This document shows positions 1-64,000 of a DNA stretch of 64,000 nt, in pieces (position 1 is the stretch's first letter; each line of letters starts with the position of its first letter). A program made the translations under genes and the position numbers. This DNA comes from Bacteroidota bacterium (GTDB lineage: Bacteria > Bacteroidota > Ignavibacteria > Tepidaquicellales > Tepidaquicellaceae). The notes under the pieces are model-generated. The model made no database searches. It had not been told where the DNA came from and worked only from the letters and a program-made list of their open reading frames with translations. Location of the stretch: contig JAFDZR010000010.1 in assembly GCA_018266875.1 (NCBI GenBank), positions 71,172-135,171 on the forward strand. Direction: 5' to 3'.

Positions 1-54
1 AAAGAAAAATTAAAATTAAAAAATTTTTCATAATATATTTTTTTTTAAATTTAT

Positions 55-549
55 TTACTTCTGATCTTTCGCTTTATCCTTTATGCTCTTCGGTACAAGG
101 TTTTCAATTTGTTTGATAATACAGTCCATCTCTTCTGAATATTTTTCATTTAAATGGGAAGGGATGTTTATAGTTCTCGGTTTTGCATCCAGGTCCGGAG
201 ACTGCCACATGGTAACTTCAAGTTCTTTTTCCGGTCCGCCCATTAAATTTTTCTCAGACTTCATTTCTTCTGCGCCTGCGCTGAATATGAAACTCTTTTT
301 AAATGTTCTGTTGAATTTTTTAAGTTTTTTCCCGCTGATGCTGAAATCATACTGCTTTGTGCCTTTGGAATTTGTGTAAACGTAAACTCCCTCCCCGAAT
401 TCATTCATGATTATTCTGTAATTGTACTGGTATTCCGGTGAAACAGGTCCGTTTGAATAGTAATATGAAAAACTCGACCAGTGAGTGTCCTGTGAAAAAG
501 AATATCCCGCGGAGATAAGAAAACATATTACAATAAATATTTTTTTCAT
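55..549 (-). CDS. Secreted protein of unknown function
   Basis: This 164-residue protein begins with a clear signal peptide: a short positive start (MKK), a hydrophobic stretch to about residue 17, and a likely cleavage after the SFSQ at residues 17-20. The mature part is hydrophilic, with a lysine-rich middle and a charged C-terminus (ends in KDKAKDQK). I recognise no domain, catalytic motif or lipobox. It probably acts in the periplasm or outside the cell. It is transcribed away from nhaA, so the two do not share an operon. Confidence that it is a real gene is good, because the signal peptide and start agree; the function is unknown. Confidence 0.7.
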   Translation of the reverse strand: MKKIFIVICFLISAGYSFSQDTHWSSFSYYYSNGPVSPEYQYNYRIIMNEFGEGVYVYTNSKGTKQYDFSISGKKLKKFNRTFKKSFIFSAGAEEMKSEKNLMGGPEKELEVTMWQSPDLDAKPRTINIPSHLNEKYSEEMDCIIKQIENLVPKSIKDKAKDQK

Positions 550-904
550 CTGTATGTTTTTTTTAAATATAAAAATTAACAGGTAAAATTATAATGTTAA
601 ATTTTTTATAATGCTGTTCTTTAAATTTCCAAACACCCAGCCTGTCCTGAAACACTTTATATGCCTCCAAGACTCTAAGACTCGAATTTAAAAACCATTA
701 AAAAGATCACTTTGAGCCTTAGAGCCTTTAAGGCGATAATAAAGAAATTGTTTTCAGCCGGTCCGGAGCATGCGGAAAAAGTACTTGCAAATTTCAATTT
801 TCAAATTTCAAATAAGTTAATTTTCTTGTTTTCTTTGCGTCTTGGTGACTTGGTGGTGAAAATAATAAATTCCAGAAGGGAGTGAATGCTTATGACAGTA
901 TAGG
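550..904. other. Intergenic region without a gene
   Basis: This 355-base stretch separates the divergent secreted-protein gene and nhaA, so promoters for both should lie here. I see no convincing ORF, tRNA or strong terminator. Around 666-735 there are imperfect repeats of actc/gcct type words, and bases 833-861 read like the low-complexity phrase tttgcgtcttggtgacttgg that resembles intergenic repeats seen in other environmental bacteria. No DnaA-box cluster was found. Confidence 0.5.
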
Positions 905-2179
905 GTGCTTCAGATTGAAAGTAAAAATATTATATTTCTTTCGGAATTGAAATTAAAAGTAATTTTACAAAAATTCAAATTCTTGAAAATTCCATCTTTC
1001 ACAAATATAAATCTTACTAAACTCTTTAAAGAGTTTTACGAAAGTGAAAAAACAGCTGGACTGCTTCTAATTGTATGCACTGCGGTTTCACTTATTCTTG
1101 CAAATTCTCCTTTCAGTTCAGGATATCTGAACTTCTGGCAACAGAATATCGGATTTGTAACGGATGCCGTAAATCTGAATTATCCTGTTTATTACTGGAT
1201 CAACGACGGACTGATGGCGGTATTCTTTCTGCTGATCGGTCTGGAGATCGAAAGGGAGCTTTACATCGGTGAATTATCCGATTTTAAAGTAGCACTTTTT
1301 CCTATAGTAGCAGCTATCGGCGGAATTGCTGTTCCAGCTCTGATACACTTTTCACTTAACGCCGGAACTGAAACGCAGTCCGGAATTGCAATTCCCATGG
1401 CAACTGACATTGCTTTCGCGCTGGGAATACTTTCGCTGCTCGGTGACAGAGTACCCGTAAGGATAAAAGTATTTCTTACGGCTCTTGCGATCGCGGATGA
1501 CCTCGGAGCAATAATAATTATTGCCGTATTTTATTCTAAGGGATTTTCCGTTTTTAATTTCTCGATGGCTGCAGTTGTATTTCTTATCCTTCTGTTTATG
1601 AACAGAAAAAAAGTCAACAAACTTTATCTCTATCTCATACCCGGAGTTTTTCTTTGGTACTTTATGCTGAAGTCCGGAGTTCATGCAACAATTTCCGGAG
1701 TCATACTTGCTTTTGTGATCCCGTTCGGCAAAGGTGATAAATCATCCATTTCATATTCCATTCAGCACAGTCTTCACAGACCGGTTGCTTATCTGATACT
1801 GCCGTTATTCGCTCTTGCCAATACGGGAATAGTGATCGGCGGAGACTGGTATAAGGATTTATTCACGCTCAACAGTCTTGGAATTGTCGCCGGACTTTTA
1901 ATAGGTAAGCCGCTCGGAATTTTTCTGTTCAGTTTCATTGCATTTAAGACCGGACTTATAAAGACAGAAGAAAAAATAAACTGGAAGAATATTTTCGGAG
2001 CCGGAGTGCTTGCAGGAATAGGATTCACCATGTCAATTTTCATTACACTTCTCGCCTTTGAAAGAGACAGTCTGATCATCAGTTCAAAGATTGCAATTCT
2101 TATCACATCACTAATCGCAGGAACGCTCGGCTTTATCCTGCTGAGTATATTCAATCCCAAAAAAGAAAGTGGTAATTGA
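905..2179 (+). CDS. nhaA: Na+/H+ antiporter NhaA
   Basis: NhaA exchanges cytoplasmic Na+ (or Li+) for external protons across the inner membrane, controlling pH and salt. The 424-residue protein has about 12 membrane segments. Hallmarks are GLEIEREL near 112-119, the ATDIAFALG segment (Asp168) and the paired aspartates in LAIADDLGAI (Asp198-Asp199), which bind the ion in this family. The start used is GTG. The usual NhaA N-terminus begins near residue 38, so the first ~35 residues are an extra tail; a TTG codon at residue 27 is an alternative start. The gene sits directly before dnaN, where dnaA is often found, but has its own spacing of 280 bases and is probably transcribed separately. Confidence 0.95.
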   Translation: MLQIESKNIIFLSELKLKVILQKFKFLKIPSFTNINLTKLFKEFYESEKTAGLLLIVCTAVSLILANSPFSSGYLNFWQQNIGFVTDAVNLNYPVYYWINDGLMAVFFLLIGLEIERELYIGELSDFKVALFPIVAAIGGIAVPALIHFSLNAGTETQSGIAIPMATDIAFALGILSLLGDRVPVRIKVFLTALAIADDLGAIIIIAVFYSKGFSVFNFSMAAVVFLILLFMNRKKVNKLYLYLIPGVFLWYFMLKSGVHATISGVILAFVIPFGKGDKSSISYSIQHSLHRPVAYLILPLFALANTGIVIGGDWYKDLFTLNSLGIVAGLLIGKPLGIFLFSFIAFKTGLIKTEEKINWKNIFGAGVLAGIGFTMSIFITLLAFERDSLIISSKIAILITSLIAGTLGFILLSIFNPKKESGN

Positions 2180-2400
2180 TTTTCTGTAATCCCGGCAGGT
2201 ATGTCATTTGTTGATTTCCAGAAGCAGGGAGTCTTTAAAATCTGCAAAGTCACACTTGTTTTGAATTTGTAATTTGAAATTATTATTCCGGATAAAGCAT
2301 AGAAATTAGTATTGCATACATTGCATCACAAAGGCATATTGCAGTAAAGAAATCTCTTCTTCAGATGACAATTTTATTAATCTTGCCTTAACTCATTGAA

Positions 2401-2431
2401 TTGAAAATACTTCATTTTATATGTATTTTTC
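2401..2431 (+). promoter_or_regulatory. Putative Bacteroidota-type promoter of dnaN
   Basis: A TTG at 2401-2403 is followed after 20 bases by TATTTTTC (2424-2431), one mismatch from the TAnnTTTG -7 element of the Bacteroidota primary sigma factor. It lies 28 bases before the dnaN start, a plausible leader length. The same arrangement recurs before several other genes in the window. Confidence 0.55.
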
Positions 2432-2459
2432 ACGAATTAAAGAATAAAAATCCAGCACA

Positions 2460-3599
2460 ATGAAATTTTCTGTAACCGGTGAAAAACTTGTAGAATATCT
2501 TTCAAAAGTCATTACAGTAGTCCCTACCAGGACTCCTCTTCCGATACTTGATAATATTTTATTTCAGCTCAATGGAAATCAGCTTCAGATGATCTCATCT
2601 GATCTTGAGATCTTCATGAAGACCGAACTTGAAGTAAAAGGGAGTTCGGACGGAAGCGTTGCCGTTCCCGCAAAAAGACTTCTCGATATTACAAGAACTC
2701 TTACTTCCGAAAAACTTGATATTGACGTCAACGAAAAAAACAGAGTTACCATAAAAACCAAAAGAGGTAAATACACACTGGGAGGCGAACCCGCTGACGA
2801 ATTTCCGGTTCCCGAGGAAAAAGAAGACATGAACAGGATCGAGCTCAAAGGTCCGGTGCTGAAGAGATTTTTATCAAAAATAATTCACGCCGTTAACACT
2901 GACGAGATGAGACGCAACATGGCCGGAGTGCTTGTCGAAGCCGCAAATAAAGAACTGAAGATAGTGGCTACTGACGGATTCCGTCTTGGGAAAATAATCA
3001 AAAAGAAATTCGATCACGGAAGCGACTCAGAGGACAAGATCGTAATTCCGCTCAAGACGGCTCAGCACATTCTCAGACTTAACAACAGCGAAGACACTGT
3101 AGTTGAATTTGACGAACATGATCTGAAAATATCCTTCAACAGTGTGGTCATATATTCGAAACTGATCGACGATACTTTCCCGAATTATGAAAATGTAATT
3201 CCTCCGGATAACGATAAAATTCTGAATATAAACAAACATGCATTTTCCGATTCTCTCGTAAGAGCCCTGATATTCGCAGATGTGATAACGAAACGGGTTA
3301 TACTTGAGCTTACTTCTTCATCGCTTCAGATCAGAGCTGACAACCCTGAGATCGGATCCGAAGGAGAGGAGACGATAGACTGCAAATTCAACAGTAAAAC
3401 CGGAGCGGATGATTTTGACAAAACGCCTTTTGTGATAGCATTCAATGCCGGGTATTTGCTGGACGCAGTTTCACAGATGGAAACCGAGGAATTGAATGTC
3501 AGCTTTGGAAATCCTTCCAAGGCAGCAATAATAACACCGACCGAACAGAAAAGCGAAGAGGATTTCATTGAGCTTATTATGCCTGTAAGGGTCGGATAA
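2460..3599 (+). CDS. dnaN: DNA polymerase III beta subunit (sliding clamp)
   Basis: DnaN forms the ring-shaped clamp that tethers DNA polymerase III to DNA. The 379-residue length fits the three-domain family. The N-terminus (MKFSVTGEKLVEYLSKV), the RTPLPILDNILF segment at about 23-34, and the C-terminal LIMPVRVG, which matches the P-M-R-like clamp end, are typical. The acidic linker around residues 300-325 is a little longer than usual. It heads the run dnaN-recF-DUF721-gyrB, the classic replication-origin neighbourhood, but dnaA is missing from its usual upstream position and nhaA lies there instead. Confidence 0.97.
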   Translation: MKFSVTGEKLVEYLSKVITVVPTRTPLPILDNILFQLNGNQLQMISSDLEIFMKTELEVKGSSDGSVAVPAKRLLDITRTLTSEKLDIDVNEKNRVTIKTKRGKYTLGGEPADEFPVPEEKEDMNRIELKGPVLKRFLSKIIHAVNTDEMRRNMAGVLVEAANKELKIVATDGFRLGKIIKKKFDHGSDSEDKIVIPLKTAQHILRLNNSEDTVVEFDEHDLKISFNSVVIYSKLIDDTFPNYENVIPPDNDKILNINKHAFSDSLVRALIFADVITKRVILELTSSSLQIRADNPEIGSEGEETIDCKFNSKTGADDFDKTPFVIAFNAGYLLDAVSQMETEELNVSFGNPSKAAIITPTEQKSEEDFIELIMPVRVG

Positions 3600-3726
3600 T
3601 TACAAACCCTGATGCTGAAAATTCAGAAACGGCTTTCCAGAGTTTTAATATTAAATTTATTCCGGACAGGTAAAATATAAAACATTGAAATATAATGCAT
3701 TTTGTATATGAAAAGAGCTGCTGACA

Positions 3727-4914
3727 ATGATCTTAAAGCGTATTGTATTAAAGAATTTCAGAAATTATTCCAGACAGGAAATTAATTTCAACAGTAAATT
3801 CAATTTTATTTACGGAAACAACGGACAGGGAAAGACCAATATTCTTGAAGCTGTTTCATATTCGACTTACGGAAAGAGCTTTCTGGGTTCATCAGAATCG
3901 GACTGTGTAAAATTCGGGAACGAAGAATTTTTTGTGGAGTCTGATTTTATAAATGATCTGGGAAACAAGGATTTCATTGTGATAAGTTATGATTCAAACA
4001 AAAAATCGAAATCCGTTTACAGGAACAAACAGAAAGTGAGTTCATTTTCCGCAGAAGTTTTCGGTAGATTTCCGCTTGTTTTTTTATCGCCCAAAAGCCT
4101 GAACATTACTTACGGAAATCCATCAGACAGAAGAAGGTTCTTTGACATACTTATTTCACAGACAAGCGGGCTTTATCTCGATTACCTGAAAGAGCTTTCA
4201 AAGATACTCAGACAGAAGAGCGCACTGCTGAGGGAATATTCTCTTTACAGAAAGCTTACACTGAAGGAACTGACTGATCTTCTGAATTCATATAATCAAA
4301 AACTTTCCGATATTTCAGCAAAGGTACTTTTCAAGAGAATAAATTTTTTAAAGGAATTTGAATCTTACTTTGATGGGAATTTCAGGTTTCTTCTGAAGCA
4401 GGATCATAAAGGCAGCATTAGTTATCATTCGGATATTACAGGCGAGATCATTCCGGAAAGCGCTGACATAGGACTTGATGAACTCAGATCGCTGACGGAG
4501 AAAATTCTCTCGGAAGTTTCCGAAAACGAGATCAAAAGAGCAGTGACGCTCGCCGGACCACAGAGAGATGAGTATGTTTTTAAATTAAGCAAGCAGGACG
4601 GCGGCAAAACGGTTTCCTTTGATCTTAAAAATTTTGCATCGCAGGGTGAGCATAAGACATTTCTTCTCGCCCTGAAGCTTTCGGAATATGATTTCCTGAA
4701 AAGCGCGAAATCCACTAGTCCCGTTTTGCTTTTGGATGACATACTCTCGGAGCTTGATGAAGAAAGGGTTTCAATGATAATATCTCATCTGAAAGATTAC
4801 GGTCAGATATTTCTGACAACGACTGACAGAAATTACGTAAACAGACTAAAGACATTTTATTCGGAAAGCGAGATCTCCGAATTCAGAATAGAAGACGGAG
4901 CAGTAACAGAATAG
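3727..4914 (+). CDS. recF: DNA replication and repair protein RecF
   Basis: RecF is an SMC-like ATPase that helps load RecA at single-strand gaps during recombinational repair. In this 395-residue protein the Walker A GNNGQGKT lies at 30-37, the ABC signature region is the SQGEHKTFLLALKLSEY stretch near 310-325, and Walker B and D-loop are PVLLLDDILSELDEER near 333-348. The length is slightly above the family's usual 360-375. It lies 127 bases after dnaN and only 3 bases before the DUF721 gene, so recF, DUF721 and gyrB are probably co-transcribed. Confidence 0.96.
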   Translation: MILKRIVLKNFRNYSRQEINFNSKFNFIYGNNGQGKTNILEAVSYSTYGKSFLGSSESDCVKFGNEEFFVESDFINDLGNKDFIVISYDSNKKSKSVYRNKQKVSSFSAEVFGRFPLVFLSPKSLNITYGNPSDRRRFFDILISQTSGLYLDYLKELSKILRQKSALLREYSLYRKLTLKELTDLLNSYNQKLSDISAKVLFKRINFLKEFESYFDGNFRFLLKQDHKGSISYHSDITGEIIPESADIGLDELRSLTEKILSEVSENEIKRAVTLAGPQRDEYVFKLSKQDGGKTVSFDLKNFASQGEHKTFLLALKLSEYDFLKSAKSTSPVLLLDDILSELDEERVSMIISHLKDYGQIFLTTTDRNYVNRLKTFYSESEISEFRIEDGAVTE

Positions 4915-4917
4915 CAA

Positions 4918-5229
4918 ATGAAAAAAATAGATACATCAGACAGATACAACAAGACAGTTTGTCTAAAAACGGAACTGGACGACTTCATGGAATACATAGG
5001 TCTTAATTCCAGGATGCATGAACTGAAGATACTTAATGTCTGGGATGAATGTGTCGGCGAGGCGATATCCAGATTCTCAAATCCTGTGGAACTGAAAAAA
5101 AGCAGACTCTTTGTAAAAGCGGAGAACGCCGCCTGGAGATATGAACTTTCGCTCAAGAGAACCGAGATCATAAACAAACTGAACGAAAAATTAGGAAAGA
5201 AAATAATAAGAGAAATTGTATTCATTTAA
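4918..5229 (+). CDS. DUF721 (DciA-like) protein
   Basis: This 103-residue protein belongs to the DUF721 family, whose best-known member DciA loads the replicative helicase DnaB in bacteria lacking DnaC. Visible family features are the LNVWDECVGEAISRFSNPVEL segment followed by the RLFVKAENAAWRYELS strand-helix unit. The neighbourhood recF-DUF721-gyrB is typical of the Chlorobi/Ignavibacteria side of the group and supports a role in replication. The helicase-loader role is inferred from family and position. The C-terminus is short and lacks an obvious extra domain. Confidence 0.85.
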   Translation: MKKIDTSDRYNKTVCLKTELDDFMEYIGLNSRMHELKILNVWDECVGEAISRFSNPVELKKSRLFVKAENAAWRYELSLKRTEIINKLNEKLGKKIIREIVFI

Positions 5230-7251
<2,022 letters not shown>

Positions 7252-7264
7252 TTAAATTCACTGA

Positions 7265-7993
7265 ATGAAATTTTCTCTGATTAAAATCACCGCGGCTTCT
7301 TTTTTTCTTTTGATTATAACAATTGAATCCCGTATAATCCTCGCGGGAGATTCCACTACAGTTCCTTTCAGCAGTCAGAGCTCTGAGAGATTTTTCACGT
7401 CCTTTTCATTCGGAATGGGCGTGAGCTATTCCGACAATTCATCGCTTCTCAATTTTATTGAAACTGATGTCGACGGATATTCCCAGATCCCCAATGATCA
7501 GAAATTATCATCATTCTCAAGCGGTATTCTTTTTTTCGGAAGCGCTGAAAGACAGGTACACAAAAATTTTTCCGTAAAAGGAGAATATTCATATTTCATA
7601 AAAAGCATTGATATTCCCTCCAACCAGAATTACCAGTATTCTTATTATTCGCACCAGATGATCCTGAATGTGAATTACCTGATCCCGCAGAAATACAGTT
7701 ACTTTAAATTCGGACTCGGAGGCGGATATCTCCTGACAGACTTCACCAGAAAGTACATAACAGCGGAAACCGAATACACTTCTTCCGGTCCTGCGGTAAA
7801 ATTCGAAATAACATTCAACGCTCAGCTTGGAAAGAATGCCGCCACTTATCTCAGCGGATTCCTTCTCAAAAGTTTCATGTCGGATCTTAAAGATAAAAAC
7901 GGAAAATATCTCAGCAATAATCTGACTGACAGAGTAAATCTAAGCAGTTTCGGGGCAGGAATAAAACTCGGACTGGAACTTTATTTTTTTTAA
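7265..7993 (+). CDS. Outer-membrane beta-barrel protein
   Basis: This 242-residue protein has an N-terminal signal peptide with a long hydrophobic core (about residues 8-27, ending near ILAG). The rest alternates polar and aromatic residues as in short transmembrane beta-strands, with many Tyr and Phe, and the chain ends in LGLELYFF, the aromatic C-terminus that outer-membrane barrels show to the BAM complex. No substrate or partner can be deduced. It starts 13 bases after gyrB and ends 12 bases before uppP, so it may be transcribed with them. Confidence 0.75.
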   Translation: MKFSLIKITAASFFLLIITIESRIILAGDSTTVPFSSQSSERFFTSFSFGMGVSYSDNSSLLNFIETDVDGYSQIPNDQKLSSFSSGILFFGSAERQVHKNFSVKGEYSYFIKSIDIPSNQNYQYSYYSHQMILNVNYLIPQKYSYFKFGLGGGYLLTDFTRKYITAETEYTSSGPAVKFEITFNAQLGKNAATYLSGFLLKSFMSDLKDKNGKYLSNNLTDRVNLSSFGAGIKLGLELYFF

Positions 7994-8005
7994 AATTCAC
8001 AAAAG

Positions 8006-8836
8006 ATGGAACAGATCATAAAGGCGGTTATACTCGGCATAATTCAGGGCGCAACAGAATTCATTCCCGTCAGCAGTACAGCTCATCTGAGAGTTATCCC
8101 GGCTCTTCTTGGATGGAAAGACATAGGTGCGGCATACAGCGCAGTAATACAGCTCGGGACGCTTGCAGCTACTCTGATATATTTCAGAAATGATATTTCG
8201 GAGCTTGTTTCCGGATTTTTAAAAGCGCTGAAGACCAGAGACTTTTTTTCAAACAATGAATCAAGAATTTTTATACTGATAATCCTTGGAACTATTCCTA
8301 TTTCCGTGGCGGGACTTCTTTTGAAAAGATTCATTGAGGGAGACGCCAGGGGACTTTATGTGATAAGTACAGCTCTTATACTTCTTGCTGTCATACTTTT
8401 CATTGCTGAGAAAGCCGGAAAAAGAAATAAAGACATGAGCGCCATCACAGTAAAAGACGGAATTGTAATAGGGTGCGCTCAGGCATTGGCGCTGATTCCC
8501 GGGAGCTCGAGAAGCGGAGTAACAATTACCGCAGGTCTTTTCATGGGTCTGAAACGGGAAACTGCCGCCAGATACTCATTTCTGCTGAGCATTCCCGCCA
8601 TCGCTCTGAGCGGGGTATATGAACTTTATAAAGAGAGACACGAACTTCTGAATGAGAATTTTCTGAGTCTTAGCATTGCCACTGTTGTTTCCGGTATTAC
8701 CGGCTTTATCGCCATTGCTTTTCTTATTAATTACCTGAAAAAAAGAAGTAACATGATATTCATTGTTTACAGAATAGCTCTCGGAATTTTAATACTTATA
8801 CTTTTGTCAAAAGGAATACTTCAAAATCTTGAATGA
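8006..8836 (+). CDS. uppP: Undecaprenyl-diphosphatase UppP
   Basis: UppP (BacA) removes a phosphate from undecaprenyl diphosphate at the inner membrane, recycling the lipid carrier for peptidoglycan and surface glycans. The 276-residue protein shows both family signatures: the glutamate-rich GATEFIPVSSTAHL near 14-27, and the second motif ALIPGSSRSGVTITAG near 162-177 with its conserved serine and arginine. Several membrane helices follow. It lies just downstream of the barrel gene. It links functionally with the glycan cluster at 51.7-55.8 kb, which would consume the same carrier. Confidence 0.95.
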   Translation: MEQIIKAVILGIIQGATEFIPVSSTAHLRVIPALLGWKDIGAAYSAVIQLGTLAATLIYFRNDISELVSGFLKALKTRDFFSNNESRIFILIILGTIPISVAGLLLKRFIEGDARGLYVISTALILLAVILFIAEKAGKRNKDMSAITVKDGIVIGCAQALALIPGSSRSGVTITAGLFMGLKRETAARYSFLLSIPAIALSGVYELYKERHELLNENFLSLSIATVVSGITGFIAIAFLINYLKKRSNMIFIVYRIALGILILILLSKGILQNLE

Positions 8837-8877
8837 TCCGCAGATAACGGAATCATCATATTTTAATTTATATTAAG

Positions 8878-8909
8878 TTTGTATTTACAGGAAACATTTT
8901 GTATTTTTT
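8878..8909 (+). promoter_or_regulatory. Putative promoter of the thioredoxin-fold gene
   Basis: TTTG at 8878-8881 and TATTTTTT at 8902-8909 are separated by 20 bases, matching the Bacteroidota TTTG/TAnnTTTG pattern with one mismatch. The element lies 37 bases before the start of the next gene. Confidence 0.5.
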
Positions 8910-8946
8910 AGTGTTGAAAGACTTGCAATCAAACTTAAATTAAAAA

Positions 8947-9444
8947 ATGAAAACAGGTAAATTTTTATTAACCGCATTTTTCATCTTTACATTCTTTTCA
9001 GCAGCACATTCACAGACATCCCAGAATTTTGATTCGGGATTAAAAGCCGCAAAATCAAGCGGGAAAATGATTGTACTCGATATCTATTCTGACTCAGACA
9101 ACTGGAGTAAAAAAATGGATGCTGAAGTATTATCCTCCTCAAAAGTCCAGTCCGCTCTCGGAGGATTCGTCTTCATCAGACTTAACATTGATGACGGAAA
9201 GAATTACTCCTATAACGGAAAAACCTATGCTTCGTCAGATCTTGCCAAAATATTCGGCGGAACCGGTTATCCCTCATTCTCATTTATGAATCCGGACGGA
9301 AGTATAATAAAATTCAAATACAACGGTGATGAGGTTTTAAATATATCAGGTTATATCAGCGAGGGGGATTTTATAGAAATGCTTGATTTCTTTTCCTCAA
9401 AAAAATACAAGGATACAGATCTGTCCACAGTTTTCACGAACTGA
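8947..9444 (+). CDS. Secreted thioredoxin-fold protein lacking CxxC
   Basis: The 165-residue protein has a signal peptide ending near AHSQ (residues 20-23) and then a thioredoxin-like fold of the thioredoxin_7/DUF255 kind: strand KMIVLDIYSDS, helix start WSKKMDAEVLSS, strand FVFIRLNID, and the cis-proline region GTGYPSFSFMNPDG. At the place where relatives carry WCxxC, residues 50-54 read SDNWS, so both catalytic cysteines are gone, and the whole protein contains no cysteine. It therefore cannot be an ordinary disulfide reductase; a binding or chaperone role is possible. It faces coaD with only 10 bases between the two stop codons. Confidence 0.8.
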   Translation: MKTGKFLLTAFFIFTFFSAAHSQTSQNFDSGLKAAKSSGKMIVLDIYSDSDNWSKKMDAEVLSSSKVQSALGGFVFIRLNIDDGKNYSYNGKTYASSDLAKIFGGTGYPSFSFMNPDGSIIKFKYNGDEVLNISGYISEGDFIEMLDFFSSKKYKDTDLSTVFTN

Positions 9445-9454
9445 TCACAGTTTT

Positions 9455-9940
9455 TCAGTAACCGAATTTTTCCTTCAGCTTTTTAAGAATGTAATCCGGA
9501 ATGAATTCGTTTACATTTGCATTGTACTGCGCCAGCTCTCTGACAAGAGATGAGTTCAGATAAGTGTATTTTTCGTTAGGCATTAGAAAAATAGTATTAA
9601 TGGAAGGATTGAGTCTTTTATTTGTTAAAGACATCTGAAACTCGTATTCAAAATCCGAGATAGCGCGCAGCCCTCTTATCATTACATTTGCATTAACTTT
9701 TTCAGCGTAATTTACAAGAAGTCCCTTAAACGAATCCACCTTCACATTGTCCAGATGATCTGTTACATTTCTGATCATATCCAATCTCTCGTCTTCGGTG
9801 AACAAAGGTTTCTTATTGCTGTTTACTGCAATTGAAACAATAACCTCTGAAAACAGGTCCGAAGCCCTTTCAATTATATCAAGATGTCCGTTGGTGATGG
9901 GATCAAATGTTCCCGGATATACCGCTGTTATTTTTTTCAT
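9455..9940 (-). CDS. coaD: Phosphopantetheine adenylyltransferase
   Basis: CoaD transfers AMP from ATP to 4'-phosphopantetheine, the fourth step of coenzyme A synthesis. The 161-residue protein shows the nucleotidyltransferase signature YPGTFDPITNGHLDII near 8-23 with the TNGH catalytic histidine, the RGLRAISDFEYEFQM segment near 91-105, and the C-terminal SSLVRELA motif. It overlaps the end of rsmD by four bases (ATGA), so it is translationally coupled and is the last gene of the comEA-pilM-rsmD-coaD operon. The rsmD-coaD pair is common in bacteria. Confidence 0.97.
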   Translation of the reverse strand: MKKITAVYPGTFDPITNGHLDIIERASDLFSEVIVSIAVNSNKKPLFTEDERLDMIRNVTDHLDNVKVDSFKGLLVNYAEKVNANVMIRGLRAISDFEYEFQMSLTNKRLNPSINTIFLMPNEKYTYLNSSLVRELAQYNANVNEFIPDYILKKLKEKFGY

Positions 9941-10467
9941 AAGTCTGAGTTAAAATCCATTATGGAAAAATTTACCGTGCCTGTTTTTTTTCTTTGCACT
10001 AAATATTTTTCAAACTCTGCATTTAACCGGAATCCTTCCGTATGTTCCAGTATAAAATAAGATCCTGTTTCGGAAACCTTCTTTATTATTTCATCATATC
10101 CCTCGTAGCTGTAAGGCGGATCACAGAAAATAACATCAAAGTATTCTTTATTTTCCCTTAAAAAATTTAAAGCATCCGATCTGACAATTCTGCATGAGGC
10201 TTCTGCGGACAGATATTTTACATTCTTTGAAACCGTATCTGTGTTCACATCCGCAAAAACGCAGAATGAAGCCCCGCGGGAAAGCGCTTCCAGACCAAGC
10301 GCTCCGGAACCGCAGAATAGATCCATGCATTTCATCTCATCGAAATCAATCCTGTTCTGTAAAATATTGAACAATGACTCTTTCGCCCTGTCTGATGTCG
10401 GTCTGACATTATTTCCGTCAGGAGGGAAAAGCTTTCTTCCTTTGTATGCGCCTGATATTATCCTCAT
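9937..10467 (-). CDS. rsmD: 16S rRNA (guanine(966)-N2)-methyltransferase
   Basis: RsmD methylates G966 of 16S rRNA in the assembled small subunit. The 176-residue protein starts MRIISGAYKGRKL as in the family, has the S-adenosylmethionine site DLFCGSGALGLEALSRGA near 49-66, and the catalytic tetrad DPPY within VIFCDPPYSYEGY near 116. It begins one base inside the stop codon of the upstream PilM-like gene and overlaps coaD by four bases, which indicates a tightly packed operon. Confidence 0.95.
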   Translation of the reverse strand: MRIISGAYKGRKLFPPDGNNVRPTSDRAKESLFNILQNRIDFDEMKCMDLFCGSGALGLEALSRGASFCVFADVNTDTVSKNVKYLSAEASCRIVRSDALNFLRENKEYFDVIFCDPPYSYEGYDEIIKKVSETGSYFILEHTEGFRLNAEFEKYLVQRKKTGTVNFSIMDFNSDL

Positions 10468-11351
10468 TATGGGATCTTATTGCTTATAGCAAGACCGTAA
10501 AGTGGAGCGTATTTGCTTTCGGAAATGACATCGTCATTAAGCAGTTCTATGTTTTTGACTCCATGATCAGGCAGACTGCCGAGACTTTCCGTCAGAAAAT
10601 TTTTCAGGTCCTTGATTTTCTCTTCCCCGTAAAGATTGATCTCATTTATTAAACCATTTCCCGACAGCCCGGTAAAAAAATTCATCTGTTTAAGAAGTGA
10701 TTTTTTAAAGTTGTCCCTTTCCGTCAGTTCAAAATCATAATACTTCAGTGTTCCCTTAATTATGAGGCTGATATCAAGTCTGTTGTTTCTGTATCCGATT
10801 ATGAGAGCAGTATCTGAAGTCTGTTTTCTGCTTTTAATATATTTTTCCACTGCGAACTGATCGATCTCTATTTTTTGTATTATGATATTGCAGTTGTTGC
10901 AGAGATTCTTCAGAAATTCAATTTTATTTTTACTGATTGCGATCAGAAGAATTTCATCAATGCTGTCGCTTACTGGATGATTGTTAAGACGTATGTATTT
11001 TACACTGTAATCCTTGTAACTGTCGGGGAAATAATTTGAAAGATCCCACAGCAGATGCGAATTTATGTTTGACTTTCCCTCGCTGAGATCAACTGGAATT
11101 ATATTCATAAAAGCCAGACCTGTGTCAATCAGTATTCCCGCATGAAAAGGTTCCAGACTTGAAGTATCAAGAACTTCCTTCATCACTCCGGAAAATTCCT
11201 CAAAGTATTCCTTTCTGTTCTTTTTTAAAAGGACATCATCTTCAAGATTAAAACTTAATATTACTTCTTCAAGTCTGCTGACTTCCCCGGAATCTCCGAG
11301 TTCCATTATCCTGAGATTGTTACCGCTGAAACCTATGTTTATTTTTTTCAA
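10467..11351 (-). CDS. PilM-like actin-fold protein
   Basis: The 294-residue protein looks like a distant member of the actin/Hsp70 fold group close to PilM or FtsA. Supporting features are the N-terminal MKKINIGFSGNNLRIMEL, resembling the first phosphate loop of PilM, and the ALIIGYRNNRLDISLIIKGTLKYYDFELT stretch near 182-210, resembling the second phosphate loop. The usual acidic and glycine residues are weakly kept, so ATP binding is uncertain. There is no signal peptide. It lies between a ComEA-like gene and rsmD, and no other pilus gene is seen in the window. The assignment is moderate to low; an uncharacterised protein with an actin-like fold is the safe reading. Confidence 0.55.
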   Translation of the reverse strand: MKKINIGFSGNNLRIMELGDSGEVSRLEEVILSFNLEDDVLLKKNRKEYFEEFSGVMKEVLDTSSLEPFHAGILIDTGLAFMNIIPVDLSEGKSNINSHLLWDLSNYFPDSYKDYSVKYIRLNNHPVSDSIDEILLIAISKNKIEFLKNLCNNCNIIIQKIEIDQFAVEKYIKSRKQTSDTALIIGYRNNRLDISLIIKGTLKYYDFELTERDNFKKSLLKQMNFFTGLSGNGLINEINLYGEEKIKDLKNFLTESLGSLPDHGVKNIELLNDDVISESKYAPLYGLAISNKIP

Positions 11352-11362
11352 ATATAATTTCT

Positions 11363-11893
11363 TTAATCAGCTTTGACGAATTTTTTTATCTTTTCAAATT
11401 TTTTTCTGCCTATTCCCTTTACTTTCATCAGATCCTTTACACTGGCGAACCGCTTATTGGCTTCCCGGTATTCAAGGATCCTTTCGGCAATTGATTCTCC
11501 AATTCCGGGGAGCTCCGTAAGTTCATCCGCTCCTGCAGTATTAATGTCTATTGTAAAATCAGCCGTCCCTTCTGATCCGTCAGCCGCTTCGGTTTCTTTT
11601 TTCTGTATAAGAGTCTTTTCCGCCGCAGTTAATTTCCCGTAAAGCTCTCTCTCGCCGGAAGAAGATGTATCTCTTTTCTTATTGTCATCCGCATAGATCT
11701 TCAGGGATCTTTCCCTGAACTCATTATCGTATTCCGAATAATCATATGTTCCTTTATCCGATTCACCTGTCAGGGATCCGTAGAATTTTACAATATATCC
11801 TGCGCTAATTACCGCTGAAATAAATATTATAACTCTTACTTCACTTTTTGTAAATGAAAACACATTCGAAAGAACCTTCATAAAATCTTTCAT
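11363..11893 (-). CDS. ComEA-like helix-hairpin-helix DNA-binding protein
   Basis: ComEA-type proteins bind DNA through paired helix-hairpin-helix motifs. This protein has a short N-terminus, one membrane segment (VRVIIFISAVISAGYIV), an acidic Ser/Glu-rich linker, and a C-terminal HhH domain with INTAGADELTELPGIGESIA and the second hairpin VKGIGRKKFEKI. Two ATG codons lie close together, at 11899 and 11893. I chose the second because the strong GGAGG site sits 8 bases before it but only 2 before the first. A role in DNA uptake is possible, although ComEA-like proteins occur in many bacteria that are not known to be competent. It heads the operon running into coaD. Confidence 0.85.
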   Translation of the reverse strand: MKDFMKVLSNVFSFTKSEVRVIIFISAVISAGYIVKFYGSLTGESDKGTYDYSEYDNEFRERSLKIYADDNKKRDTSSSGERELYGKLTAAEKTLIQKKETEAADGSEGTADFTIDINTAGADELTELPGIGESIAERILEYREANKRFASVKDLMKVKGIGRKKFEKIKKFVKAD

Positions 11894-11909
11894 AATCATA
11901 ACCTCCGTT

Positions 11910-11940
11910 CAAAAATAACTATAATATATTAATTATAAAA
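11910..11940 (-). promoter_or_regulatory. Putative promoter of the comEA-like operon
   Basis: On the minus strand an exact TATTTTTG (-7 type, 11917-11910) is preceded by TTTT (11940-11937) with a 19-base spacer. Transcription would begin about at the GGAGG ribosome site, giving a very short leader, so this is tentative. Confidence 0.35.
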
Positions 11941-12016
11941 CTGTTACTAAGTATCCTAACTTACCGGGAAAATCAGTTTGTGAAAAATAAAAGAATCTCT
12001 GAGTCATCAGTGATGT

Positions 12017-12159
12017 GATTTGAATAAGATTTGAATAAGATTTGAATAAGATTTGAATAAGATTTGAATAAGATTTGAATAAGATTTGAATAAGATTTGA
12101 ATAAGATTTGAATAAGATTTGAATAAGAATCGAATATGAATCGAATAAGATTTGAAATA
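12017..12159. repeat. 11-bp tandem repeat, about 13 copies
   Basis: Ten perfect head-to-tail copies of gatttgaataa run from 12017 to 12126, followed by three degenerate copies to 12159 (gaatcgaatat, gaatcgaataa, gatttgaaata). The array lies between the stop codon of the O-methyltransferase gene and the comEA-like operon, about 77 bases upstream of that operon's candidate promoter. Because 11 is not a multiple of three, each frame reads as an 11-residue peptide repeat, which creates a spurious ORF on the minus strand. No leader or spacer variety is present, so this is not a CRISPR array. Confidence 0.97.
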
Positions 12160-12179
12160 GATAATAACTGCGTCAAAAA

Positions 12180-12839
12180 CTATCTGACCCTTGATATTGT
12201 GAATCCGTCGCCGATGACAAGCAGAAATGATTCCACTCTTTCATCCTTTGAGAGAAGATCGTTTGTCATCTGAATTGCCCTCAGGTCTTCATCGTCACCT
12301 GCATCTCCGGTTACTCTTCCGTCCTTTATCATATTGTCAAAAATTATGACAGTACCGCTGTGCGAAAGTTTTACCGCGTATTCAAAATACTCAATGTAAT
12401 TTATCTTGTCGGCGTCGATAAAAATAAGGTCATACTTTCTATTCTCATTAACGAGTTTTTCAAGCTGATCAAGCGCTGGTGAAATTATTACTTCGGTTTT
12501 ATTTTCCAGTCCAGCCTTTTTAAAATATTCAGCGGCAAGATCTCCGTGCTTTTTTGAGATTTCAATTGTAGTGAGTTTCCCACCGTCAGCAAGCCCTGAA
12601 GCAATATGGTATCCGCTGAAACCAGCTAGAGTTCCGATCTCAAGAGCATACTCCGCATTTATTATTTTGGTAAGAAGATAAAGGAATCTTCCCTGATCAG
12701 GCGAGATCTGAATAAGAGGAATGTCGAGCTTTTCTGTTCGGCTGATGATTTCGTCTGCTATTTTGTCTTCCGGAACAAATCTGTCAAGTATGTAATTATA
12801 AATTTCCTCGTTTACTGGAACAGATTTCATTTTTTTCAT
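12180..12839 (-). CDS. SAM-dependent O-methyltransferase
   Basis: The 219-residue protein belongs to the caffeoyl-CoA/catechol O-methyltransferase family, which moves a methyl group from S-adenosylmethionine to a hydroxyl with help from a metal ion. Visible parts are the SAM site ALEIGTLAGFSGYHIASGL near 75-93, the metal-binding DLIFIDADKINYIEYFEYA near 137-155, and the GTVIIFDNMIKDGRVTG near 160-178. The substrate is unknown; relatives act on catechols and other small aromatic or amino-acid-derived compounds. It has no signal peptide and is cytoplasmic. It is followed by the 11-bp repeat array. Confidence 0.9.
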   Translation of the reverse strand: MKKMKSVPVNEEIYNYILDRFVPEDKIADEIISRTEKLDIPLIQISPDQGRFLYLLTKIINAEYALEIGTLAGFSGYHIASGLADGGKLTTIEISKKHGDLAAEYFKKAGLENKTEVIISPALDQLEKLVNENRKYDLIFIDADKINYIEYFEYAVKLSHSGTVIIFDNMIKDGRVTGDAGDDEDLRAIQMTNDLLSKDERVESFLLVIGDGFTISRVR

Positions 12840-12868
12840 TTGCTGAAATTATTTTTATTGACCGGACT

Positions 12869-13666
12869 TTAAAATTCCGGGCTGAATATTTTTTTGATGG
12901 AAGTTGCTTTACCTGATTTTGGATCTATCTCACAAATAACAGCGGAAAATCTCAGATCCTCTTCCGCAACTTCGAATTTCTGAGGAGTTGAGTAAATGAA
13001 TCTTTTGATCGAGCCTTCCTTTTTCATTCCGATTACTGAATCATAAGCTCCGGTCATTCCGACGTCAGTGATATATGCAGTCCCGCCGCTCAGAATCCTG
13101 TGATCTGCCGTGGGAATATGAGTATGTGTTCCCACTACTACTGACGCTCTTCCGTTTGCATGCCAACCGAATGCTATCTTTTCGGCGGTTGCTTCGGCAT
13201 GAAAATCCACAAACACTATATTGGTTTCGTATTTAATTTTTTCATACACCCAGTCAAAAGTCCTGAACGGGCAGTCGATTGATTTCATGAAGACTCTTCC
13301 CTGAAGATTTATGATTCCTATTTTAAGTTCAGTGCCGGGAATCTCATACACACCGAAGCCGTGACCGTAAGCTCCCTTGGGATAATTCATGGGTCTGAGA
13401 ACTCTTTTCTCTTCCATAAGATATTTATGCGCCTGAATTTTATCCATCGTATGATTTCCGCCGGTCAGAACATTAATGTTCAGCTCAAGGAGTTTTTTCC
13501 CGTCCTTCTCCACAATGCCTTTTCCTTCGGTAATGTTTTCACCGTTGGCTATAACAATATCTGTTTTATATTTGGTAATGAAATTTGGGAGCAGAAGTTT
13601 GGTCAGATTATAACCGGGATCCCCGATTATATCCCCGATAAAAAGGATCTTAATTTTGTCCGACAA
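12869..13666 (-). CDS. YmdB-family metallophosphoesterase
   Basis: This 265-residue protein belongs to the YmdB (TIGR00282) family, cytoplasmic dinuclear-metal phosphoesterases; the studied Bacillus YmdB cleaves 2',3'-cyclic nucleotides and affects RNA and biofilm control. Visible metal-site motifs are GDIIGDPG near 11-18, NGEN near 41-44, GGNHTMDK near 70-77, and the C-terminal DFHAEATAEK and GTHTHIPTADHRIL near 152-190. It is 28 bases from the DUF1232 gene, on the same strand, so the two may be co-transcribed. Confidence 0.92.
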   Translation of the reverse strand: MSDKIKILFIGDIIGDPGYNLTKLLLPNFITKYKTDIVIANGENITEGKGIVEKDGKKLLELNINVLTGGNHTMDKIQAHKYLMEEKRVLRPMNYPKGAYGHGFGVYEIPGTELKIGIINLQGRVFMKSIDCPFRTFDWVYEKIKYETNIVFVDFHAEATAEKIAFGWHANGRASVVVGTHTHIPTADHRILSGGTAYITDVGMTGAYDSVIGMKKEGSIKRFIYSTPQKFEVAEEDLRFSAVICEIDPKSGKATSIKKIFSPEF

Positions 13667-13694
13667 TTAATTATCGCTGCTTTCTTTTTAGTTT

Positions 13695-14111
13695 TTAAAA
13701 TAAGTTTGAAGTGTTAACGCCTTTCCATTTACCGTATTTCTCAAGATCGGACTGAACTGATTTAAAGACAGCTGCAAAAAGCAGAGAGTCATCAGCAAAT
13801 CCGAGTATGGGGATTATGTCAGGCATCATATCAAAAGGATTAACGAAATATAAAATTGCCGCTGACAGTAATGCTACTGATCTCCACGGAATTTCAGTAT
13901 AGGTTTTATTTTTATAGTCCTTTAGCAGACTCAGCAGGAGTTTAATCTGCCTGATGAATCTCATATATCTGCCGAGATTGAGTTTGGATGATTTATCGTT
14001 TATCTCCTTTTCATGACTGACTATTCTTTTAACGTCATCATCAGTCACTTCATATGATTCTGATTTCACTTCATCGAATACTTCTTCTTTAAAAGAATTG
14101 TTTTTATTCAT
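13695..14111 (-). CDS. DUF1232 (YkvA-like) membrane protein
   Basis: The 138-residue protein ends with the DUF1232 domain: the hydrophobic stretch VALLSAAILYFVNPFDMMPDIIPILGFADD (about 80-108) carries the conserved NPxDxxPD and GxxDD signature. The first half is charged and probably cytoplasmic. The family's biochemical function is not known. It precedes the YmdB-family gene. The identification of the domain is firm, the role is not. Confidence 0.88.
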   Translation of the reverse strand: MNKNNSFKEEVFDEVKSESYEVTDDDVKRIVSHEKEINDKSSKLNLGRYMRFIRQIKLLLSLLKDYKNKTYTEIPWRSVALLSAAILYFVNPFDMMPDIIPILGFADDSLLFAAVFKSVQSDLEKYGKWKGVNTSNLF

Positions 14112-14188
14112 GTGTTTTTTATTTTAATATAAATTTAATTCTGTAAGATTTCAATACTTTATATTCCTTAACTAAAATACATACCTTA

Positions 14189-14977
14189 TCATTCCTTAAT
14201 ATAACTTTTCAGATTGTCCAGTGATATGGCGATCTGCGCCGGACCATAAACATATGGAGCTATTTCGTAATTGTTGTAATAAAATTTAATGGAATCTTCC
14301 GATAAGGCAAAGTTGTCACTATATGTTATTTTATTTTCGAACAGTCCGGCTTTTGTAAGATCTTCTGTCATAGAAAGACCCTTTTCTTTTCTGAATGTAC
14401 TGTCAACCATTCTGTTGAGAATATTTTCATAACCCGGTTTGAAAATGTCATTAAGCGTCAGGACATCCCCTGTCGTTTTTCCAAAGACAGTGTATTTTAA
14501 ATAAGAATTAGGGTGCGCTCCTCCCGTGAAAATATAATAACTTATTGTCAGCGTAAAATATCCGGGAGTTTCTGATATTATCTCGGAATTAGCTTCTAGG
14601 CTGTATGACATATCAGGAACAGGAGATATTTTTTTTAATTTTTCAAAGTCAGCAAAGAAATTCATTGCAAGTTCATCCAGGGAATTGTTTAACTCTCCTT
14701 CCTGCTGATAAATGCTGTCCCTGAGAAAAGAAGAAATATATCCGTTAACCTTTGCTTTAATGTCTTCATTTAAAATTTCCGGATACTTCATGTCAATGTA
14801 AGTGCAACCAGCGGAATCAATATTGCAGTTATTCACTGACTTTTTAAATTCTTTCATTTTAAACTCTATTTTCCCTGACGATACGTTTTTCAATTCTTTG
14901 ACTTCCGTTTTTGTATCCTTTTTGCCGCATGAAATTAAAACTGCGCATAATATAAGAACTGAAAAAAAAATTTTCAT
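14189..14977 (-). CDS. DUF3298-containing lipoprotein
   Basis: The 262-residue precursor has a lipoprotein signal, LISC with the cysteine at residue 17, so it is probably lipid-anchored on the outside of a membrane. The rest matches the DUF4163/DUF3298 architecture known from anti-sigma factor RsiV: TLTISYYIFTGGAHPNSYLKY near 159-179, where the GGAHPN motif is the family hallmark, and the following VLTLNDIFKPGYENIL. In RsiV this domain binds lysozyme; whether that holds here is unknown. There is no membrane-spanning anti-sigma part and no sigma factor gene beside it. Confidence 0.85.
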   Translation of the reverse strand: MKIFFSVLILCAVLISCGKKDTKTEVKELKNVSSGKIEFKMKEFKKSVNNCNIDSAGCTYIDMKYPEILNEDIKAKVNGYISSFLRDSIYQQEGELNNSLDELAMNFFADFEKLKKISPVPDMSYSLEANSEIISETPGYFTLTISYYIFTGGAHPNSYLKYTVFGKTTGDVLTLNDIFKPGYENILNRMVDSTFRKEKGLSMTEDLTKAGLFENKITYSDNFALSEDSIKFYYNNYEIAPYVYGPAQIAISLDNLKSYIKE

Positions 14978-15044
14978 ACAGATTGTTTTTTAAGTTATGT
15001 AAATATAATTGAATTAGCTTTCAGTAGACAGACAGAACAGAGTA

Positions 15045-18026
15045 TCAGGCATTATGGTTTTTTATGAGTTCATTTATGGCTTCATTTGTTGTGACTTTTT
15101 TTCCCCTGTTGAATTCTTCAAGCGTTTTTTGTTCGTCAAAAGACATACTGCATTCCCTGTAAATCCTTTCTATTCCCGATTTCAACTCTTCTTCATAATA
15201 AGCACCGGAAGATTTGTATTTCTCTTCTATTACACCTGCAAGATAAACCGCTTTCATAAGATCTCCGCGGACACGGAATATCTCCGCCATTCCGAATAAA
15301 CCTGCAGCAGCTGTGCTGAGCTCAGGACTGTCTGTCTGATTTGAAAGACAGTTCATAAAATTAATTTCAGCATTTTCATAATCCTCTTCCCCGAAATATA
15401 CCTGCCCCAGCCCTGCATAAGAATGAAGTATTCCAAGCTGATGTCCGATCTCTCTGCTTATTTGAAGTCCTTCCTCAAAATACTTTTTAGCGGATGTGAA
15501 ATCCCGGCTTTGTATTGACAGTTCGCCCATGTTGGAAAGAGAAATACTGATCCCGTTCTTGTTGCCAAGTTCAATATCCATTTTCATTCCCTCTTCGAAA
15601 TACTTTCTGGACAAATCAAAATCTCTGTCAAGAGCGTATGCTTGGGCTAGATTGTTCAGTCCGATCCCAATATAATCCGCGTCTTTTTCTTCCCTGGCGA
15701 TTTCAAGACTTTCGGTAAATCTTGTCTTTGCATTTTTCAGATCACCTGTTGCAAGCGAAGTTAGACCCAGTGAATTTAGAGCTGTGCAAATTCCCATTTT
15801 ATTTCCCAGCTCTTTGCGTATCTTCAGGCTTTCAGTTAAACATTTTTCCGCGCTTTCATATCGGGCGAGATCAATTTCAATGTTTCCGAGTACATTTAGG
15901 CAGCCGGCAATTCCGTTTTTATCATCAAGCTTTCTGTAAATTTCCATACTTTCATTTACGAATTTTTTGGCTGCTGTCTGCTCACACTGCAGGGTAGCAT
16001 ATATCCCGGCAATCCGCAGTGAATTGGCTCTGAGATTTTCATCAACTTTTTCCGGCTTGCTGAGCAGCTTGTCCAGCCAGCTTCTCGCTTCGCTGATGTA
16101 ACCTCTTTTCTCCCAGAATCTGGAAAGACTTCCTGCCAGTCTGTGACATTCCTCCGTTAAATTTTCATCCAGCGACCATTTCAAAGCAGACTGAATATTT
16201 GAATATTCCTCTTCAAACAAGTCCAGCCAGTATTTAACTTTTATTCCGGTAAGTTCCGGTAAGGCATTCCTGCACAGTTCAAGATAATAATTAAAATGAA
16301 TGTTGTGAATTAACTTATGTTCCCCGCTTTCGAGAAGTCTTTCATTACCATACTGTCTTATAGTTTCAAGCATTTTATATCTTTCCTTATTTTCATCAAA
16401 CAGCACAAGGGATTTTTCAATTAATCCCTGCATGAGATCCAGTATATTACCGCTGCTTAGATTTTCATCCGAACAGATCTCTTCGGAATCGTTGAGTTTC
16501 CAGCCGCCTGAGAATACAGACAATCTTCGAAGTAAAATTTTTTCGGATTCGGAAAGCAGATCATGACTCCAGTCTATCAATGCTTTCAGAGTCTGCTGTC
16601 TGGGAAGCGCAGTTCTTGCGCCGCCGGTAAGCAGTCTGAATCTGTCATTGAGTTTCTCAAAAATTTTTTCAACTGTTAAAACCTTGGTTCTGACTGCAGC
16701 GAGTTCGAGCGCAAGCGGTATTCCGTCAAGCTGAAAGCAGATCTGCGCAAGCGCAGGCGCATTTTCATACGTAACTCTGAAATTCGAATTCACCAGCAGC
16801 GCTCTTTCGGTGAATAATCTTACCGCTTCAAACCGGATTAACTGCTCGGGGCTGTAAGATATTTTCGGATCGGGATGTGATAGCGGCAGGACAAGATGTA
16901 TATTTTCACCTTTGCATTTAAGCGCTTCGCGGCTTGTTGCTATTATTTTGATACCGGGAAAATTCTGAATTATTTTTTCAGCAATTGAAGCGCATGCATC
17001 AATGATGTGCTCGCAGTTATCAAATATCAGCAGTAATTTTTTATTTTTAAAATTTTTGAACAGCGATGTCTCGGGCTGAGTACCCGGCTCTTCCCTGATT
17101 CCCAGAGAATCGGAAATCATAACGGAAATAAGATCCGGATCCAGCAGAGAAGCCAGTTCAATTATCCACACTCCGTTTTCAAAATCATCGATCATATCCG
17201 CTGCGATCTGAAGCGAGAGTCTCGTTTTTCCCGTTCCGCCCGGACCAAGCAGAGTCAGAAGTCTGTTTTTATCCAGTATGTTTTTAATTTCCGCTATCTC
17301 TTTTTTTCTGCCGATAAAACCTGTAAGCTGGACGGGAAGATTGTTCGGACGCGAATCAAGAGTTTTCAGAGGCGGAAAATCCTTAATCAGATCACCTGCA
17401 ATAACCTGATGTAGTCTTACCGGCTGATTCAGATCCTTTAATCTCCTTTCACCGAGATCTCTGAAAGACACTTCAAATACACTGAGATCTGAAGATACTT
17501 TTTCAGATCTGTTATCCTCTGTCCCTGTCACAGGTCCGGGTAAGCCGGTATGTTCAAAATAATCAGAATCCTTTGCAGTTTTTCTTTGAGTCCCGGAGTC
17601 TTTCACGAAAAGATCATATGAATCACCTGAAATTATTATCTGACCGCCGTAAGCCGATGACATTACTCTTTCGGTCCGCGCAAGTGTAAGATAGCCCATG
17701 TATCTTTCGCCGTTCCATTCTGCATTACCTGAATGAATTCCCATTCTGACTTTTATAACGGCTTCATCCCAGTTTTCATCTGCAAGGTTATGCTGCGCAT
17801 CCACTGCTGCTTTTACGGCATCCGCTGCATTTTCAAATGAACTGCAGAATGCATCACCAATGATCTCAAATACAAAACCATTATTTGATTCGATCGCTTT
17901 TCTTAATGCGGAATGATGTTTTTTCAACGCCACTGGAAGTTTATCCGGATACTGCTGTGAAAGCTTTGTACTGCCTTCAATATCAGTGAAGAGAAATGTA
18001 ACCGTTCCCGAAGGTCTTTTATCCAT
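15045..18026 (-). CDS. Cyclase-homology / NB-ARC ATPase / TPR regulator
   Basis: This 993-residue cytoplasmic protein has three parts. Residues 8-135 are a class III nucleotide-cyclase domain with both metal-binding aspartates (Asp15 in FTDIEGST, Asp58 in EIIGDAF). A predictor-like alignment puts Ala116 where active cyclases have the transition-state Asn, while the following Arg120 is kept. Residues 230-560 are an NB-ARC-type ATPase, with Walker A GPGGTGKT at 261-268 and Walker B LLLIFDN at 331-337. From about 600 to 930 there are at least seven TPR units of roughly 40 residues. A 40-residue insertion (141-185) separates the cyclase core from its final segment. Such proteins are thought to sense a partner through the TPRs. 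Cyclase activity is doubtful because of the Asn replacement. Confidence 0.88.
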   Translation of the reverse strand: MDKRPSGTVTFLFTDIEGSTKLSQQYPDKLPVALKKHHSALRKAIESNNGFVFEIIGDAFCSSFENAADAVKAAVDAQHNLADENWDEAVIKVRMGIHSGNAEWNGERYMGYLTLARTERVMSSAYGGQIIISGDSYDLFVKDSGTQRKTAKDSDYFEHTGLPGPVTGTEDNRSEKVSSDLSVFEVSFRDLGERRLKDLNQPVRLHQVIAGDLIKDFPPLKTLDSRPNNLPVQLTGFIGRKKEIAEIKNILDKNRLLTLLGPGGTGKTRLSLQIAADMIDDFENGVWIIELASLLDPDLISVMISDSLGIREEPGTQPETSLFKNFKNKKLLLIFDNCEHIIDACASIAEKIIQNFPGIKIIATSREALKCKGENIHLVLPLSHPDPKISYSPEQLIRFEAVRLFTERALLVNSNFRVTYENAPALAQICFQLDGIPLALELAAVRTKVLTVEKIFEKLNDRFRLLTGGARTALPRQQTLKALIDWSHDLLSESEKILLRRLSVFSGGWKLNDSEEICSDENLSSGNILDLMQGLIEKSLVLFDENKERYKMLETIRQYGNERLLESGEHKLIHNIHFNYYLELCRNALPELTGIKVKYWLDLFEEEYSNIQSALKWSLDENLTEECHRLAGSLSRFWEKRGYISEARSWLDKLLSKPEKVDENLRANSLRIAGIYATLQCEQTAAKKFVNESMEIYRKLDDKNGIAGCLNVLGNIEIDLARYESAEKCLTESLKIRKELGNKMGICTALNSLGLTSLATGDLKNAKTRFTESLEIAREEKDADYIGIGLNNLAQAYALDRDFDLSRKYFEEGMKMDIELGNKNGISISLSNMGELSIQSRDFTSAKKYFEEGLQISREIGHQLGILHSYAGLGQVYFGEEDYENAEINFMNCLSNQTDSPELSTAAAGLFGMAEIFRVRGDLMKAVYLAGVIEEKYKSSGAYYEEELKSGIERIYRECSMSFDEQKTLEEFNRGKKVTTNEAINELIKNHNA

Positions 18027-18233
18027 TGTTAAAGATTTCAGTTTGAAAATTGTAATCTGAAAAGATAAGACATTCGGTATAATTAAAAAGAAATGTATCC
18101 TTTCCGTATCGTGATATCAGCATAAGTGTTTAATTCTAATTCAGGTTACAATTTACAAAAATATTTCTGAACATTGAATAATATATACTGAACATTTTAC
18201 GCTGAATAATGAAAAGCGGAAACCCTGAGCGGG

Positions 18234-18266
18234 AAAAAAATCAGCGCAGACAATTGCCTGCGCTGA
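18234..18266 (-). terminator. Intrinsic terminator of the neprosin-like gene
   Basis: TCAGCGCAG (18241-18249) pairs with CTGCGCTGA (18258-18266) around an 8-base loop. On the minus strand the stem is followed by seven T's (18240-18234), the classic intrinsic terminator layout, and it lies 26 bases after the stop codon of the neprosin-like gene. Confidence 0.85.
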
Positions 18267-18292
18267 ATTTTGAATTCAAGAATTGCCGGATG

Positions 18293-19510
18293 TTAAGCTC
18301 CGGGTCCGCCAAGCCACATATAGCTTCCCCATGTGGAACCGCTGTTCATATGCGTCTCAAGGTCATACTGACCGGGATCGCTTGCATTGGAAGTTCCGTT
18401 ATAGTTTGACATGCTCCCTCCGGTGGATGACTGATATTTTAGATTTCTCATGTATGCAGCCCATTTCCATCTGTACTCCGGCCAGTAACCGCTTCCCATG
18501 TCTGTTCTTGTCAGACCTGCATGATTTGCCGAATCCACTATTTCTCCGTAAAAGGCAATTTTATCCGCTTTAGATCTTAAGCCCGAAGTGCTGTAAAGAC
18601 TTGCAGGATAATATCCTATCCATTGGTTATTCACTTTAAGCCACCAGTTCCCCTGATAAAGCTGATATTTAAACTGCATAAATCTCTGGGAACCTCCTCT
18701 TACGCTGTAAGGAGTAAATGTTGCTCCCGGATAAATTGAGGATGAATACTGAACCCAGCCGTCAACATCCCTGTTGTATCCGCCTTTGTTATCGCCTGAG
18801 CTGGTGTAATTATTTGTTGTATAGTAAACAAAAAGATGAGGCTGCCAGTCACCGTAAAGATCCTTGTATGCCTGCCATCCGGCTTCGAGAGTCTGTCTGC
18901 TGTTCCCGCTTCCCCTGACAAGTGCGATCTGAAGAAGTGAAAACTCATTTGAGTACTGTGTATAGGGATCGAAAGCGCTGCATGCGAACTCTCCGCCGTA
19001 ACAAGTTACATACTGGTAAGTGTTTGCATAATCATGCGCGCCGTCTCCCGGAACTTCTATTACGTGTTCGTTTCCTTTAAATACTGATCTGGTTTCTCTC
19101 TCATACTTTGACAGATACGATTTCAGTGATTTTGAATAGTTAATTTTTCTGACATCCTTTCTCAAGACTGGAACAGTGCCTTCAGGACCTTTTGCAATTC
19201 CTTTTTTCTCAAGTTCAAATACGGAAAGCGTATCTTTCATTCTTCCGGCCGGAGCTTTGATCATTTCCAGCGGAGGAGGAGATGCTATTTTCCCGTTCCT
19301 GACCTGGGAATTGATATCAATCCAGTCAAGGATCTGCCCGCCCGGGGTTCTGGTGGTTTTTACAATCTTAAGTTTTGAAGTTCTTTTTTCAAAGTAGGAG
19401 ATTAATTCCTTTTTGTTTCTGAGGAGAGTTTTTTTATCAACAGCTGTTTTTATTTTTCTTTTTAAAGAGCTGATATCTCCTTTTCCTGTGTTTCTCTGAC
19501 TTTCGTTCAT
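18293..19510 (-). CDS. Neprosin-like glutamic peptidase
   Basis: This 405-residue protein matches the neprosin family (DUF239), glutamic endopeptidases that cut after proline, best known from pitcher-plant digestive fluid. Family landmarks are the NEFSLLQIALVRG segment (188-200), EAGWQAYKDLYGDWQPHLFVYYT (209-231), GNWWLKVNNQWIGYYPASLY (287-306), and a MGSGYWPEYRWKWAAYMRNL segment (338-357). The likely catalytic pair is Glu209 and Glu323 (in YGEIV), 114 residues apart, close to the 109 known from the plant enzyme. An N-terminal region with the motif LDWIDINSQV (61-70) corresponds to the family's activation segment. No signal peptide is seen, and in-frame stops lie just upstream of the ATG, so export is unexplained. 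The upstream leader is highly structured. Confidence 0.85.
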   Translation of the reverse strand: MNESQRNTGKGDISSLKRKIKTAVDKKTLLRNKKELISYFEKRTSKLKIVKTTRTPGGQILDWIDINSQVRNGKIASPPPLEMIKAPAGRMKDTLSVFELEKKGIAKGPEGTVPVLRKDVRKINYSKSLKSYLSKYERETRSVFKGNEHVIEVPGDGAHDYANTYQYVTCYGGEFACSAFDPYTQYSNEFSLLQIALVRGSGNSRQTLEAGWQAYKDLYGDWQPHLFVYYTTNNYTSSGDNKGGYNRDVDGWVQYSSSIYPGATFTPYSVRGGSQRFMQFKYQLYQGNWWLKVNNQWIGYYPASLYSTSGLRSKADKIAFYGEIVDSANHAGLTRTDMGSGYWPEYRWKWAAYMRNLKYQSSTGGSMSNYNGTSNASDPGQYDLETHMNSGSTWGSYMWLGGPGA

Positions 19511-19841
19511 GTTATTGTTTTTTTAATTTTTTCAGCTTAGCTCTCGTTTAAAGCTGATCACGCTCTGTATCCGGACAGAGATCAGGAAGCATTAAGATTA
19601 ACCCGAAGAGTTAATGATGCCGGATAAGTAAACAAAACTATGAGTTCTGAATAACAAAACATATGGATCTAATTACTTTTTATTGATAAGTATAAACACT
19701 CAACGGGAAAAACTTTCCGGAACAGGTTTCCGGGAGTAAATTACGGATTTATTTAAAATGTTTTCGGAAGGATGATAAAAAAAAAGCATTGAAAAAGAAT
19801 GATGAGGACAGATCCGGAGAAACTAAACTTTTAAAGTTATT
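19511..19841. other. Structured intergenic region upstream of the neprosin-like gene
   Basis: This 331-base stretch holds the neprosin-like gene's promoter and leader and the end of the VOC gene. Three inverted repeats cluster at 19532-19620: TCAGCTT/AAGCTGA (19532-19557), CTCTGT/ACAGAG (19563-19580, also flanked by GATC on each side), and ATTAAC/GTTAAT (19597-19615, extended by GCAT/ATGC). No ORF or known riboswitch is recognised. The remaining half appears unstructured apart from short repeats of ttccgg. Confidence 0.55.
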
Positions 19842-20231
19842 TTACTCCGTAACTTTATCCCAGTCTTCTGTATCAAATCTTTGTATTTCGATCAGATAAC
19901 CGTCGGGATCCTTAACGAAGCAGTTGTAAATTTTAAACTGTTCATTGTAAGCCGGTTCCTTTGCTATAACGATCCCCGGAATGTTTTTTTTCAGCTGCTG
20001 AAATACAGCATCGACTTCCTGCGTAACAAAAGTAATTACCGCATTATCACTCACTCTGAAATTTTCCTTTCTGCAGAATCCTATGAATGTATCTGCCGGA
20101 GTTTTATAGATCCTGCACGGTCCCTGATCCAGCGTTAATTGAAATTCAAAAGCTTTTTCATAAAACGAAGAAGTTTCTTCCAGATCTTTTACGCTTAAAA
20201 ATATTATCTGCGAATCAAATTTCATTTTCAT
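19842..20231 (-). CDS. VOC-family (glyoxalase/bleomycin-resistance fold) protein
   Basis: The 129-residue protein has the beta-alpha-beta-beta-beta repeats of the VOC fold: SQIIFLSVKDLEETSSFYEKAFEF at the start, and FKIYNCFVKDPDGYLIEIQRF at the end, where the DPDGYLIEI motif with its metal-ligand glutamate is a hallmark. Substrate cannot be told; members include glyoxalase I, dioxygenases and antibiotic-binding proteins. It is a single-domain protein that would dimerise to make a metal site. It is cytoplasmic with no signal peptide. Confidence 0.85.
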   Translation of the reverse strand: MKMKFDSQIIFLSVKDLEETSSFYEKAFEFQLTLDQGPCRIYKTPADTFIGFCRKENFRVSDNAVITFVTQEVDAVFQQLKKNIPGIVIAKEPAYNEQFKIYNCFVKDPDGYLIEIQRFDTEDWDKVTE

Positions 20232-20307
20232 AAATTTAAATTAATCTGTTTCCCGGATAAATATTACTGAAATAAATTTACCGGTTAAAAATAAGTTATC
20301 TTCAGTA

Positions 20308-21717
20308 TTATACAGTTTCATTTGCTTCCTTTTCTTTAATAACGCTGTTTTTCCTAGCGAGCCGGATAAGTTTGTTTTTCTCAACCAGGTATGCCGTTGT
20401 CCATTTTTCAGCTTTGTGATGAAGCGGCACAAGCAGCGCGGCAATACACACCAGAGCCAGAAGCATAAGTAAAGGATTATGATCCGTTAGTTCCTCTAAA
20501 ACCGGATGCAGTACAAGGTTCAGAAATTCAAATACTATCAGCAGAGACATCACTCCGAAAAATTCTATCAGTCTCGGATTTGAAATTATACTCGGTCCGA
20601 GAAGTATGTAAAGAATTACAGTAGTTAAGATACCGAAAGCGAGAAGTAAATATTCGATCTGCTTTTTTCTTTTATATTCCTCTTCCATCTTCCTGTCATT
20701 TTCTTCCATGATCCGGAGCTTCTCATTAAAAGCCAGCGCCTGAACTTTATCTATATTTTTCTGACTGAATATCCGGTCGCTCATATTCATTTCCATTTTT
20801 GAATAATAATATGCGCTGTCTGTCTTATTCATTCTTTCATACACTTCCTTTAAAAAATGTGCACCCGACATCTTCAGATTATCATCATCACTCTCACCGG
20901 CAAGCTTCATTAATTTATGCGACTGATCGTATGCATCGGATATCCTGTCATTCCTCAATAAAAATTCAATGTAACTTTCATAAAATTTCAGTTTCTCCTC
21001 TTCCAATTCTATGGAATCCGTAATGTCAAGAGCTTTGATGAAATATTCCTCTGCAGTGTTATTGTTACCCATCATTGCATATACAGAACCGTTCAGATAC
21101 AACGCTGCATATTCAAACAGAACGCTATTGATCCTGCTGCTTGTTTTTGTTAATTCCTGAACAAAGTGCAGCGCGGAATCCGCCTGACCGGTTAATATAA
21201 AATACTGCGTCAAATTTCTTTCATACTGCACAAGCATATAATCATAATAAGGATAGGACTTATCCGGCAAATTCTCCCCGCCTTTTATAACGTTTTTATA
21301 TGCTTCATCATAATTCATGAGATTAAAATACACTGTTGAAATATCAAAATACAAAGAACTTATTCTTCGTTTATCATTTGATTTTTCCGCAAGCGGAATG
21401 CCTTTGAATAAATATTCCAGGGAAGTATTATTGTCGCCTTTACTGAAAAAATACAATCCGATCAGGTTATAACTGACTGCGAGCAGAGAATCATTATCCA
21501 GTTCTGATGCGATCTGAAACATTTCCACACAGGATGCGGAGTCAATGTTTCCCGCGCTGAAGTTTATAAAATCTGAAATTTTATTCAGAACATGAAACCG
21601 CTCAGCAGGATTGCCGGCGCGGGCAAGTTCAGATCTTAAACTGTCCGGTATTTTATTCTGAGCTGATAATATCTGAAAGCTTATCAGTAAACAAAAAATA
21701 ATTACAGGAATTTTCAT
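20308..21717 (-). CDS. TPR sensor-like membrane protein without a kinase domain
   Basis: The 469-residue protein has a signal peptide (cleavage near ILSAQ, residue 20), about six TPR units between residues 60 and 300, a coiled-coil stretch near 310-350 (EEYKRKKQ), and three membrane segments around residues 352-376, 385-410 and 416-436, followed by a short basic tail. The layout resembles the sensory half of TPR histidine kinases and LuxR regulators of Bacteroidota, but the kinase or output domain is missing and the chain ends in a normal stop. It may work with a separate partner. No response regulator is nearby. Confidence 0.75.
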   Translation of the reverse strand: MKIPVIIFCLLISFQILSAQNKIPDSLRSELARAGNPAERFHVLNKISDFINFSAGNIDSASCVEMFQIASELDNDSLLAVSYNLIGLYFFSKGDNNTSLEYLFKGIPLAEKSNDKRRISSLYFDISTVYFNLMNYDEAYKNVIKGGENLPDKSYPYYDYMLVQYERNLTQYFILTGQADSALHFVQELTKTSSRINSVLFEYAALYLNGSVYAMMGNNNTAEEYFIKALDITDSIELEEEKLKFYESYIEFLLRNDRISDAYDQSHKLMKLAGESDDDNLKMSGAHFLKEVYERMNKTDSAYYYSKMEMNMSDRIFSQKNIDKVQALAFNEKLRIMEENDRKMEEEYKRKKQIEYLLLAFGILTTVILYILLGPSIISNPRLIEFFGVMSLLIVFEFLNLVLHPVLEELTDHNPLLMLLALVCIAALLVPLHHKAEKWTTAYLVEKNKLIRLARKNSVIKEKEANETV

Positions 21718-21889
21718 AAATATAAAATTATACGCCGGGAATGTTGTTTCCGGATTACAAATATAATATTAATAATTGATTTATCAGAATTCAATTTTCT
21801 TCTCAATGAAAAAGAATCCCCGTACTGACTTTCTATCAAATTTAAAGATCATCTTTTCACTGATTTTCACAAACAAAGAATTTTACATA

Positions 21890-21920
21890 TTTGATTAAAT
21901 CTTTCAAAATTGTATTTTTA
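21890..21920 (+). promoter_or_regulatory. Putative Bacteroidota-type promoter of der
   Basis: TTTG (21890-21893) and TATTTTTA (21913-21920) are separated by 19 bases, one mismatch from TAnnTTTG. The element lies 81 bases before the der start codon. Confidence 0.5.
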
Positions 21921-22001
21921 GCCGGAATGTAATACTGATCACCGTAATTATTTAAAGTTTAAGTCATTGAATCACCTTTCTAATAAGAGTAAATTGAAAT
22001 C

Positions 22002-23366
22002 ATGGAAAAAATAGTTGCGATCGTCGGAAGACCTAATGTGGGAAAATCAACTTTGTTTAACCGACTGGTGGGAAAACAGAATGCAATTGTTCATTCCCAG
22101 AGCGGAGTCACAAGGGACAGAAATTACGGTGAAGTGGAATGGACGGGAAAGAAATTTTTTCTGATCGATACCGGCGGTTTCGTTCCTGATTCAGATGAAC
22201 AGTTTGAAAAAGCCATACGTTCTCAGGTAAAGCTGGCAATTGATGAAGCCGATGAGATACTTTTCGTAGTTGACGCTAAAAACGGCATGCATCCGGTTGA
22301 CAAGGAACTTGCTGACATGCTTCGCAAACATTCCGATTCAAAAAAGATAATCCTCGTTGCAAACAAGATCGACATTGTGGAAAGGACTTCAAACGCGCTT
22401 GAGTTTTATTCCCTTGGACTGGGCGAACCGTTTGCGATGTCCGCCATCAATGGTTTTAATTCAGGCGATCTGCTCGATATCGTTACTGAAGATTTTCCGC
22501 TGACTGAAGATGAACCGGAAGACAATACAATTAAATTCGCTATTATCGGAAAACCAAACGCCGGAAAATCCTCCATAGCAAATGCGCTTCTCAATGAAGA
22601 AAGAAATATTGTGACCGATATTCCCGGCACCACAAGAGATACAATCGACTCCAATCTCACATACTACGGCGACGATATTGTCCTTATAGACACAGCGGGT
22701 CTCAGAAAGAAAACCAAAGTAAAGGAATCGATCGAATTTTATTCCACTATCAGGACATACAAGGCGATTGAAAGATGCAATGTCGCAATACTTGTCATTG
22801 ACGCGATTCCCCTTCTTGAAGAGCTGGATAAATCCTCTGATATAAAACTCGCAACATTCAAACTTGATAAGCAGGATATTAAGATAATTGAGGATGTGGT
22901 AAGGCTTAGAAAAGGTCTCCTGATAGTAATAAACAAATGGGATCTTGTTGAAAAAGATTCAAACACAGCAAAAATAGTTGAGCAGAAAATCACGGAACAT
23001 CTGAAAAGCTATACATATCTCAAATTCCTTTTTATTTCAGCTCTGACAAAACAAAGAATACACAGAGTGCTTGAAGATGCCGTAGCAATTTACAAAGAGC
23101 GCGCTAAGAAAGTCAAGACAAGCGAACTCAACGAAGTCCTGCTGAATGAAATAAAATCCACCCCGCCTCCTTCGTTGAGAGGCAAGGAGATAAAAATTAA
23201 TTATATAACGCAGATCAAAAGTTCTCCGCCGGTTTTTATTTTTTTTGTAAATGATCCCGACGGGATCGAGGATAATTATAAAAGATTCCTTGAAAAAAAG
23301 CTCCGGGAAAAATTCGGATTCAGGGGAATTCCCATTGATCTTGTATTCAGAAGGAAGAATAATTAA
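22002..23366 (+). CDS. der: Ribosome assembly GTPase Der (EngA)
   Basis: Der is a double-GTPase that helps assemble the 50S ribosomal subunit. The 454-residue protein has two G domains in tandem: GRPNVGKSTLFN with DTGGFVP and NKID in the first half, and GKPNAGKSSIAN with DTAGLRKKTKVKES and NKWDLVEK in the second. The C-terminal KH-like domain (about 360-454) includes INYITQIKSSPPVFIFFVNDP. A 25-residue loop in the second G domain (LEELDKSSDIKLATFKLDKQ) is longer than usual. It is followed after 66 bases by yifB on the same strand. Confidence 0.97.
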   Translation: MEKIVAIVGRPNVGKSTLFNRLVGKQNAIVHSQSGVTRDRNYGEVEWTGKKFFLIDTGGFVPDSDEQFEKAIRSQVKLAIDEADEILFVVDAKNGMHPVDKELADMLRKHSDSKKIILVANKIDIVERTSNALEFYSLGLGEPFAMSAINGFNSGDLLDIVTEDFPLTEDEPEDNTIKFAIIGKPNAGKSSIANALLNEERNIVTDIPGTTRDTIDSNLTYYGDDIVLIDTAGLRKKTKVKESIEFYSTIRTYKAIERCNVAILVIDAIPLLEELDKSSDIKLATFKLDKQDIKIIEDVVRLRKGLLIVINKWDLVEKDSNTAKIVEQKITEHLKSYTYLKFLFISALTKQRIHRVLEDAVAIYKERAKKVKTSELNEVLLNEIKSTPPPSLRGKEIKINYITQIKSSPPVFIFFVNDPDGIEDNYKRFLEKKLREKFGFRGIPIDLVFRRKNN

Positions 23367-23432
23367 GACCTCAGCTCCTGAGGTTTTAAGCAACGAAAAT
23401 AAATCACATCTGTAAAATTAAAATCCAGCTGT

Positions 23433-24959
23433 ATGATTTCAGAAGTATATACCGCCGCTACCTACGGAGTCGACGCTTATATTGTAAGGGTTGAATCTCA
23501 CATTGAGAACGGTCTTTTCAATTTCACGATTGTAGGACTTCCTGATAACGCCGTAAAGGAATCCCGAGACAGAGTTTCGGCAGCGATCAAAAATTCCATG
23601 TTTCATTTTCCCGTCAGAAGATACACCGTGAATCTTGCTCCTGCCGATGTGAGAAAGGAAGGCTCCGGATTCGATCTGCCCATAGCTGTAGGTCTGATTT
23701 GCGAGACATCCCAGGTTTCGCCTGTTAAGGTAAAGGATTATGTCTTCATAGGTGAGCTGTCACTTGACGGAAAGCTCAGACCCGTTACGGGTGTTCTTCC
23801 TGTTTCCCTCGAAGTAAAGAAAAACAATTTCAGGGGAATTATACTTCCGGCAGAGAATGCAAAGGAAGCTGCGATTGTGGAGGGAATTGACGTACAGCCT
23901 TTTGACACGCTGACAGAAGTAATTGATTTTCTAAATGACGAGATCACGCCAAAGCCGTTTACGATAAATGTCAGGGAATTATTTGAACTGGAAAAGAATT
24001 ATCTTCTGGATTTTTCAGATGTAAAGGGTCAGGCGGAAGTCAAGCGGGCAATGGAAGTCGCTGCTGCAGGAGCTCATAATATAATCATGATCGGACTTCC
24101 GGGATCGGGAAAGACAATGGTCGCCAAGAGACTTCCGACCATTCTTCCGCCGCTTTCACTTGAAGAGGCTCTTGAGACGACCAAGATCCATTCAATTGCA
24201 GGACTGCTGACTTCCGGTACCGCTGTGATCTCAACAAGACCGTTCCGCTCTCCTCATCATACTGCAAGCGATGTTTCACTCGTGGGAGGCGGACCAAATG
24301 CAAAACCGGGCGAGATTTCCTTTGCTCACAACGGAGTGCTGTTTCTGGATGAACTGACGGAATTCAAAAAAAATGTGCTTGAAGTGATGAGACAGCCCCT
24401 CGAAGACAGAGTGGTGACAATTTCACGTTCCAAGATTACGGTTCAGTATCCGTGCAACTTCATGCTCGTGGCGGCAATGAATCCGACTCCTGCCGGCACG
24501 GCTAAGGAAACCGGTATGTATAATGATTATGACATTCAGAAATTTCTTTCAAAGATCTCAGGTCCGATCCTTGACAGAATTGATCTGCATGTTCACGTCA
24601 ATCCCGTAAAATATCAGGAGCTGTCGAGCAGGAACGAACCGGAAAATTCGGATTCTGTAAGAGAGCGGGTGATAAAAGCAAGAGATATTCAGCTGAGAAG
24701 ATTCAGAAACAGGAAAGGAATTTATGCCAATTCGGGAATGACCTCAAAAGAGATAAAAGAATTCTGCAGAATAGATCCTGATTGCGAAAACCTGATGAAG
24801 ATGGCAATTACGAAACTCGGATTATCAGCAAGAGCTTATGACAGGATCTTAAAAGTAAGCAGGACTATAGCTGACCTCGATGGATCGGATATCATTTCAA
24901 CCGCTCACATAAGCGAAGCGATACAGTACAGAAGTCTTGACAGATCCGCCTGGGTATGA
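23433..24959 (+). CDS. YifB/ComM-family Mg-chelatase-like AAA ATPase
   Basis: The 508-residue protein belongs to the YifB/ComM family, hexameric helicase-like ATPases; ComM promotes branch migration during natural transformation. The N-terminal Lon-like domain (about 1-170) contains PADVRKEGSGFDLPIAVG. The AAA module has Walker A GLPGSGKT near 222-229, Walker B VLFLDELTEF near 304-313, and the C-terminal Mg_chelatase_C part with SARAYDRILKVSRTIADLDG near 469-488. Together with the ComEA-like gene this hints at DNA uptake, but neither proves competence. The last gene on this strand before convergent transcription with the LOG-family gene, 12 bases away. Confidence 0.95.
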   Translation: MISEVYTAATYGVDAYIVRVESHIENGLFNFTIVGLPDNAVKESRDRVSAAIKNSMFHFPVRRYTVNLAPADVRKEGSGFDLPIAVGLICETSQVSPVKVKDYVFIGELSLDGKLRPVTGVLPVSLEVKKNNFRGIILPAENAKEAAIVEGIDVQPFDTLTEVIDFLNDEITPKPFTINVRELFELEKNYLLDFSDVKGQAEVKRAMEVAAAGAHNIIMIGLPGSGKTMVAKRLPTILPPLSLEEALETTKIHSIAGLLTSGTAVISTRPFRSPHHTASDVSLVGGGPNAKPGEISFAHNGVLFLDELTEFKKNVLEVMRQPLEDRVVTISRSKITVQYPCNFMLVAAMNPTPAGTAKETGMYNDYDIQKFLSKISGPILDRIDLHVHVNPVKYQELSSRNEPENSDSVRERVIKARDIQLRRFRNRKGIYANSGMTSKEIKEFCRIDPDCENLMKMAITKLGLSARAYDRILKVSRTIADLDGSDIISTAHISEAIQYRSLDRSAWV

Positions 24960-24971
24960 ATTTATTAAATA

Positions 24972-25745
24972 TTATTTTCCGTTTTTCTCGCCGAAAAAAC
25001 TTAACGGATTATATTTCTTTTTTATAAGTTTGTATCTTTCAACGGCGTTTTTTTCAATATGATCCATTGCCTCATCCACGGAATCAGTAAGTATAAACAG
25101 CTTCATATCTTCGGAACTTATGGTCTTGTTCTTCACAAAGTCTTCAAGTAGTTCGTAAAGATTGAGCCAGTATTCCTTTCCCATGATCACTACTGGGAAA
25201 TCGGAAATCTTTTTTGTCTGAATGAGCGTGAGTGTTTCAAAAAGTTCATCCATCGTTCCCGCGCCTCCAGGCATTACGACGTATGCATACGAGTATTTCA
25301 TCAGCAGAAACTTTCTTACAAAGAAATATTTGAATGTAACCCATTTATCCATGTAAGGATTAGGCTCCTGTTCAAACGGCAGTTCGATATTACATCCAAC
25401 TGATTTTCCGCCGGCTTCCCTGGCACCGCGGTTTGCGGCTTCCATTATCCCCGGTCCGCCGCCGGTCATTACCGTAAATCCGAGCTTCGCAAGTCTCCTG
25501 CCTACTTCCCGCGCTTCTTCATAATGTACATGTCCCTCGTTAAATCTTGCTGAACCAAAAACAGTGACACAAGGTCCTACAAAGTGAAATGCCCTGAAAC
25601 CTTTAATGAATTCTAATAATACTTCAACCGTAAAAATAAATTCTTTCTTTCTTGATTTAGGTCCTTCGAGAAAATATCTTTCGTCCTGAGAATTTTTTTC
25701 CCGTAAAGGAATTTCCTTCAGGTCGTCATCTGACAGATTTTTAAT
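24972..25745 (-). CDS. LOG/TIGR00730-family protein, apparent ATT start
   Basis: The family contains phosphoribohydrolases that release bases from nucleoside monophosphates (LOG, cytokinin activation; relatives act on AMP). Motifs are MTGGGPGIMEAANRGA (93-108) and MPGGAGTMDELFETL, the PGGxGTxxE signature. The first in-frame ATG is at 25469, but reading on upstream gives 92 more residues with no stop and clear family sequence, including VFGSARFNEG and EAREVGRRLAKLGFTV. No ATG, GTG or TTG occurs in this stretch. The only candidate start next to a ribosome site is ATT at 25745-25743, seven bases after AAAAGGAG (25760-25753). An in-frame TAA lies upstream. The full product would be 257 residues. 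Confidence 0.88.
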   Translation of the reverse strand: MKNLSDDDLKEIPLREKNSQDERYFLEGPKSRKKEFIFTVEVLLEFIKGFRAFHFVGPCVTVFGSARFNEGHVHYEEAREVGRRLAKLGFTVMTGGGPGIMEAANRGAREAGGKSVGCNIELPFEQEPNPYMDKWVTFKYFFVRKFLLMKYSYAYVVMPGGAGTMDELFETLTLIQTKKISDFPVVIMGKEYWLNLYELLEDFVKNKTISSEDMKLFILTDSVDEAMDHIEKNAVERYKLIKKKYNPLSFFGEKNGK

Positions 25746-25752
25746 GGTAACT

Positions 25753-25760
25753 CTCCTTTT
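25753..25760 (-). promoter_or_regulatory. Strong ribosome site that decides the ATT start
   Basis: AAAAGGAG on the minus strand ends seven bases before the ATT codon at 25745. This ideal spacing, together with the absence of ATG, GTG or TTG in frame over the next 90 codons, is what supports ATT initiation of the LOG-family gene. Confidence 0.75.
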
Positions 25761-25950
25761 TATTTATTCAAAATTAAAATACCTATTAAAAATTTTATTT
25801 TAACCAAACAAATTAATTTTTTTGTTTCCAATGAATTGATATTCTGCCGTGTAATTCAAAATATTTCATCTGCAATGACTTTAATCTGAAAACGCAATGA
25901 GATATTTTTAATTTTTAAATAAGACTCCATATTATACATCAAACCAAACT

Positions 25951-26373
25951 ATGAATATTATTCACATCAGAAATAAAAGCGGATACAAAACGGAAATTGA
26001 TACAAGAGGACACCTTTTTCTTGCAGATGAACCGATAGACACAGGCGGTACTGATACAGCGGCAAGCCCTTATGAGATGTTTCTCTCCTCCCTGGGCTCC
26101 TGCAAAGCGATAACAATGAGAATGTATGCGCAAAGAAAAAATTATAAGCTCGATGAAATTGAGATTGAACTTTCCCATCAGAAGATCAACGCTGAAGACT
26201 GCGCAGACTGTGAAACCAAAGCAGGAACAATAGATAAAATTGATATCAAAGTCCGGTTTAAAGGCGAACTTAATGATGATGAAATAAAAAGACTTCTGGA
26301 AATATCAGAGAGATGTCCCGTTCAGAAAACTGTAATGTCTGAAGTAAAGATCAATACTAACATTTTCAGCTGA
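25951..26373 (+). CDS. OsmC-family peroxide-reducing protein
   Basis: The 140-residue protein is an OsmC/Ohr-like enzyme, reducing organic or hydrogen peroxides with a pair of cysteines. Both are present: Cys51 in SSLGSCKAITMRMYAQRK and Cys122 in ERCPVQKTV, with the N-terminal catalytic Arg region DTRGHLFLADEP. Two more cysteines (84 and 87, EDCADC) are unusual additions that might bind metal or form another disulfide. It ends three bases before the histone-deacetylase-like gene, with which it is probably co-transcribed. Confidence 0.9.
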   Translation: MNIIHIRNKSGYKTEIDTRGHLFLADEPIDTGGTDTAASPYEMFLSSLGSCKAITMRMYAQRKNYKLDEIEIELSHQKINAEDCADCETKAGTIDKIDIKVRFKGELNDDEIKRLLEISERCPVQKTVMSEVKINTNIFS

Positions 26374-26376
26374 GTC

Positions 26377-27276
26377 TTGAAAGTTTTCTATTCAGATCAT
26401 TATGAATTTCCGTTACCCGAAGGTCACCGATTCCCTGTTGAGAAATACAGGCTCTTAAGAGAGAGGTTATTATCCGGGGATATTCTTTCACCTGATGAAC
26501 TTCTTTCGCCTGCGCCGGCAACACGCGGACAGATATTACTTGCTCATTCGCAGGAATATTTTAATTCTTTTGAAAGCGGCAGTATTGATCCGAAGATCAT
26601 AAGAAAAATCGGGTTTCCATGGAGTCATGAGCTTCACATGAGATCTCTTGCTTCAGTCGGCGGCGCTGTTGAATCCGCGCGGGAAGCAATGATAAACGGT
26701 GTTGCCGGAAATCTCGCGGGTGGAACACACCACGCTTTCAGGGATCACGGTGAGGGATTTTGTGTTTATAACGATCTGGCTGTCGTAACACTTTTATTTC
26801 AGCAGGACAGGACGGCTGAAAGGATTGCAATTGTTGATCTTGACGTACATCAGGGAAACGGCACTTCCGATATACTGAAATACAACAGAGACGTATTTAT
26901 TTTCAGCATGCACGGAAAAAACAATTACCCTTTTGTAAAGATCCCTTCAACCGTTGACATAGAACTTGAAGATAACACGGAAGACTCGGAATATCTCGAA
27001 AGGTTGAATGACAACATTAAGAAAGTTGTTAAATTCGAACCTGAAATCATATTGTTTATTGCAGGAGTTGATCCGCTTAAGGAAGACCGTCTTGGGAAAT
27101 TATCCCTGACAAAAGAAGGATTGAAAGAAAGGGATAAGCTGATTGCAGAGATCTGTTTCAATAAAAGCATTCCTCTTTCGCTTGCGCTCGGAGGCGGATA
27201 TTCTGTTCCTGTCGAAAATACTGTCGAAGCTTACTGTAATACATACAGAGCCGTAAAGGAAATTTATATCAGATAA
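26377..27276 (+). CDS. Histone deacetylase-like hydrolase
   Basis: The 299-residue protein belongs to the arginase/deacetylase superfamily, whose bacterial members remove acetyl groups from acetylpolyamines or acetyl-lysine. Zinc and catalytic residues are visible: His118-His119 in GGTHHAF, Asp156 and His158 in DLDVHQGNG, Asp232 in GVDPL, and Tyr275 in LGGGYS. The start is TTG, since the family's N-terminus (MKVFYSDHYEFPLP) begins exactly there, three bases after the OsmC stop. The real substrate is unknown. It converges with the porin-like gene 15 bases away. Confidence 0.92.
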   Translation: MKVFYSDHYEFPLPEGHRFPVEKYRLLRERLLSGDILSPDELLSPAPATRGQILLAHSQEYFNSFESGSIDPKIIRKIGFPWSHELHMRSLASVGGAVESAREAMINGVAGNLAGGTHHAFRDHGEGFCVYNDLAVVTLLFQQDRTAERIAIVDLDVHQGNGTSDILKYNRDVFIFSMHGKNNYPFVKIPSTVDIELEDNTEDSEYLERLNDNIKKVVKFEPEIILFIAGVDPLKEDRLGKLSLTKEGLKERDKLIAEICFNKSIPLSLALGGGYSVPVENTVEAYCNTYRAVKEIYIR

Positions 27277-27291
27277 ATACTTACCGTTTTT

Positions 27292-28437
27292 TTAAAAATA
27301 AAAATGGAAGTTCCACTGCCATTCATTGTTTTTCTTTTCCGGTTCTTCAATTGGAAATCTAACCATAAGTTCGGTTTCCAATCCGTAAAAAGGAAAAATA
27401 CCGAATCCGGCGCTGATTCTTTTTACGTCATCATTCTCAGCGTCCCTGTTCCTGTCATATAATTCAAACTGACTTCTCAGTTCAAGTCCTTGTATAATTA
27501 TAACATCCAGTTCCCCGAACCAGTATAGACTTCTCCGCAGAGGTCTGTCCGATCTGTTTTCTTCAAAATCAATTTCACCTAAAAGTGCCGCTCTCTTCAT
27601 GATACCGATCTTCGTAAAAACCCCGAATGCTTTTTTATTGGCTGTGATAGTGGATGTGAAATTTGTATCGCTTGTATTATACGGATTGTTCAGGAATGAG
27701 CCTCCGATATTCAAATTGAAATTATTCTCATCTGATCCGTAAGTAAAACCAGCGGAAGCAACAAACATCTTATGCGGATCCCTTCCGAGGAATGATAGAT
27801 TCATTGGATTATATATTCCAATACTTGCGTTGAACCAGTCAGGCGAAACACCGAGTTCAAATCCAGTATTAGCCGAGTAAGGCGTATTGAGAATATACTG
27901 TCTCTGAAAAGCTCTGTGCTCGACAATTTTAATTCCGTAATCAGGAGCGAACCTACCTATTTTAAGATATGTATTGGCGGGAAGATTTGATATCATTCCG
28001 TACACTTCATATTTGGTTTCAATTCCGGGAATATCAATGCCGGAAGTAGCGAATATACTAAGGATTTTATTTACCTCAGCATTGAAATAAATATCACCCT
28101 GCATCGAAAGGAATGAATTGAAGTTTGATGATCCGTCGACTTCATTATCCACCTGAGCAATTCTCACGTCTCCGCCTAGTGTAATTCCTTTTGAGATCTT
28201 CGGGGAGAATTTAGATTTCCCCGCAATTTTTCTGAACATTTCCATGAACAGATTTTTCTTTGCATAATAATCCCCGCCTTTGTTCCGCATCATTCCTCCT
28301 GTGGGATTAACATGACAGTCCATGCATTTGTCCCCCGTGTAAGCAGCGAATCTCGGATATGAAAAGGATTTTGGGGGAAGAAAAAAAGAAGCGGAAAGCA
28401 GAATTGCAAATACTAAACAGGTAATTTTATTTTTCAT
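27292..28437 (-). CDS. Outer-membrane barrel with one c-type haem motif
   Basis: The 381-residue protein has a signal peptide ending near SFSY and then the haem-binding motif CMDCH at residues 38-42, followed by NPTGGMMRNKGG, as in single-haem c-type proteins. From residue ~75 the chain alternates strands, with many Gly, Tyr and Phe, and ends HFHFYF, typical of an outer-membrane barrel. The combination suggests a barrel carrying a haem at its periplasmic N-terminus, perhaps for electron transfer to the outside, but no other cytochrome gene is nearby. The fusion is visible; the electron-transfer role is inference. Confidence 0.82.
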   Translation of the reverse strand: MKNKITCLVFAILLSASFFLPPKSFSYPRFAAYTGDKCMDCHVNPTGGMMRNKGGDYYAKKNLFMEMFRKIAGKSKFSPKISKGITLGGDVRIAQVDNEVDGSSNFNSFLSMQGDIYFNAEVNKILSIFATSGIDIPGIETKYEVYGMISNLPANTYLKIGRFAPDYGIKIVEHRAFQRQYILNTPYSANTGFELGVSPDWFNASIGIYNPMNLSFLGRDPHKMFVASAGFTYGSDENNFNLNIGGSFLNNPYNTSDTNFTSTITANKKAFGVFTKIGIMKRAALLGEIDFEENRSDRPLRRSLYWFGELDVIIIQGLELRSQFELYDRNRDAENDDVKRISAGFGIFPFYGLETELMVRFPIEEPEKKNNEWQWNFHFYF

Positions 28438-28548
28438 AAATTGTTTTTTAATAATTTACTGGAATAAATTACTTAAAATATACTGCAGTTACAAAAAATA
28501 AATCTTATCAATTGTAGAAATCAAACCGGACATCAGAACGGAAAATGA

Positions 28549-28989
28549 TCAGTAGCTAGTGATCTTTATTTTTCCGGTTGTCAGATTTCCTCTGAATACT
28601 GAATATCTCCATTCGCCCGAAAGAGAATTTGTTTTCATTTTCATATTCCAGAAAACATTGCTGTCGGCAATTTTCGGATTTGTGTTTATGAAAACGGTTT
28701 TTTCGGTATTGCTTACTTCGCCTGAAAATTCCGTGCTCATAGATGAATATCCCGGAAAGTCGCTGACATATTTTTTGGTAATGAGAATTGTACCGGTGAT
28801 CTCGCCGTTCTGAGAATATGTTTTTACTTCGAGGACTCCCGACAGAAGAGCTTTTCCGGTGCTGTCAGACATTTTGAATCTGAATTTACCTTTTCCGAAA
28901 CTGAAGTTACCGGAATCCTCGCTTGAGGAACATCCTGAGACTGATATTAATACAACTGTAAAAAATAAGAAGAAAATTTTCCGGATCAT
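28549..28989 (-). CDS. Lipoprotein of unknown function
   Basis: The 146-residue precursor has a signal peptide with the lipobox VSGC (cysteine 20), followed by a Ser-rich linker (SSSEDSGN). The remainder is beta-rich, with repeated short strands (FSFGKGKFRFKMSD, EVKTYSQNGEITGTILITKK, KTNSLSGEWRYSVF), as in a small beta-barrel or lipocalin-like fold. No known domain is recognised. Its upstream gap to the T9SS protease contains a strong terminator, so it is transcribed on its own. Confidence 0.78.
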   Translation of the reverse strand: MIRKIFFLFFTVVLISVSGCSSSEDSGNFSFGKGKFRFKMSDSTGKALLSGVLEVKTYSQNGEITGTILITKKYVSDFPGYSSMSTEFSGEVSNTEKTVFINTNPKIADSNVFWNMKMKTNSLSGEWRYSVFRGNLTTGKIKITSY

Positions 28990-29057
28990 TAATTTAATAT
29001 TTATATTTTATAAAAGTTTTTTACTTCCGTTGTGATTTCTTATCTGGCTTCTTTTTT

Positions 29058-29082
29058 AAAAAAGCCCGTTTAAACGGGCTTT
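29058..29082 (-). terminator. Intrinsic terminator after the metalloprotease gene
   Basis: A perfect palindrome AAAGCCCG...CGGGCTTT (29061-29082) is followed on the minus strand by a run of T's (to 29052). It lies 34 bases after the stop of the T9SS metalloprotease. Confidence 0.9.
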
Positions 29083-29115
29083 GATAGAATTTCATCTTTT
29101 GATTAAACACAGAAG

Positions 29116-30831
29116 TTATTTTACAAGCACCATTCTTTTTACTTCTCTGAAATTGCCTGCATAGATCTCGTAAAAGTAGATCCCGCTCGAAAGATCATAA
29201 TCAGATGACCTGAAGGAAATATCATAAAATCCAGGCGCATAATATTTTCCGCTGATAAGCACGGCAACTGTTTTTCCGCTCATGTCATATACCTTTAATG
29301 TGACATTTGCATCTTCAGGCAGAGCAAATCTTATCTTTGTTTCGGGATTGAACGGATTCGGGGAATTCTGGAACAGATAGAATGTCGAAGGTCTTTCGGA
29401 TGAATTCAGTTCCTGTGTCAGACATGTTGCCTGCGCATATCTTAATCTGATCGTATCTCCCGGCAGTTGTCCGAATCCCAGGGCAAGATTAATTCCGCCT
29501 CCCTGGTTGACCGGCCACAGGTGACAGTAGCTCATTATCGTTCCGATCCTCGGACGTGTCTGCGTGAAACAGTTTCCTTCGGCATTATAGCATGAATCTA
29601 TGGCTCTGTTCAGTCCGCCGTTTACTGGCCAGACGCATGAATGAGTATGTCTTGAACCCAGACTGTGTCCCATTTCGTGAGTTATGACCTGGACTGTCCA
29701 GGAAAATGTCGGATAGCCCTGATAACTGTTTTCAATGTTACTGAATGCAAACCTTCCCGAAGAATCCTGTGCGTTGAAATTCGTACACATTACCCGGATC
29801 CATGCGATGCCTCCGAGTCCGGCGTTTCTGGTTGTAAGAAAATGCGCAATATTTCCCTGAAATTCATCCTGTGTATTGCCGCCGAATTTTAACAGAACGA
29901 GATAAGAATCATTAAGGCTGCTGTATGGATCATTTGCAGTCCAGACGCCGATTGATGAGACAACAAACGGAATCTGTTCATTCTGATAAATTGTCTTTAC
30001 ATTGTTGAACATTGCCGTAATAAAATTTCCGACGTTGGTGGAATTGTTTCCGTTGTCCTGATACATTTTGAAGTCAGCTTCAAAATATACTTTCACAGGA
30101 AGACGGTTCGGATCATCAGTCTGGTTATTGTTTGCGGAATTAAGATTAGAGTTTATGGGTCTGATAAATTTCTCCTCATAACCGTCAACACCGCATTTGA
30201 ATTTATTTTTAACAATCATATCAGCGTCATTGTAAAAAATATAGTCATCTGAATTTGATCCGTCTCTGTTTAAAATACTTCCCAGTACGTAATTGGCATT
30301 CTCATCCGAAAAAATTCCGATGACTGAATTTTCAAAAATACTAACCGATGCCAGGGATCTGTCATTGCCTTTTATGATGCCGTTATAGTGAAGTCCCTGT
30401 GAGTAAGAGACTACTCTGTCTCCGGAGGAATTTTTTTCTATCAGCTTGAAATCATCTGTCACCGGATATGAACGTGTCAGCTCCAGTGTGAAAAAATTAT
30501 TGCCGGAAACGGGTATTCTGAATTCAATATTTTCCTTTTTGCCGTCAAGGATTTTTTTTACATCGGTTTTATTAAGTTTCAGCTTTGCAGATCTCTTTAC
30601 AAATGATGATGTATTGTCATTCTCTCCCGTATTACTTACAAAATCAAACAAACTGACATTGCTGAAAACTTCCGATTGTTTCTTATCTCGTATCACTTCA
30701 CTGACTTTCTTTACTGCAGGAGCCGGGTTTTTAATACCGCTTCCGGAATTAGTTTTATGATCAGAGGATCCCGTTCCTATAAAAAATGAGATTAAAACAA
30801 TTATAACCGGGAATAGTAAGATCTTTTTCAT
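29116..30831 (-). CDS. T9SS-secreted zinc metalloprotease (reprolysin-like)
   Basis: The 571-residue precursor has a signal peptide, an N-terminal prodomain, a metzincin catalytic domain and a sorting domain. The zinc site HEMGHSLGSRH fits HExxHxxGxxH (about residue 387) and is followed by the Met-turn region TIMSYCHL. The C-terminal ~85 residues are a T9SS type A sorting domain: NSPNPFNPETKIRF, then DMSGKTVAVL, GIYFYEIYAG and the terminal RMVLVK. It is therefore secreted through the outer membrane and likely degrades proteins outside. It starts right after the lipocalin-like gene, whose stop region supplies AAAGGAG seven bases before this ATG. Confidence 0.95.
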   Translation of the reverse strand: MKKILLFPVIIVLISFFIGTGSSDHKTNSGSGIKNPAPAVKKVSEVIRDKKQSEVFSNVSLFDFVSNTGENDNTSSFVKRSAKLKLNKTDVKKILDGKKENIEFRIPVSGNNFFTLELTRSYPVTDDFKLIEKNSSGDRVVSYSQGLHYNGIIKGNDRSLASVSIFENSVIGIFSDENANYVLGSILNRDGSNSDDYIFYNDADMIVKNKFKCGVDGYEEKFIRPINSNLNSANNNQTDDPNRLPVKVYFEADFKMYQDNGNNSTNVGNFITAMFNNVKTIYQNEQIPFVVSSIGVWTANDPYSSLNDSYLVLLKFGGNTQDEFQGNIAHFLTTRNAGLGGIAWIRVMCTNFNAQDSSGRFAFSNIENSYQGYPTFSWTVQVITHEMGHSLGSRHTHSCVWPVNGGLNRAIDSCYNAEGNCFTQTRPRIGTIMSYCHLWPVNQGGGINLALGFGQLPGDTIRLRYAQATCLTQELNSSERPSTFYLFQNSPNPFNPETKIRFALPEDANVTLKVYDMSGKTVAVLISGKYYAPGFYDISFRSSDYDLSSGIYFYEIYAGNFREVKRMVLVK

Positions 30832-30834
30832 GAG

Positions 30835-31302
30835 TTATCTCCTTTCGTCAGATGAATTAATGGAATTATTTTCAGGAGCGTCCGTGACAGGCTTAATATC
30901 AGTTGCAATTTTTTCGTATTTAAGATTCCTGTTAACATTTGCGCCGCGCAGTGTCAGCACCTGCTGATTACCTGAGAATTCCGCATTGTAGGAAACGGAT
31001 GTTTCTGTATATGTCAGCACGTTGTTGGAGACTTCGTAATTTCTGGTTATCGTATTTGAATTCGGACATGTCAGCTGCGCCTGTCCGCTCGACTGAAACA
31101 CAACTGTTTCATTGGAGCAGATATCCTGGGCTGATCCGGTCTGCTCAACCAGTTTCCAGCTGCCGATATACTCAGAAGGTATTGTCGGGGAAATTGCATT
31201 TATAACATCCTGACAGGAACTTCCCGTTACAGTCAGATAGATCAGAAGAATCCCGCAGACTGTGCATAGAATTCTTTTTAAAATTGTGTTTTTATTATTC
31301 AT
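30835..31302 (-). CDS. Small lipoprotein coupled to the metalloprotease
   Basis: The 155-residue precursor has a long signal sequence and a likely lipobox GSSC (cysteine 30). The body is beta-rich and resembles lipocalin-like stress lipoproteins: EYIGSWKLVEQTG, AQLTCPNSNTITRNYEVSN, LTYTETSVSYNAEF. Its final codons include the AAAGGAG site for the metalloprotease gene, which follows after three bases, so the pair is translationally coupled. It might be an inhibitor or membrane partner of the protease; this is only inferred from the coupling. Confidence 0.75.
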   Translation of the reverse strand: MNNKNTILKRILCTVCGILLIYLTVTGSSCQDVINAISPTIPSEYIGSWKLVEQTGSAQDICSNETVVFQSSGQAQLTCPNSNTITRNYEVSNNVLTYTETSVSYNAEFSGNQQVLTLRGANVNRNLKYEKIATDIKPVTDAPENNSINSSDERR

Positions 31303-31423
31303 AGAGGTAAGTTTTTACTAAAATTATATATATTTAAACAGAATATCAACAATCATTATTGTTCTGAAAACATAATCTGGATATTCCGCAGGTAAGAAGA
31401 AATATAATATGCAGGGATATTTT

Positions 31424-33751
31424 TTACATGGCAAACAGATACTGAAACTTCAAGAAAATCTGTCTGTTGGTTTCATATTGTTTCGAGATGCCCTGAGAAT
31501 TTTTAAGCTCATTCACGTCATGCGAAGACCCGAGAAATAATACAGTATAAGGATTCCATTTATAACTGAACAACGGGTCAATATTCAATACTCTGTTAAA
31601 AAGATCATACTGAAGTATCACCCTGAAGAAAAAATTCTTGTTGAACTGATACGAGATCTTGTCACTCAGCACATAACCTGCATACAGTTTTTCTCCTCCG
31701 GCTGACCGCGAAAGTTCAGAGTAGGAATACTCGAGATCATTTCTAAGCTGATCAAAAGGTTTGAGAGTAGCATAGAGGTTAATGTTATGACCGTGTCCGA
31801 CGAATGAAGGATCTTCAAATCTGACAATATATTTTCCCCATTCATAAAAAATTCCACCGGTAAGTATTTTACTGAGATTATTCGCTTCCATATTTGCATG
31901 CCATCTGTTTACATTCTTATGATATATTCCTCCGTATTCCCCTTCATTCAGCAGCGTATAACCTGCGGAAAAAAACAATCCGCTGGTAAGATCGAGAATC
32001 TGGTTATATTCAATATATTTGTCTCTGATCTTTCCGTTCTCATTAAGTTCAAGATTGAAAAAGAGTTCCGGATTTATTCTCCTTATAAATTTTGTTTCGG
32101 GATAGAAATTATATTCCTGCTGCATAAAAAGATTCTGAATCCCGTTCCTTGAGATAAATCCGTTATCTCTTCTTGCAGTTGGAGATTCAAACTGATATTC
32201 CGTAAAGAAACTCCATCCTCTTGCATTCCTTGAGAATGAAAGGTATGCTCCCGCCCCGTTAAATTTTTCCCCGTCAAAGAGCGCAGTATATTTATCATTG
32301 TCGAATCTGTATTTATTAAGAGAGCTGTAATTAAAATTTGTATCATTGATTTCTTTTGTGCTGTAACCAAGCAGCTGAAAATTTATATAATAATTTGAAG
32401 CAAAATTGAATCTGCCGTCAATGCCAAGATTTCTGTTGTAACCGGTGAATCCGAATGCTTTTGAACTGTCTTTGCTTTCTTCTCTGTCAGACAAAATAGC
32501 GCCGATATAATTCTCACCGCCAAGGTCGTATTTCAGTCTCAGAATATTTGATACGGAGTTTTTATTGCTTGACAGAAAAAAACTTCTTTCCGTAAGCGGA
32601 ACTATGAAAGGAGTATTTTCATCATAGGCGGAAAGAAATCCAATGCTCATTTTGTTTATTTTCCCGGAAAGCTTGACTGCAAATATCGGATCGTTGATCG
32701 ATCTGGTATAGGAAACTCTTAAAGGAGTTGAAAATTTTTCTATACCTTCGAGAAAAAAAGGTCTTTTTTCCGGGTAGAATAATGCAAACGGAGAATTAAT
32801 ATCAATCTGCGGAACATCAGCCTCGACCTGGCTGAAATCAGGATTGACGGCAGCATCCATTGTCAGAGTGGAACTGATACCGTATTTAAAATTGAAACCA
32901 AGCGCACCTTTTATATTGTCCTTTAGAAATTCCGAATCGGGATCTGTATTATCCTGCAGGTAACTGTCCTGTGTACCGATAATGTAAGGGAGGAACTGAA
33001 TATCTTTTCCTCTTTTAATATTTTTCAATCCTTTGAGAAATCCCGATTGCCCCATGAAATTCGGATCATCTCTTGAAACGGAAGCCCAGTATATCTCCTG
33101 TCTGGCTCCTCTTGGTCTGTTTCTGAGAAGATGGATCCTCCATTGCTGTTCTTTTTTGTCGGGAAATCTCAGACTTTTAAATGGAATGCGGAATTCCGCA
33201 GTCCACTTATCCTTATATATCTTTGCTTCTGAATCAAAGATAATGTCAAAGTTCGAATCCTCATTATTAACAGTCCAGTAAAGATCACCCTGAATTCCTT
33301 TGGGATTTACATACATTTCAAAACCTTCCTTCTCTTCAGAGTATGTATCAATAAAAGGACCAACCCAGTCATCGCCGTACATTCTGTCCCTGTCTGTCAG
33401 AGAAGCTCTTATACCTGACATATCGGTTTCATGGCAGATATAAGCTATGTAAAGATTCTCATCATCATAAAAGAGCCTGACTTCGGTTTCGACTTCGGGT
33501 CTGACATTGTCTCCCGGGCTGATCTCTGTAAAATTACCGGCTGCAGCAGCTTCATTCCATACATTTTCACTCAATGCTCCGTCAATAACAATTTTGCCCG
33601 CATCCAGTTTGGGTATATCCAGTACCGGCTTTATATTAGGCACAAAAGAATTTCCGGCGGTATCTGACGTAATCTGCGAATGTACGTTATCCTGATCAAA
33701 AGTAAAGATAAGGAACAAAAGAATTAAATAAAAAAGGCAGTTGGAATACAT
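31424..33751 (-). CDS. DUF5916 outer-membrane protein with CBM9-like domain
   Basis: The 775-residue precursor has a signal peptide, then a CBM9-like sugar-binding domain: DAGKIVIDGALSENVWNEAAAAGNFTEI (about 50-77), the TEVRLFYDDENLYIAYICHE strand pair, and EEKEGFEMYVNPKGIQGDLY. The C-terminal two thirds is the DUF5916 region, a large beta-barrel with many aromatic strands and the conserved block FFLEGIEKFSTPLRVSYTRSI near 338-358. Such proteins are common in the Bacteroidota and are thought to sit in the outer membrane. The substrate is unknown. It is followed by the small-lipoprotein/protease pair in the same direction. Confidence 0.88.
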   Translation of the reverse strand: MYSNCLFYLILLFLIFTFDQDNVHSQITSDTAGNSFVPNIKPVLDIPKLDAGKIVIDGALSENVWNEAAAAGNFTEISPGDNVRPEVETEVRLFYDDENLYIAYICHETDMSGIRASLTDRDRMYGDDWVGPFIDTYSEEKEGFEMYVNPKGIQGDLYWTVNNEDSNFDIIFDSEAKIYKDKWTAEFRIPFKSLRFPDKKEQQWRIHLLRNRPRGARQEIYWASVSRDDPNFMGQSGFLKGLKNIKRGKDIQFLPYIIGTQDSYLQDNTDPDSEFLKDNIKGALGFNFKYGISSTLTMDAAVNPDFSQVEADVPQIDINSPFALFYPEKRPFFLEGIEKFSTPLRVSYTRSINDPIFAVKLSGKINKMSIGFLSAYDENTPFIVPLTERSFFLSSNKNSVSNILRLKYDLGGENYIGAILSDREESKDSSKAFGFTGYNRNLGIDGRFNFASNYYINFQLLGYSTKEINDTNFNYSSLNKYRFDNDKYTALFDGEKFNGAGAYLSFSRNARGWSFFTEYQFESPTARRDNGFISRNGIQNLFMQQEYNFYPETKFIRRINPELFFNLELNENGKIRDKYIEYNQILDLTSGLFFSAGYTLLNEGEYGGIYHKNVNRWHANMEANNLSKILTGGIFYEWGKYIVRFEDPSFVGHGHNINLYATLKPFDQLRNDLEYSYSELSRSAGGEKLYAGYVLSDKISYQFNKNFFFRVILQYDLFNRVLNIDPLFSYKWNPYTVLFLGSSHDVNELKNSQGISKQYETNRQIFLKFQYLFAM

Positions 33752-33948
33752 ATTTTTAGTTTTATTCAGAACAACGAATTAATCAGTTCCAGGTTTCGGA
33801 CAGTAATTTAAGAAAAAAATATTTTTCTTCAAAACGAAAACTTCACACAAAAAAAATATTTTATTAAGCATGAAATTATGTGTAGAAGATTAATAAAAAA
33901 GAGTATATGTTGCAGATATAGAAATGTATTCTTAAACTAAAAATCAAA

Positions 33949-36093
33949 ATGAAAAAAACACTTTCCATTTTGTTTGTTGCTGTATTATTTCTGGCAACAG
34001 GCAATTTCGCAAATTCGCAGGTTACTGTTACTCCAGTCAGCACTAACTATGCGAATTTAAAATTAGCATTTAATGCTATTAATGCCGGTACTCACGGGAA
34101 CGGTGCAGTTACCGTTACAATTACAGCAAGTTTTGCTGAGCCGGATTCAGCTTCATTAAACGGCGGAGTTTTCACAAGCTGCGCTATCGGTACAAACGGA
34201 ACTTGGACAATAACAGGTAATGTTAACAACGCAGTTGTTATATTAAACGGTGCTGATAACGTCACAATGGACGGTAGAATTGGTCAGACAGGAACAACAA
34301 GATCCTTGACTATCACCAACACTAACACCGGTACTTCAAATCAGATCTTTAAGTTTCAAAACGGTGCAATGAACAATATCGTTAGATATTGCAATATGAC
34401 CGGTGTGACTGCAAACGGCAGAATGGTTAACATTGGCCAGTCAAATGCAGGTACAGGCGGTAACAATAATAATGTGATCGAATACAATTTAATAGACAGA
34501 GGTGCAAGAAGTCTTCAGGTATTTGGTACAGCAAACGGTGCTAGTTCATATACAAATGATAATACAACTTTCAGAGGTAACCTTTGTAAAAATGCTACAG
34601 CTATTGGTATTTTCATCGGATCATTAGTAAACGGAGTTGTATGTACTGAAAATGAAGTGTTTTTTGATGCAGCAGTAATGACAACACAAACTTCATTTAC
34701 AGCTATTCAGATTCAGGGAGTAGGAACAATTTCAATATCAAAAAATAAGGTCTATAACTTTAATCTTTCAGGAGCACCAAACGCTGCATACAGAGGATCG
34801 ATCTCATTACCTGCTTCAGTTGCACCATTAGTAGATCCTGTAACAACCGTCACTTATACAAACAACATGATCTCAATTGTTACTAACTCTACAAATACAA
34901 CTGCAGCTTTTAAAGGTGCATGTATTCAGACACAGTTTTCAGCAGCAGCTACTTCAATTGGATACACAGCAAATGTATATAACAACACTATGTTCTTCGG
35001 AGGTTCTTCTTCGGTTTTAGCTGCAGATTTATCTGAATCATATGCTGGAAACGTTGTACTTCCTATCGGAGCACAAAGTTATGCTTTAAATTATAAAAAC
35101 AACATTGCAGTAAACAAAAGAACCGGTGGTTCTGCAACAGTATTCCATATTGCACAGGCATATGACAGTTCTTCAAACCTGACTGTAAATGCAGATTACA
35201 ATACTGCATTTGCTAGCGGATCAACAGGTTCATGGGCAACTGCATACGGAGCATTTGTTTATCCTAACGGAGCTCTTGAAGCATGGAAAACCAATCTCTG
35301 CGGTCTGAATTTCGGACAGCATGATATGTTCAAAGATGTTGCATTCACATCAGAATCTGATCTTCACCTTGTAGCCGGAAGAATCGGCGGTGATCTGGCT
35401 GGTACACCACTCGGATCAGTTACAACTGATTTTGACGGAACAGCAAGAAACGGTTCATATCCTTACAAAGGATGTGACGAGACAACAGCTTTAAAAGTAA
35501 TTAATCTCGGCGCAAAATTAGAAGGCGTCAATTCAACAGATGAAATACAAGTTGTCATTAAGAACAGTTCAACAGGTGCAAGAATCTCAACATGTACCGG
35601 TGACCTTAACGGAACAGGAAAATTCACATTCGGTGATTCAGTAGCAGTCGGATCATACATAATCGAAGTAAGAAGCAGAAATCACATCAGGACTTCAAGC
35701 GCATCACCTGTTTCAATCGTAGCAGGAACTACCTCATATGATTTCAGAACCGCACAGACACAGGCATTCTCAGGCAATATGATAAATGACGGTGGTTCAT
35801 GGGCATTCTACGGCGGTGAAGTTTCCGGTGACGGAGCTGTAGACGTAACTGACGCTGGTATCATCGAGAATGATGCATTCAATTTCCTTGGCGGATGCAG
35901 ATTATTAACAGATATAAACAATGACGGAGCTGTAGACGTAAGTGATCAGACAATAGCTGACAATAACGGATATAACTTTGTATCTGAACTTCTTCAATTC
36001 CCTGCAACATCAGTTGAAGGAAACAATTCAGCAAAAGTACAAAAGAAAAATTTCAACAGAGATATCATGAATATCTCAATATCTGGTAACTAA
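33949..36093 (+). CDS. Secreted beta-helix protein with dockerin-like calcium loops
   Basis: The 714-residue precursor has a signal peptide ending near ANSQ. Residues ~60-440 look like a right-handed parallel beta-helix (short repeats rich in Asn and Gly such as NNAVVILNGADNVTMDG, GAMNNIVRYCNMTG, NNNNVIEYNLIDRG). Near the end are two dockerin-like calcium loops: SGDGAVDVTD and DINNDGAVDVSD. The underlying DNA carries the same 19-base word at 35830-35848 and 35923-35941. The C-terminus (MNISISGN) is not a T9SS sorting domain, unlike the other big secreted proteins here. The gene is followed by a strong terminator. Function unknown; surface attachment or polysaccharide contact is a guess. Confidence 0.82.
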   Translation: MKKTLSILFVAVLFLATGNFANSQVTVTPVSTNYANLKLAFNAINAGTHGNGAVTVTITASFAEPDSASLNGGVFTSCAIGTNGTWTITGNVNNAVVILNGADNVTMDGRIGQTGTTRSLTITNTNTGTSNQIFKFQNGAMNNIVRYCNMTGVTANGRMVNIGQSNAGTGGNNNNVIEYNLIDRGARSLQVFGTANGASSYTNDNTTFRGNLCKNATAIGIFIGSLVNGVVCTENEVFFDAAVMTTQTSFTAIQIQGVGTISISKNKVYNFNLSGAPNAAYRGSISLPASVAPLVDPVTTVTYTNNMISIVTNSTNTTAAFKGACIQTQFSAAATSIGYTANVYNNTMFFGGSSSVLAADLSESYAGNVVLPIGAQSYALNYKNNIAVNKRTGGSATVFHIAQAYDSSSNLTVNADYNTAFASGSTGSWATAYGAFVYPNGALEAWKTNLCGLNFGQHDMFKDVAFTSESDLHLVAGRIGGDLAGTPLGSVTTDFDGTARNGSYPYKGCDETTALKVINLGAKLEGVNSTDEIQVVIKNSSTGARISTCTGDLNGTGKFTFGDSVAVGSYIIEVRSRNHIRTSSASPVSIVAGTTSYDFRTAQTQAFSGNMINDGGSWAFYGGEVSGDGAVDVTDAGIIENDAFNFLGGCRLLTDINNDGAVDVSDQTIADNNGYNFVSELLQFPATSVEGNNSAKVQKKNFNRDIMNISISGN

Positions 36094-36114
36094 GATAAAG
36101 ATATCTCATATTTT

Positions 36115-36149
36115 AAACCCCGGCGGTAACAACTGCCGGGGTTTTTTTT
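36115..36149 (+). terminator. Intrinsic terminator after the beta-helix gene
   Basis: AAACCCCGGC (36115-36124) pairs with GCCGGGGTTT (36135-36144) around a 10-base loop, followed by a run of T's. It lies 22 bases after the stop codon. Confidence 0.93.
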
Positions 36150-36241
36150 ATTCCTAAGAAATTCCTCATAACCATAAAATAATTTTAATTTAACGTATTG
36201 AATATATCAGTTTATTCCGAAAAACTGCTGACATTATTATC

Positions 36242-36271
36242 TTGATTTTTTTAATTGATATGCAAAGTTTG
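36242..36271 (+). promoter_or_regulatory. Putative promoter of the M28 peptidase gene
   Basis: TTG at 36242-36244 and AAAGTTTG at 36264-36271 are 19 bases apart; the second element is one mismatch from TAnnTTTG. It lies 18 bases before the start codon. Confidence 0.4.
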
Positions 36272-36288
36272 TTTAAAACAAAAATGAA

Positions 36289-38139
36289 ATGAAAACCTTA
36301 CATTTAAAAATAATACCGGTTTTATTTTTTACAGCTCTCCTTTCTTTCAGCTTTCAGCCAAAGGACGGCAAGGATGATATAAATAAAATAAGGAACAATA
36401 ATATAACTTCAGGCGAGATCTATCAGCACATAAAATATCTTTCTTCAGATGAGCTGGAAGGCAGATTTCCCGGAACAAAAGGAGATGATCTTACCACAGA
36501 TTATCTTACAAATGAATTCAAAAAATACAAACTAAAACCGATCGGTGACAGCGGTTATGTGCAGAATTTTGAGATCTATACACATGTAAAGTTGTCAGGC
36601 GAGAATTATTTCAGGACAATTACAAACGGAATTGAAAAAAGCTATTCTGCGGAGACGGAATATTCCCCTCTTGGATTTTCCGGCAACGGAACTGTAACGG
36701 GGCAGCTGGTATTTGCAGGATACGGCATTACGGCTTCTGATCAGAATTATGACGACTACAAAGACAGTAACGGGAATGAGATTGATATAAAAGGAAAGGT
36801 TCTGATAATCATGAAATACTCCCCCGGCGGAAGCGATCCGCACAATAACCCTTTTGAAAAATTCGAACAGCTCAGACAGAAAACACATATCCCGAAAGAG
36901 CGCGGAGCAGCAGCAGTAATATTTATCAACGGTCCGGGAGCGGGAGATGAAGATAAACTCAGCGGGTTGAAATTTGACGGAGTGACCCAGGATGCCGGAC
37001 TGCCGGTGATTAACTGTAAAAGAGAGATCATAGAGAATATTCTTTTTCAGGACGGAAAAGACCTTAAAAAAATACAGGAGGAAATTGACAGCACTAAAAA
37101 ATCAAACTCTTTTATAATCAGTAATTCTGCAGCAGAAATTGAAACCAACATCGAACCCGTAAGAGTAAGAACCAATAATATTGTCGGATACCTTGAAGGA
37201 AATGATCCCGTTCTAAAAAAAGAAGTCGTCGTCGTCGGCGCACATAAGGATCATCTCGGATACGGATTGTACGGATCGCTTTATACCGGTAATGACAGAC
37301 AAATTCATAACGGAGCTGATGATAATGCTTCGGGTACCGCTGCTGTACTTGAGCTTGCGCAGAAATTCTCATCCGAAAGAAAAGACCTGAAAAGAAGTTT
37401 GCTTTTTATTTGTTTCGGAGCTGAAGAAGCTGGTCTGCTCGGATCTGCATATTTTACAAATTCGGAATATTTTAAAAATCTTGACATCTCGGCAATGATC
37501 AATATGGACATGGTCGGCAGATTGTCTGATGACAAGCTGATAGTTTACGGCACCGGAACTTCAACCGTTTGGAATGACATGCTTGATAAATACAACAGCA
37601 GTTTTAATTTCAAATTAACAAAAACTCCTGACGGACTCGGACCTTCGGATCATTCGAGTTTTTACATAAAAAATATACCCGTTCTTCATTTCTTCACAGG
37701 TACTCACACAGATTATCACGCTCCGGGAGATGATTATGAAAAGATAAATTCCGAAGGAGAGCTCAGGGTTGTGAATTATATTTATGATATAGTAAAGGAC
37801 CTTGATGACAGACCATCTAAACCTGATTTCATTAAAGTTGTATCAACTTCCGAAGATAAAAGAACCATGGGAAGTGTGAAGGTCTACGTTGGTACAATTC
37901 CTGATTATTCTTATTCGGGAGAAGGAATGAAGATCTCAGGAGTAAAAGAAGGCGGACCTGCCGAAAAAGGCGGACTGCTGAGCGGTGATATAATTGTTAA
38001 ATTCGGGGATACGGATGTGAAGAATATTTACGATTACATGTATGCAATGGGTGAATTTAAACCCGGGGATGAAACGGATATTACAGTTCTAAGAAACAAC
38101 GAAAAGGTAACTCTGAAAGTAAAACTCGGCAGCAGATAG
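36289..38139 (+). CDS. M28 aminopeptidase with PA and PDZ domains
   Basis: The 616-residue precursor has a signal peptide and an M28 zinc-peptidase fold with an inserted PA domain (about 120-270; LVFAGYGITA, GAAAVIFING). Zinc ligands and catalytic residues are visible in order: His in GAHKDHLGYG, Asp in NGADDNASG, the Glu pair in FGAEEAGLLGS, Asp in NMDMVGR and His in TGTHTDYHAPGDD. A C-terminal PDZ domain (about 520-616, with GGPAEKGGLLSGDIIVKFGD) probably binds substrate or partner ends. It is likely periplasmic or surface-exposed and would trim amino acids from peptides made by the other proteases nearby. Confidence 0.94.
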   Translation: MKTLHLKIIPVLFFTALLSFSFQPKDGKDDINKIRNNNITSGEIYQHIKYLSSDELEGRFPGTKGDDLTTDYLTNEFKKYKLKPIGDSGYVQNFEIYTHVKLSGENYFRTITNGIEKSYSAETEYSPLGFSGNGTVTGQLVFAGYGITASDQNYDDYKDSNGNEIDIKGKVLIIMKYSPGGSDPHNNPFEKFEQLRQKTHIPKERGAAAVIFINGPGAGDEDKLSGLKFDGVTQDAGLPVINCKREIIENILFQDGKDLKKIQEEIDSTKKSNSFIISNSAAEIETNIEPVRVRTNNIVGYLEGNDPVLKKEVVVVGAHKDHLGYGLYGSLYTGNDRQIHNGADDNASGTAAVLELAQKFSSERKDLKRSLLFICFGAEEAGLLGSAYFTNSEYFKNLDISAMINMDMVGRLSDDKLIVYGTGTSTVWNDMLDKYNSSFNFKLTKTPDGLGPSDHSSFYIKNIPVLHFFTGTHTDYHAPGDDYEKINSEGELRVVNYIYDIVKDLDDRPSKPDFIKVVSTSEDKRTMGSVKVYVGTIPDYSYSGEGMKISGVKEGGPAEKGGLLSGDIIVKFGDTDVKNIYDYMYAMGEFKPGDETDITVLRNNEKVTLKVKLGSR

Positions 38140-38182
38140 TAAGATCAGTTTTAAATTATTTTTTTATATATAAATTTTTAAT

Positions 38183-39580
38183 TTATGAGCTGAAGTGTTT
38201 TATTTTATCATTCTTCTGAATTTCCTGAACTTTGCCAATCAGATTTTCAACTACAGGATTTGTTTCATCTTCAATTGAAACATATTCATCAGACTTTCTC
38301 AGTCCGTGAACTTTGTTTAAAACCGGCAGTTCAATATTTTCTTTTGTGATCTTTGCTTCAAATTCTTTTCTGAATTTTCTGACTGTCCATTTGACCGGCC
38401 AGGCGGCTGCATCTCCCAGTGCGCAGATAGTATTGCCTTCAATATTTTCGGCGACTGAGATCAGAAGATCAAGATCAGTGCTTCTGCCTGTTCCGTCCAT
38501 AATTCTGTTAAGGACTTTGAGCATCCATCCGCAACCTTCTCTGCATGGAGTGCATTGTCCGCAGGATTCGTGATAATAGAATTTAGTTATCCTCTGAAGC
38601 ACATGAACAATGTCAGTATCCTCATCCATCACCATGATACCGGCAGTTCCAATAGCTGATCCGACAGCTTTAAGACTCTCGGCATCCATTTTCATGTTAA
38701 GAGATTCTTCCTTTGTAAGAGGCGGCATTGAAGATCCGCCGGGGATGATCATTTTAAAATCCTTTCCGTTCCTGATACCGCCGCAGTAGTCATTGATAAT
38801 TGTCATCAGTGGGGTTCCAGTCGGGAGTTCATATACGCCGGGATTGTTTACATGTCCGCTGACGCCGAATAGCAGAGTGCCGGGATGCTTCGGATCGCCT
38901 ATTTTACTGAACCATTCCCCGCCTTTGTTTATTATTTCAGGAACATTGGCAAGAGTTTCAATATTGTTTATCGTAGTCGGATTTCCCCAAACGCCGACTG
39001 CTGCCGGGAACGGCGGCTTGACTCTGGGATAACCGCGCTTTCCTTCAAGGGAATTCATCAACGAGGATTCTTCCCCGCATATATAAGCGCCTGCTCCTTT
39101 GTGAACATACATTTCAACAGAGAAACCGGATCCGAGAATATTTTTTCCTATCATTCCTTTTGAGTACGCGTCTTCAATACATTTCTCCATTATATTAATC
39201 CATCTCCAGTATTCTCCTCTGATGTAAACATATACCGACTGAATCCCCATTGCATAAGCTGCTATGAGCGATCCTTCTATGAACTGATGAGGATTTTTTT
39301 CAAATATCTCTCTGTCTTTAAAGCTTCCCGGTTCGCTTTCATCTCCGTTGCAGCATAGGAATTTCGGCTTTTCATTTCCTTTCGGCATAAAGCCCCATTT
39401 AACTCCCGTAGGAAAACATGCTCCGCCTCTGCCTCTGAGACCGGATTTTTTTACTTCATCTATAACGTCATCGGGCTTCATTTCTTTCAGGACTTTCTTC
39501 CAGGCGGAGTAACCTCCGTTCGCAAGGTAGACATCTATTTTATCCAGATCAGGTATATCTTTTAAAATTATCTTTTCCAT
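38183..39580 (-). CDS. nuoF: NADH-quinone oxidoreductase subunit F
   Basis: NuoF binds NADH and FMN and holds one 4Fe-4S cluster of complex I. The 465-residue protein has the glycine-rich nucleotide site RGRGGACFPTGVKWGFM (about 50-66), the FMN-site region AYICGEESSLMNSLEG, and the cluster cysteines in ESCGQCTPCREG with a later cysteine in NTICALGDAAAWP. It follows nuoE after six bases and is the last gene of the nuoC-D-E-F run. Subunits G to N are absent from the window, so the complex is encoded at more than one place or beyond the window. Confidence 0.97.
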   Translation of the reverse strand: MEKIILKDIPDLDKIDVYLANGGYSAWKKVLKEMKPDDVIDEVKKSGLRGRGGACFPTGVKWGFMPKGNEKPKFLCCNGDESEPGSFKDREIFEKNPHQFIEGSLIAAYAMGIQSVYVYIRGEYWRWINIMEKCIEDAYSKGMIGKNILGSGFSVEMYVHKGAGAYICGEESSLMNSLEGKRGYPRVKPPFPAAVGVWGNPTTINNIETLANVPEIINKGGEWFSKIGDPKHPGTLLFGVSGHVNNPGVYELPTGTPLMTIINDYCGGIRNGKDFKMIIPGGSSMPPLTKEESLNMKMDAESLKAVGSAIGTAGIMVMDEDTDIVHVLQRITKFYYHESCGQCTPCREGCGWMLKVLNRIMDGTGRSTDLDLLISVAENIEGNTICALGDAAAWPVKWTVRKFRKEFEAKITKENIELPVLNKVHGLRKSDEYVSIEDETNPVVENLIGKVQEIQKNDKIKHFSS

Positions 39581-39586
39581 TTTTTA

Positions 39587-40087
39587 TTAATTAGAATTTC
39601 TGAGTTTATCAAGAAGTTCATCCACTTTCTCGACAGTAAGATTTTCGTGAAACTCCTTATTATTGATCTGCAGCATAGGAGCTGTTGCGCAGCTGCCGAG
39701 ACATTCAACTTCTTCGATCGAGAACATACCGTCCTGAGTCACTTCCTTATTTTTAATTCCAAGTTTATCTGAAATGTGATTAAAGATTTTATATCCGTCG
39801 CAGAGCATGCATGAAACGTTGGTGCAGATCTGGAGATGATATTTTCCCATGGGTTTCTTGAAATACATCGAATAAAAAGTAGCGACTCCGAGGACATGGT
39901 CATGCGGGAGTTTAAGTAGGTCTCCGACATATCTCATGGATTCTACGGAAATCCAGCCGTATTTTTCCTGTATCATCCAGAGAAGAGGCATTACCGCAGC
40001 CATTGGTTTCGGATATTTTGAAATGTGCATCTGCACAGTCTTCAGTTCATTCTCATCAAAAACCGGAGTGTAATTTTCTGTGTTCAT
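39587..40087 (-). CDS. nuoE: NADH-quinone oxidoreductase subunit E
   Basis: NuoE carries the 2Fe-2S cluster next to NuoF in the NADH-dehydrogenase arm of complex I. The 166-residue protein has all four cysteine ligands: CTNVSCMLC supplies the first two and CLGSCATAP the second two. The family segment ISKYPKPMAAVMPLLWMIQEKYGWIS precedes them. It lies six bases before nuoF and 87 bases after nuoD. Confidence 0.96.
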   Translation of the reverse strand: MNTENYTPVFDENELKTVQMHISKYPKPMAAVMPLLWMIQEKYGWISVESMRYVGDLLKLPHDHVLGVATFYSMYFKKPMGKYHLQICTNVSCMLCDGYKIFNHISDKLGIKNKEVTQDGMFSIEEVECLGSCATAPMLQINNKEFHENLTVEKVDELLDKLRNSN

Positions 40088-40174
40088 AAAATATTTTAGG
40101 AATATAAATATTAAAGATCTTTTTTAAAAAAAATTTGAATCCGAAGTTCATACTGAACGGATCTGATCGGATAT

Positions 40175-41452
40175 TTACTTATCCGCTTCACCCATTACAG
40201 GGTCAACGCTTCCGATAATAACAACAGTATCTGATATCAGACAACCTTTCATCATCGGCGCAAGCGCCTGAAGATTGCTGAAACTCGGCGATCTTATTTT
40301 CATTCTGAAAGGATGACCGCTCCCGTCACTGATCATATAAAATCCAAGTTCTCCTTTTGATGCTTCAATTGCCGCATATGATTCTCTAACCGGAGGATTT
40401 ACGCCAAAATTTATTATCATAAAGTCATGAATGAGTTCTTCCATTTTTGTATAAATTCTTTCCTTCTGAGGAAGTACTTTTTTGGACTGAAGAGCATTAT
40501 GGGAGCCGGAAGGGATCTTTTCAACGCACTGTTTAAGTATCTTTACGCTTTCCTTGAGTTCATCCACTCTTACATAATATCTCGCAAGGCAGTCGCTTTC
40601 GGTATAAACCGGAACATTAAAATCGAGTTTATCATATACAAGATAAGGTTCTGATCTCCTGAGATCTCTTTCAATCCCGCATGCTCTGAGCAAAGGTCCC
40701 GTAAGACCAAGATCAATGCAATCTTCCTTTGAAAGATATCCGATGTTCTCACATCTTATAATGAATATTTTATTTCTTTCCACCAAAGCCCTCATGTCCC
40801 CGAGATTGGCTTCGAATTCATCTATGAAATTCTTTATTCCGGCCAGAGCTTCATCAGAAACATCCTGCGCAACTCCGCCGATCCTTGTATATGAAGTAGT
40901 GAATCTTGCTCCGCAAATAACATCATACAGATCAAGGATTTTTTCTCTTTCCCTTATAGCCCAAAGAAACGGCGTAACTGCGCCGACGTCCATGAGCAAA
41001 GCGCCGACAGCAAGCAGATGAGACTGGATCCTAGCTAGTTCGGCTATAATAACCCTGATATATTTTCCTCTTTCAGGGATCTCAAGATCTATAAGTTTTT
41101 CCACAGCAAGAGCATAAGCTACATTGTTTGCCATCGGAGAAAGGTAGTCAAGCCTGTCGGTATGCGGAATGAATTCATGATAAGTACATGCTTCTGAAAG
41201 TTTTTCATAACCCCTGTGCAGATAACCGAGTTCAGGAATGCATTTCATGATTGTTTCCCCGTCAAGACTAATAAGCAGTCTTAAAACTCCGTGAGTGGCG
41301 GGATGCTGCGGTCCCATATTGAGGACCATTTCATTATCAAGGGCATCAGAGAACTGCACACTGAGATTTTCCGATTCAAGGGCTTCAAGTATCTTTGTTT
41401 TTTTTATTTTGGTGTCGCTTTTCTGAAGATCGTTATAAACTGTATGAGGCAT
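40175..41452 (-). CDS. nuoD: NADH-quinone oxidoreductase subunit D
   Basis: NuoD forms much of the quinone-binding site of complex I. The 425-residue protein has the N-terminal signature LNMGPQHPATHGVLRLLISLDGE (residues ~45-67), the YDVICGARFTTSYTRIGGVAQD block, and ends near SVDPVMGEADK. A 40-residue N-terminal extension precedes the core. It lies 103 bases after nuoC, with no clear promoter in the gap. Confidence 0.96.
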   Translation of the reverse strand: MPHTVYNDLQKSDTKIKKTKILEALESENLSVQFSDALDNEMVLNMGPQHPATHGVLRLLISLDGETIMKCIPELGYLHRGYEKLSEACTYHEFIPHTDRLDYLSPMANNVAYALAVEKLIDLEIPERGKYIRVIIAELARIQSHLLAVGALLMDVGAVTPFLWAIREREKILDLYDVICGARFTTSYTRIGGVAQDVSDEALAGIKNFIDEFEANLGDMRALVERNKIFIIRCENIGYLSKEDCIDLGLTGPLLRACGIERDLRRSEPYLVYDKLDFNVPVYTESDCLARYYVRVDELKESVKILKQCVEKIPSGSHNALQSKKVLPQKERIYTKMEELIHDFMIINFGVNPPVRESYAAIEASKGELGFYMISDGSGHPFRMKIRSPSFSNLQALAPMMKGCLISDTVVIIGSVDPVMGEADK

Positions 41453-41555
41453 TTTCTAAATTTTCTTTTTTTGATAAATTTCCAGATAACTGCAGAATCT
41501 AAATTGCTTATTCAATAAAACCGGATTACAGTAAAATACTGTTGACGAATTTAAT

Positions 41556-42038
41556 TTACTTATTAGGCAGCGGAATTGAATCCGGAATTCCCATCAGCGG
41601 AAAATCCTTTCTCAGCGGATGGTATTCAAACTCTTCCGGCATATACATTCTTCTGAGATCCGGATGATTTCGGAAATGAATTCCCATCATGTCATAAGCT
41701 TCTCTTTCATACCAGTTTGCAGAGCCCCAGATACCTGATAATGATTCCATCTCAGGTTTTTTGGAATCAAGTTTTATTTTGATAAACAGTCTTCTGTTAT
41801 TATCTATGGAGAGAAGATTATAGATCATTTCAAATCTGTTCTTTTTTTCAAATCTGTCAACGCTGACGGCATCCACCATTGAGTTATACTTTAAAGATTC
41901 ATCATTCTTTAAAATTTCGCAAACTGCAAGAATATCTTTTTCAGGGATGTAAATTGCCGGGGTTCCGTTGACGTCCGTATATTCTATCTGAAAACCGGAA
42001 AGTTTTGATCTGATAAGTTCGGTAATTTCTTTATTCAT
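41556..42038 (-). CDS. nuoC: NADH-quinone oxidoreductase subunit C
   Basis: NuoC is the 30-kDa peripheral subunit of complex I. The 160-residue protein has the signature segment SANWYEREAYDMMGIHFRNHPDLRRMYMPEEFEYHPLRKDFPL near 105-148 (family motif YEREAxDMxGI...HPLRKDFP). It is the first gene after the inserted T9SS gene and terminator, so it needs its own promoter. A TAAGTTTG lies on the minus strand at 42058-42051, only 13 bases before the start, and may be part of it. Confidence 0.96.
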   Translation of the reverse strand: MNKEITELIRSKLSGFQIEYTDVNGTPAIYIPEKDILAVCEILKNDESLKYNSMVDAVSVDRFEKKNRFEMIYNLLSIDNNRRLFIKIKLDSKKPEMESLSGIWGSANWYEREAYDMMGIHFRNHPDLRRMYMPEEFEYHPLRKDFPLMGIPDSIPLPNK

Positions 42039-42084
42039 AAATTAGTTTAACAAACTTACCTAATATATAATTTATTTTAAATAA

Positions 42085-42111
42085 CAAAAAACCCGCTGAT
42101 GCGGGTTTTTT
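42085..42111. terminator. Bidirectional terminator inside the nuo region
   Basis: AAAAAACCCGC (42085-42095) pairs with GCGGGTTTTTT (42100-42110) around a 4-base loop; the T/A runs make it work in both directions. On the minus strand it ends the nuoA-nuoB-T9SS transcript and separates it from nuoC. Confidence 0.9.
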
Positions 42112-42134
42112 AAAATAATTTATTTTTCAGTTCT

Positions 42135-43067
42135 TTATTTTATCAGCTGCATTTTTTTAGTTTCGGTGAAGTATTCAGTTTCCATTCTGTAGAAGTAAGT
42201 TCCGCTTGGTAAAGAACTGCCGTTGAATGTAGCCTGATAAGAACCTGCAGGTTTGTAGCCTTCAAAAATGTCAAGCACTTTCTGACCCAGTGAATTAAAT
42301 ACGGTCAATTTCACATTTGAGCTTTTTGCAAGGTCAAAATTTATTTTAGTACTTGGATTGAAAGGATTCGGATAATTCTGCTTTAATGCAAATTTATCCG
42401 GAACGCTTGTGCCGTTTTGAGTGATTCCGACCGCGCTTCTGTTTCCGATCAGGATATCATCTACATTACACCACAATCCGTCAGCAGTTGTATTCATATA
42501 GTATCTGAATGCAATATAAACAGTCTGACCGGCGTATGCGCTTAGATCAAATTTATGTTCGGTCCAGACATTCATGGAGTCAAGACTTCTTATCGTTCCC
42601 AGACTTGCGATTGACAGAAGAGGATCCTGAAACGCGCAGACATGAACCTGCATTGTATCTATGTAATTTGTGAGCGCGAGATCAGCAGGCGTACCGATCA
42701 GCATCCAGAAAATCAGACTGTCACCGGCTTCAATACTCACAGCATCAGTAAAAAGCCAGTCATCAGCCACCGGATCTCCGGCTCTCCATGGAATACTTGC
42801 GCCTCTGACGCCTGTATGAGCTCTTGAATGAATAATTGCATTCACACCGGGAAAATTAGCTCCGGAATCCCTTGCTGACCAGACTGCAAGAGGATATCCG
42901 GGATTGGTTCCGTCATTATCTACTTTAAACCAACCGGTAGGAATACTGTCTGAATTAAAACCGGAAGTCTCAAAACCTTCGCTTAAAAGAATTCTCTGAG
43001 AAAAAATATTCTCCGGCATGTAAAGAACTGAGAAAATCAGAACTAAAAGTAATATTGATTTTTTCAT
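42135..43067 (-). CDS. T9SS surface protein with choice-of-anchor-J-like domain
   Basis: The 310-residue precursor has a signal peptide and a beta-sandwich of the choice-of-anchor J/MAM-like type: LLSEGFETSGFNSDSIPTGW, DDWLFTDAVSIEAGDSLIFWM, and YIAFRYYMNTTADGLWCNVDDILIG. The last ~85 residues are a T9SS sorting domain (KQNYPNPFNPSTKI, LGQKVLDIFEG, GTYFYRMETE, KKMQLIK). It lies 33 bases after nuoB and has a strong AAAGGAG five bases before its ATG, so it is translated from the nuoAB transcript. This is an unrelated surface gene inserted in complex I genes. Confidence 0.93.
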   Translation of the reverse strand: MKKSILLLVLIFSVLYMPENIFSQRILLSEGFETSGFNSDSIPTGWFKVDNDGTNPGYPLAVWSARDSGANFPGVNAIIHSRAHTGVRGASIPWRAGDPVADDWLFTDAVSIEAGDSLIFWMLIGTPADLALTNYIDTMQVHVCAFQDPLLSIASLGTIRSLDSMNVWTEHKFDLSAYAGQTVYIAFRYYMNTTADGLWCNVDDILIGNRSAVGITQNGTSVPDKFALKQNYPNPFNPSTKINFDLAKSSNVKLTVFNSLGQKVLDIFEGYKPAGSYQATFNGSSLPSGTYFYRMETEYFTETKKMQLIK

Positions 43068-43100
43068 TGTATCTCCTTTCTGGTAAATTATTGAATAAGA

Positions 43101-43589
43101 TTAATTTATAGAAAATCCGGCTTCTTCGCCTTTTGTTATTTTTTCCTGCAGCAGCATTAATGCATTGAGAAGATTATCCGGTCTCGGAGGACATCCGGCG
43201 ACGTATACGTCAACGGGAAGGAAAAGATCGATTCCCTGAACAACCGAATATGTTCTGTACATTCCACCGCTTGAAGTACACGCTCCCATGGCAATTACCC
43301 ATTTCGGATCAGGCATCTGGTCATATATTTTTCTGACGACCTGAGCCATCTTGTAAGTTGTGGTTCCGGCTACGATCATTACATCGGATTGTCTCGGTGA
43401 AAACCTGAATACTTCGCTTCCGAATCTTGAAATATCAAACCTTGGTCCGGCAGCCGCCATCATTTCAATTGCGCAGCAGGAAATTCCCATAGGCATCGGC
43501 CACAAAGCGTTTTTCTGCGACCATTTAATCAGTTCGTCTATTTTGGATGTAACAAAACCGTCTTTTGACAGCTTATCTTCTAATCCCAT
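43101..43589 (-). CDS. nuoB: NADH-quinone oxidoreductase subunit B
   Basis: NuoB carries the last 4Fe-4S cluster (N2) before quinone in complex I. The 162-residue protein contains the tandem cysteines in [12 protein letters not shown] (near 38-49), a third in MGACTSSGG and a fourth in [11 protein letters not shown], with [14 protein letters not shown] between. It overlaps the end of nuoA by ten bases, and is followed after 33 bases by the T9SS gene. Confidence 0.97.
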
Positions 43590-43948
43590 TTTAAAGCTCC
43601 TTTTTTAATTACATATATATACCCTACCAACAGAATAACTATGAAAACAATTACACTGATAAAAGAATACATCATTTTAACAGAATCAAGGTTTGTAAAA
43701 GCCACAGCCCAGGGATACAGGAAAACCACTTCTATATCGAAAAGAATAAAAAGGACTGCAACCATATAAAATTTAACGGAAAAACGTTCATGTGCGGTTC
43801 CGATAGGTTCTATTCCGCTTTCATATGTCGAAAGTTTTTCTTTATTCGGTCTGCTGGGACCTAATAATGAGGAAAGTGATACATTTACAACACCAAAAAT
43901 TACAGCAATTGTAAGTATTATGATTATTGGAATATATGATTCTAGCAT
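43580..43948 (-). CDS. nuoA: NADH-quinone oxidoreductase subunit A
   Basis: NuoA is a small three-helix membrane subunit of complex I. The 122-residue protein has hydrophobic segments at about 5-27, 64-82 and 91-113, and the conserved cytoplasmic loop [44 protein letters not shown], including YESG and FDIE. It is the first gene of the transcript; a promoter candidate lies 47-76 bases upstream. Confidence 0.97.
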
Positions 43949-43994
43949 TGGTTAATATAAATTTTTTTTAAATTAATATTAATGGAAAAAATCA

Positions 43995-44024
43995 AAAAAA
44001 TACAATCAGTCAAATCTATTCAAA
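43995..44024 (-). promoter_or_regulatory. Putative promoter of the nuoAB transcript
   Basis: On the minus strand TTTG (44024-44021) and TATTTTTT (44002-43995) are 18 bases apart, fitting the Bacteroidota promoter pattern with one mismatch and a spacer one base short. It is 46 bases before the nuoA start. Confidence 0.45.
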
Positions 44025-44198
44025 CTATTAGCAAAAAACAAAATGATTTCGGGTTTTTGTCCTAACGGGTATTGCATCAGCCTGAAAAACAAACGGATAA
44101 TCCTTACAGGCAGTGGAAAATTCAGTTTTTATTTACCGGTATAAAATATTTCAACCGGCTGAAGACAGAAAAAGAGAGTGAACAGAAATAATTTATCA

Positions 44199-44229
44199 TT
44201 GAATAAGAAGTTCAATAAAGTTAATTTAG
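44199..44229 (+). promoter_or_regulatory. Putative promoter of the tRNA gene
   Basis: TTG at 44199-44201 and TAATTTAG at 44222-44229 are 20 bases apart; the second element is one mismatch from TAnnTTTG. It ends 14 bases before the tRNA's first base. Confidence 0.5.
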
Positions 44230-44243
44230 TCGTTTGAAATTTC

Positions 44244-44317
44244 GCCGGGATAGCTCAGCTGGTTAGAGCGTCGGAATCATAATCCGTAGGTCGGGGGTTC
44301 AAGTCCCTCTCCCGGTA
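44244..44317 (+). tRNA. tRNA with CAT anticodon (Met, or Ile2 if modified)
   Basis: A complete cloverleaf is visible: acceptor GCCGGGA (44244-44250) with TCCCGGT (44310-44316), D-stem GCTC/GAGC, anticodon arm TCGGA/TCCGT with loop ATCATAA and anticodon CAT at 44278-44280, and T-arm GGGGG/CCCTC around TTCAAGT. The discriminator base is A (44317), and CCA is not encoded. The first pair is G-T and position 27-43 is a T-T mismatch. The initiator features (C-A first mismatch and three G-C pairs at the anticodon stem) are absent, so it is an elongator Met or an isoleucine tRNA whose C34 is modified to lysidine. The rest of 43949-44562 holds no gene. Confidence 0.93.
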
Positions 44318-44504
44318 CTGAACTAATTAAATTATCATTTATATATTTTTCAGATCCTTTAATAAAAATAATGATGATATCTTCATAGACGTCTCGCTAA
44401 TTTTTAAACGGTAATTACGGATATTTACCCTGCATTGTAAGAAATATCCTTTCCAGTTTAAAATCTTCAATGATCCGGGAATGCTTCAGGATTAAAAATT
44501 TCAA

Positions 44505-44535
44505 TTGATTAATTTTTATTTAAAAGCTATTTTTG
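44505..44535 (+). promoter_or_regulatory. Putative promoter of rplY
   Basis: TTG (44505-44507) and an exact TATTTTTG (44528-44535), matching TAnnTTTG, are 20 bases apart. It lies 27 bases before the rplY start. Confidence 0.65.
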
Positions 44536-44562
44536 TAGTTCACCTTTTAAAATTTTTAAATT

Positions 44563-45207
44563 ATGGCAGAAATAACATTAAAAGCCCAGAAAAGAGAAAC
44601 ATATAAAGAGCTTACCCTTAATCAGCTCAGAGAAAAGGGTATAATTCCCGGAATTTATTACGGACACGGAGTTGATAACATTTCGATAGCTACAACAGAA
44701 ATAAATCTGAGACCTGTTATCTATACTTCCGAATCAAGAATAATAAATCTGAAATTTGATGACAACAGCAGTTACAACTGTATACTGAAAGATGTACAGT
44801 TCCATCCGGTTTCAGATAAACCTCTTCATTTTGACCTTATTGCAATTAAAGAAGGTGAAAAGATCACAATAGAAGTTTCCGTTCATATTACAGGAAATGC
44901 GCCGGGAATAAAAGAAGGCGGAGTACTGCAGCACAATTTACATAAACTTGAAATAGAATGTCTGCCATCAAATATCCCTTCACACATTGACGTAGATGTC
45001 TCGGAACTTAATATTAATGACTCCATTAAAGTCAGCGATCTGAAGGTTGAGAATATCACTATATTAAATGACGAAAATGCTTCAGTCGTAGCCGTTGTTC
45101 CGCCGACAATTGAAAAAGAACCTACACCGGAGGATTCTTCAGATGAACCGGCAGAACCGGAAGTAATCTCTAAGACCAAGAAAGACGAAGAATCTGAAGA
45201 AGAATAA
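44563..45207 (+). CDS. rplY: 50S ribosomal protein L25 (general stress protein Ctc)
   Basis: L25 binds 5S rRNA. This 214-residue protein is the two-domain form (Ctc/TL5): an N-terminal L25 domain (RETYKELTLNQLREKGIIPGIYYGHG near 11-36) and a C-terminal beta domain (IEVSVHITGNAPGIKEGGVLQHNLHKLEIECLPSNIPSHIDVDVSEL). It ends in a long acidic tail from about residue 185, rich in Glu, Asp and Ser, which is longer than in many relatives. It is followed after 27 bases by pth, a common pairing. Confidence 0.95.
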   Translation: MAEITLKAQKRETYKELTLNQLREKGIIPGIYYGHGVDNISIATTEINLRPVIYTSESRIINLKFDDNSSYNCILKDVQFHPVSDKPLHFDLIAIKEGEKITIEVSVHITGNAPGIKEGGVLQHNLHKLEIECLPSNIPSHIDVDVSELNINDSIKVSDLKVENITILNDENASVVAVVPPTIEKEPTPEDSSDEPAEPEVISKTKKDEESEEE

Positions 45208-45234
45208 TTTTTCTTTTCATAAATTTTTCTTAAT

Positions 45235-45903
45235 GTGAAATTAATCGCCGGATTAGGAAACCCGGGATCCAAATATGCCGGGACAAGGCATAACATAGGG
45301 TTCATCATTCTCGATTATTTTGCAGATCAGCAGGGAATAATATTCAAGGAAGGAAAAGGTGATTGGTTTGAATGCAGTTTTTCCATGAACGGCGAGATCG
45401 TCTATATGTTAAAACCAACCACTTATATGAACAACAGTGGTACCGCTGTTAAAGAATTCTGTGATTTGCATGAAATCAGACCTGAAAACATTCTTATAGT
45501 ATATGATGATTTTCAGTTACCGATCGGAACAATAAGGGTCAGAAATAAAGGAAGCGACGGCGGGCATAATGGTATTTCAAGTGTCATATACCATATGAAT
45601 ACTGATCAGATACCCAGGATGAGAATTGGGATCGGCTCTGAGACAGCTCTTAAAAAGGATCAGTTCATTGACTTTGTACTGAGCCGTTTCACTGAAGAAG
45701 AAGCCGGTCTGCTAATAAAAATAATGCCTGATTTTTCAGACTGTATAAAAAGCTTTATAACTGACAGCATAAAGGTAACCATGAATACTTACAACAGATC
45801 TTTTTTAATTTCCGGCGAAAGTGATTCATCCGGTGAAAGAAAGGAAAATAAAACAGAAACCGGTAAAGATTCAGAAGCAGAGGACAAAAAGCTTTCTCAG
45901 TAA
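45235..45903 (+). CDS. pth: Peptidyl-tRNA hydrolase
   Basis: Pth frees tRNA from prematurely released peptidyl-tRNA. The 222-residue protein starts at GTG and begins MKLIAGLGNPGSKYAGTRHNIGF, with catalytic His19. Further marks are KPTTYMNNSGTAV with the substrate-binding Asn, the VYDDFQLPIGTIRVRNKGSDGGHNGISS block with catalytic Asp, and MRIGIGSE. The last ~32 residues are a charged, probably unstructured tail that is not usual for the family. The rplY-pth pairing supports the call. Confidence 0.96.
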   Translation: MKLIAGLGNPGSKYAGTRHNIGFIILDYFADQQGIIFKEGKGDWFECSFSMNGEIVYMLKPTTYMNNSGTAVKEFCDLHEIRPENILIVYDDFQLPIGTIRVRNKGSDGGHNGISSVIYHMNTDQIPRMRIGIGSETALKKDQFIDFVLSRFTEEEAGLLIKIMPDFSDCIKSFITDSIKVTMNTYNRSFLISGESDSSGERKENKTETGKDSEAEDKKLSQ

Positions 45904-45963
45904 TATCTTTCAAAATTTCATTTGGATTTTTATAAACATAAACAGTAAATCATAATTTAAAAA

Positions 45964-48357
45964 ATGAGGAAATATTTATTAAGTATCTTTCTTGTACTTA
46001 CAGCACCCGTGCTGACATTTGCAAGCGAGGCAAATCTTAAAATTCCGGAACTGAACGCTGAGCAAAATCAGCTTTTGGTTTACGGAATTTTTGTTTGTAT
46101 CCTGGGCTTATTGTTCGGGATCTATCAGTATGTATCTGTAAAAAAATTACCTGCCCACAAATCAATGCTTGAAGTGTCACAGGTTATTTTTGAAACATGT
46201 AAAACCTATCTCTTACAGCAGGGGAAATTCCTGTTCATCTTATTCATATTTATCGGAGCATGTATTGCGTTCTACTTTGGAGGACTTCAGCATGAATCAT
46301 TTGGCGGAGTTCTTCTGATACTTATGTGGACTGTTATCGGTATTCTCGGTTCATATGGCGTTGCATGGTTTGGTATTAGAATGAACACCCTTGCAAACAG
46401 CAGGATGGCTTTTGCATCGCTTGAAAGAAAACCTCTGAAACTGCTTACAATTCCGCTAAATGCCGGAATGAGCATTGGAGTTCTTTTAATCTGCGTGGAA
46501 CTGATAATGATGCTTATAATTTTCCTTTACGTTCCGAGAGAATATGCCGGAGCAAGTTTTATCGGATTTGCGATCGGTGAATCACTCGGTGCTTCAGCTC
46601 TGAGAATTGCAGGCGGTATTTTCACGAAGATTGCTGACATCGGATCCGACCTGATGAAAGTGGTTTTCAAGATCAAGGAAGACGATCCCAGAAATCCCGG
46701 TGTTATCGCTGACTGTACAGGTGATAATGCAGGAGATTCAGTCGGACCTACAGCAGACGGATTTGAAACTTACGGTGTAACAGGCGTTGCGCTTATCAGC
46801 TTTATCGTACTTGCTGTTTCAGGAGTTGAACTTCAGGCAGAGCTGCTTGTATGGATTTTTGTTATGAGAATTATGATGATCATAACCTCAATCGCTGCAT
46901 TCTACATCAACGGAGCCGTTTCCAAACTGAGATATACCGGCAAAGATAAAATGGATTTTGAAGCTCCACTTACTTTACTTGTATGGATCACTTCATTATT
47001 GTCAATTGCAGTAACGTTTATAGTAAGTTATTTATTAATTAGCGAACTTCCCGACAATCTCTGGATAACGCTTTCAATAATTATCAGTTTCGGAACTCTC
47101 GGAGCCGCGCTTATTCCCGAATTCACAAAGATATTCACATCACCGAAATCAAAGCATGTTAACGAAGTTGTTACCGCTTCAAAAGAAGGCGGAGCTTCAT
47201 TGACAATCCTTTCCGGACTTGTAGCTGGAAACTTCAGCGCATTCTGGATGGGTATGGTTTTCTTCGGTCTGATGTACGGCGCATATATTACCTCAGGATC
47301 CATTCCAACAGCTATGATGGAATATCATACAATTTTCGCTTTCGGTCTTGTTGCTTTCGGAATGCTTGGCATGGGACCTGTAACCATTGCAGTTGATTCC
47401 TACGGACCTGTTACCGATAACGCTCAGTCAATTTATGAACTGTCCCTTATTGAAGAAGATAAAGAGCAGAAAGAAAAGGACATTGAAAGAGATTTCGGAT
47501 TCATTCCGGACTGGGAAAAAGCCAAGCTCTATCTTGAAGAAAATGACGGAGCCGGAAATACATTCAAAGCAACCGCAAAGCCGGTACTTATAGGTACTGC
47601 AGTAGTAGGCGCGACCACAATGATTTTCTCGCTTATTCTTGTATTGAGAAATGTTCTCGGCGTCGAACCGGAAACTGTTCTTAATCTGCTTAATCCTTAT
47701 TCGATCCTTGGATTCCTCTGCGGCGGTGCTGTTATATACTGGTTTACAGGCGCTTCCACTCAGGCAGTAACAACCGGCGCATACAGCGCTGTTGAATACA
47801 TTAAGAAAAATATCAACCTTGATGATGATGCGTCTTTAAGCGCTTCCACCGAAAAATCAAAGAAAGTAGTGGAGATCTGCACAAAGTACGCGCAGAAAGG
47901 TATGTTCAATATTTTCATAGCAGTATTTTCCTTTGCTATAGCATTCGCATTCATGTCAGCTCCCTCAGAAGGCAATAACGCTCCTGCATGTTTCTTTATA
48001 AGTTATCTTATTTCAATTGCTGTATTCGGATTATTCCAGGCGATATTCATGGCAAATGCCGGAGGCGCATGGGACAATGCCAAGAAAGTCGTTGAGGTTG
48101 ATCTCAGGGAAAAAGGAACGCCGCTTCATGATGCAACCGTTATCGGGGATACAGTGGGCGATCCGTTTAAAGATACTTCATCAGTAGCTTTGAATCCGAT
48201 CATCAAATTCACGACTCTGTTCGGACTGCTTGCAATGGAAATCGCTATTACTCAGGAATTCAGGGAATCCGCTCCTGTAATCGGCGTGATCTTCTTTGTT
48301 ATTGCATTATATTTTGTATGGAGATCCTTCTACTCAATGAGGATCAGAAACAACTAA
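45964..48357 (+). CDS. hppA: Membrane-bound proton-pumping pyrophosphatase
   Basis: The 797-residue protein is an inner-membrane pyrophosphatase that uses PPi hydrolysis to move H+ (or Na+). It has about 16 membrane segments. The catalytic loop EDDPRNPGVIADCTGDNAGDSVGPTADGFETYG is visible near 239-272, and the C-terminal acidic block GGAWDNAKK and GDTVGDPFKDTSSV. The segment GNTFKATAKP has Lys at the position that makes such enzymes K+-independent. The loop differs from the common GDNVGD-MAADLFE wording, so this is a divergent subfamily; a Na+-regulated proton pump of the sort described in Chlorobium relatives is possible, not proven. A short hydrophobic N-terminus precedes the core. Confidence 0.95.
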   Translation: MRKYLLSIFLVLTAPVLTFASEANLKIPELNAEQNQLLVYGIFVCILGLLFGIYQYVSVKKLPAHKSMLEVSQVIFETCKTYLLQQGKFLFILFIFIGACIAFYFGGLQHESFGGVLLILMWTVIGILGSYGVAWFGIRMNTLANSRMAFASLERKPLKLLTIPLNAGMSIGVLLICVELIMMLIIFLYVPREYAGASFIGFAIGESLGASALRIAGGIFTKIADIGSDLMKVVFKIKEDDPRNPGVIADCTGDNAGDSVGPTADGFETYGVTGVALISFIVLAVSGVELQAELLVWIFVMRIMMIITSIAAFYINGAVSKLRYTGKDKMDFEAPLTLLVWITSLLSIAVTFIVSYLLISELPDNLWITLSIIISFGTLGAALIPEFTKIFTSPKSKHVNEVVTASKEGGASLTILSGLVAGNFSAFWMGMVFFGLMYGAYITSGSIPTAMMEYHTIFAFGLVAFGMLGMGPVTIAVDSYGPVTDNAQSIYELSLIEEDKEQKEKDIERDFGFIPDWEKAKLYLEENDGAGNTFKATAKPVLIGTAVVGATTMIFSLILVLRNVLGVEPETVLNLLNPYSILGFLCGGAVIYWFTGASTQAVTTGAYSAVEYIKKNINLDDDASLSASTEKSKKVVEICTKYAQKGMFNIFIAVFSFAIAFAFMSAPSEGNNAPACFFISYLISIAVFGLFQAIFMANAGGAWDNAKKVVEVDLREKGTPLHDATVIGDTVGDPFKDTSSVALNPIIKFTTLFGLLAMEIAITQEFRESAPVIGVIFFVIALYFVWRSFYSMRIRNN

Positions 48358-48388
48358 CGATGACAACAGATTAAAATAATTTCTTCAT

Positions 48389-48418
48389 AAAGGCATCCTA
48401 TTACGGATGCCTTTTTTT
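48389..48418 (+). terminator. Intrinsic terminator of hppA
   Basis: AAAGGCATCC (48389-48398) pairs with GGATGCCTTT (48405-48414) around a 6-base loop, followed by a run of T's. It lies 31 bases after the stop. Confidence 0.95.
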
Positions 48419-48456
48419 ATTTGTTTTTTTAAACAAACTATTTATAAGATTCTGAA

Positions 48457-49107
48457 TTGGAAAGACTGCGAAAATTTCTGACAGAAGAGCTTCACCTTGA
48501 ACCAGATCCGTACATGGAAAAATTTGAACTGTATCAGAAAATACTTCTGGAATGGAATAAAAAAATAAACATGATTTCCAGAAGATCCGATTCCATTGAA
48601 GATCATATTCTGAATTCAGTTTTCTTTCTGAAAGAATTCACTTTAAACGAAAATATTAATATTGCGGACATTGGAACAGGCGGGGGGTTTCCGGGCATTC
48701 CGCTGAATATTCTCCACGCCGGAGCCGGTATTACTTTAATTGATTCCATTAGTAAAAAATGCAATGTCCTGAAAGACGTGATCAGCAGGATGGGGCTGAC
48801 AAACATCAAAACGGTTTGCGCAAGAGCGGAAGAACTTTCCGCCGAAAGAAATTTCAGACATAAATATGACATTGTAATTTCAAAAGCGGTTGCCTCTCTT
48901 GATAAGCTGTACCTGTGGGGGAAGGATCTTCTTAAAAAAGACGGTCGTCTTGTCTGTATTAAAGGCGGAGATGTATATAGTGAAATTGAATCATTGAATA
49001 GTTTATACAAAAAAATTAATATTGAAGAATTAAAATTCAGTTTTGATCCTTATTACAATATTGAGGATAAAAAAATAATTATAATTAAAAAAGTGACCGC
49101 TAAATGA
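48457..49107 (+). CDS. rsmG: 16S rRNA (guanine(527)-N7)-methyltransferase
   Basis: RsmG adds a methyl to N7 of G527 in 16S rRNA; loss causes low-level streptomycin resistance in bacteria. The 216-residue protein has the SAM site NIADIGTGGGFPGIPLNIL (about 69-87), the LIDSISKKCNVLKDVI segment, and the AVASLDKLYLWGKDLLKKDGRL block. The start is TTG, chosen because the family's N-terminal helix (LRKFLTEEL) begins there and no other start lies in frame upstream of it. It overlaps the next gene by four bases (ATGA). Confidence 0.95.
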   Translation: MERLRKFLTEELHLEPDPYMEKFELYQKILLEWNKKINMISRRSDSIEDHILNSVFFLKEFTLNENINIADIGTGGGFPGIPLNILHAGAGITLIDSISKKCNVLKDVISRMGLTNIKTVCARAEELSAERNFRHKYDIVISKAVASLDKLYLWGKDLLKKDGRLVCIKGGDVYSEIESLNSLYKKINIEELKFSFDPYYNIEDKKIIIIKKVTAK

Positions 49108-51509
49108 GAATATTACTGACCATAAAAATCTTTTTTTTCATAATTCTCATCGCATGCAAAACCGTTGTATCGCAGACCTATGAAGTGAACGGAACCATCT
49201 CGGATTTTAAAACTAACAAACCTCTTGAATACGTTACGGTTAAAGTAGCTGATACCGCTTTCGGCACGACTGCTGACAGGAACGGAAAATTCTTCATTCG
49301 TCTCAAACCCGGCGGACACAATCTTATCTTTTCATACATAGGTTATTTTTCCGATACTTCCTATGTGCTGGTCGAAGACAAGGACATTACAAGGAATATA
49401 TTTCTCAGACCCTCAGAGATTCTCACAGAATCAATTGATGTTTACGGCGAAGATCCGGCTTATGAAATAATAAGAAGAGCAATCAAATACAAAAAGGATT
49501 TCAAAAAGAATCTCAACGAATACGAATACAATGCATATTCCAAATTCGTTATACGTTCAAACAGAAGCACCATAACCTCAGACAAGGACAGCTCCGCTTC
49601 GGGAAATAAAGACAAGCTTGGGATCTTCGGGATTCTTGAATCGGAAACCAAAGGATATTTCAAAAAACCGGATCTTGAAAAACAGGTTGTTATTTCGAAA
49701 AAGGAAACCGCAAATATTACCAGAGGATTTGCTTTGCCTCTTATTGTAAATTTTTATGATGAGACAATTGATTTCAATGAATTTAAAATCCCCACTCCGC
49801 TGAGTGATAATGCATTTGATAATTATGATTACAGGCTTACCGGAACCACTTCAATTGATTCAACCCTTATATATAAGATATCCGTTATAAATCAGTCTGA
49901 AAATATTCCGCAGCTGAAAGGAACAATTTATATTGCAGACAGCATATACTCGCTTATGAGAGTTGATCTGTACAATAATGACGCTGCAAGACCTCTCGGT
50001 ATCAACAAAGTAAATTTCAGACAGAGGTTTTCAGCATTCGAAGACAAAAAAAACAAAGGAGATGAATTCTGGATGCCAACGGACATACAGATCTTTGCAG
50101 ACGGATCCTTTCTCGGATTGATAAAATTCGAAGCCGAGGTATTCACGATAGTATCGCATTATGATCTTAACAAGAAAGCACCGCCGGGGATCTTTGATGA
50201 ATTTGTAGTCAAGGTAATGCCTGATGCAAAGAAGGATTCCTCCTACTGGAAAAAGAATCAGCTGATCAAAAATTCCGCCGAAGAAAAAAGCGCTTACAAA
50301 AAGATCGAGACTGAAGACAAAGAGAAATCACATACATTATCATTGGGTTTGACATCAATAAATTACGGAAAAAGATTTTATGCAAATCCCATTTCGTTCT
50401 ACAGCTTTAACAGAGTGGAAGGTAATGCATTGTCATTTAATGTAAATTACAGAGCTCCGCTGAACAAATCTAATTTAAACTCAATGATCAAATACGGATT
50501 CTCTGACAAAAAGACAAAATATTATATTAAATATTCGGGAAGATTCCTGAATGACAGACGGCTTAGCGTAAACGCTTCCTTATTCAGGACATTAAATCCA
50601 ATGGCATATGATGATCTTTTACCATTGCAGCAGGGTTACAATACCCTGAAAGCGCTGTTTGACAAGCGTGATAATCTGGATTATTTTTATTCATCCGGCT
50701 GGAATGTGGGATTGGATTTTAAGATTATTCCTCAGCTTACAGCCGGAATAAATTTCAGACAGGCAAAACAGACCACTGCATATAAAAACACGAATTACAG
50801 TTTCAGAAAGAAGGAAGTTGAATTCAGCAACAACCCGCCGATAAATGACGCTTTTCAGAGGACAATAGATTTAAACTTTACAATTGATCCGAACAGCTTC
50901 AGGGCGATTGACTGGGGCGACGGTGATGTTTCAAGATTCCGAATCACAAATCTGCCGCTTCTTAAATTCGGATTTTTATTTTCCGGTAAAAATCTGTTCA
51001 ACAGTACTTATGATTACAGAAGATTTTACGGAAGCTTCGGAGGACAGACCTATGTCAATTCATTTTTGAATTTCAGATACGAGATCGGCGGAGAAGTAAT
51101 GACAGGGCAGGTGCCTTATCAGTCGCTGGGATACTTTAATTCAAGATCAGGTACTATAGATATAGATAACACGTTCCAGGCGACAATTTACAATGAATTC
51201 CGCGGTGATAAAATCTATTACCTGAACTTTCAGAATAATTTCGGGAAACTGCTCTGGGGCGGAATACCTTTTCTTAAGAACTTTAATCTCATCACTTTCT
51301 TTAACGCCGGAAGAAACGAGATCAGCGAAGAAAATCTGAAACTTGCCGCTTTCAAGGATTTTTCAATATCAAAAGGCATTTACATGGAAGCCGGTATCGG
51401 TGTATCCCGCATTCTTGATATATTCAGAATTGACCTGGCTTACAGACTGAACAATCCTTACAATAACGGAGACAGATTATTTCTCAACTTGTCCATCAGT
51501 GATTTTTGA
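49104..51509 (+). CDS. DUF5686 outer-membrane protein with carboxypeptidase-regulatory domain
   Basis: The 801-residue precursor has an N-terminal hydrophobic signal; LIAC at 15-18 could be a lipobox, or cleavage could follow SQ at 23-24. Residues ~25-110 form a carboxypeptidase regulatory-like beta domain (VNGTISDFKTNKPLEYVTVKV, GTTADRNGKFFIRLKPGGHNL). The rest is the DUF5686 region with a large outer-membrane barrel, ending in LFLNLSISDF. Such proteins resemble TonB-dependent transporters but lack their plug. It is translationally coupled to rsmG by a four-base overlap. The role is unknown. Confidence 0.88.
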   Translation: MRILLTIKIFFFIILIACKTVVSQTYEVNGTISDFKTNKPLEYVTVKVADTAFGTTADRNGKFFIRLKPGGHNLIFSYIGYFSDTSYVLVEDKDITRNIFLRPSEILTESIDVYGEDPAYEIIRRAIKYKKDFKKNLNEYEYNAYSKFVIRSNRSTITSDKDSSASGNKDKLGIFGILESETKGYFKKPDLEKQVVISKKETANITRGFALPLIVNFYDETIDFNEFKIPTPLSDNAFDNYDYRLTGTTSIDSTLIYKISVINQSENIPQLKGTIYIADSIYSLMRVDLYNNDAARPLGINKVNFRQRFSAFEDKKNKGDEFWMPTDIQIFADGSFLGLIKFEAEVFTIVSHYDLNKKAPPGIFDEFVVKVMPDAKKDSSYWKKNQLIKNSAEEKSAYKKIETEDKEKSHTLSLGLTSINYGKRFYANPISFYSFNRVEGNALSFNVNYRAPLNKSNLNSMIKYGFSDKKTKYYIKYSGRFLNDRRLSVNASLFRTLNPMAYDDLLPLQQGYNTLKALFDKRDNLDYFYSSGWNVGLDFKIIPQLTAGINFRQAKQTTAYKNTNYSFRKKEVEFSNNPPINDAFQRTIDLNFTIDPNSFRAIDWGDGDVSRFRITNLPLLKFGFLFSGKNLFNSTYDYRRFYGSFGGQTYVNSFLNFRYEIGGEVMTGQVPYQSLGYFNSRSGTIDIDNTFQATIYNEFRGDKIYYLNFQNNFGKLLWGGIPFLKNFNLITFFNAGRNEISEENLKLAAFKDFSISKGIYMEAGIGVSRILDIFRIDLAYRLNNPYNNGDRLFLNLSISDF

Positions 51510-51690
51510 ACAATGTTGACTTAGCGTGAATTCTAAATTCCGTTTTTCAAGCAAATGAAAACATACAGTATCAGAAAAGTATAAGATCAGTTAATAAGAT
51601 TAGTTACTGATTATACCGGAACAAAAAATTATTACTGCTGCCGTTCTTTCTTACATTTCAAGTAATCAATAAAGTTAATATTTTCAACAA

Positions 51691-53160
51691 TTGCTGAAAG
51701 ACATAAAAAATACGATCAGTCAGTCCGCTGTATACGGGCTTAGCAGAGTTGCCACAAAGCTGATCTCGTTTATTCTTATCCCTCTTTATACAGCAAAATT
51801 CTCTTCCGATGCAATTGCAAATCTGAACCTGCTTGAATCATTCTGGCAGTATCTTTTCACGGTCTGTATGTTTGCATTTGAAACTGCGATAATTAATTTC
51901 TGCGCATCTGAAAAGGATCTCAGCAGACGCAACAGCATTCTTTTCAATTTCTTCTTTCTTACATTAATAAATGCAGCAGTGTTTTATGTGATCAGTCTCT
52001 CGTTTTCCGGAAGTATTTCGAAAATGATCCTGAATGATAACAGCAGCAGCGTTATCTCATACTGTTTTTTGATATCGATATTTGAATCTCTTCTCATAAT
52101 GCCTCTGACAATTGCAAGGCTAAACAATAAACCGGTCCTGTATACTATCATAACCATTTCCAATCTGCTTATAAATCTTTCCCTTCAGCTTTATTTCATT
52201 CTCGGACTGAAAGAAGGATTCGAAAGCGTGTTCTTTGCAAAATGGATATCCCCGGGAATTGTTTTTCTAATCTGCATTCCCTATCTGATCAGGAATCTGA
52301 GTATAGATGTTGATTTCACGGAGATAAAAAAAATCCTGACTTTCTCATTTCCTCTGATGCTTGCAATGCTGCTTTCTATTCTGCTGAATTCTGCTGACAG
52401 ATTCCTGCTTAACGACTTCGTAAGCAAGCAGCAGGTGGCGGTTTACACAACCGGTTACAGCATTGGAAGTTTTACAAATGCATTTATAATTGCGCCTTTT
52501 ACTCTTGCCATAAATGTCATTTTCTGGAACAAGATCAATGATGAGAATTTCAGCAGGTTCATGACCAAATCCTCTACGTATCTTTTTTTCGGAATGATAA
52601 TGACTTCGCTTATCATTACTTATTTCATTTCCTATGCGGTGAAAATATTCGTAAGAAATCCCGGGCTCTGGGCCTGTACAGAAATAATTCCCGTAATTCT
52701 TTTCTCAAATTGTTTTGTAGCGTTGTTTATTTTCTCATCGCTGGATTTTTATTATAAAAAGAATACAAAGTCAATATTGCTTATAATGGCTGTGTGTCTT
52801 TTTTTCAATCTTGCGGCAAATTTCATTTTTATAAAATATTACGGAATTTATGCTTCAGCCGCCATCACATTTATATCATATTTTCTTATGACAATTCTCG
52901 GATCGGCTCTCACAAAAAAGTTCACGCTTACAAAATTTGAAACCGGAAAGATCGTGTTACTGTCGGTAATGTTTGTAATTTTTTCAGCATATTCCTATCT
53001 CGTAAGGATAGAAAACATATATGCAGATATATCTATTAAACTTGCATTAATATTATTATTTTTGACTCTGCTTTATTTTTTTAAGTTTCTTGAACCGATT
53101 GAAACCGAAAGACTCAAAGGGTTTTTCAACAAATATTTTATCAAAATGCTTAAACGCTGA
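51691..53160 (+). CDS. Polysaccharide flippase (Wzx/MATE-like)
   Basis: The 489-residue protein is a polysaccharide-export flippase of the MATE/MVF superfamily that would move undecaprenyl-linked glycan units across the inner membrane. It has about 14 membrane segments and the usual N-terminal start, SQSAVYGLSRVATKLISFILIPLYT. The start is TTG, with no good ATG upstream and the family start falling exactly there. It is the first gene of a four-gene glycan cluster and ends three bases before the next. Confidence 0.88.
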   Translation: MLKDIKNTISQSAVYGLSRVATKLISFILIPLYTAKFSSDAIANLNLLESFWQYLFTVCMFAFETAIINFCASEKDLSRRNSILFNFFFLTLINAAVFYVISLSFSGSISKMILNDNSSSVISYCFLISIFESLLIMPLTIARLNNKPVLYTIITISNLLINLSLQLYFILGLKEGFESVFFAKWISPGIVFLICIPYLIRNLSIDVDFTEIKKILTFSFPLMLAMLLSILLNSADRFLLNDFVSKQQVAVYTTGYSIGSFTNAFIIAPFTLAINVIFWNKINDENFSRFMTKSSTYLFFGMIMTSLIITYFISYAVKIFVRNPGLWACTEIIPVILFSNCFVALFIFSSLDFYYKKNTKSILLIMAVCLFFNLAANFIFIKYYGIYASAAITFISYFLMTILGSALTKKFTLTKFETGKIVLLSVMFVIFSAYSYLVRIENIYADISIKLALILLFLTLLYFFKFLEPIETERLKGFFNKYFIKMLKR

Positions 53161-53163
53161 ATA

Positions 53164-53916
53164 TTGTCAGAAACAATTAAAACCGCTCAGGTAAATATTT
53201 CAAAAGAAGATCTGAAAAAAGAATCGGATAAATTCACTGATCTGCCATTCTGGGATACATATTTTTATTCTTCAGGTCTGCTGAAGAAAAAGATGGAGGA
53301 AAACATTCCCGCTCATCTTGATAAAAATAAAAAATACCGTATTCTTGATTATGGATGCGGAGTAAAACCTTATGAATATATTTTCAAAGATTTTTCCTTG
53401 TCTTATACCGGCATTGACGTTGGTGAAAACCCACATGCAGACTTCAGGATCGAACCTGATGAAAAACTCCCTTTGGGAGACGGAGAATTTGATGTAGTGC
53501 TTTCTTCTCAGGTTCTGGAGCATGTCGAAAACACTTCGTTATATCTTAATGAATGCAGAAGAGTTTTAAAACCGGGCGGAACACTTTTTCTGTCAACACA
53601 CGGAACATGGCAGTTTCACTCCGCTCCCATTGATGTTCAGAGATGGACATCATACGGACTCAGAAAATTAATTCAGGATCACGGATTTCAGATCAAAGGA
53701 TTTGTGCCTGCACTTGGACAGCTGGCGCTTACTTCACAGCTTCGCCTTACGTTCTATCATTCCTTCGTAAACGAAATTGCAAAACCGCTGAAGTTGATCT
53801 ATTATCCTCTCTCAGCTTTGTATCAGCTTAAAATGATGATCGAAGACGCTGTAACTCCTCAGAGAGTAAAAGACAGGGATTCCGCATATTATCTGGTGAC
53901 TGCCGTTAAAAAATAA
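53164..53916 (+). CDS. SAM-dependent methyltransferase (class I)
   Basis: The 250-residue protein is a class I methyltransferase. The SAM-binding motif RILDYGCGVKPYEYIF is near 59-74, the acidic residue ending strand 2 in GIDVGENPHADFRIE, and LSSQVLEHVEN with RRVLKPGGTLFLST near 112-145. TTG start, three bases after the flippase gene. It probably methylates a sugar or surface lipid, judged by its neighbours; the substrate is unknown. Confidence 0.85.
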   Translation: MSETIKTAQVNISKEDLKKESDKFTDLPFWDTYFYSSGLLKKKMEENIPAHLDKNKKYRILDYGCGVKPYEYIFKDFSLSYTGIDVGENPHADFRIEPDEKLPLGDGEFDVVLSSQVLEHVENTSLYLNECRRVLKPGGTLFLSTHGTWQFHSAPIDVQRWTSYGLRKLIQDHGFQIKGFVPALGQLALTSQLRLTFYHSFVNEIAKPLKLIYYPLSALYQLKMMIEDAVTPQRVKDRDSAYYLVTAVKK

Positions 53917-53931
53917 TTTACTAAAAAGTTT

Positions 53932-54702
53932 ATGATAAAAAATTTAGCAAAAAGCGTTTTAAAAAGTGATACCGGTTATAAACTATTCAGAAAATTCTAC
54001 TACCTCTCCGTGGAAATGGATCAGATGTTTCCCGATGTCGAAAATGAATTCCTTGAACTCAAGGCGAAGTGTCAGCCGTTCACAATGACAACCGTTGAAA
54101 GTCTTTACTATACTTACAGAGCAGTAAAACATATTATCGAAAACAATATTCCGGGAGACTTCATAGAATGCGGAGTCTGGAAAGGCGGTAATACCATGAT
54201 GGTTGCTCTGACATTAATGAAGCTGAAAAATACCGGCAGAAAGATATATCTTTATGATACATTCGAGGGCATGAGCGCTCCGACTGAAAAAGATATCAGC
54301 TACAAAGATGAAGATGCCAAGATAGAATGGTCTCAGAGCCAGAAGGACAGTCATAACGAATGGTGTTATTCCTCGCTTGATGAAGTAAAAAAGAATCTGC
54401 ACTCTACCGGGTATCCTGAAGATAAACTTGTTTTTGTAAAAGGGAAAGTTGAAAATACAATACCGGGGACTCTTCCAACCGGCATTGCCATTCTCAGACT
54501 TGACACTGACTGGTTTGAATCTACTTACCATGAACTCATTCACCTTTATCCGCTGCTGACAAAAAACGGTTTTCTTATCGTTGATGATTACGGATACTGG
54601 AAAGGTGCAAGAGAAGCTGTGGATAAATATTTTAAGGATAATAACGTAAATATATTCATGAACCGCCTCGATAATTCAGCGCGGGCGGGGATAAAATTTT
54701 AA
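53932..54702 (+). CDS. TylF/MycF-family sugar O-methyltransferase
   Basis: The 256-residue protein matches the TylF (macrocin O-methyltransferase) family, which methylates deoxysugars in glycans and antibiotics. Family marks are GDFIECGVWKGGNTMMVALTL (about 77-97), IYLYDTFEGMSAPTEKD, and AILRLDTDWFESTYHELIHLYPLLTKNGFLIVDDYGYWKGAREAVD near 188-231. It starts with ATG 15 bases after the previous gene. In this cluster it would decorate a surface glycan with O-methyl sugars. Confidence 0.92.
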   Translation: MIKNLAKSVLKSDTGYKLFRKFYYLSVEMDQMFPDVENEFLELKAKCQPFTMTTVESLYYTYRAVKHIIENNIPGDFIECGVWKGGNTMMVALTLMKLKNTGRKIYLYDTFEGMSAPTEKDISYKDEDAKIEWSQSQKDSHNEWCYSSLDEVKKNLHSTGYPEDKLVFVKGKVENTIPGTLPTGIAILRLDTDWFESTYHELIHLYPLLTKNGFLIVDDYGYWKGAREAVDKYFKDNNVNIFMNRLDNSARAGIKF

Positions 54703-54712
54703 AATATCCGCC

Positions 54713-55795
54713 TTGTCTGACAAAAGATTATTATTTGTAAATCATATCTCCGCAAAGGCGAAGTTTGTAACCAACGACAGGGAAATTTTAGAGAAGATGT
54801 TCAGAGTAACACATTTTGAATCCCGCCTTTCAAACAATTTATCATTCATATTAACATTTATATCCCAGTTTTTCAGATTACTCTTCAGCATTCATAAGTT
54901 TGAAGTAATATATATCTGGTTTGCAGATTACCATTCCTTCCTGCCTGTTTTTTTTTCAAAACTTTCCGGGAAAAAAAGTTACATAGCAGTCGGCGGTTAT
55001 GATGCGACATACATTCCGGAAATAAACATGGGACTTTTCACAAAGTCGGGATTGAAAAAAAGATTCAGGTGCTTCTGCGCGACTTATTCACTCAGACACT
55101 GCTCAATGATCCTTCCCGTTGACGAAAGTCTTATTGAAAATGAAAACCGGTATATTTATTCCGACCTTCCCGGCAGACCTGTTTTAAAGGACGGCATAAA
55201 AAATTTCATCAAAGACATTAAGACTCCTTTCCATACAGTCCGGCTCGGTTATGATCCGGAGATCTTTAAATTCGTAAATTCCGGAAAGGAAAGGGCTGTA
55301 GTAAGCGCCGGACTGATTGTAAACGAAAATGAATTCAGAAGAAAAGGTTTTGATCTCCTGACGGAAGTGGCTGGGAAGATGCCTGATGTGAAATTCATTC
55401 TGATTGGTCTGAATGATCACTACATGAATTACATTAAACAGCTTGATCTGAAAAATACAGAGCTTTATGGTAAAGTTAGTTATGACGAACTTATAAAACT
55501 ATACAGCCGTGCAAAAGTTTATTCTCAGCTGTCTATGTTCGAAGGAATGCCCAGCGCAGTATGTGAGGCAATGCTCTGCGGCTGCATTCCCGTCGGCTCT
55601 GATGTAAACGGCATTCCCGGAATAATCGGTGACACAGGCATCATTGTAAAGGAGAAGAATATTGACCGCATAACAGAAGCTCTGCACAAGACTCTGGAAT
55701 ATGACGAAAAAGTTTCAGAGATATGCAGGAACAGGATTACGGAAATGTTTCCTATAGATAAAAGAGAGAAAGAACTACTGAAAATAATAAAATAA
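54713..55795 (+). CDS. Glycosyltransferase, GT4-like
   Basis: The 360-residue protein is a GT-B fold glycosyltransferase. The C-terminal half carries the GT4 hallmark EGMPSAVCEAMLCGCIPVGSDVNGIPGIIGDTGIIVKE (near 278-315), with the E-x7-E motif that binds the nucleotide-sugar. The N-terminal half is variable, as expected for the acceptor side. TTG start, 10 bases after the TylF-like gene. It probably adds a sugar to the undecaprenyl-linked glycan flipped by the first gene of the cluster. Confidence 0.9.
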   Translation: MSDKRLLFVNHISAKAKFVTNDREILEKMFRVTHFESRLSNNLSFILTFISQFFRLLFSIHKFEVIYIWFADYHSFLPVFFSKLSGKKSYIAVGGYDATYIPEINMGLFTKSGLKKRFRCFCATYSLRHCSMILPVDESLIENENRYIYSDLPGRPVLKDGIKNFIKDIKTPFHTVRLGYDPEIFKFVNSGKERAVVSAGLIVNENEFRRKGFDLLTEVAGKMPDVKFILIGLNDHYMNYIKQLDLKNTELYGKVSYDELIKLYSRAKVYSQLSMFEGMPSAVCEAMLCGCIPVGSDVNGIPGIIGDTGIIVKEKNIDRITEALHKTLEYDEKVSEICRNRITEMFPIDKREKELLKIIK

Positions 55796-56177
55796 ACCAC
55801 AAAAATTTTAAAGTATAATTCATGTGAAGCTAAAATATTAAAAAAACACTCAAAGCATGGACAGTTATGTGTTTATTAATAAATGGATTTTTAATAAATT
55901 TATTAAAACTAAATCAGCCAGAAACTAGCGGCAGGTCAATAAGATGTCAATCTGAGTGTTTCGGGTCTTGTAATTCTATATACTCAGAGCAGACAATTTC
56001 TCAGATACAAAGAAAAGTAAGTTCTGAAATAACATAATCTGCCTGTTAAATAAATTTCCGATATAAATATAAAAAGGCAGCTCTGAAAAGGGCTGCCTTT
56101 TGTGTTCCCGCACAGGTGCCGGGATACTATAAGATCATAAGAATTTTTTACACTTTAAATCTTTTAAATGAATTCCG
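55796..56177. other. Intergenic region between convergent genes
   Basis: This 382-base stretch contains no ORF or RNA gene that I can support. A hairpin at 56073-56102 works as a terminator. Bases 55872-55910 include A/T-rich inverted words (ttattaataaa and ttaataaatttattaa). The rest shows no clear structure. Confidence 0.5.
56073..56102. terminator. Bidirectional terminator between convergent genes
   Basis: AAAAGGCAGC (56073-56082) pairs with GCTGCCTTTT (56093-56102) around a 10-base loop with A and T runs on both sides. It can end both the glycan cluster (+) and the subtilase gene (-). Confidence 0.9.
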
Positions 56178-59123
56178 TTACTTCACAAGCACCATGCGCT
56201 TTATGTCAACGAAGTTCCCCGATTCCAGTCTGTAGAAGTAGACTCCGCTTGCAAGACTGCTGCCGTTGAAATTCACATCGTAATTTCCCGCCTGTCTTAT
56301 TTCATTTACAAGCGTCATTACTTCCTTTCCTAAAATGTCATACACTTTCATATTTACAAATCCCTGCTTCGGAATTGAGAAGCTGATCTTTGTCGAAGGA
56401 TTGAAAGGATTCGGATAATTCTGTGAAAGAGAAAATATTGAAGGAATGGAAACGGTATTAGTTTCAATTCCAGTTATCAGTGAAATATCAATTTGTATGT
56501 TTGCGCGGTTGAAGCTTTGTGTCAGACTTGTCGGATACTGTGTATCGCTCTGAGCTCGTCTCGACAGATAAGATAAGGAAGTTGAATAAGCGTATCTCGG
56601 ATAAGTATTGACATACTGCTGAAAGTCCCTGCCGATCGATATCATCAGATTCTGAGTCGGATTAATTGAAAAAGGAGTTGTAAGCTGAATCTCTGTCCAG
56701 CCGGGAGCTGAAAGACTGTTGATATTTCCTTCAAACACAACCGTCATGCCGGTTGTGTCCCATGTTCCTGAAGGCAGAGTTATATCAGTCGTTGTTTTCA
56801 TTAACACCCTCACATTTTCGCTTGTAACTCCTCCTACATTATTGTTCTGATAGAATTTGATCTTTCTGATCTGACCAGTTGTATTGATTTCCGATCCGAG
56901 ATAAATTCCCTGCCATCTGTAATAATTGTAAAACCTGTTAAGAGGATAAGACTCATCAGCTGTTCCTGTTCCGATTGTGATCGAAGAAATGGGAAGTCTT
57001 CTGAGCCTGAGACTGAATGTCTGCGCAGATGCAGCGGAATCATTGGCGCTGTAAGCATATACGCGCCACAGTCCCTGTATGGAATCGCTTATTCCGGCTC
57101 CGAGAGATGCAGCCAGTGAATCAAGCTGAGAGACCCTTATATTTACCGAAGTATCAAATCCGTTATTTCCTGATCTGAATATACTTTTTATATTTGAAGA
57201 ATTTGAAAAATCCGGATAAGCAAACATCCATTTATAAGTAACTCCGGTTCCGGATCTTGTCCATTTCGGTGAAGCGACTGTATAGTCTGTCGGTGTTGTC
57301 TGAATTGTCGTTCCGGATGGCGGCGAACTCAAATTAAATGAAGTCAGAGCGGGAATACCTCTTGTGAAGTTTACAGCTCTGGGTCCGTTTGCAGCTGACA
57401 ATGAATCAACAGTAGGAAGCTGTCTGTAAGCATTTGCATTCCACTGACCTGAATATGTCTGTCCCTGATTTATTCCCATTCCGGCAAGGATTTCATCAAG
57501 CTGCCCTAAAGTGAATGTGACAGAGTTTGTTCCTGATGGAACCGTGATTTTCCTTGTGCTGATAGTCGGCGATCCGAATATCCATTTATATTCCACTCCG
57601 GTTGCGCAAGTATCCCAGTTGAAAGTAACCGTTGAAGTTGAATTCGGTAATGTGGTTATTGTCTGTCCGGCAGCAGGCGACTGCAGATTGAAACTGTTCA
57701 GTACAGGAACATTTGTGATCTTAACTTTATTTACGAGTTTCGCTACATTGAGTCTTCCGTTTGAAACCGTTATGCCGTTCAGAGATGGAAGAGTATCCAC
57801 GGTTGATAAAATATACTGCTTGAATAATCTTGCAAGCGAATCGGGTCTTGTCCTTCCGAGCTGTATGTAAACCGAACCGGCTGCTGCATGCATAAGAGCA
57901 ACCGCTCCTGCAACCTGCGGAGTAGCCATTGATGTACCGGTTAAAAGTCCGTATGAATTTGTAGGGATAGTTGAAAGTATGCTTGTTCCCGGAGCTCCGA
58001 GATCCATATTTATCGGACCGTATCCTGCGCCCGAGTTTTTCGCGTCAGTGTTGGTTGTATTCGTGACAGCAATAAGAAAATCACTCGGACAGGTGGTGGG
58101 CATATCTCCGACAACGTCAATATTCACATTATTATTCGGACCTGCTCCGCAGCTTAATATTCCAGCGCTGCCGAGAGTATCATAAAATGCGCACCATAAA
58201 GGATAATTTGACGGCTGCCCGTTATCAATTCCCCATGAAGAATTTGTCGAAACAACGTATGCGCCCATTGTCCCGTTTGACTGATTGTATAATTTCCTTT
58301 GTTTGAAAACATAACCATAAGCTTTGACAGCATTGGCTTCTGTAGCTGATCCGTAAACGACAGGCATTGTTTTCACCTTCCAGTTTACACCTGCAACTCC
58401 GAGACTGTTATTTCCCATTGCGCCTGCAATTCCAGCGCAGTGAGTACCGTGCTGATTTGCGGGAATTGTTCCGTTGTTGCTTCCTGCATTCCATCCGTAA
58501 ATATCATCTACATAGCCATTGTTATCGTCGTCAATTCCGTTTCCGGGAATCTCCGCATAATTTACCCAGGTATCAAGGTCCTGGTGATTAGTCTGCTGAC
58601 CTCCGTCAACTATTGCAACTACAATTGTATCTCCGAGAGATGTAACGCCGCCAGTAGTTACTTCCCATGCTTCAGGAGCATCAATATCCGCGTCAGGAGT
58701 TCCGCCCGTCTGCCCCGTATTGTTTTTGTCCCACTGTTCCGAAAATCTTGTGTCATTCGGAAATAAAGGAGGCATTACCCTTTCTTTAAACCTGTGATTG
58801 AACTGGGCAATAGCTACTTTGTCATTTCTCATAACCGACATAAGCGCATCCACCGGCTGTGATCTGGAAACGTCATACTGAAAGAGATAAATATTCATGT
58901 CCTTTACAAGCTCTTCTTTTACGATCATTCCGATATCCGAATAATTATCCGCAAATTCCTGCGCGTTGACCGGAGAGTTGAACATGACAATAAGATCACC
59001 TTCGATGTAATCTTTATCGTTTAAATAACCGGAGAGATCATTTCTGCTGTTTGTGTCATCATTGAGGAACAAAGAAAACAGAAGTAATGTCGTTACCGAT
59101 AAAAAAAGTAGGGATGTTTTCAT
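56178..59123 (-). CDS. T9SS-secreted subtilisin-family serine protease
   Basis: The 981-residue precursor has a signal peptide, an I9-like inhibitory prodomain (about 38-115) and an S8 catalytic domain. The catalytic triad is Asp173 (VAIVDGG), His225 (NQHGTHCAGIAG) and Ser398 (LTGTSMATPQVAG); the oxyanion Asn is near 330. Two tandem Ig-like/SusE-like repeats follow (about 470-595 and 600-715; the repeated phrase FNLxSPxxGxT), then a beta-sandwich and a T9SS sorting domain (QNYPNPFNPSTKI, GVYFYRLESGNF, RMVLVK). It is secreted through the outer membrane and would act as a broad protease. It ends the block of minus-strand secreted proteins. Confidence 0.96.
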   Translation of the reverse strand: MKTSLLFLSVTTLLLFSLFLNDDTNSRNDLSGYLNDKDYIEGDLIVMFNSPVNAQEFADNYSDIGMIVKEELVKDMNIYLFQYDVSRSQPVDALMSVMRNDKVAIAQFNHRFKERVMPPLFPNDTRFSEQWDKNNTGQTGGTPDADIDAPEAWEVTTGGVTSLGDTIVVAIVDGGQQTNHQDLDTWVNYAEIPGNGIDDDNNGYVDDIYGWNAGSNNGTIPANQHGTHCAGIAGAMGNNSLGVAGVNWKVKTMPVVYGSATEANAVKAYGYVFKQRKLYNQSNGTMGAYVVSTNSSWGIDNGQPSNYPLWCAFYDTLGSAGILSCGAGPNNNVNIDVVGDMPTTCPSDFLIAVTNTTNTDAKNSGAGYGPINMDLGAPGTSILSTIPTNSYGLLTGTSMATPQVAGAVALMHAAAGSVYIQLGRTRPDSLARLFKQYILSTVDTLPSLNGITVSNGRLNVAKLVNKVKITNVPVLNSFNLQSPAAGQTITTLPNSTSTVTFNWDTCATGVEYKWIFGSPTISTRKITVPSGTNSVTFTLGQLDEILAGMGINQGQTYSGQWNANAYRQLPTVDSLSAANGPRAVNFTRGIPALTSFNLSSPPSGTTIQTTPTDYTVASPKWTRSGTGVTYKWMFAYPDFSNSSNIKSIFRSGNNGFDTSVNIRVSQLDSLAASLGAGISDSIQGLWRVYAYSANDSAASAQTFSLRLRRLPISSITIGTGTADESYPLNRFYNYYRWQGIYLGSEINTTGQIRKIKFYQNNNVGGVTSENVRVLMKTTTDITLPSGTWDTTGMTVVFEGNINSLSAPGWTEIQLTTPFSINPTQNLMISIGRDFQQYVNTYPRYAYSTSLSYLSRRAQSDTQYPTSLTQSFNRANIQIDISLITGIETNTVSIPSIFSLSQNYPNPFNPSTKISFSIPKQGFVNMKVYDILGKEVMTLVNEIRQAGNYDVNFNGSSLASGVYFYRLESGNFVDIKRMVLVK

Positions 59124-59256
59124 GGTTATTAATTTATTCTTTAAAAAAATTATAAGTGAAATTGAATACTGTTTTCAATAAAAGAAATCTCTCCGTTTTC
59201 AGAAATAACAGTAAATATTCTGTTAAATATATTTAATTCAGTATAAAAAATTCGGG

Positions 59257-60822
59257 TTATTTAACAAACATCATTACCTTCGTATCAGAAAAATTAAAAG
59301 CTTCCAGCTTTGCATAATATGTACCCGAAGCAAAATTCAAAGCATTCCATTCCACTTCATATGTTCCGGGCTGAAGATTACCGTCCACAAGTTTTATTAT
59401 TTCCTTTCCGTTGGTATCATAGACAGTGATCTTAACGTTTGATCTTGAATTATCCGAGACATCAAATTTAATTTTTGTCGATGGATTGAACGGGTTCGGA
59501 TAATTTCCGTAAAGCCTGAACGAATCGGGTTTCACAGAATTAATCTGCTGTACGTTCGTAATAAAATCAACAATGGCGGTATATAAACTCATTGATGTGT
59601 TGTCAGCTCTTGCCCATATCGGTCTTACTTTTCCGTTAAATGCAGTAATATTTGTATAATCTCCGAAGAAGACAGATGAGCTTGGAGTGAACGGAGTTTC
59701 ACTTACCTTGAAATTAGAAATGGTTTCTCCTGCGTCTGTGGATCTTCCCATATAGACATCCGTCTGATTACTGGAATAATTTCTTCTGTCATAAAATACA
59801 AAATACAAAGTGCCGTCTTTCTGATCGATCGTCATCCAAGTAAAGAACTGCTGTTTTCCCGGAGGATCGTTATTGACTCTTTTCACAGCGCTCCAGGTAT
59901 TTCCGCCGTCCGTTGATTTGATCATCCAGATGTCGGTATCCGTAGCGCCGTTCCTCTGGTCTGACCAGTTTATATAAATCGTACCTCTGTTCGGACCGTT
60001 TGAAATATCGCAGTTTGTAACAGGAAGACCGTTGGCTCTGCTGATACCGGGTATGTCATAATCCCAGCCGGTCGGCTGAGTTGTAACGAAAATATCATTA
60101 TCAAGCCATGTCAGTCCGCCGTCGGTAGATCTGTCCATTACAATTCCAAGAGGTCCTGACCATGAAACATAAATTTCTCCGTTCGGTCCGACTGCGGGAA
60201 CCGCGCCTTCGACAGTGTTGTCACCGTCAAGACAGTCTCCGGCTTTTTTATTAATCCTTAGCGCGCTGCTCCAAGTCTCTCCTGCGTCTGTGGATCTTGA
60301 GAATAAAATTATGGAACTGTCCGAAGGAGAAGAACTGCCGTAGCTGTCAAACTGCGTCCAGGTCATGTAAATATTATTGTTACGCGGATCAACGCAGAGC
60401 CATTCCTTATCCTGCTGTTTCGGAGGAATAAATCCTGTAAAAGATCCGTTGCTCCAGTTCGCTCCGCCGTTTGTTGATTTCTGCACAACAATCCTGTCAA
60501 TAAAATAACTTCCCGAAGGATTCGTAAGATGACCGTAATAAAAATTGCCTGCGGTATCAACTGTTATTGAGGGATCCCCCCAGACGCTGTAGGTGGAGGA
60601 AAGAGTGCCGCGGGTCCAGTTATATCCGCTGTTCGTGGAATAATAATAAAAATTCAGATTCGATCCGGCGACCAGTTGGTCAGTGTTTTTCGGATTAATG
60701 CAGATTGACGGTTCATTCGGAGAACCAGTACTTGTAATGAAGATATTCTGATACTGAGCCTTTGCTATGCTGCAGCCTGCAATGAATATAATTACTGATA
60801 ATATGTATTTAATATTTTTCAT
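59257..60822 (-). CDS. T9SS sialidase-like (Asp-box) surface protein
   Basis: The 521-residue precursor has a signal peptide ending near AKAQ and at least six Asp-box repeats of the form S-T-x-x-G-x-x-W (for example STNSGYNW, STNGGANW, STDAGETW, STDGGLTW, STDGGNTW), which build a beta-propeller. Sialidase catalytic residues are not confirmed: the conserved arginine triad and FRIP motif are not obvious, so it may be a propeller that binds rather than cleaves glycans. The last ~85 residues are a T9SS sorting domain (YGNYPNPFNPSTKIKFD, KEIIKLVDG, GTYYAKLEAFNF, KVMMFVK). Confidence 0.92.
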   Translation of the reverse strand: MKNIKYILSVIIFIAGCSIAKAQYQNIFITSTGSPNEPSICINPKNTDQLVAGSNLNFYYYSTNSGYNWTRGTLSSTYSVWGDPSITVDTAGNFYYGHLTNPSGSYFIDRIVVQKSTNGGANWSNGSFTGFIPPKQQDKEWLCVDPRNNNIYMTWTQFDSYGSSSPSDSSIILFSRSTDAGETWSSALRINKKAGDCLDGDNTVEGAVPAVGPNGEIYVSWSGPLGIVMDRSTDGGLTWLDNDIFVTTQPTGWDYDIPGISRANGLPVTNCDISNGPNRGTIYINWSDQRNGATDTDIWMIKSTDGGNTWSAVKRVNNDPPGKQQFFTWMTIDQKDGTLYFVFYDRRNYSSNQTDVYMGRSTDAGETISNFKVSETPFTPSSSVFFGDYTNITAFNGKVRPIWARADNTSMSLYTAIVDFITNVQQINSVKPDSFRLYGNYPNPFNPSTKIKFDVSDNSRSNVKITVYDTNGKEIIKLVDGNLQPGTYEVEWNALNFASGTYYAKLEAFNFSDTKVMMFVK

Positions 60823-60978
60823 TTTGAAAATTTTTTATAAGAGGGTTTAAATAAGTTAAGCAGAAAGGCAGAATATATAAATTCATTATTTAATAATAAT
60901 TTACCCGAACAGGTAATTACATTCTCCGCTTCTGTCTGATTTCAGTTTAACCGGGAAATCTGTTTTAAAGCTATGCTC

Positions 60979-62703
60979 TTAGCCGTAGATCCATTTACTA
61001 AATATCTTTTCCTGATTGTCTGTTACTGTTTCTTTTCTTTTCACTTCAAACATCGGAAAAGGTTCAGCAAGTATTACATTTATTTCCTTTATCAATCCAT
61101 CTCGGCCGACAATGAATTTCACTGTATCACCCGTTTTTTTACCCGAGAGAATATTCTTTGCATTATTTTCATTTACCCGGTAGCCGTCCATTGAAATGAT
61201 CTCATCTTTAAAATTCAGTCCGGAGATATACGCCGAACCGCCGGCAAGGACTTTTGTAATGACAAGATTACCGTTCTCTGTTCTGGATTCTATTCCGAGG
61301 AAACTCTGAGCTGAATCGGCTGTGTCTTCAACTTTCAGCCCGGCAAGATCCAGATATTCCTCCATGGGAAGTTCATCTTTTCCTTCCACATATTTTTCCC
61401 AGAACTCATCAATATCCCTTCCGTTGACAGCTTCGCATACTTCCCTTATTCTCTGCTGCGTATATCCTTTTGAACTGTCTCTCCTGAAATCATCATAGAG
61501 AATTCTCATTGCATCATCAAGACATCTTTTCCCGTCAGTATTCTTTATTATCTCAAGATTAAGGATCAGAGCGACAAGCGCTCCCTTTGTATAATATGAG
61601 ATCTGCGTATTGTTATAATTTTCATCTTTTCTGTAGAATTTTATCCATGCATCAAAACTGGAATCCGCAAGCGACTGATGATATCTTCCGCTGAATCTCA
61701 TGACGTCATTATATTCATGCGCAAGAAATCCGAAATAATCTTCATCATTGATCAGACCGGCTCTTCTTATGAATACATTATCAAAGTAACTTGTCCATCC
61801 TTCAGCTACCCAAAGTCCCCTGGTATAATTTTCCTTATTGTAATCAAACGGTCCAAGCTCGACTGGTCTTATGCGTTTTACATTCCAGAGATGAAAAAAT
61901 TCATGCGATACAAGTCCGAGAAATTTGTTGTATAATTTTTTATCGCTGAAATTCAGACGCGGTATCTGAACGGCAAAAGAATTCAGGTGTTCAAGTCCGC
62001 CTCCGCCTTTTTCAACAAGGTTAATGATATAGGTATAATGTCGGTAGAGAATTTCACCTCCGAAGAATTTTATCTGTTCTTCTGCAATTTTCCTGAAATC
62101 ATTTACCAATTTATCCCCGTCATAATTCCCTTTTCCCGCCAGACAAATGTAATGACTGACTCCGTTTATACTGAATTCAAGAATAGTTTGATTACCGATT
62201 TCAAGCGGCGAATCAATGAACACGTCATAATTTTCCGCTGTAAATGTATTTTCAGAAACCCTGTCCATACCAGTTGAAACAGAACTCCATTCATGCGGCA
62301 TATCAATCTCAAGAGTGCATCTGCAGTCCTGCATTCCTTCGGCAAACATGAACACACCGGAAGAGCTTATGAATGCATGTTCGCTGTTGACGCAGCTAGT
62401 CCTCACGGTAAGCTCGTTGCAGTATACTCTGTATCTGAAAGTGAATTCAGATTCGCCTTCAGCAGATACTTTCCAGGTATTCTTGCTGAGTTTTTCAGTT
62501 AATAAAATTTTACCTTCGGCGGATTCTGCGTATACATTGTCAACATTTCTGGAAAATTCCCTTATGAGATAAGATCCAGGCGCCCATACCGGCATAGAAA
62601 AAATTATTTCCGGGCTTTTGTTTTCCTTTAAAGTGATCTCAATTTCACAGTAGTGAGCCTGCTTCTCCGGAAAGGATATTCTGTAAAAAATTTCTTTCTG
62701 CAA
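60979..62703 (-). CDS. M61-family metallopeptidase with PDZ domain
   Basis: The 574-residue protein is an M61 (glycyl aminopeptidase) peptidase. The zinc motif is SHEFFHLWNVKRIRP (HExxH, about 267-281) with the third ligand in LWVAEGWTSYF about 25 residues later. The N-terminal half is a beta-sandwich, and the C-terminal PDZ domain (about 460-560) includes FLGIESRTENGNLVITKVLAGGSAYISGLNFKDEIISMDG. There is no signal peptide or T9SS signal, so it may act in the cytoplasm on peptides. It lies next to the secreted proteases. Confidence 0.95.
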   Translation of the reverse strand: MQKEIFYRISFPEKQAHYCEIEITLKENKSPEIIFSMPVWAPGSYLIREFSRNVDNVYAESAEGKILLTEKLSKNTWKVSAEGESEFTFRYRVYCNELTVRTSCVNSEHAFISSSGVFMFAEGMQDCRCTLEIDMPHEWSSVSTGMDRVSENTFTAENYDVFIDSPLEIGNQTILEFSINGVSHYICLAGKGNYDGDKLVNDFRKIAEEQIKFFGGEILYRHYTYIINLVEKGGGGLEHLNSFAVQIPRLNFSDKKLYNKFLGLVSHEFFHLWNVKRIRPVELGPFDYNKENYTRGLWVAEGWTSYFDNVFIRRAGLINDEDYFGFLAHEYNDVMRFSGRYHQSLADSSFDAWIKFYRKDENYNNTQISYYTKGALVALILNLEIIKNTDGKRCLDDAMRILYDDFRRDSSKGYTQQRIREVCEAVNGRDIDEFWEKYVEGKDELPMEEYLDLAGLKVEDTADSAQSFLGIESRTENGNLVITKVLAGGSAYISGLNFKDEIISMDGYRVNENNAKNILSGKKTGDTVKFIVGRDGLIKEINVILAEPFPMFEVKRKETVTDNQEKIFSKWIYG

Positions 62704-62780
62704 TTTTATAGGATTAATATTTTAATTTCAGGTAAACGCAATCAAGGAAGAAGGATTTTCTAAATAATTCAATAATGAAA

Positions 62781-63251
62781 TCAGACATCAAAGACACTGT
62801 TTTCTTCTTCTCTGAAATATCTGAGAACTTCTCCGGAAGATTTAGCTTCAGAAAGTTTCTCTCTGAAATCGTCTTTATTCATTAATCTGGATATTCTGCT
62901 GAGGAGTTTAATATGAGCGTTAAGAAGCGATTCTTTTCCAATTATCAGAAAAATAAAAGTTACCGGCTCTAAATCAATTGAATCAAAATCAATCGGCTCT
63001 TTTAAAACTGCAAATGCAGCAACTATACTTTTTATTTCATCCGTCTTGCCGTGAGGTATTGCAAAACCTTTTCCTACACCTGTTGAAACTAGACTTTCCC
63101 TTTCAAACACACATTCTCTGACTTTTTCCTTGTCTCTCATAAGACCGGATTTCGAAGCAAGCTCAACCATTTTGTTTAAAGCGTCATCCTTATCTTTGCA
63201 TTCAAGATTCACCCTTATCACGTCTTCGGTTAATATATCACTTATTTTCAT
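62781..63251 (-). CDS. PTS system IIA component (PtsN-like)
   Basis: The 156-residue protein is a EIIA of the fructose/nitrogen-PTS type, which carries a phosphohistidine. The active site is visible in STGVGKGFAIPHGKTDEIKS, with the catalytic His in AIPHGK near residue 68. No membrane EIIB/EIIC partner is nearby, so a regulatory PTSNtr-like role is more likely than sugar import. It is 19 bases from the nucleotidyltransferase gene, on the same strand, and so may be co-transcribed. Confidence 0.9.
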   Translation of the reverse strand: MKISDILTEDVIRVNLECKDKDDALNKMVELASKSGLMRDKEKVRECVFERESLVSTGVGKGFAIPHGKTDEIKSIVAAFAVLKEPIDFDSIDLEPVTFIFLIIGKESLLNAHIKLLSRISRLMNKDDFREKLSEAKSSGEVLRYFREEENSVFDV

Positions 63252-63270
63252 ATTAAAATTTTTGTAACGG

Positions 63271-64000
63271 TTATTTTGTTAAATATTTTTCAATTTTTTT
63301 TCTGTATTCCTTCATATATTTCTTTGCTGTTTCGGCAGTTGATGATTCAACATTCAGATGTATCAGATTTCTGTCAGTATCAGGAATGCAGAGCACTGTT
63401 GTATTTTTATCTATGAATATTTTTACGCCGTCAATAAGTTCCTGCCTGTATTTAATATTGTCCTCCATAAATTTTCTCATGATACCGCCTTTTTCCTCTC
63501 TTGCGCAGATTATGTTTTCCTTCAGCATAAAAAGTTTCTGTGTTTTTCTGTCAAGATTATCAATCGATACGCCGCTTCTTGCAATCAGCTCAATAATTTT
63601 TGCCACCGAAAAAATCCCGTCTGTTGCATAAAGAAATTCAGGGAATAAAAAACCGCCTCTTGTGCCGCCGACAAATTTTACACCCTTGTCGTCACATGCC
63701 ATCATCATTGAATAGTGAGTGTTCTTTACTCTTACTACTTCCACTCCGAATTCTTTGGCGACAATATCCACTTCTCCTGTTGCCTGAACGGGTACTGCAA
63801 TTTTCTTTACTCCTTTTGTAACCATGAGAAACATTTTCAGGACAATGACAAGGAATCTGTCGCCTTCGAGAAGTTTTCCCTCGGCGGTTGACATCCAGAT
63901 CTTTTCCCCGCCTGCGTCGATCATAAAACCAAAGTCGTATTTCAGCGATTTTACTACAAACGTAAAATGCTCCTGCGAACTGTGATATTCCTCCAGCGGT
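63271..64000 (-). CDS. C-terminal part of a sugar nucleotidyltransferase/phosphomannomutase protein
   Basis: The gene runs off the window end; the frame stays open to 64000, beyond the internal ATG at 63924, so the visible part is a C-terminal fragment of at least 242 residues. It matches the phosphohexomutase half of the bacterial fusion between a mannose-1-phosphate guanylyltransferase-like domain and a phosphomannomutase domain. Residues around YDFGFMIDAGGEKIWM stand where active mutases carry the metal loop DxDGDR; here it reads DAGGEK, so magnesium binding is probably lost. Further features are EVVRVKNTHYSMMMACD and FVGGTRGGFLFPEFLYATDGIFSVAKIIELIARSG. It would provide activated sugars to glycan synthesis. 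Confidence 0.82.
   Translation of the reverse strand, partial: PLEEYHSSQEHFTFVVKSLKYDFGFMIDAGGEKIWMSTAEGKLLEGDRFLVIVLKMFLMVTKGVKKIAVPVQATGEVDIVAKEFGVEVVRVKNTHYSMMMACDDKGVKFVGGTRGGFLFPEFLYATDGIFSVAKIIELIARSGVSIDNLDRKTQKLFMLKENIICAREEKGGIMRKFMEDNIKYRQELIDGVKIFIDKNTTVLCIPDTDRNLIHLNVESSTAETAKKYMKEYRKKIEKYLTK

Follow-up and report, generated by a model that had tools for sequence, protein, structure and literature searches.

Neprosin of Nepenthes (MEROPS U74.001, as listed in PMC9147577) is represented in the PDB by its zymogen (entries 7zu8 and 7zva) and by its mature form (7zvb and 7zvc). The plant enzyme is active at acid pH and loses its activity above pH 5; substitution of either catalytic glutamate (E188Q or E297Q) inactivates it, the Q173A and W175A variants are likewise totally inactive, about 80% of the activity is lost in H134A, Y136A and Y214A, and disulfide bonds link Cys52–Cys98, Cys219–Cys224 and Cys358–Cys379 (PMC9343461). 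Orthologues were described as restricted to plants in the same structural paper (PMC9343461), and a search of the open literature found neither a study of a bacterial neprosin nor an intracellular peptidase with a Glu/Glu dyad. The gene analysed here lies in a 64,000-nucleotide stretch of contig JAFDZR010000010.1 from a Bacteroidota bacterium, referred to below as the window. Its features are collected in Table 1.

Table 1. Positions of the features discussed, in window coordinates except for the three-gene module, which is given by locus.
Feature	Position	Strand	Basis
Neprosin-family gene, 405 aa	18293..19510	−	ATG at 19510, stop at 18293; PF03080; AlphaFold2 and Foldseek to 7zva/7zvc
Charged helical N-terminal segment, residues 1–44, without hydrophobic core	19379..19510	−	Hydrophobicity; helix 11–44 in model; alignment
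Pro-domain-like (activation peptide) region, residues 45–157, including LDWIDINSQV and GPEGTVPVLR	19040..19378	−	Profile match to zymogen; weak PF14365
Lys135, candidate Lys118 latency plug	19106..19108	−	Invariant in 13 bacterial long-form neprosins
Catalytic β-sandwich, residues 188–403 as scored by PF03080	18302..18949	−	Pfam; pLDDT mostly 70–91; TM 0.84 to 7zvc
Ala196, at the neprosin Trp175 position	18923..18925	−	Alignment; PMC9343461
Glu209, aligned equivalent of catalytic Glu188	18884..18886	−	Alignment with neprosin
Glu323, aligned equivalent of catalytic Glu297	18542..18544	−	Alignment with neprosin
Four-gene accessory block: cyclase-STAND-TPR protein, neprosin, glyoxalase-like, TPR protein	15045..21717	−	Absent from corresponding junctions of same-genus genome G432
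Three-gene neprosin module	L002:4926-10955, L006:4947-11165, L007:4893-11042		Novosphingobium plasmids, Actinotalea, Nitrospira MAG

Family assignment and predicted fold

A sequence-only reading of the window had proposed a neprosin-family glutamic endopeptidase at 18293–19510. These limits are exact for the open reading frame, which lies on the minus strand, a point that the reading had left unstated. The family identity is borne out by Pfam family PF03080 (Neprosin, DUF239), which matches the translation with E = 1.3e-47 (162.4 bits against a cut-off of 22) and spans model positions 2–214 of 214. A single-sequence phmmer search of PDB sequences matched only neprosin entries (E = 2e-26), and a profile of 13 bacterial long-form neprosins, with the window protein as its first sequence, matched the neprosin zymogen in the PDB with an E value of about 1e-87; a search of NCBIfam with the window protein gave no model matches. 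As judged from these sequence comparisons, the family match is far above chance. The motifs EAGWQ (residues 209–213), GNWWL (287–291), MGSGYWP (338–344) and LDWIDINSQV are present in the translation as quoted, while the quoted YASLY is a slight misquotation of YYPASLY. The accompanying statement that the whole family framework is kept holds for these motifs but not for Trp175 and Glu293, both replaced by alanine, nor for the six disulfide cysteines, all of which are replaced.

A structure model had been suggested as a check on the reading, and an AlphaFold2 model built from a 12-row alignment recovered the neprosin β-sandwich fold. The mean pLDDT is 67, with the catalytic sandwich mostly at 70–91 and the pro-domain linker (residues 135–157) below 50; a single-sequence model was discarded as too poor (pLDDT 31.5). 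The five best Foldseek matches in the PDB are all neprosin entries, with TM scores of 0.73–0.74 over 381–388 columns for the zymogen and 0.83–0.84 (2.5–2.7 Å, 259 columns) for the mature enzyme; eqolisins rank far below them. A fold search of BFVD returned weak β-sandwich matches and nothing better.

Active site

The pairing of Glu209 with Glu188 and of Glu323 with Glu297 is the same in every alignment, including that with 7zu8, and both glutamates are invariant in all 21 aligned neprosin sequences. The spacing of 114 residues noted earlier is correct, and the two residues align as the likely equivalents of the neprosin catalytic pair. In the alignment with 7zu8, the equivalents of the plant cleft residues His134, Tyr136, Phe169, Leu171, Gln173, Thr186, Gln192, Tyr194, Tyr208, Tyr214 and Tyr220 are also kept, and two cleft residues are changed: Trp175 to Ala196 and Glu293 to Ala319.

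Alanine at the Trp175 position is also found in three relatives from the Nitrospira order and in six short, mostly actinobacterial forms, and this shared occurrence argues against random decay. The six short forms have a glutamate in place of Gln173 and keep the Glu pair; among the proteins with alanine at this position, the window protein alone otherwise retains the plant-type cleft. Since Ala196 matches a substitution that abolishes activity in plant neprosin, the peptidase activity of the window protein is uncertain, and by analogy with the plant variant Ala196 predicts lowered or altered cleavage.

Pro-domain and disulfide sites

The sequence-only reading had also recognized an N-terminal activation-like region, and both the profile and the fold align this region with the zymogen pro-domain, in keeping with a two-domain layout, although PF14365 (Neprosin_AP) scores only 17.7 bits against a cut-off of 39.2. 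Because the alignment of the 13-sequence bacterial profile with the zymogen begins at chain residue 37 and continues from there onward, the pro-domain appears to be homologous too. From its conservation, the linker residue Lys135 may be the counterpart of the Lys118 plug; MAFFT alignment with 7zu8 instead places Lys118 opposite Ser128, and across this gap the alignment is unsettled and the model weak.

The six disulfide cysteines of the plant enzyme are replaced by Trp, Gly, Gly, Val and Gln and, at the sixth place, by a position without Cys, with the Cys52–Cys98 pair corresponding to a Trp and Gly108. The only two cysteines of the protein, Cys170 and Cys177, lie away from the disulfide sites. 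The loss of these cysteines fits a reducing compartment.

N-terminus and export signals

Signal peptides, here and in the relatives, were called from hydrophobicity and visual inspection. On this basis the absence of a signal peptide and the presence of an in-frame stop upstream, both remarked on previously, are real: the highest 15-residue hydrophobicity within residues 1–60 is 0.03, the N-terminus ranks 53rd in hydrophobicity among the 54 window ORFs of at least 120 residues, about 20 of the other ORFs have clear signal-like N-termini, and the nearest in-frame stop lies about five codons upstream of the ATG. No Sec, Tat or lipoprotein signal was found in the protein, and the 330 bases preceding the gene encode no usable signal peptide in any frame; reading all three frames ruled out one separated from the gene by a frameshift. 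In alignments, residues 1–44 occupy the place of the signal or lipoprotein-like segment of exported relatives.

Five other long-form neprosins, from three phyla, also lack a signal (Novosphingobium plasmids, Actinotalea, the Nitrospira MAG KAN-bin2, Pseudarthrobacter and the Streptomycetaceae genome G1242, which belongs to the genus of Streptomyces acidipaludis). Long forms with hydrophobic signal or lipoprotein-like N-termini occur in the Nitrospira order (G594, G1436, G1365, G1308 and G1444) and in Paracidovorax. The signal-less neprosin of Pseudarthrobacter retains all six disulfide cysteines and the other signal-less relatives retain some or all, so that lack of a signal does not simply equate with a cytoplasmic, disulfide-free protein.

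Bacterial homologs

The window protein clusters in the tree with G594, G1333 and G1436 from the Nitrospira order (support 95/92), whereas the five signal-less relatives form a separate clade (support 100/98) and the plant enzyme lies on a different branch. The lack of a signal, which had been presented as a puzzle, is also seen in a second bacterial clade of the family, and the strongly supported branches require two or more switches in export state. Midpoint rooting, a few long branches and the unusual composition of the window row make the tree good but not final evidence for these changes. The description of the family as known mainly from carnivorous plants was too narrow, as bacterial neprosins also occur at least in Pseudomonadota, Actinomycetota and Nitrospirota. 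A scan of genome contigs with a single protein found no relatives, while a three-sequence alignment query did recover them. Phage records contained no neprosin relatives, and one IMG/VR contig encodes a short-form relative.

Several other arrangements were observed. The short secreted-type neprosins (L009, L010, L011, L012, L044 and L045) are mostly actinobacterial, one being on the IMG/VR viral contig. Paracidovorax anthurii carries three tandem neprosin copies (L008:4686-9665), two with a signal-like N-terminus and a third broken by a TAA stop. In the three-gene module of Table 1, a signal-less neprosin accompanies a protein of about 1160–1220 residues and one of about 410–430 residues (identities of 57–66% and 47–54%); the partner proteins of the Novosphingobium copies gave no Pfam match. 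The module resembles a mobile system that includes a peptidase. Dependence on the module partners was ruled out for the window genome, from which the large partner protein is absent.

Genome distribution and locus

PF03080 was found in one of 396 genomes sampled in the phylum of the window organism, this one alone, and in one of 44 from its order, where a same-genus genome lacks the gene. Elsewhere it occurs in two of 198 sampled Nitrospira-phylum genomes and seven of 236 in the Nitrospira order, in one of 298 genomes around Pseudarthrobacter, one of 300 around Paracidovorax and two of 35 within the S. acidipaludis genus.

The conserved blocks that flank window positions 15045–21717 sit elsewhere in the same-genus genome G432: Der is preceded by a gene related to that at window position 59257, and a DUF3298 gene adjoins one related to that at 56178, both matches being read from N-termini and gene order. 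The four-gene block with the neprosin thus lies at an apparent inversion breakpoint, and the gene order at window positions 14977–22002 and 59123–59257 fits an inversion with its breakpoints there. The first gene of the block (15045–18026) encodes an adenylate cyclase domain joined in one protein to a STAND/NB-ARC-like NTPase and TPRs; many sequences on several G432 contigs match it at the DNA level, indicating a multi-copy family. Also in the window, at 11973–12176, is a small AT-rich ORF built from a tandemly repeated unit of about 11 residues (SNLIQILFKSY).

The GC3 (0.42) and codon usage of the neprosin gene are ordinary for the window, the neighbouring Der and ComM are 89–92% identical to their same-genus counterparts (flanking Der, 89%), and the contig is 210 kb long and contains core genes. 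The typical codon usage and GC3, together with the identity of Der, indicate that the gene is resident; the ordinary composition further suggests that, if the gene was transferred, this did not happen recently or the donor genome was similar. A mis-binned contig was ruled out from the conserved neighbours and codon use.

Functional interpretation

We consider it fairly probable that this is a neprosin-family protein with a pro-domain and an intact Glu pair that is made and retained in the cytoplasm, the location being suggested by the lack of both signal and disulfides. The protein is probably an internal form of neprosin and possibly a weakened or repurposed one. The gene probably descended from exported bacterial neprosins of the Nitrospira-order type, with the export signal and disulfides lost subsequently. 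By extension from neprosin, the pro-domain would hold the protein latent at neutral pH; if the enzyme is active, a water molecule between Glu209 and Glu323 would attack the bond following a proline, and its targets would be intracellular substrates or substrates met after cell lysis. The acid-pH activity of plant neprosin is easier to reconcile with export than with a cytoplasmic location. A broader proposal, that some bacteria have turned an acid-activated secreted zymogen into an intracellular neutral-pH glutamic peptidase with new specificity, or into a binding protein, is put forward tentatively and has less than even prospects.

The main rival to a cytoplasmic peptidase is a pseudoenzyme in which the neprosin fold is kept for binding and the loss of the Trp175 equivalent has ended or nearly ended catalysis. 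The total inactivity of W175A in the Nepenthes enzyme (PMC9343461) speaks for this, as does the second alanine at the Glu293 position, but the retention of both glutamates and of the equivalents of Gln173, His134, Tyr136, Thr186 and Tyr214 would be unusual for a dead enzyme, and the recurrence of Ala175 in Nitrospira-order relatives and six short forms, all with the Glu pair, suggests that the family tolerates alanine at this position in other settings; we regard a pseudoenzyme as unlikely, if still worth serious consideration. Export without an N-terminal signal, through a contractile injection or other non-Sec system, or release by programmed lysis, would accord with the five signal-less relatives in varied hosts, with the three complete disulfide pairs of one of them, which suggest a life outside the cytoplasm, and with the acid-adapted chemistry of neprosin. 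However, the window protein has no disulfides and the window ORFs, of which the N-termini were inspected, included no conspicuous secretion-system gene, making such a route distinctly improbable. An assembly or binning artefact, or a recent transfer from plant to bacterium, could explain the occurrence in a single genome of the phylum sample, but given the long contig with its core genes, the close same-genus matches of Der and ComM, the matching codon usage and the bacterial position of its nearest relatives in the tree, with the plant enzyme on another branch, this can be given hardly any weight.

This protein and its relatives show that full-length pro-domain neprosins with the same Glu pair are dispersed among bacteria; export signals are present in some and absent from others. 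This bears on the origin of the plant family, on whether Glu/Glu peptidases can function within the cell and on which residues are indispensable, and it offers a natural test of the Trp175 requirement in an enzyme that attracts interest for gluten digestion and proteomics.

Comparison with known systems

The window protein resembles Nepenthes neprosin in having a pro-domain-like region, a β-sandwich catalytic domain (32% identity in the structural alignment) and an aligned Glu/Glu pair. It differs in lacking a signal peptide and disulfides, in the alanines replacing Trp175 and Glu293, in a four-residue insertion before Tyr245 and in a pro-domain that falls under the Pfam cut-off. The Nitrospira-order relatives G594, G1333 and G1436 (L036, L049 and L050) share with it DWI in place of DCV, GP.GTVP, alanine at position 175 and GYN..VDGW, but in the two that are complete the N-terminal segment is hydrophobic and signal-like and ends in Cys, and their active sites are altered further (His134 to Arg, Thr186 to Ala, Tyr214 to Thr or Ala, and EAGK). 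Members of the signal-less bacterial clade are, like the window protein, long forms with a pro-domain and no signal peptide; unlike it, they keep Trp175 and the Cys358–Cys379 pair, and three of them belong to the three-gene module that is absent here. Eqolisins (glutamic peptidase family G1; scytalidoglutamic peptidase, 2ifw, and SCP-B, 1s2b) share the β-sandwich at the level of a weak match (TMt of about 0.57), show no sequence match and use a Gln/Glu dyad; Gln107 of SCP-B occupies the neprosin Glu188 position (PMC9343461), where the window protein has Glu209. The protein adds a variant to a known family, some bacterial members of which, including the Novosphingobium copies, already carry the name 'neprosin family prolyl endopeptidase' in database records.
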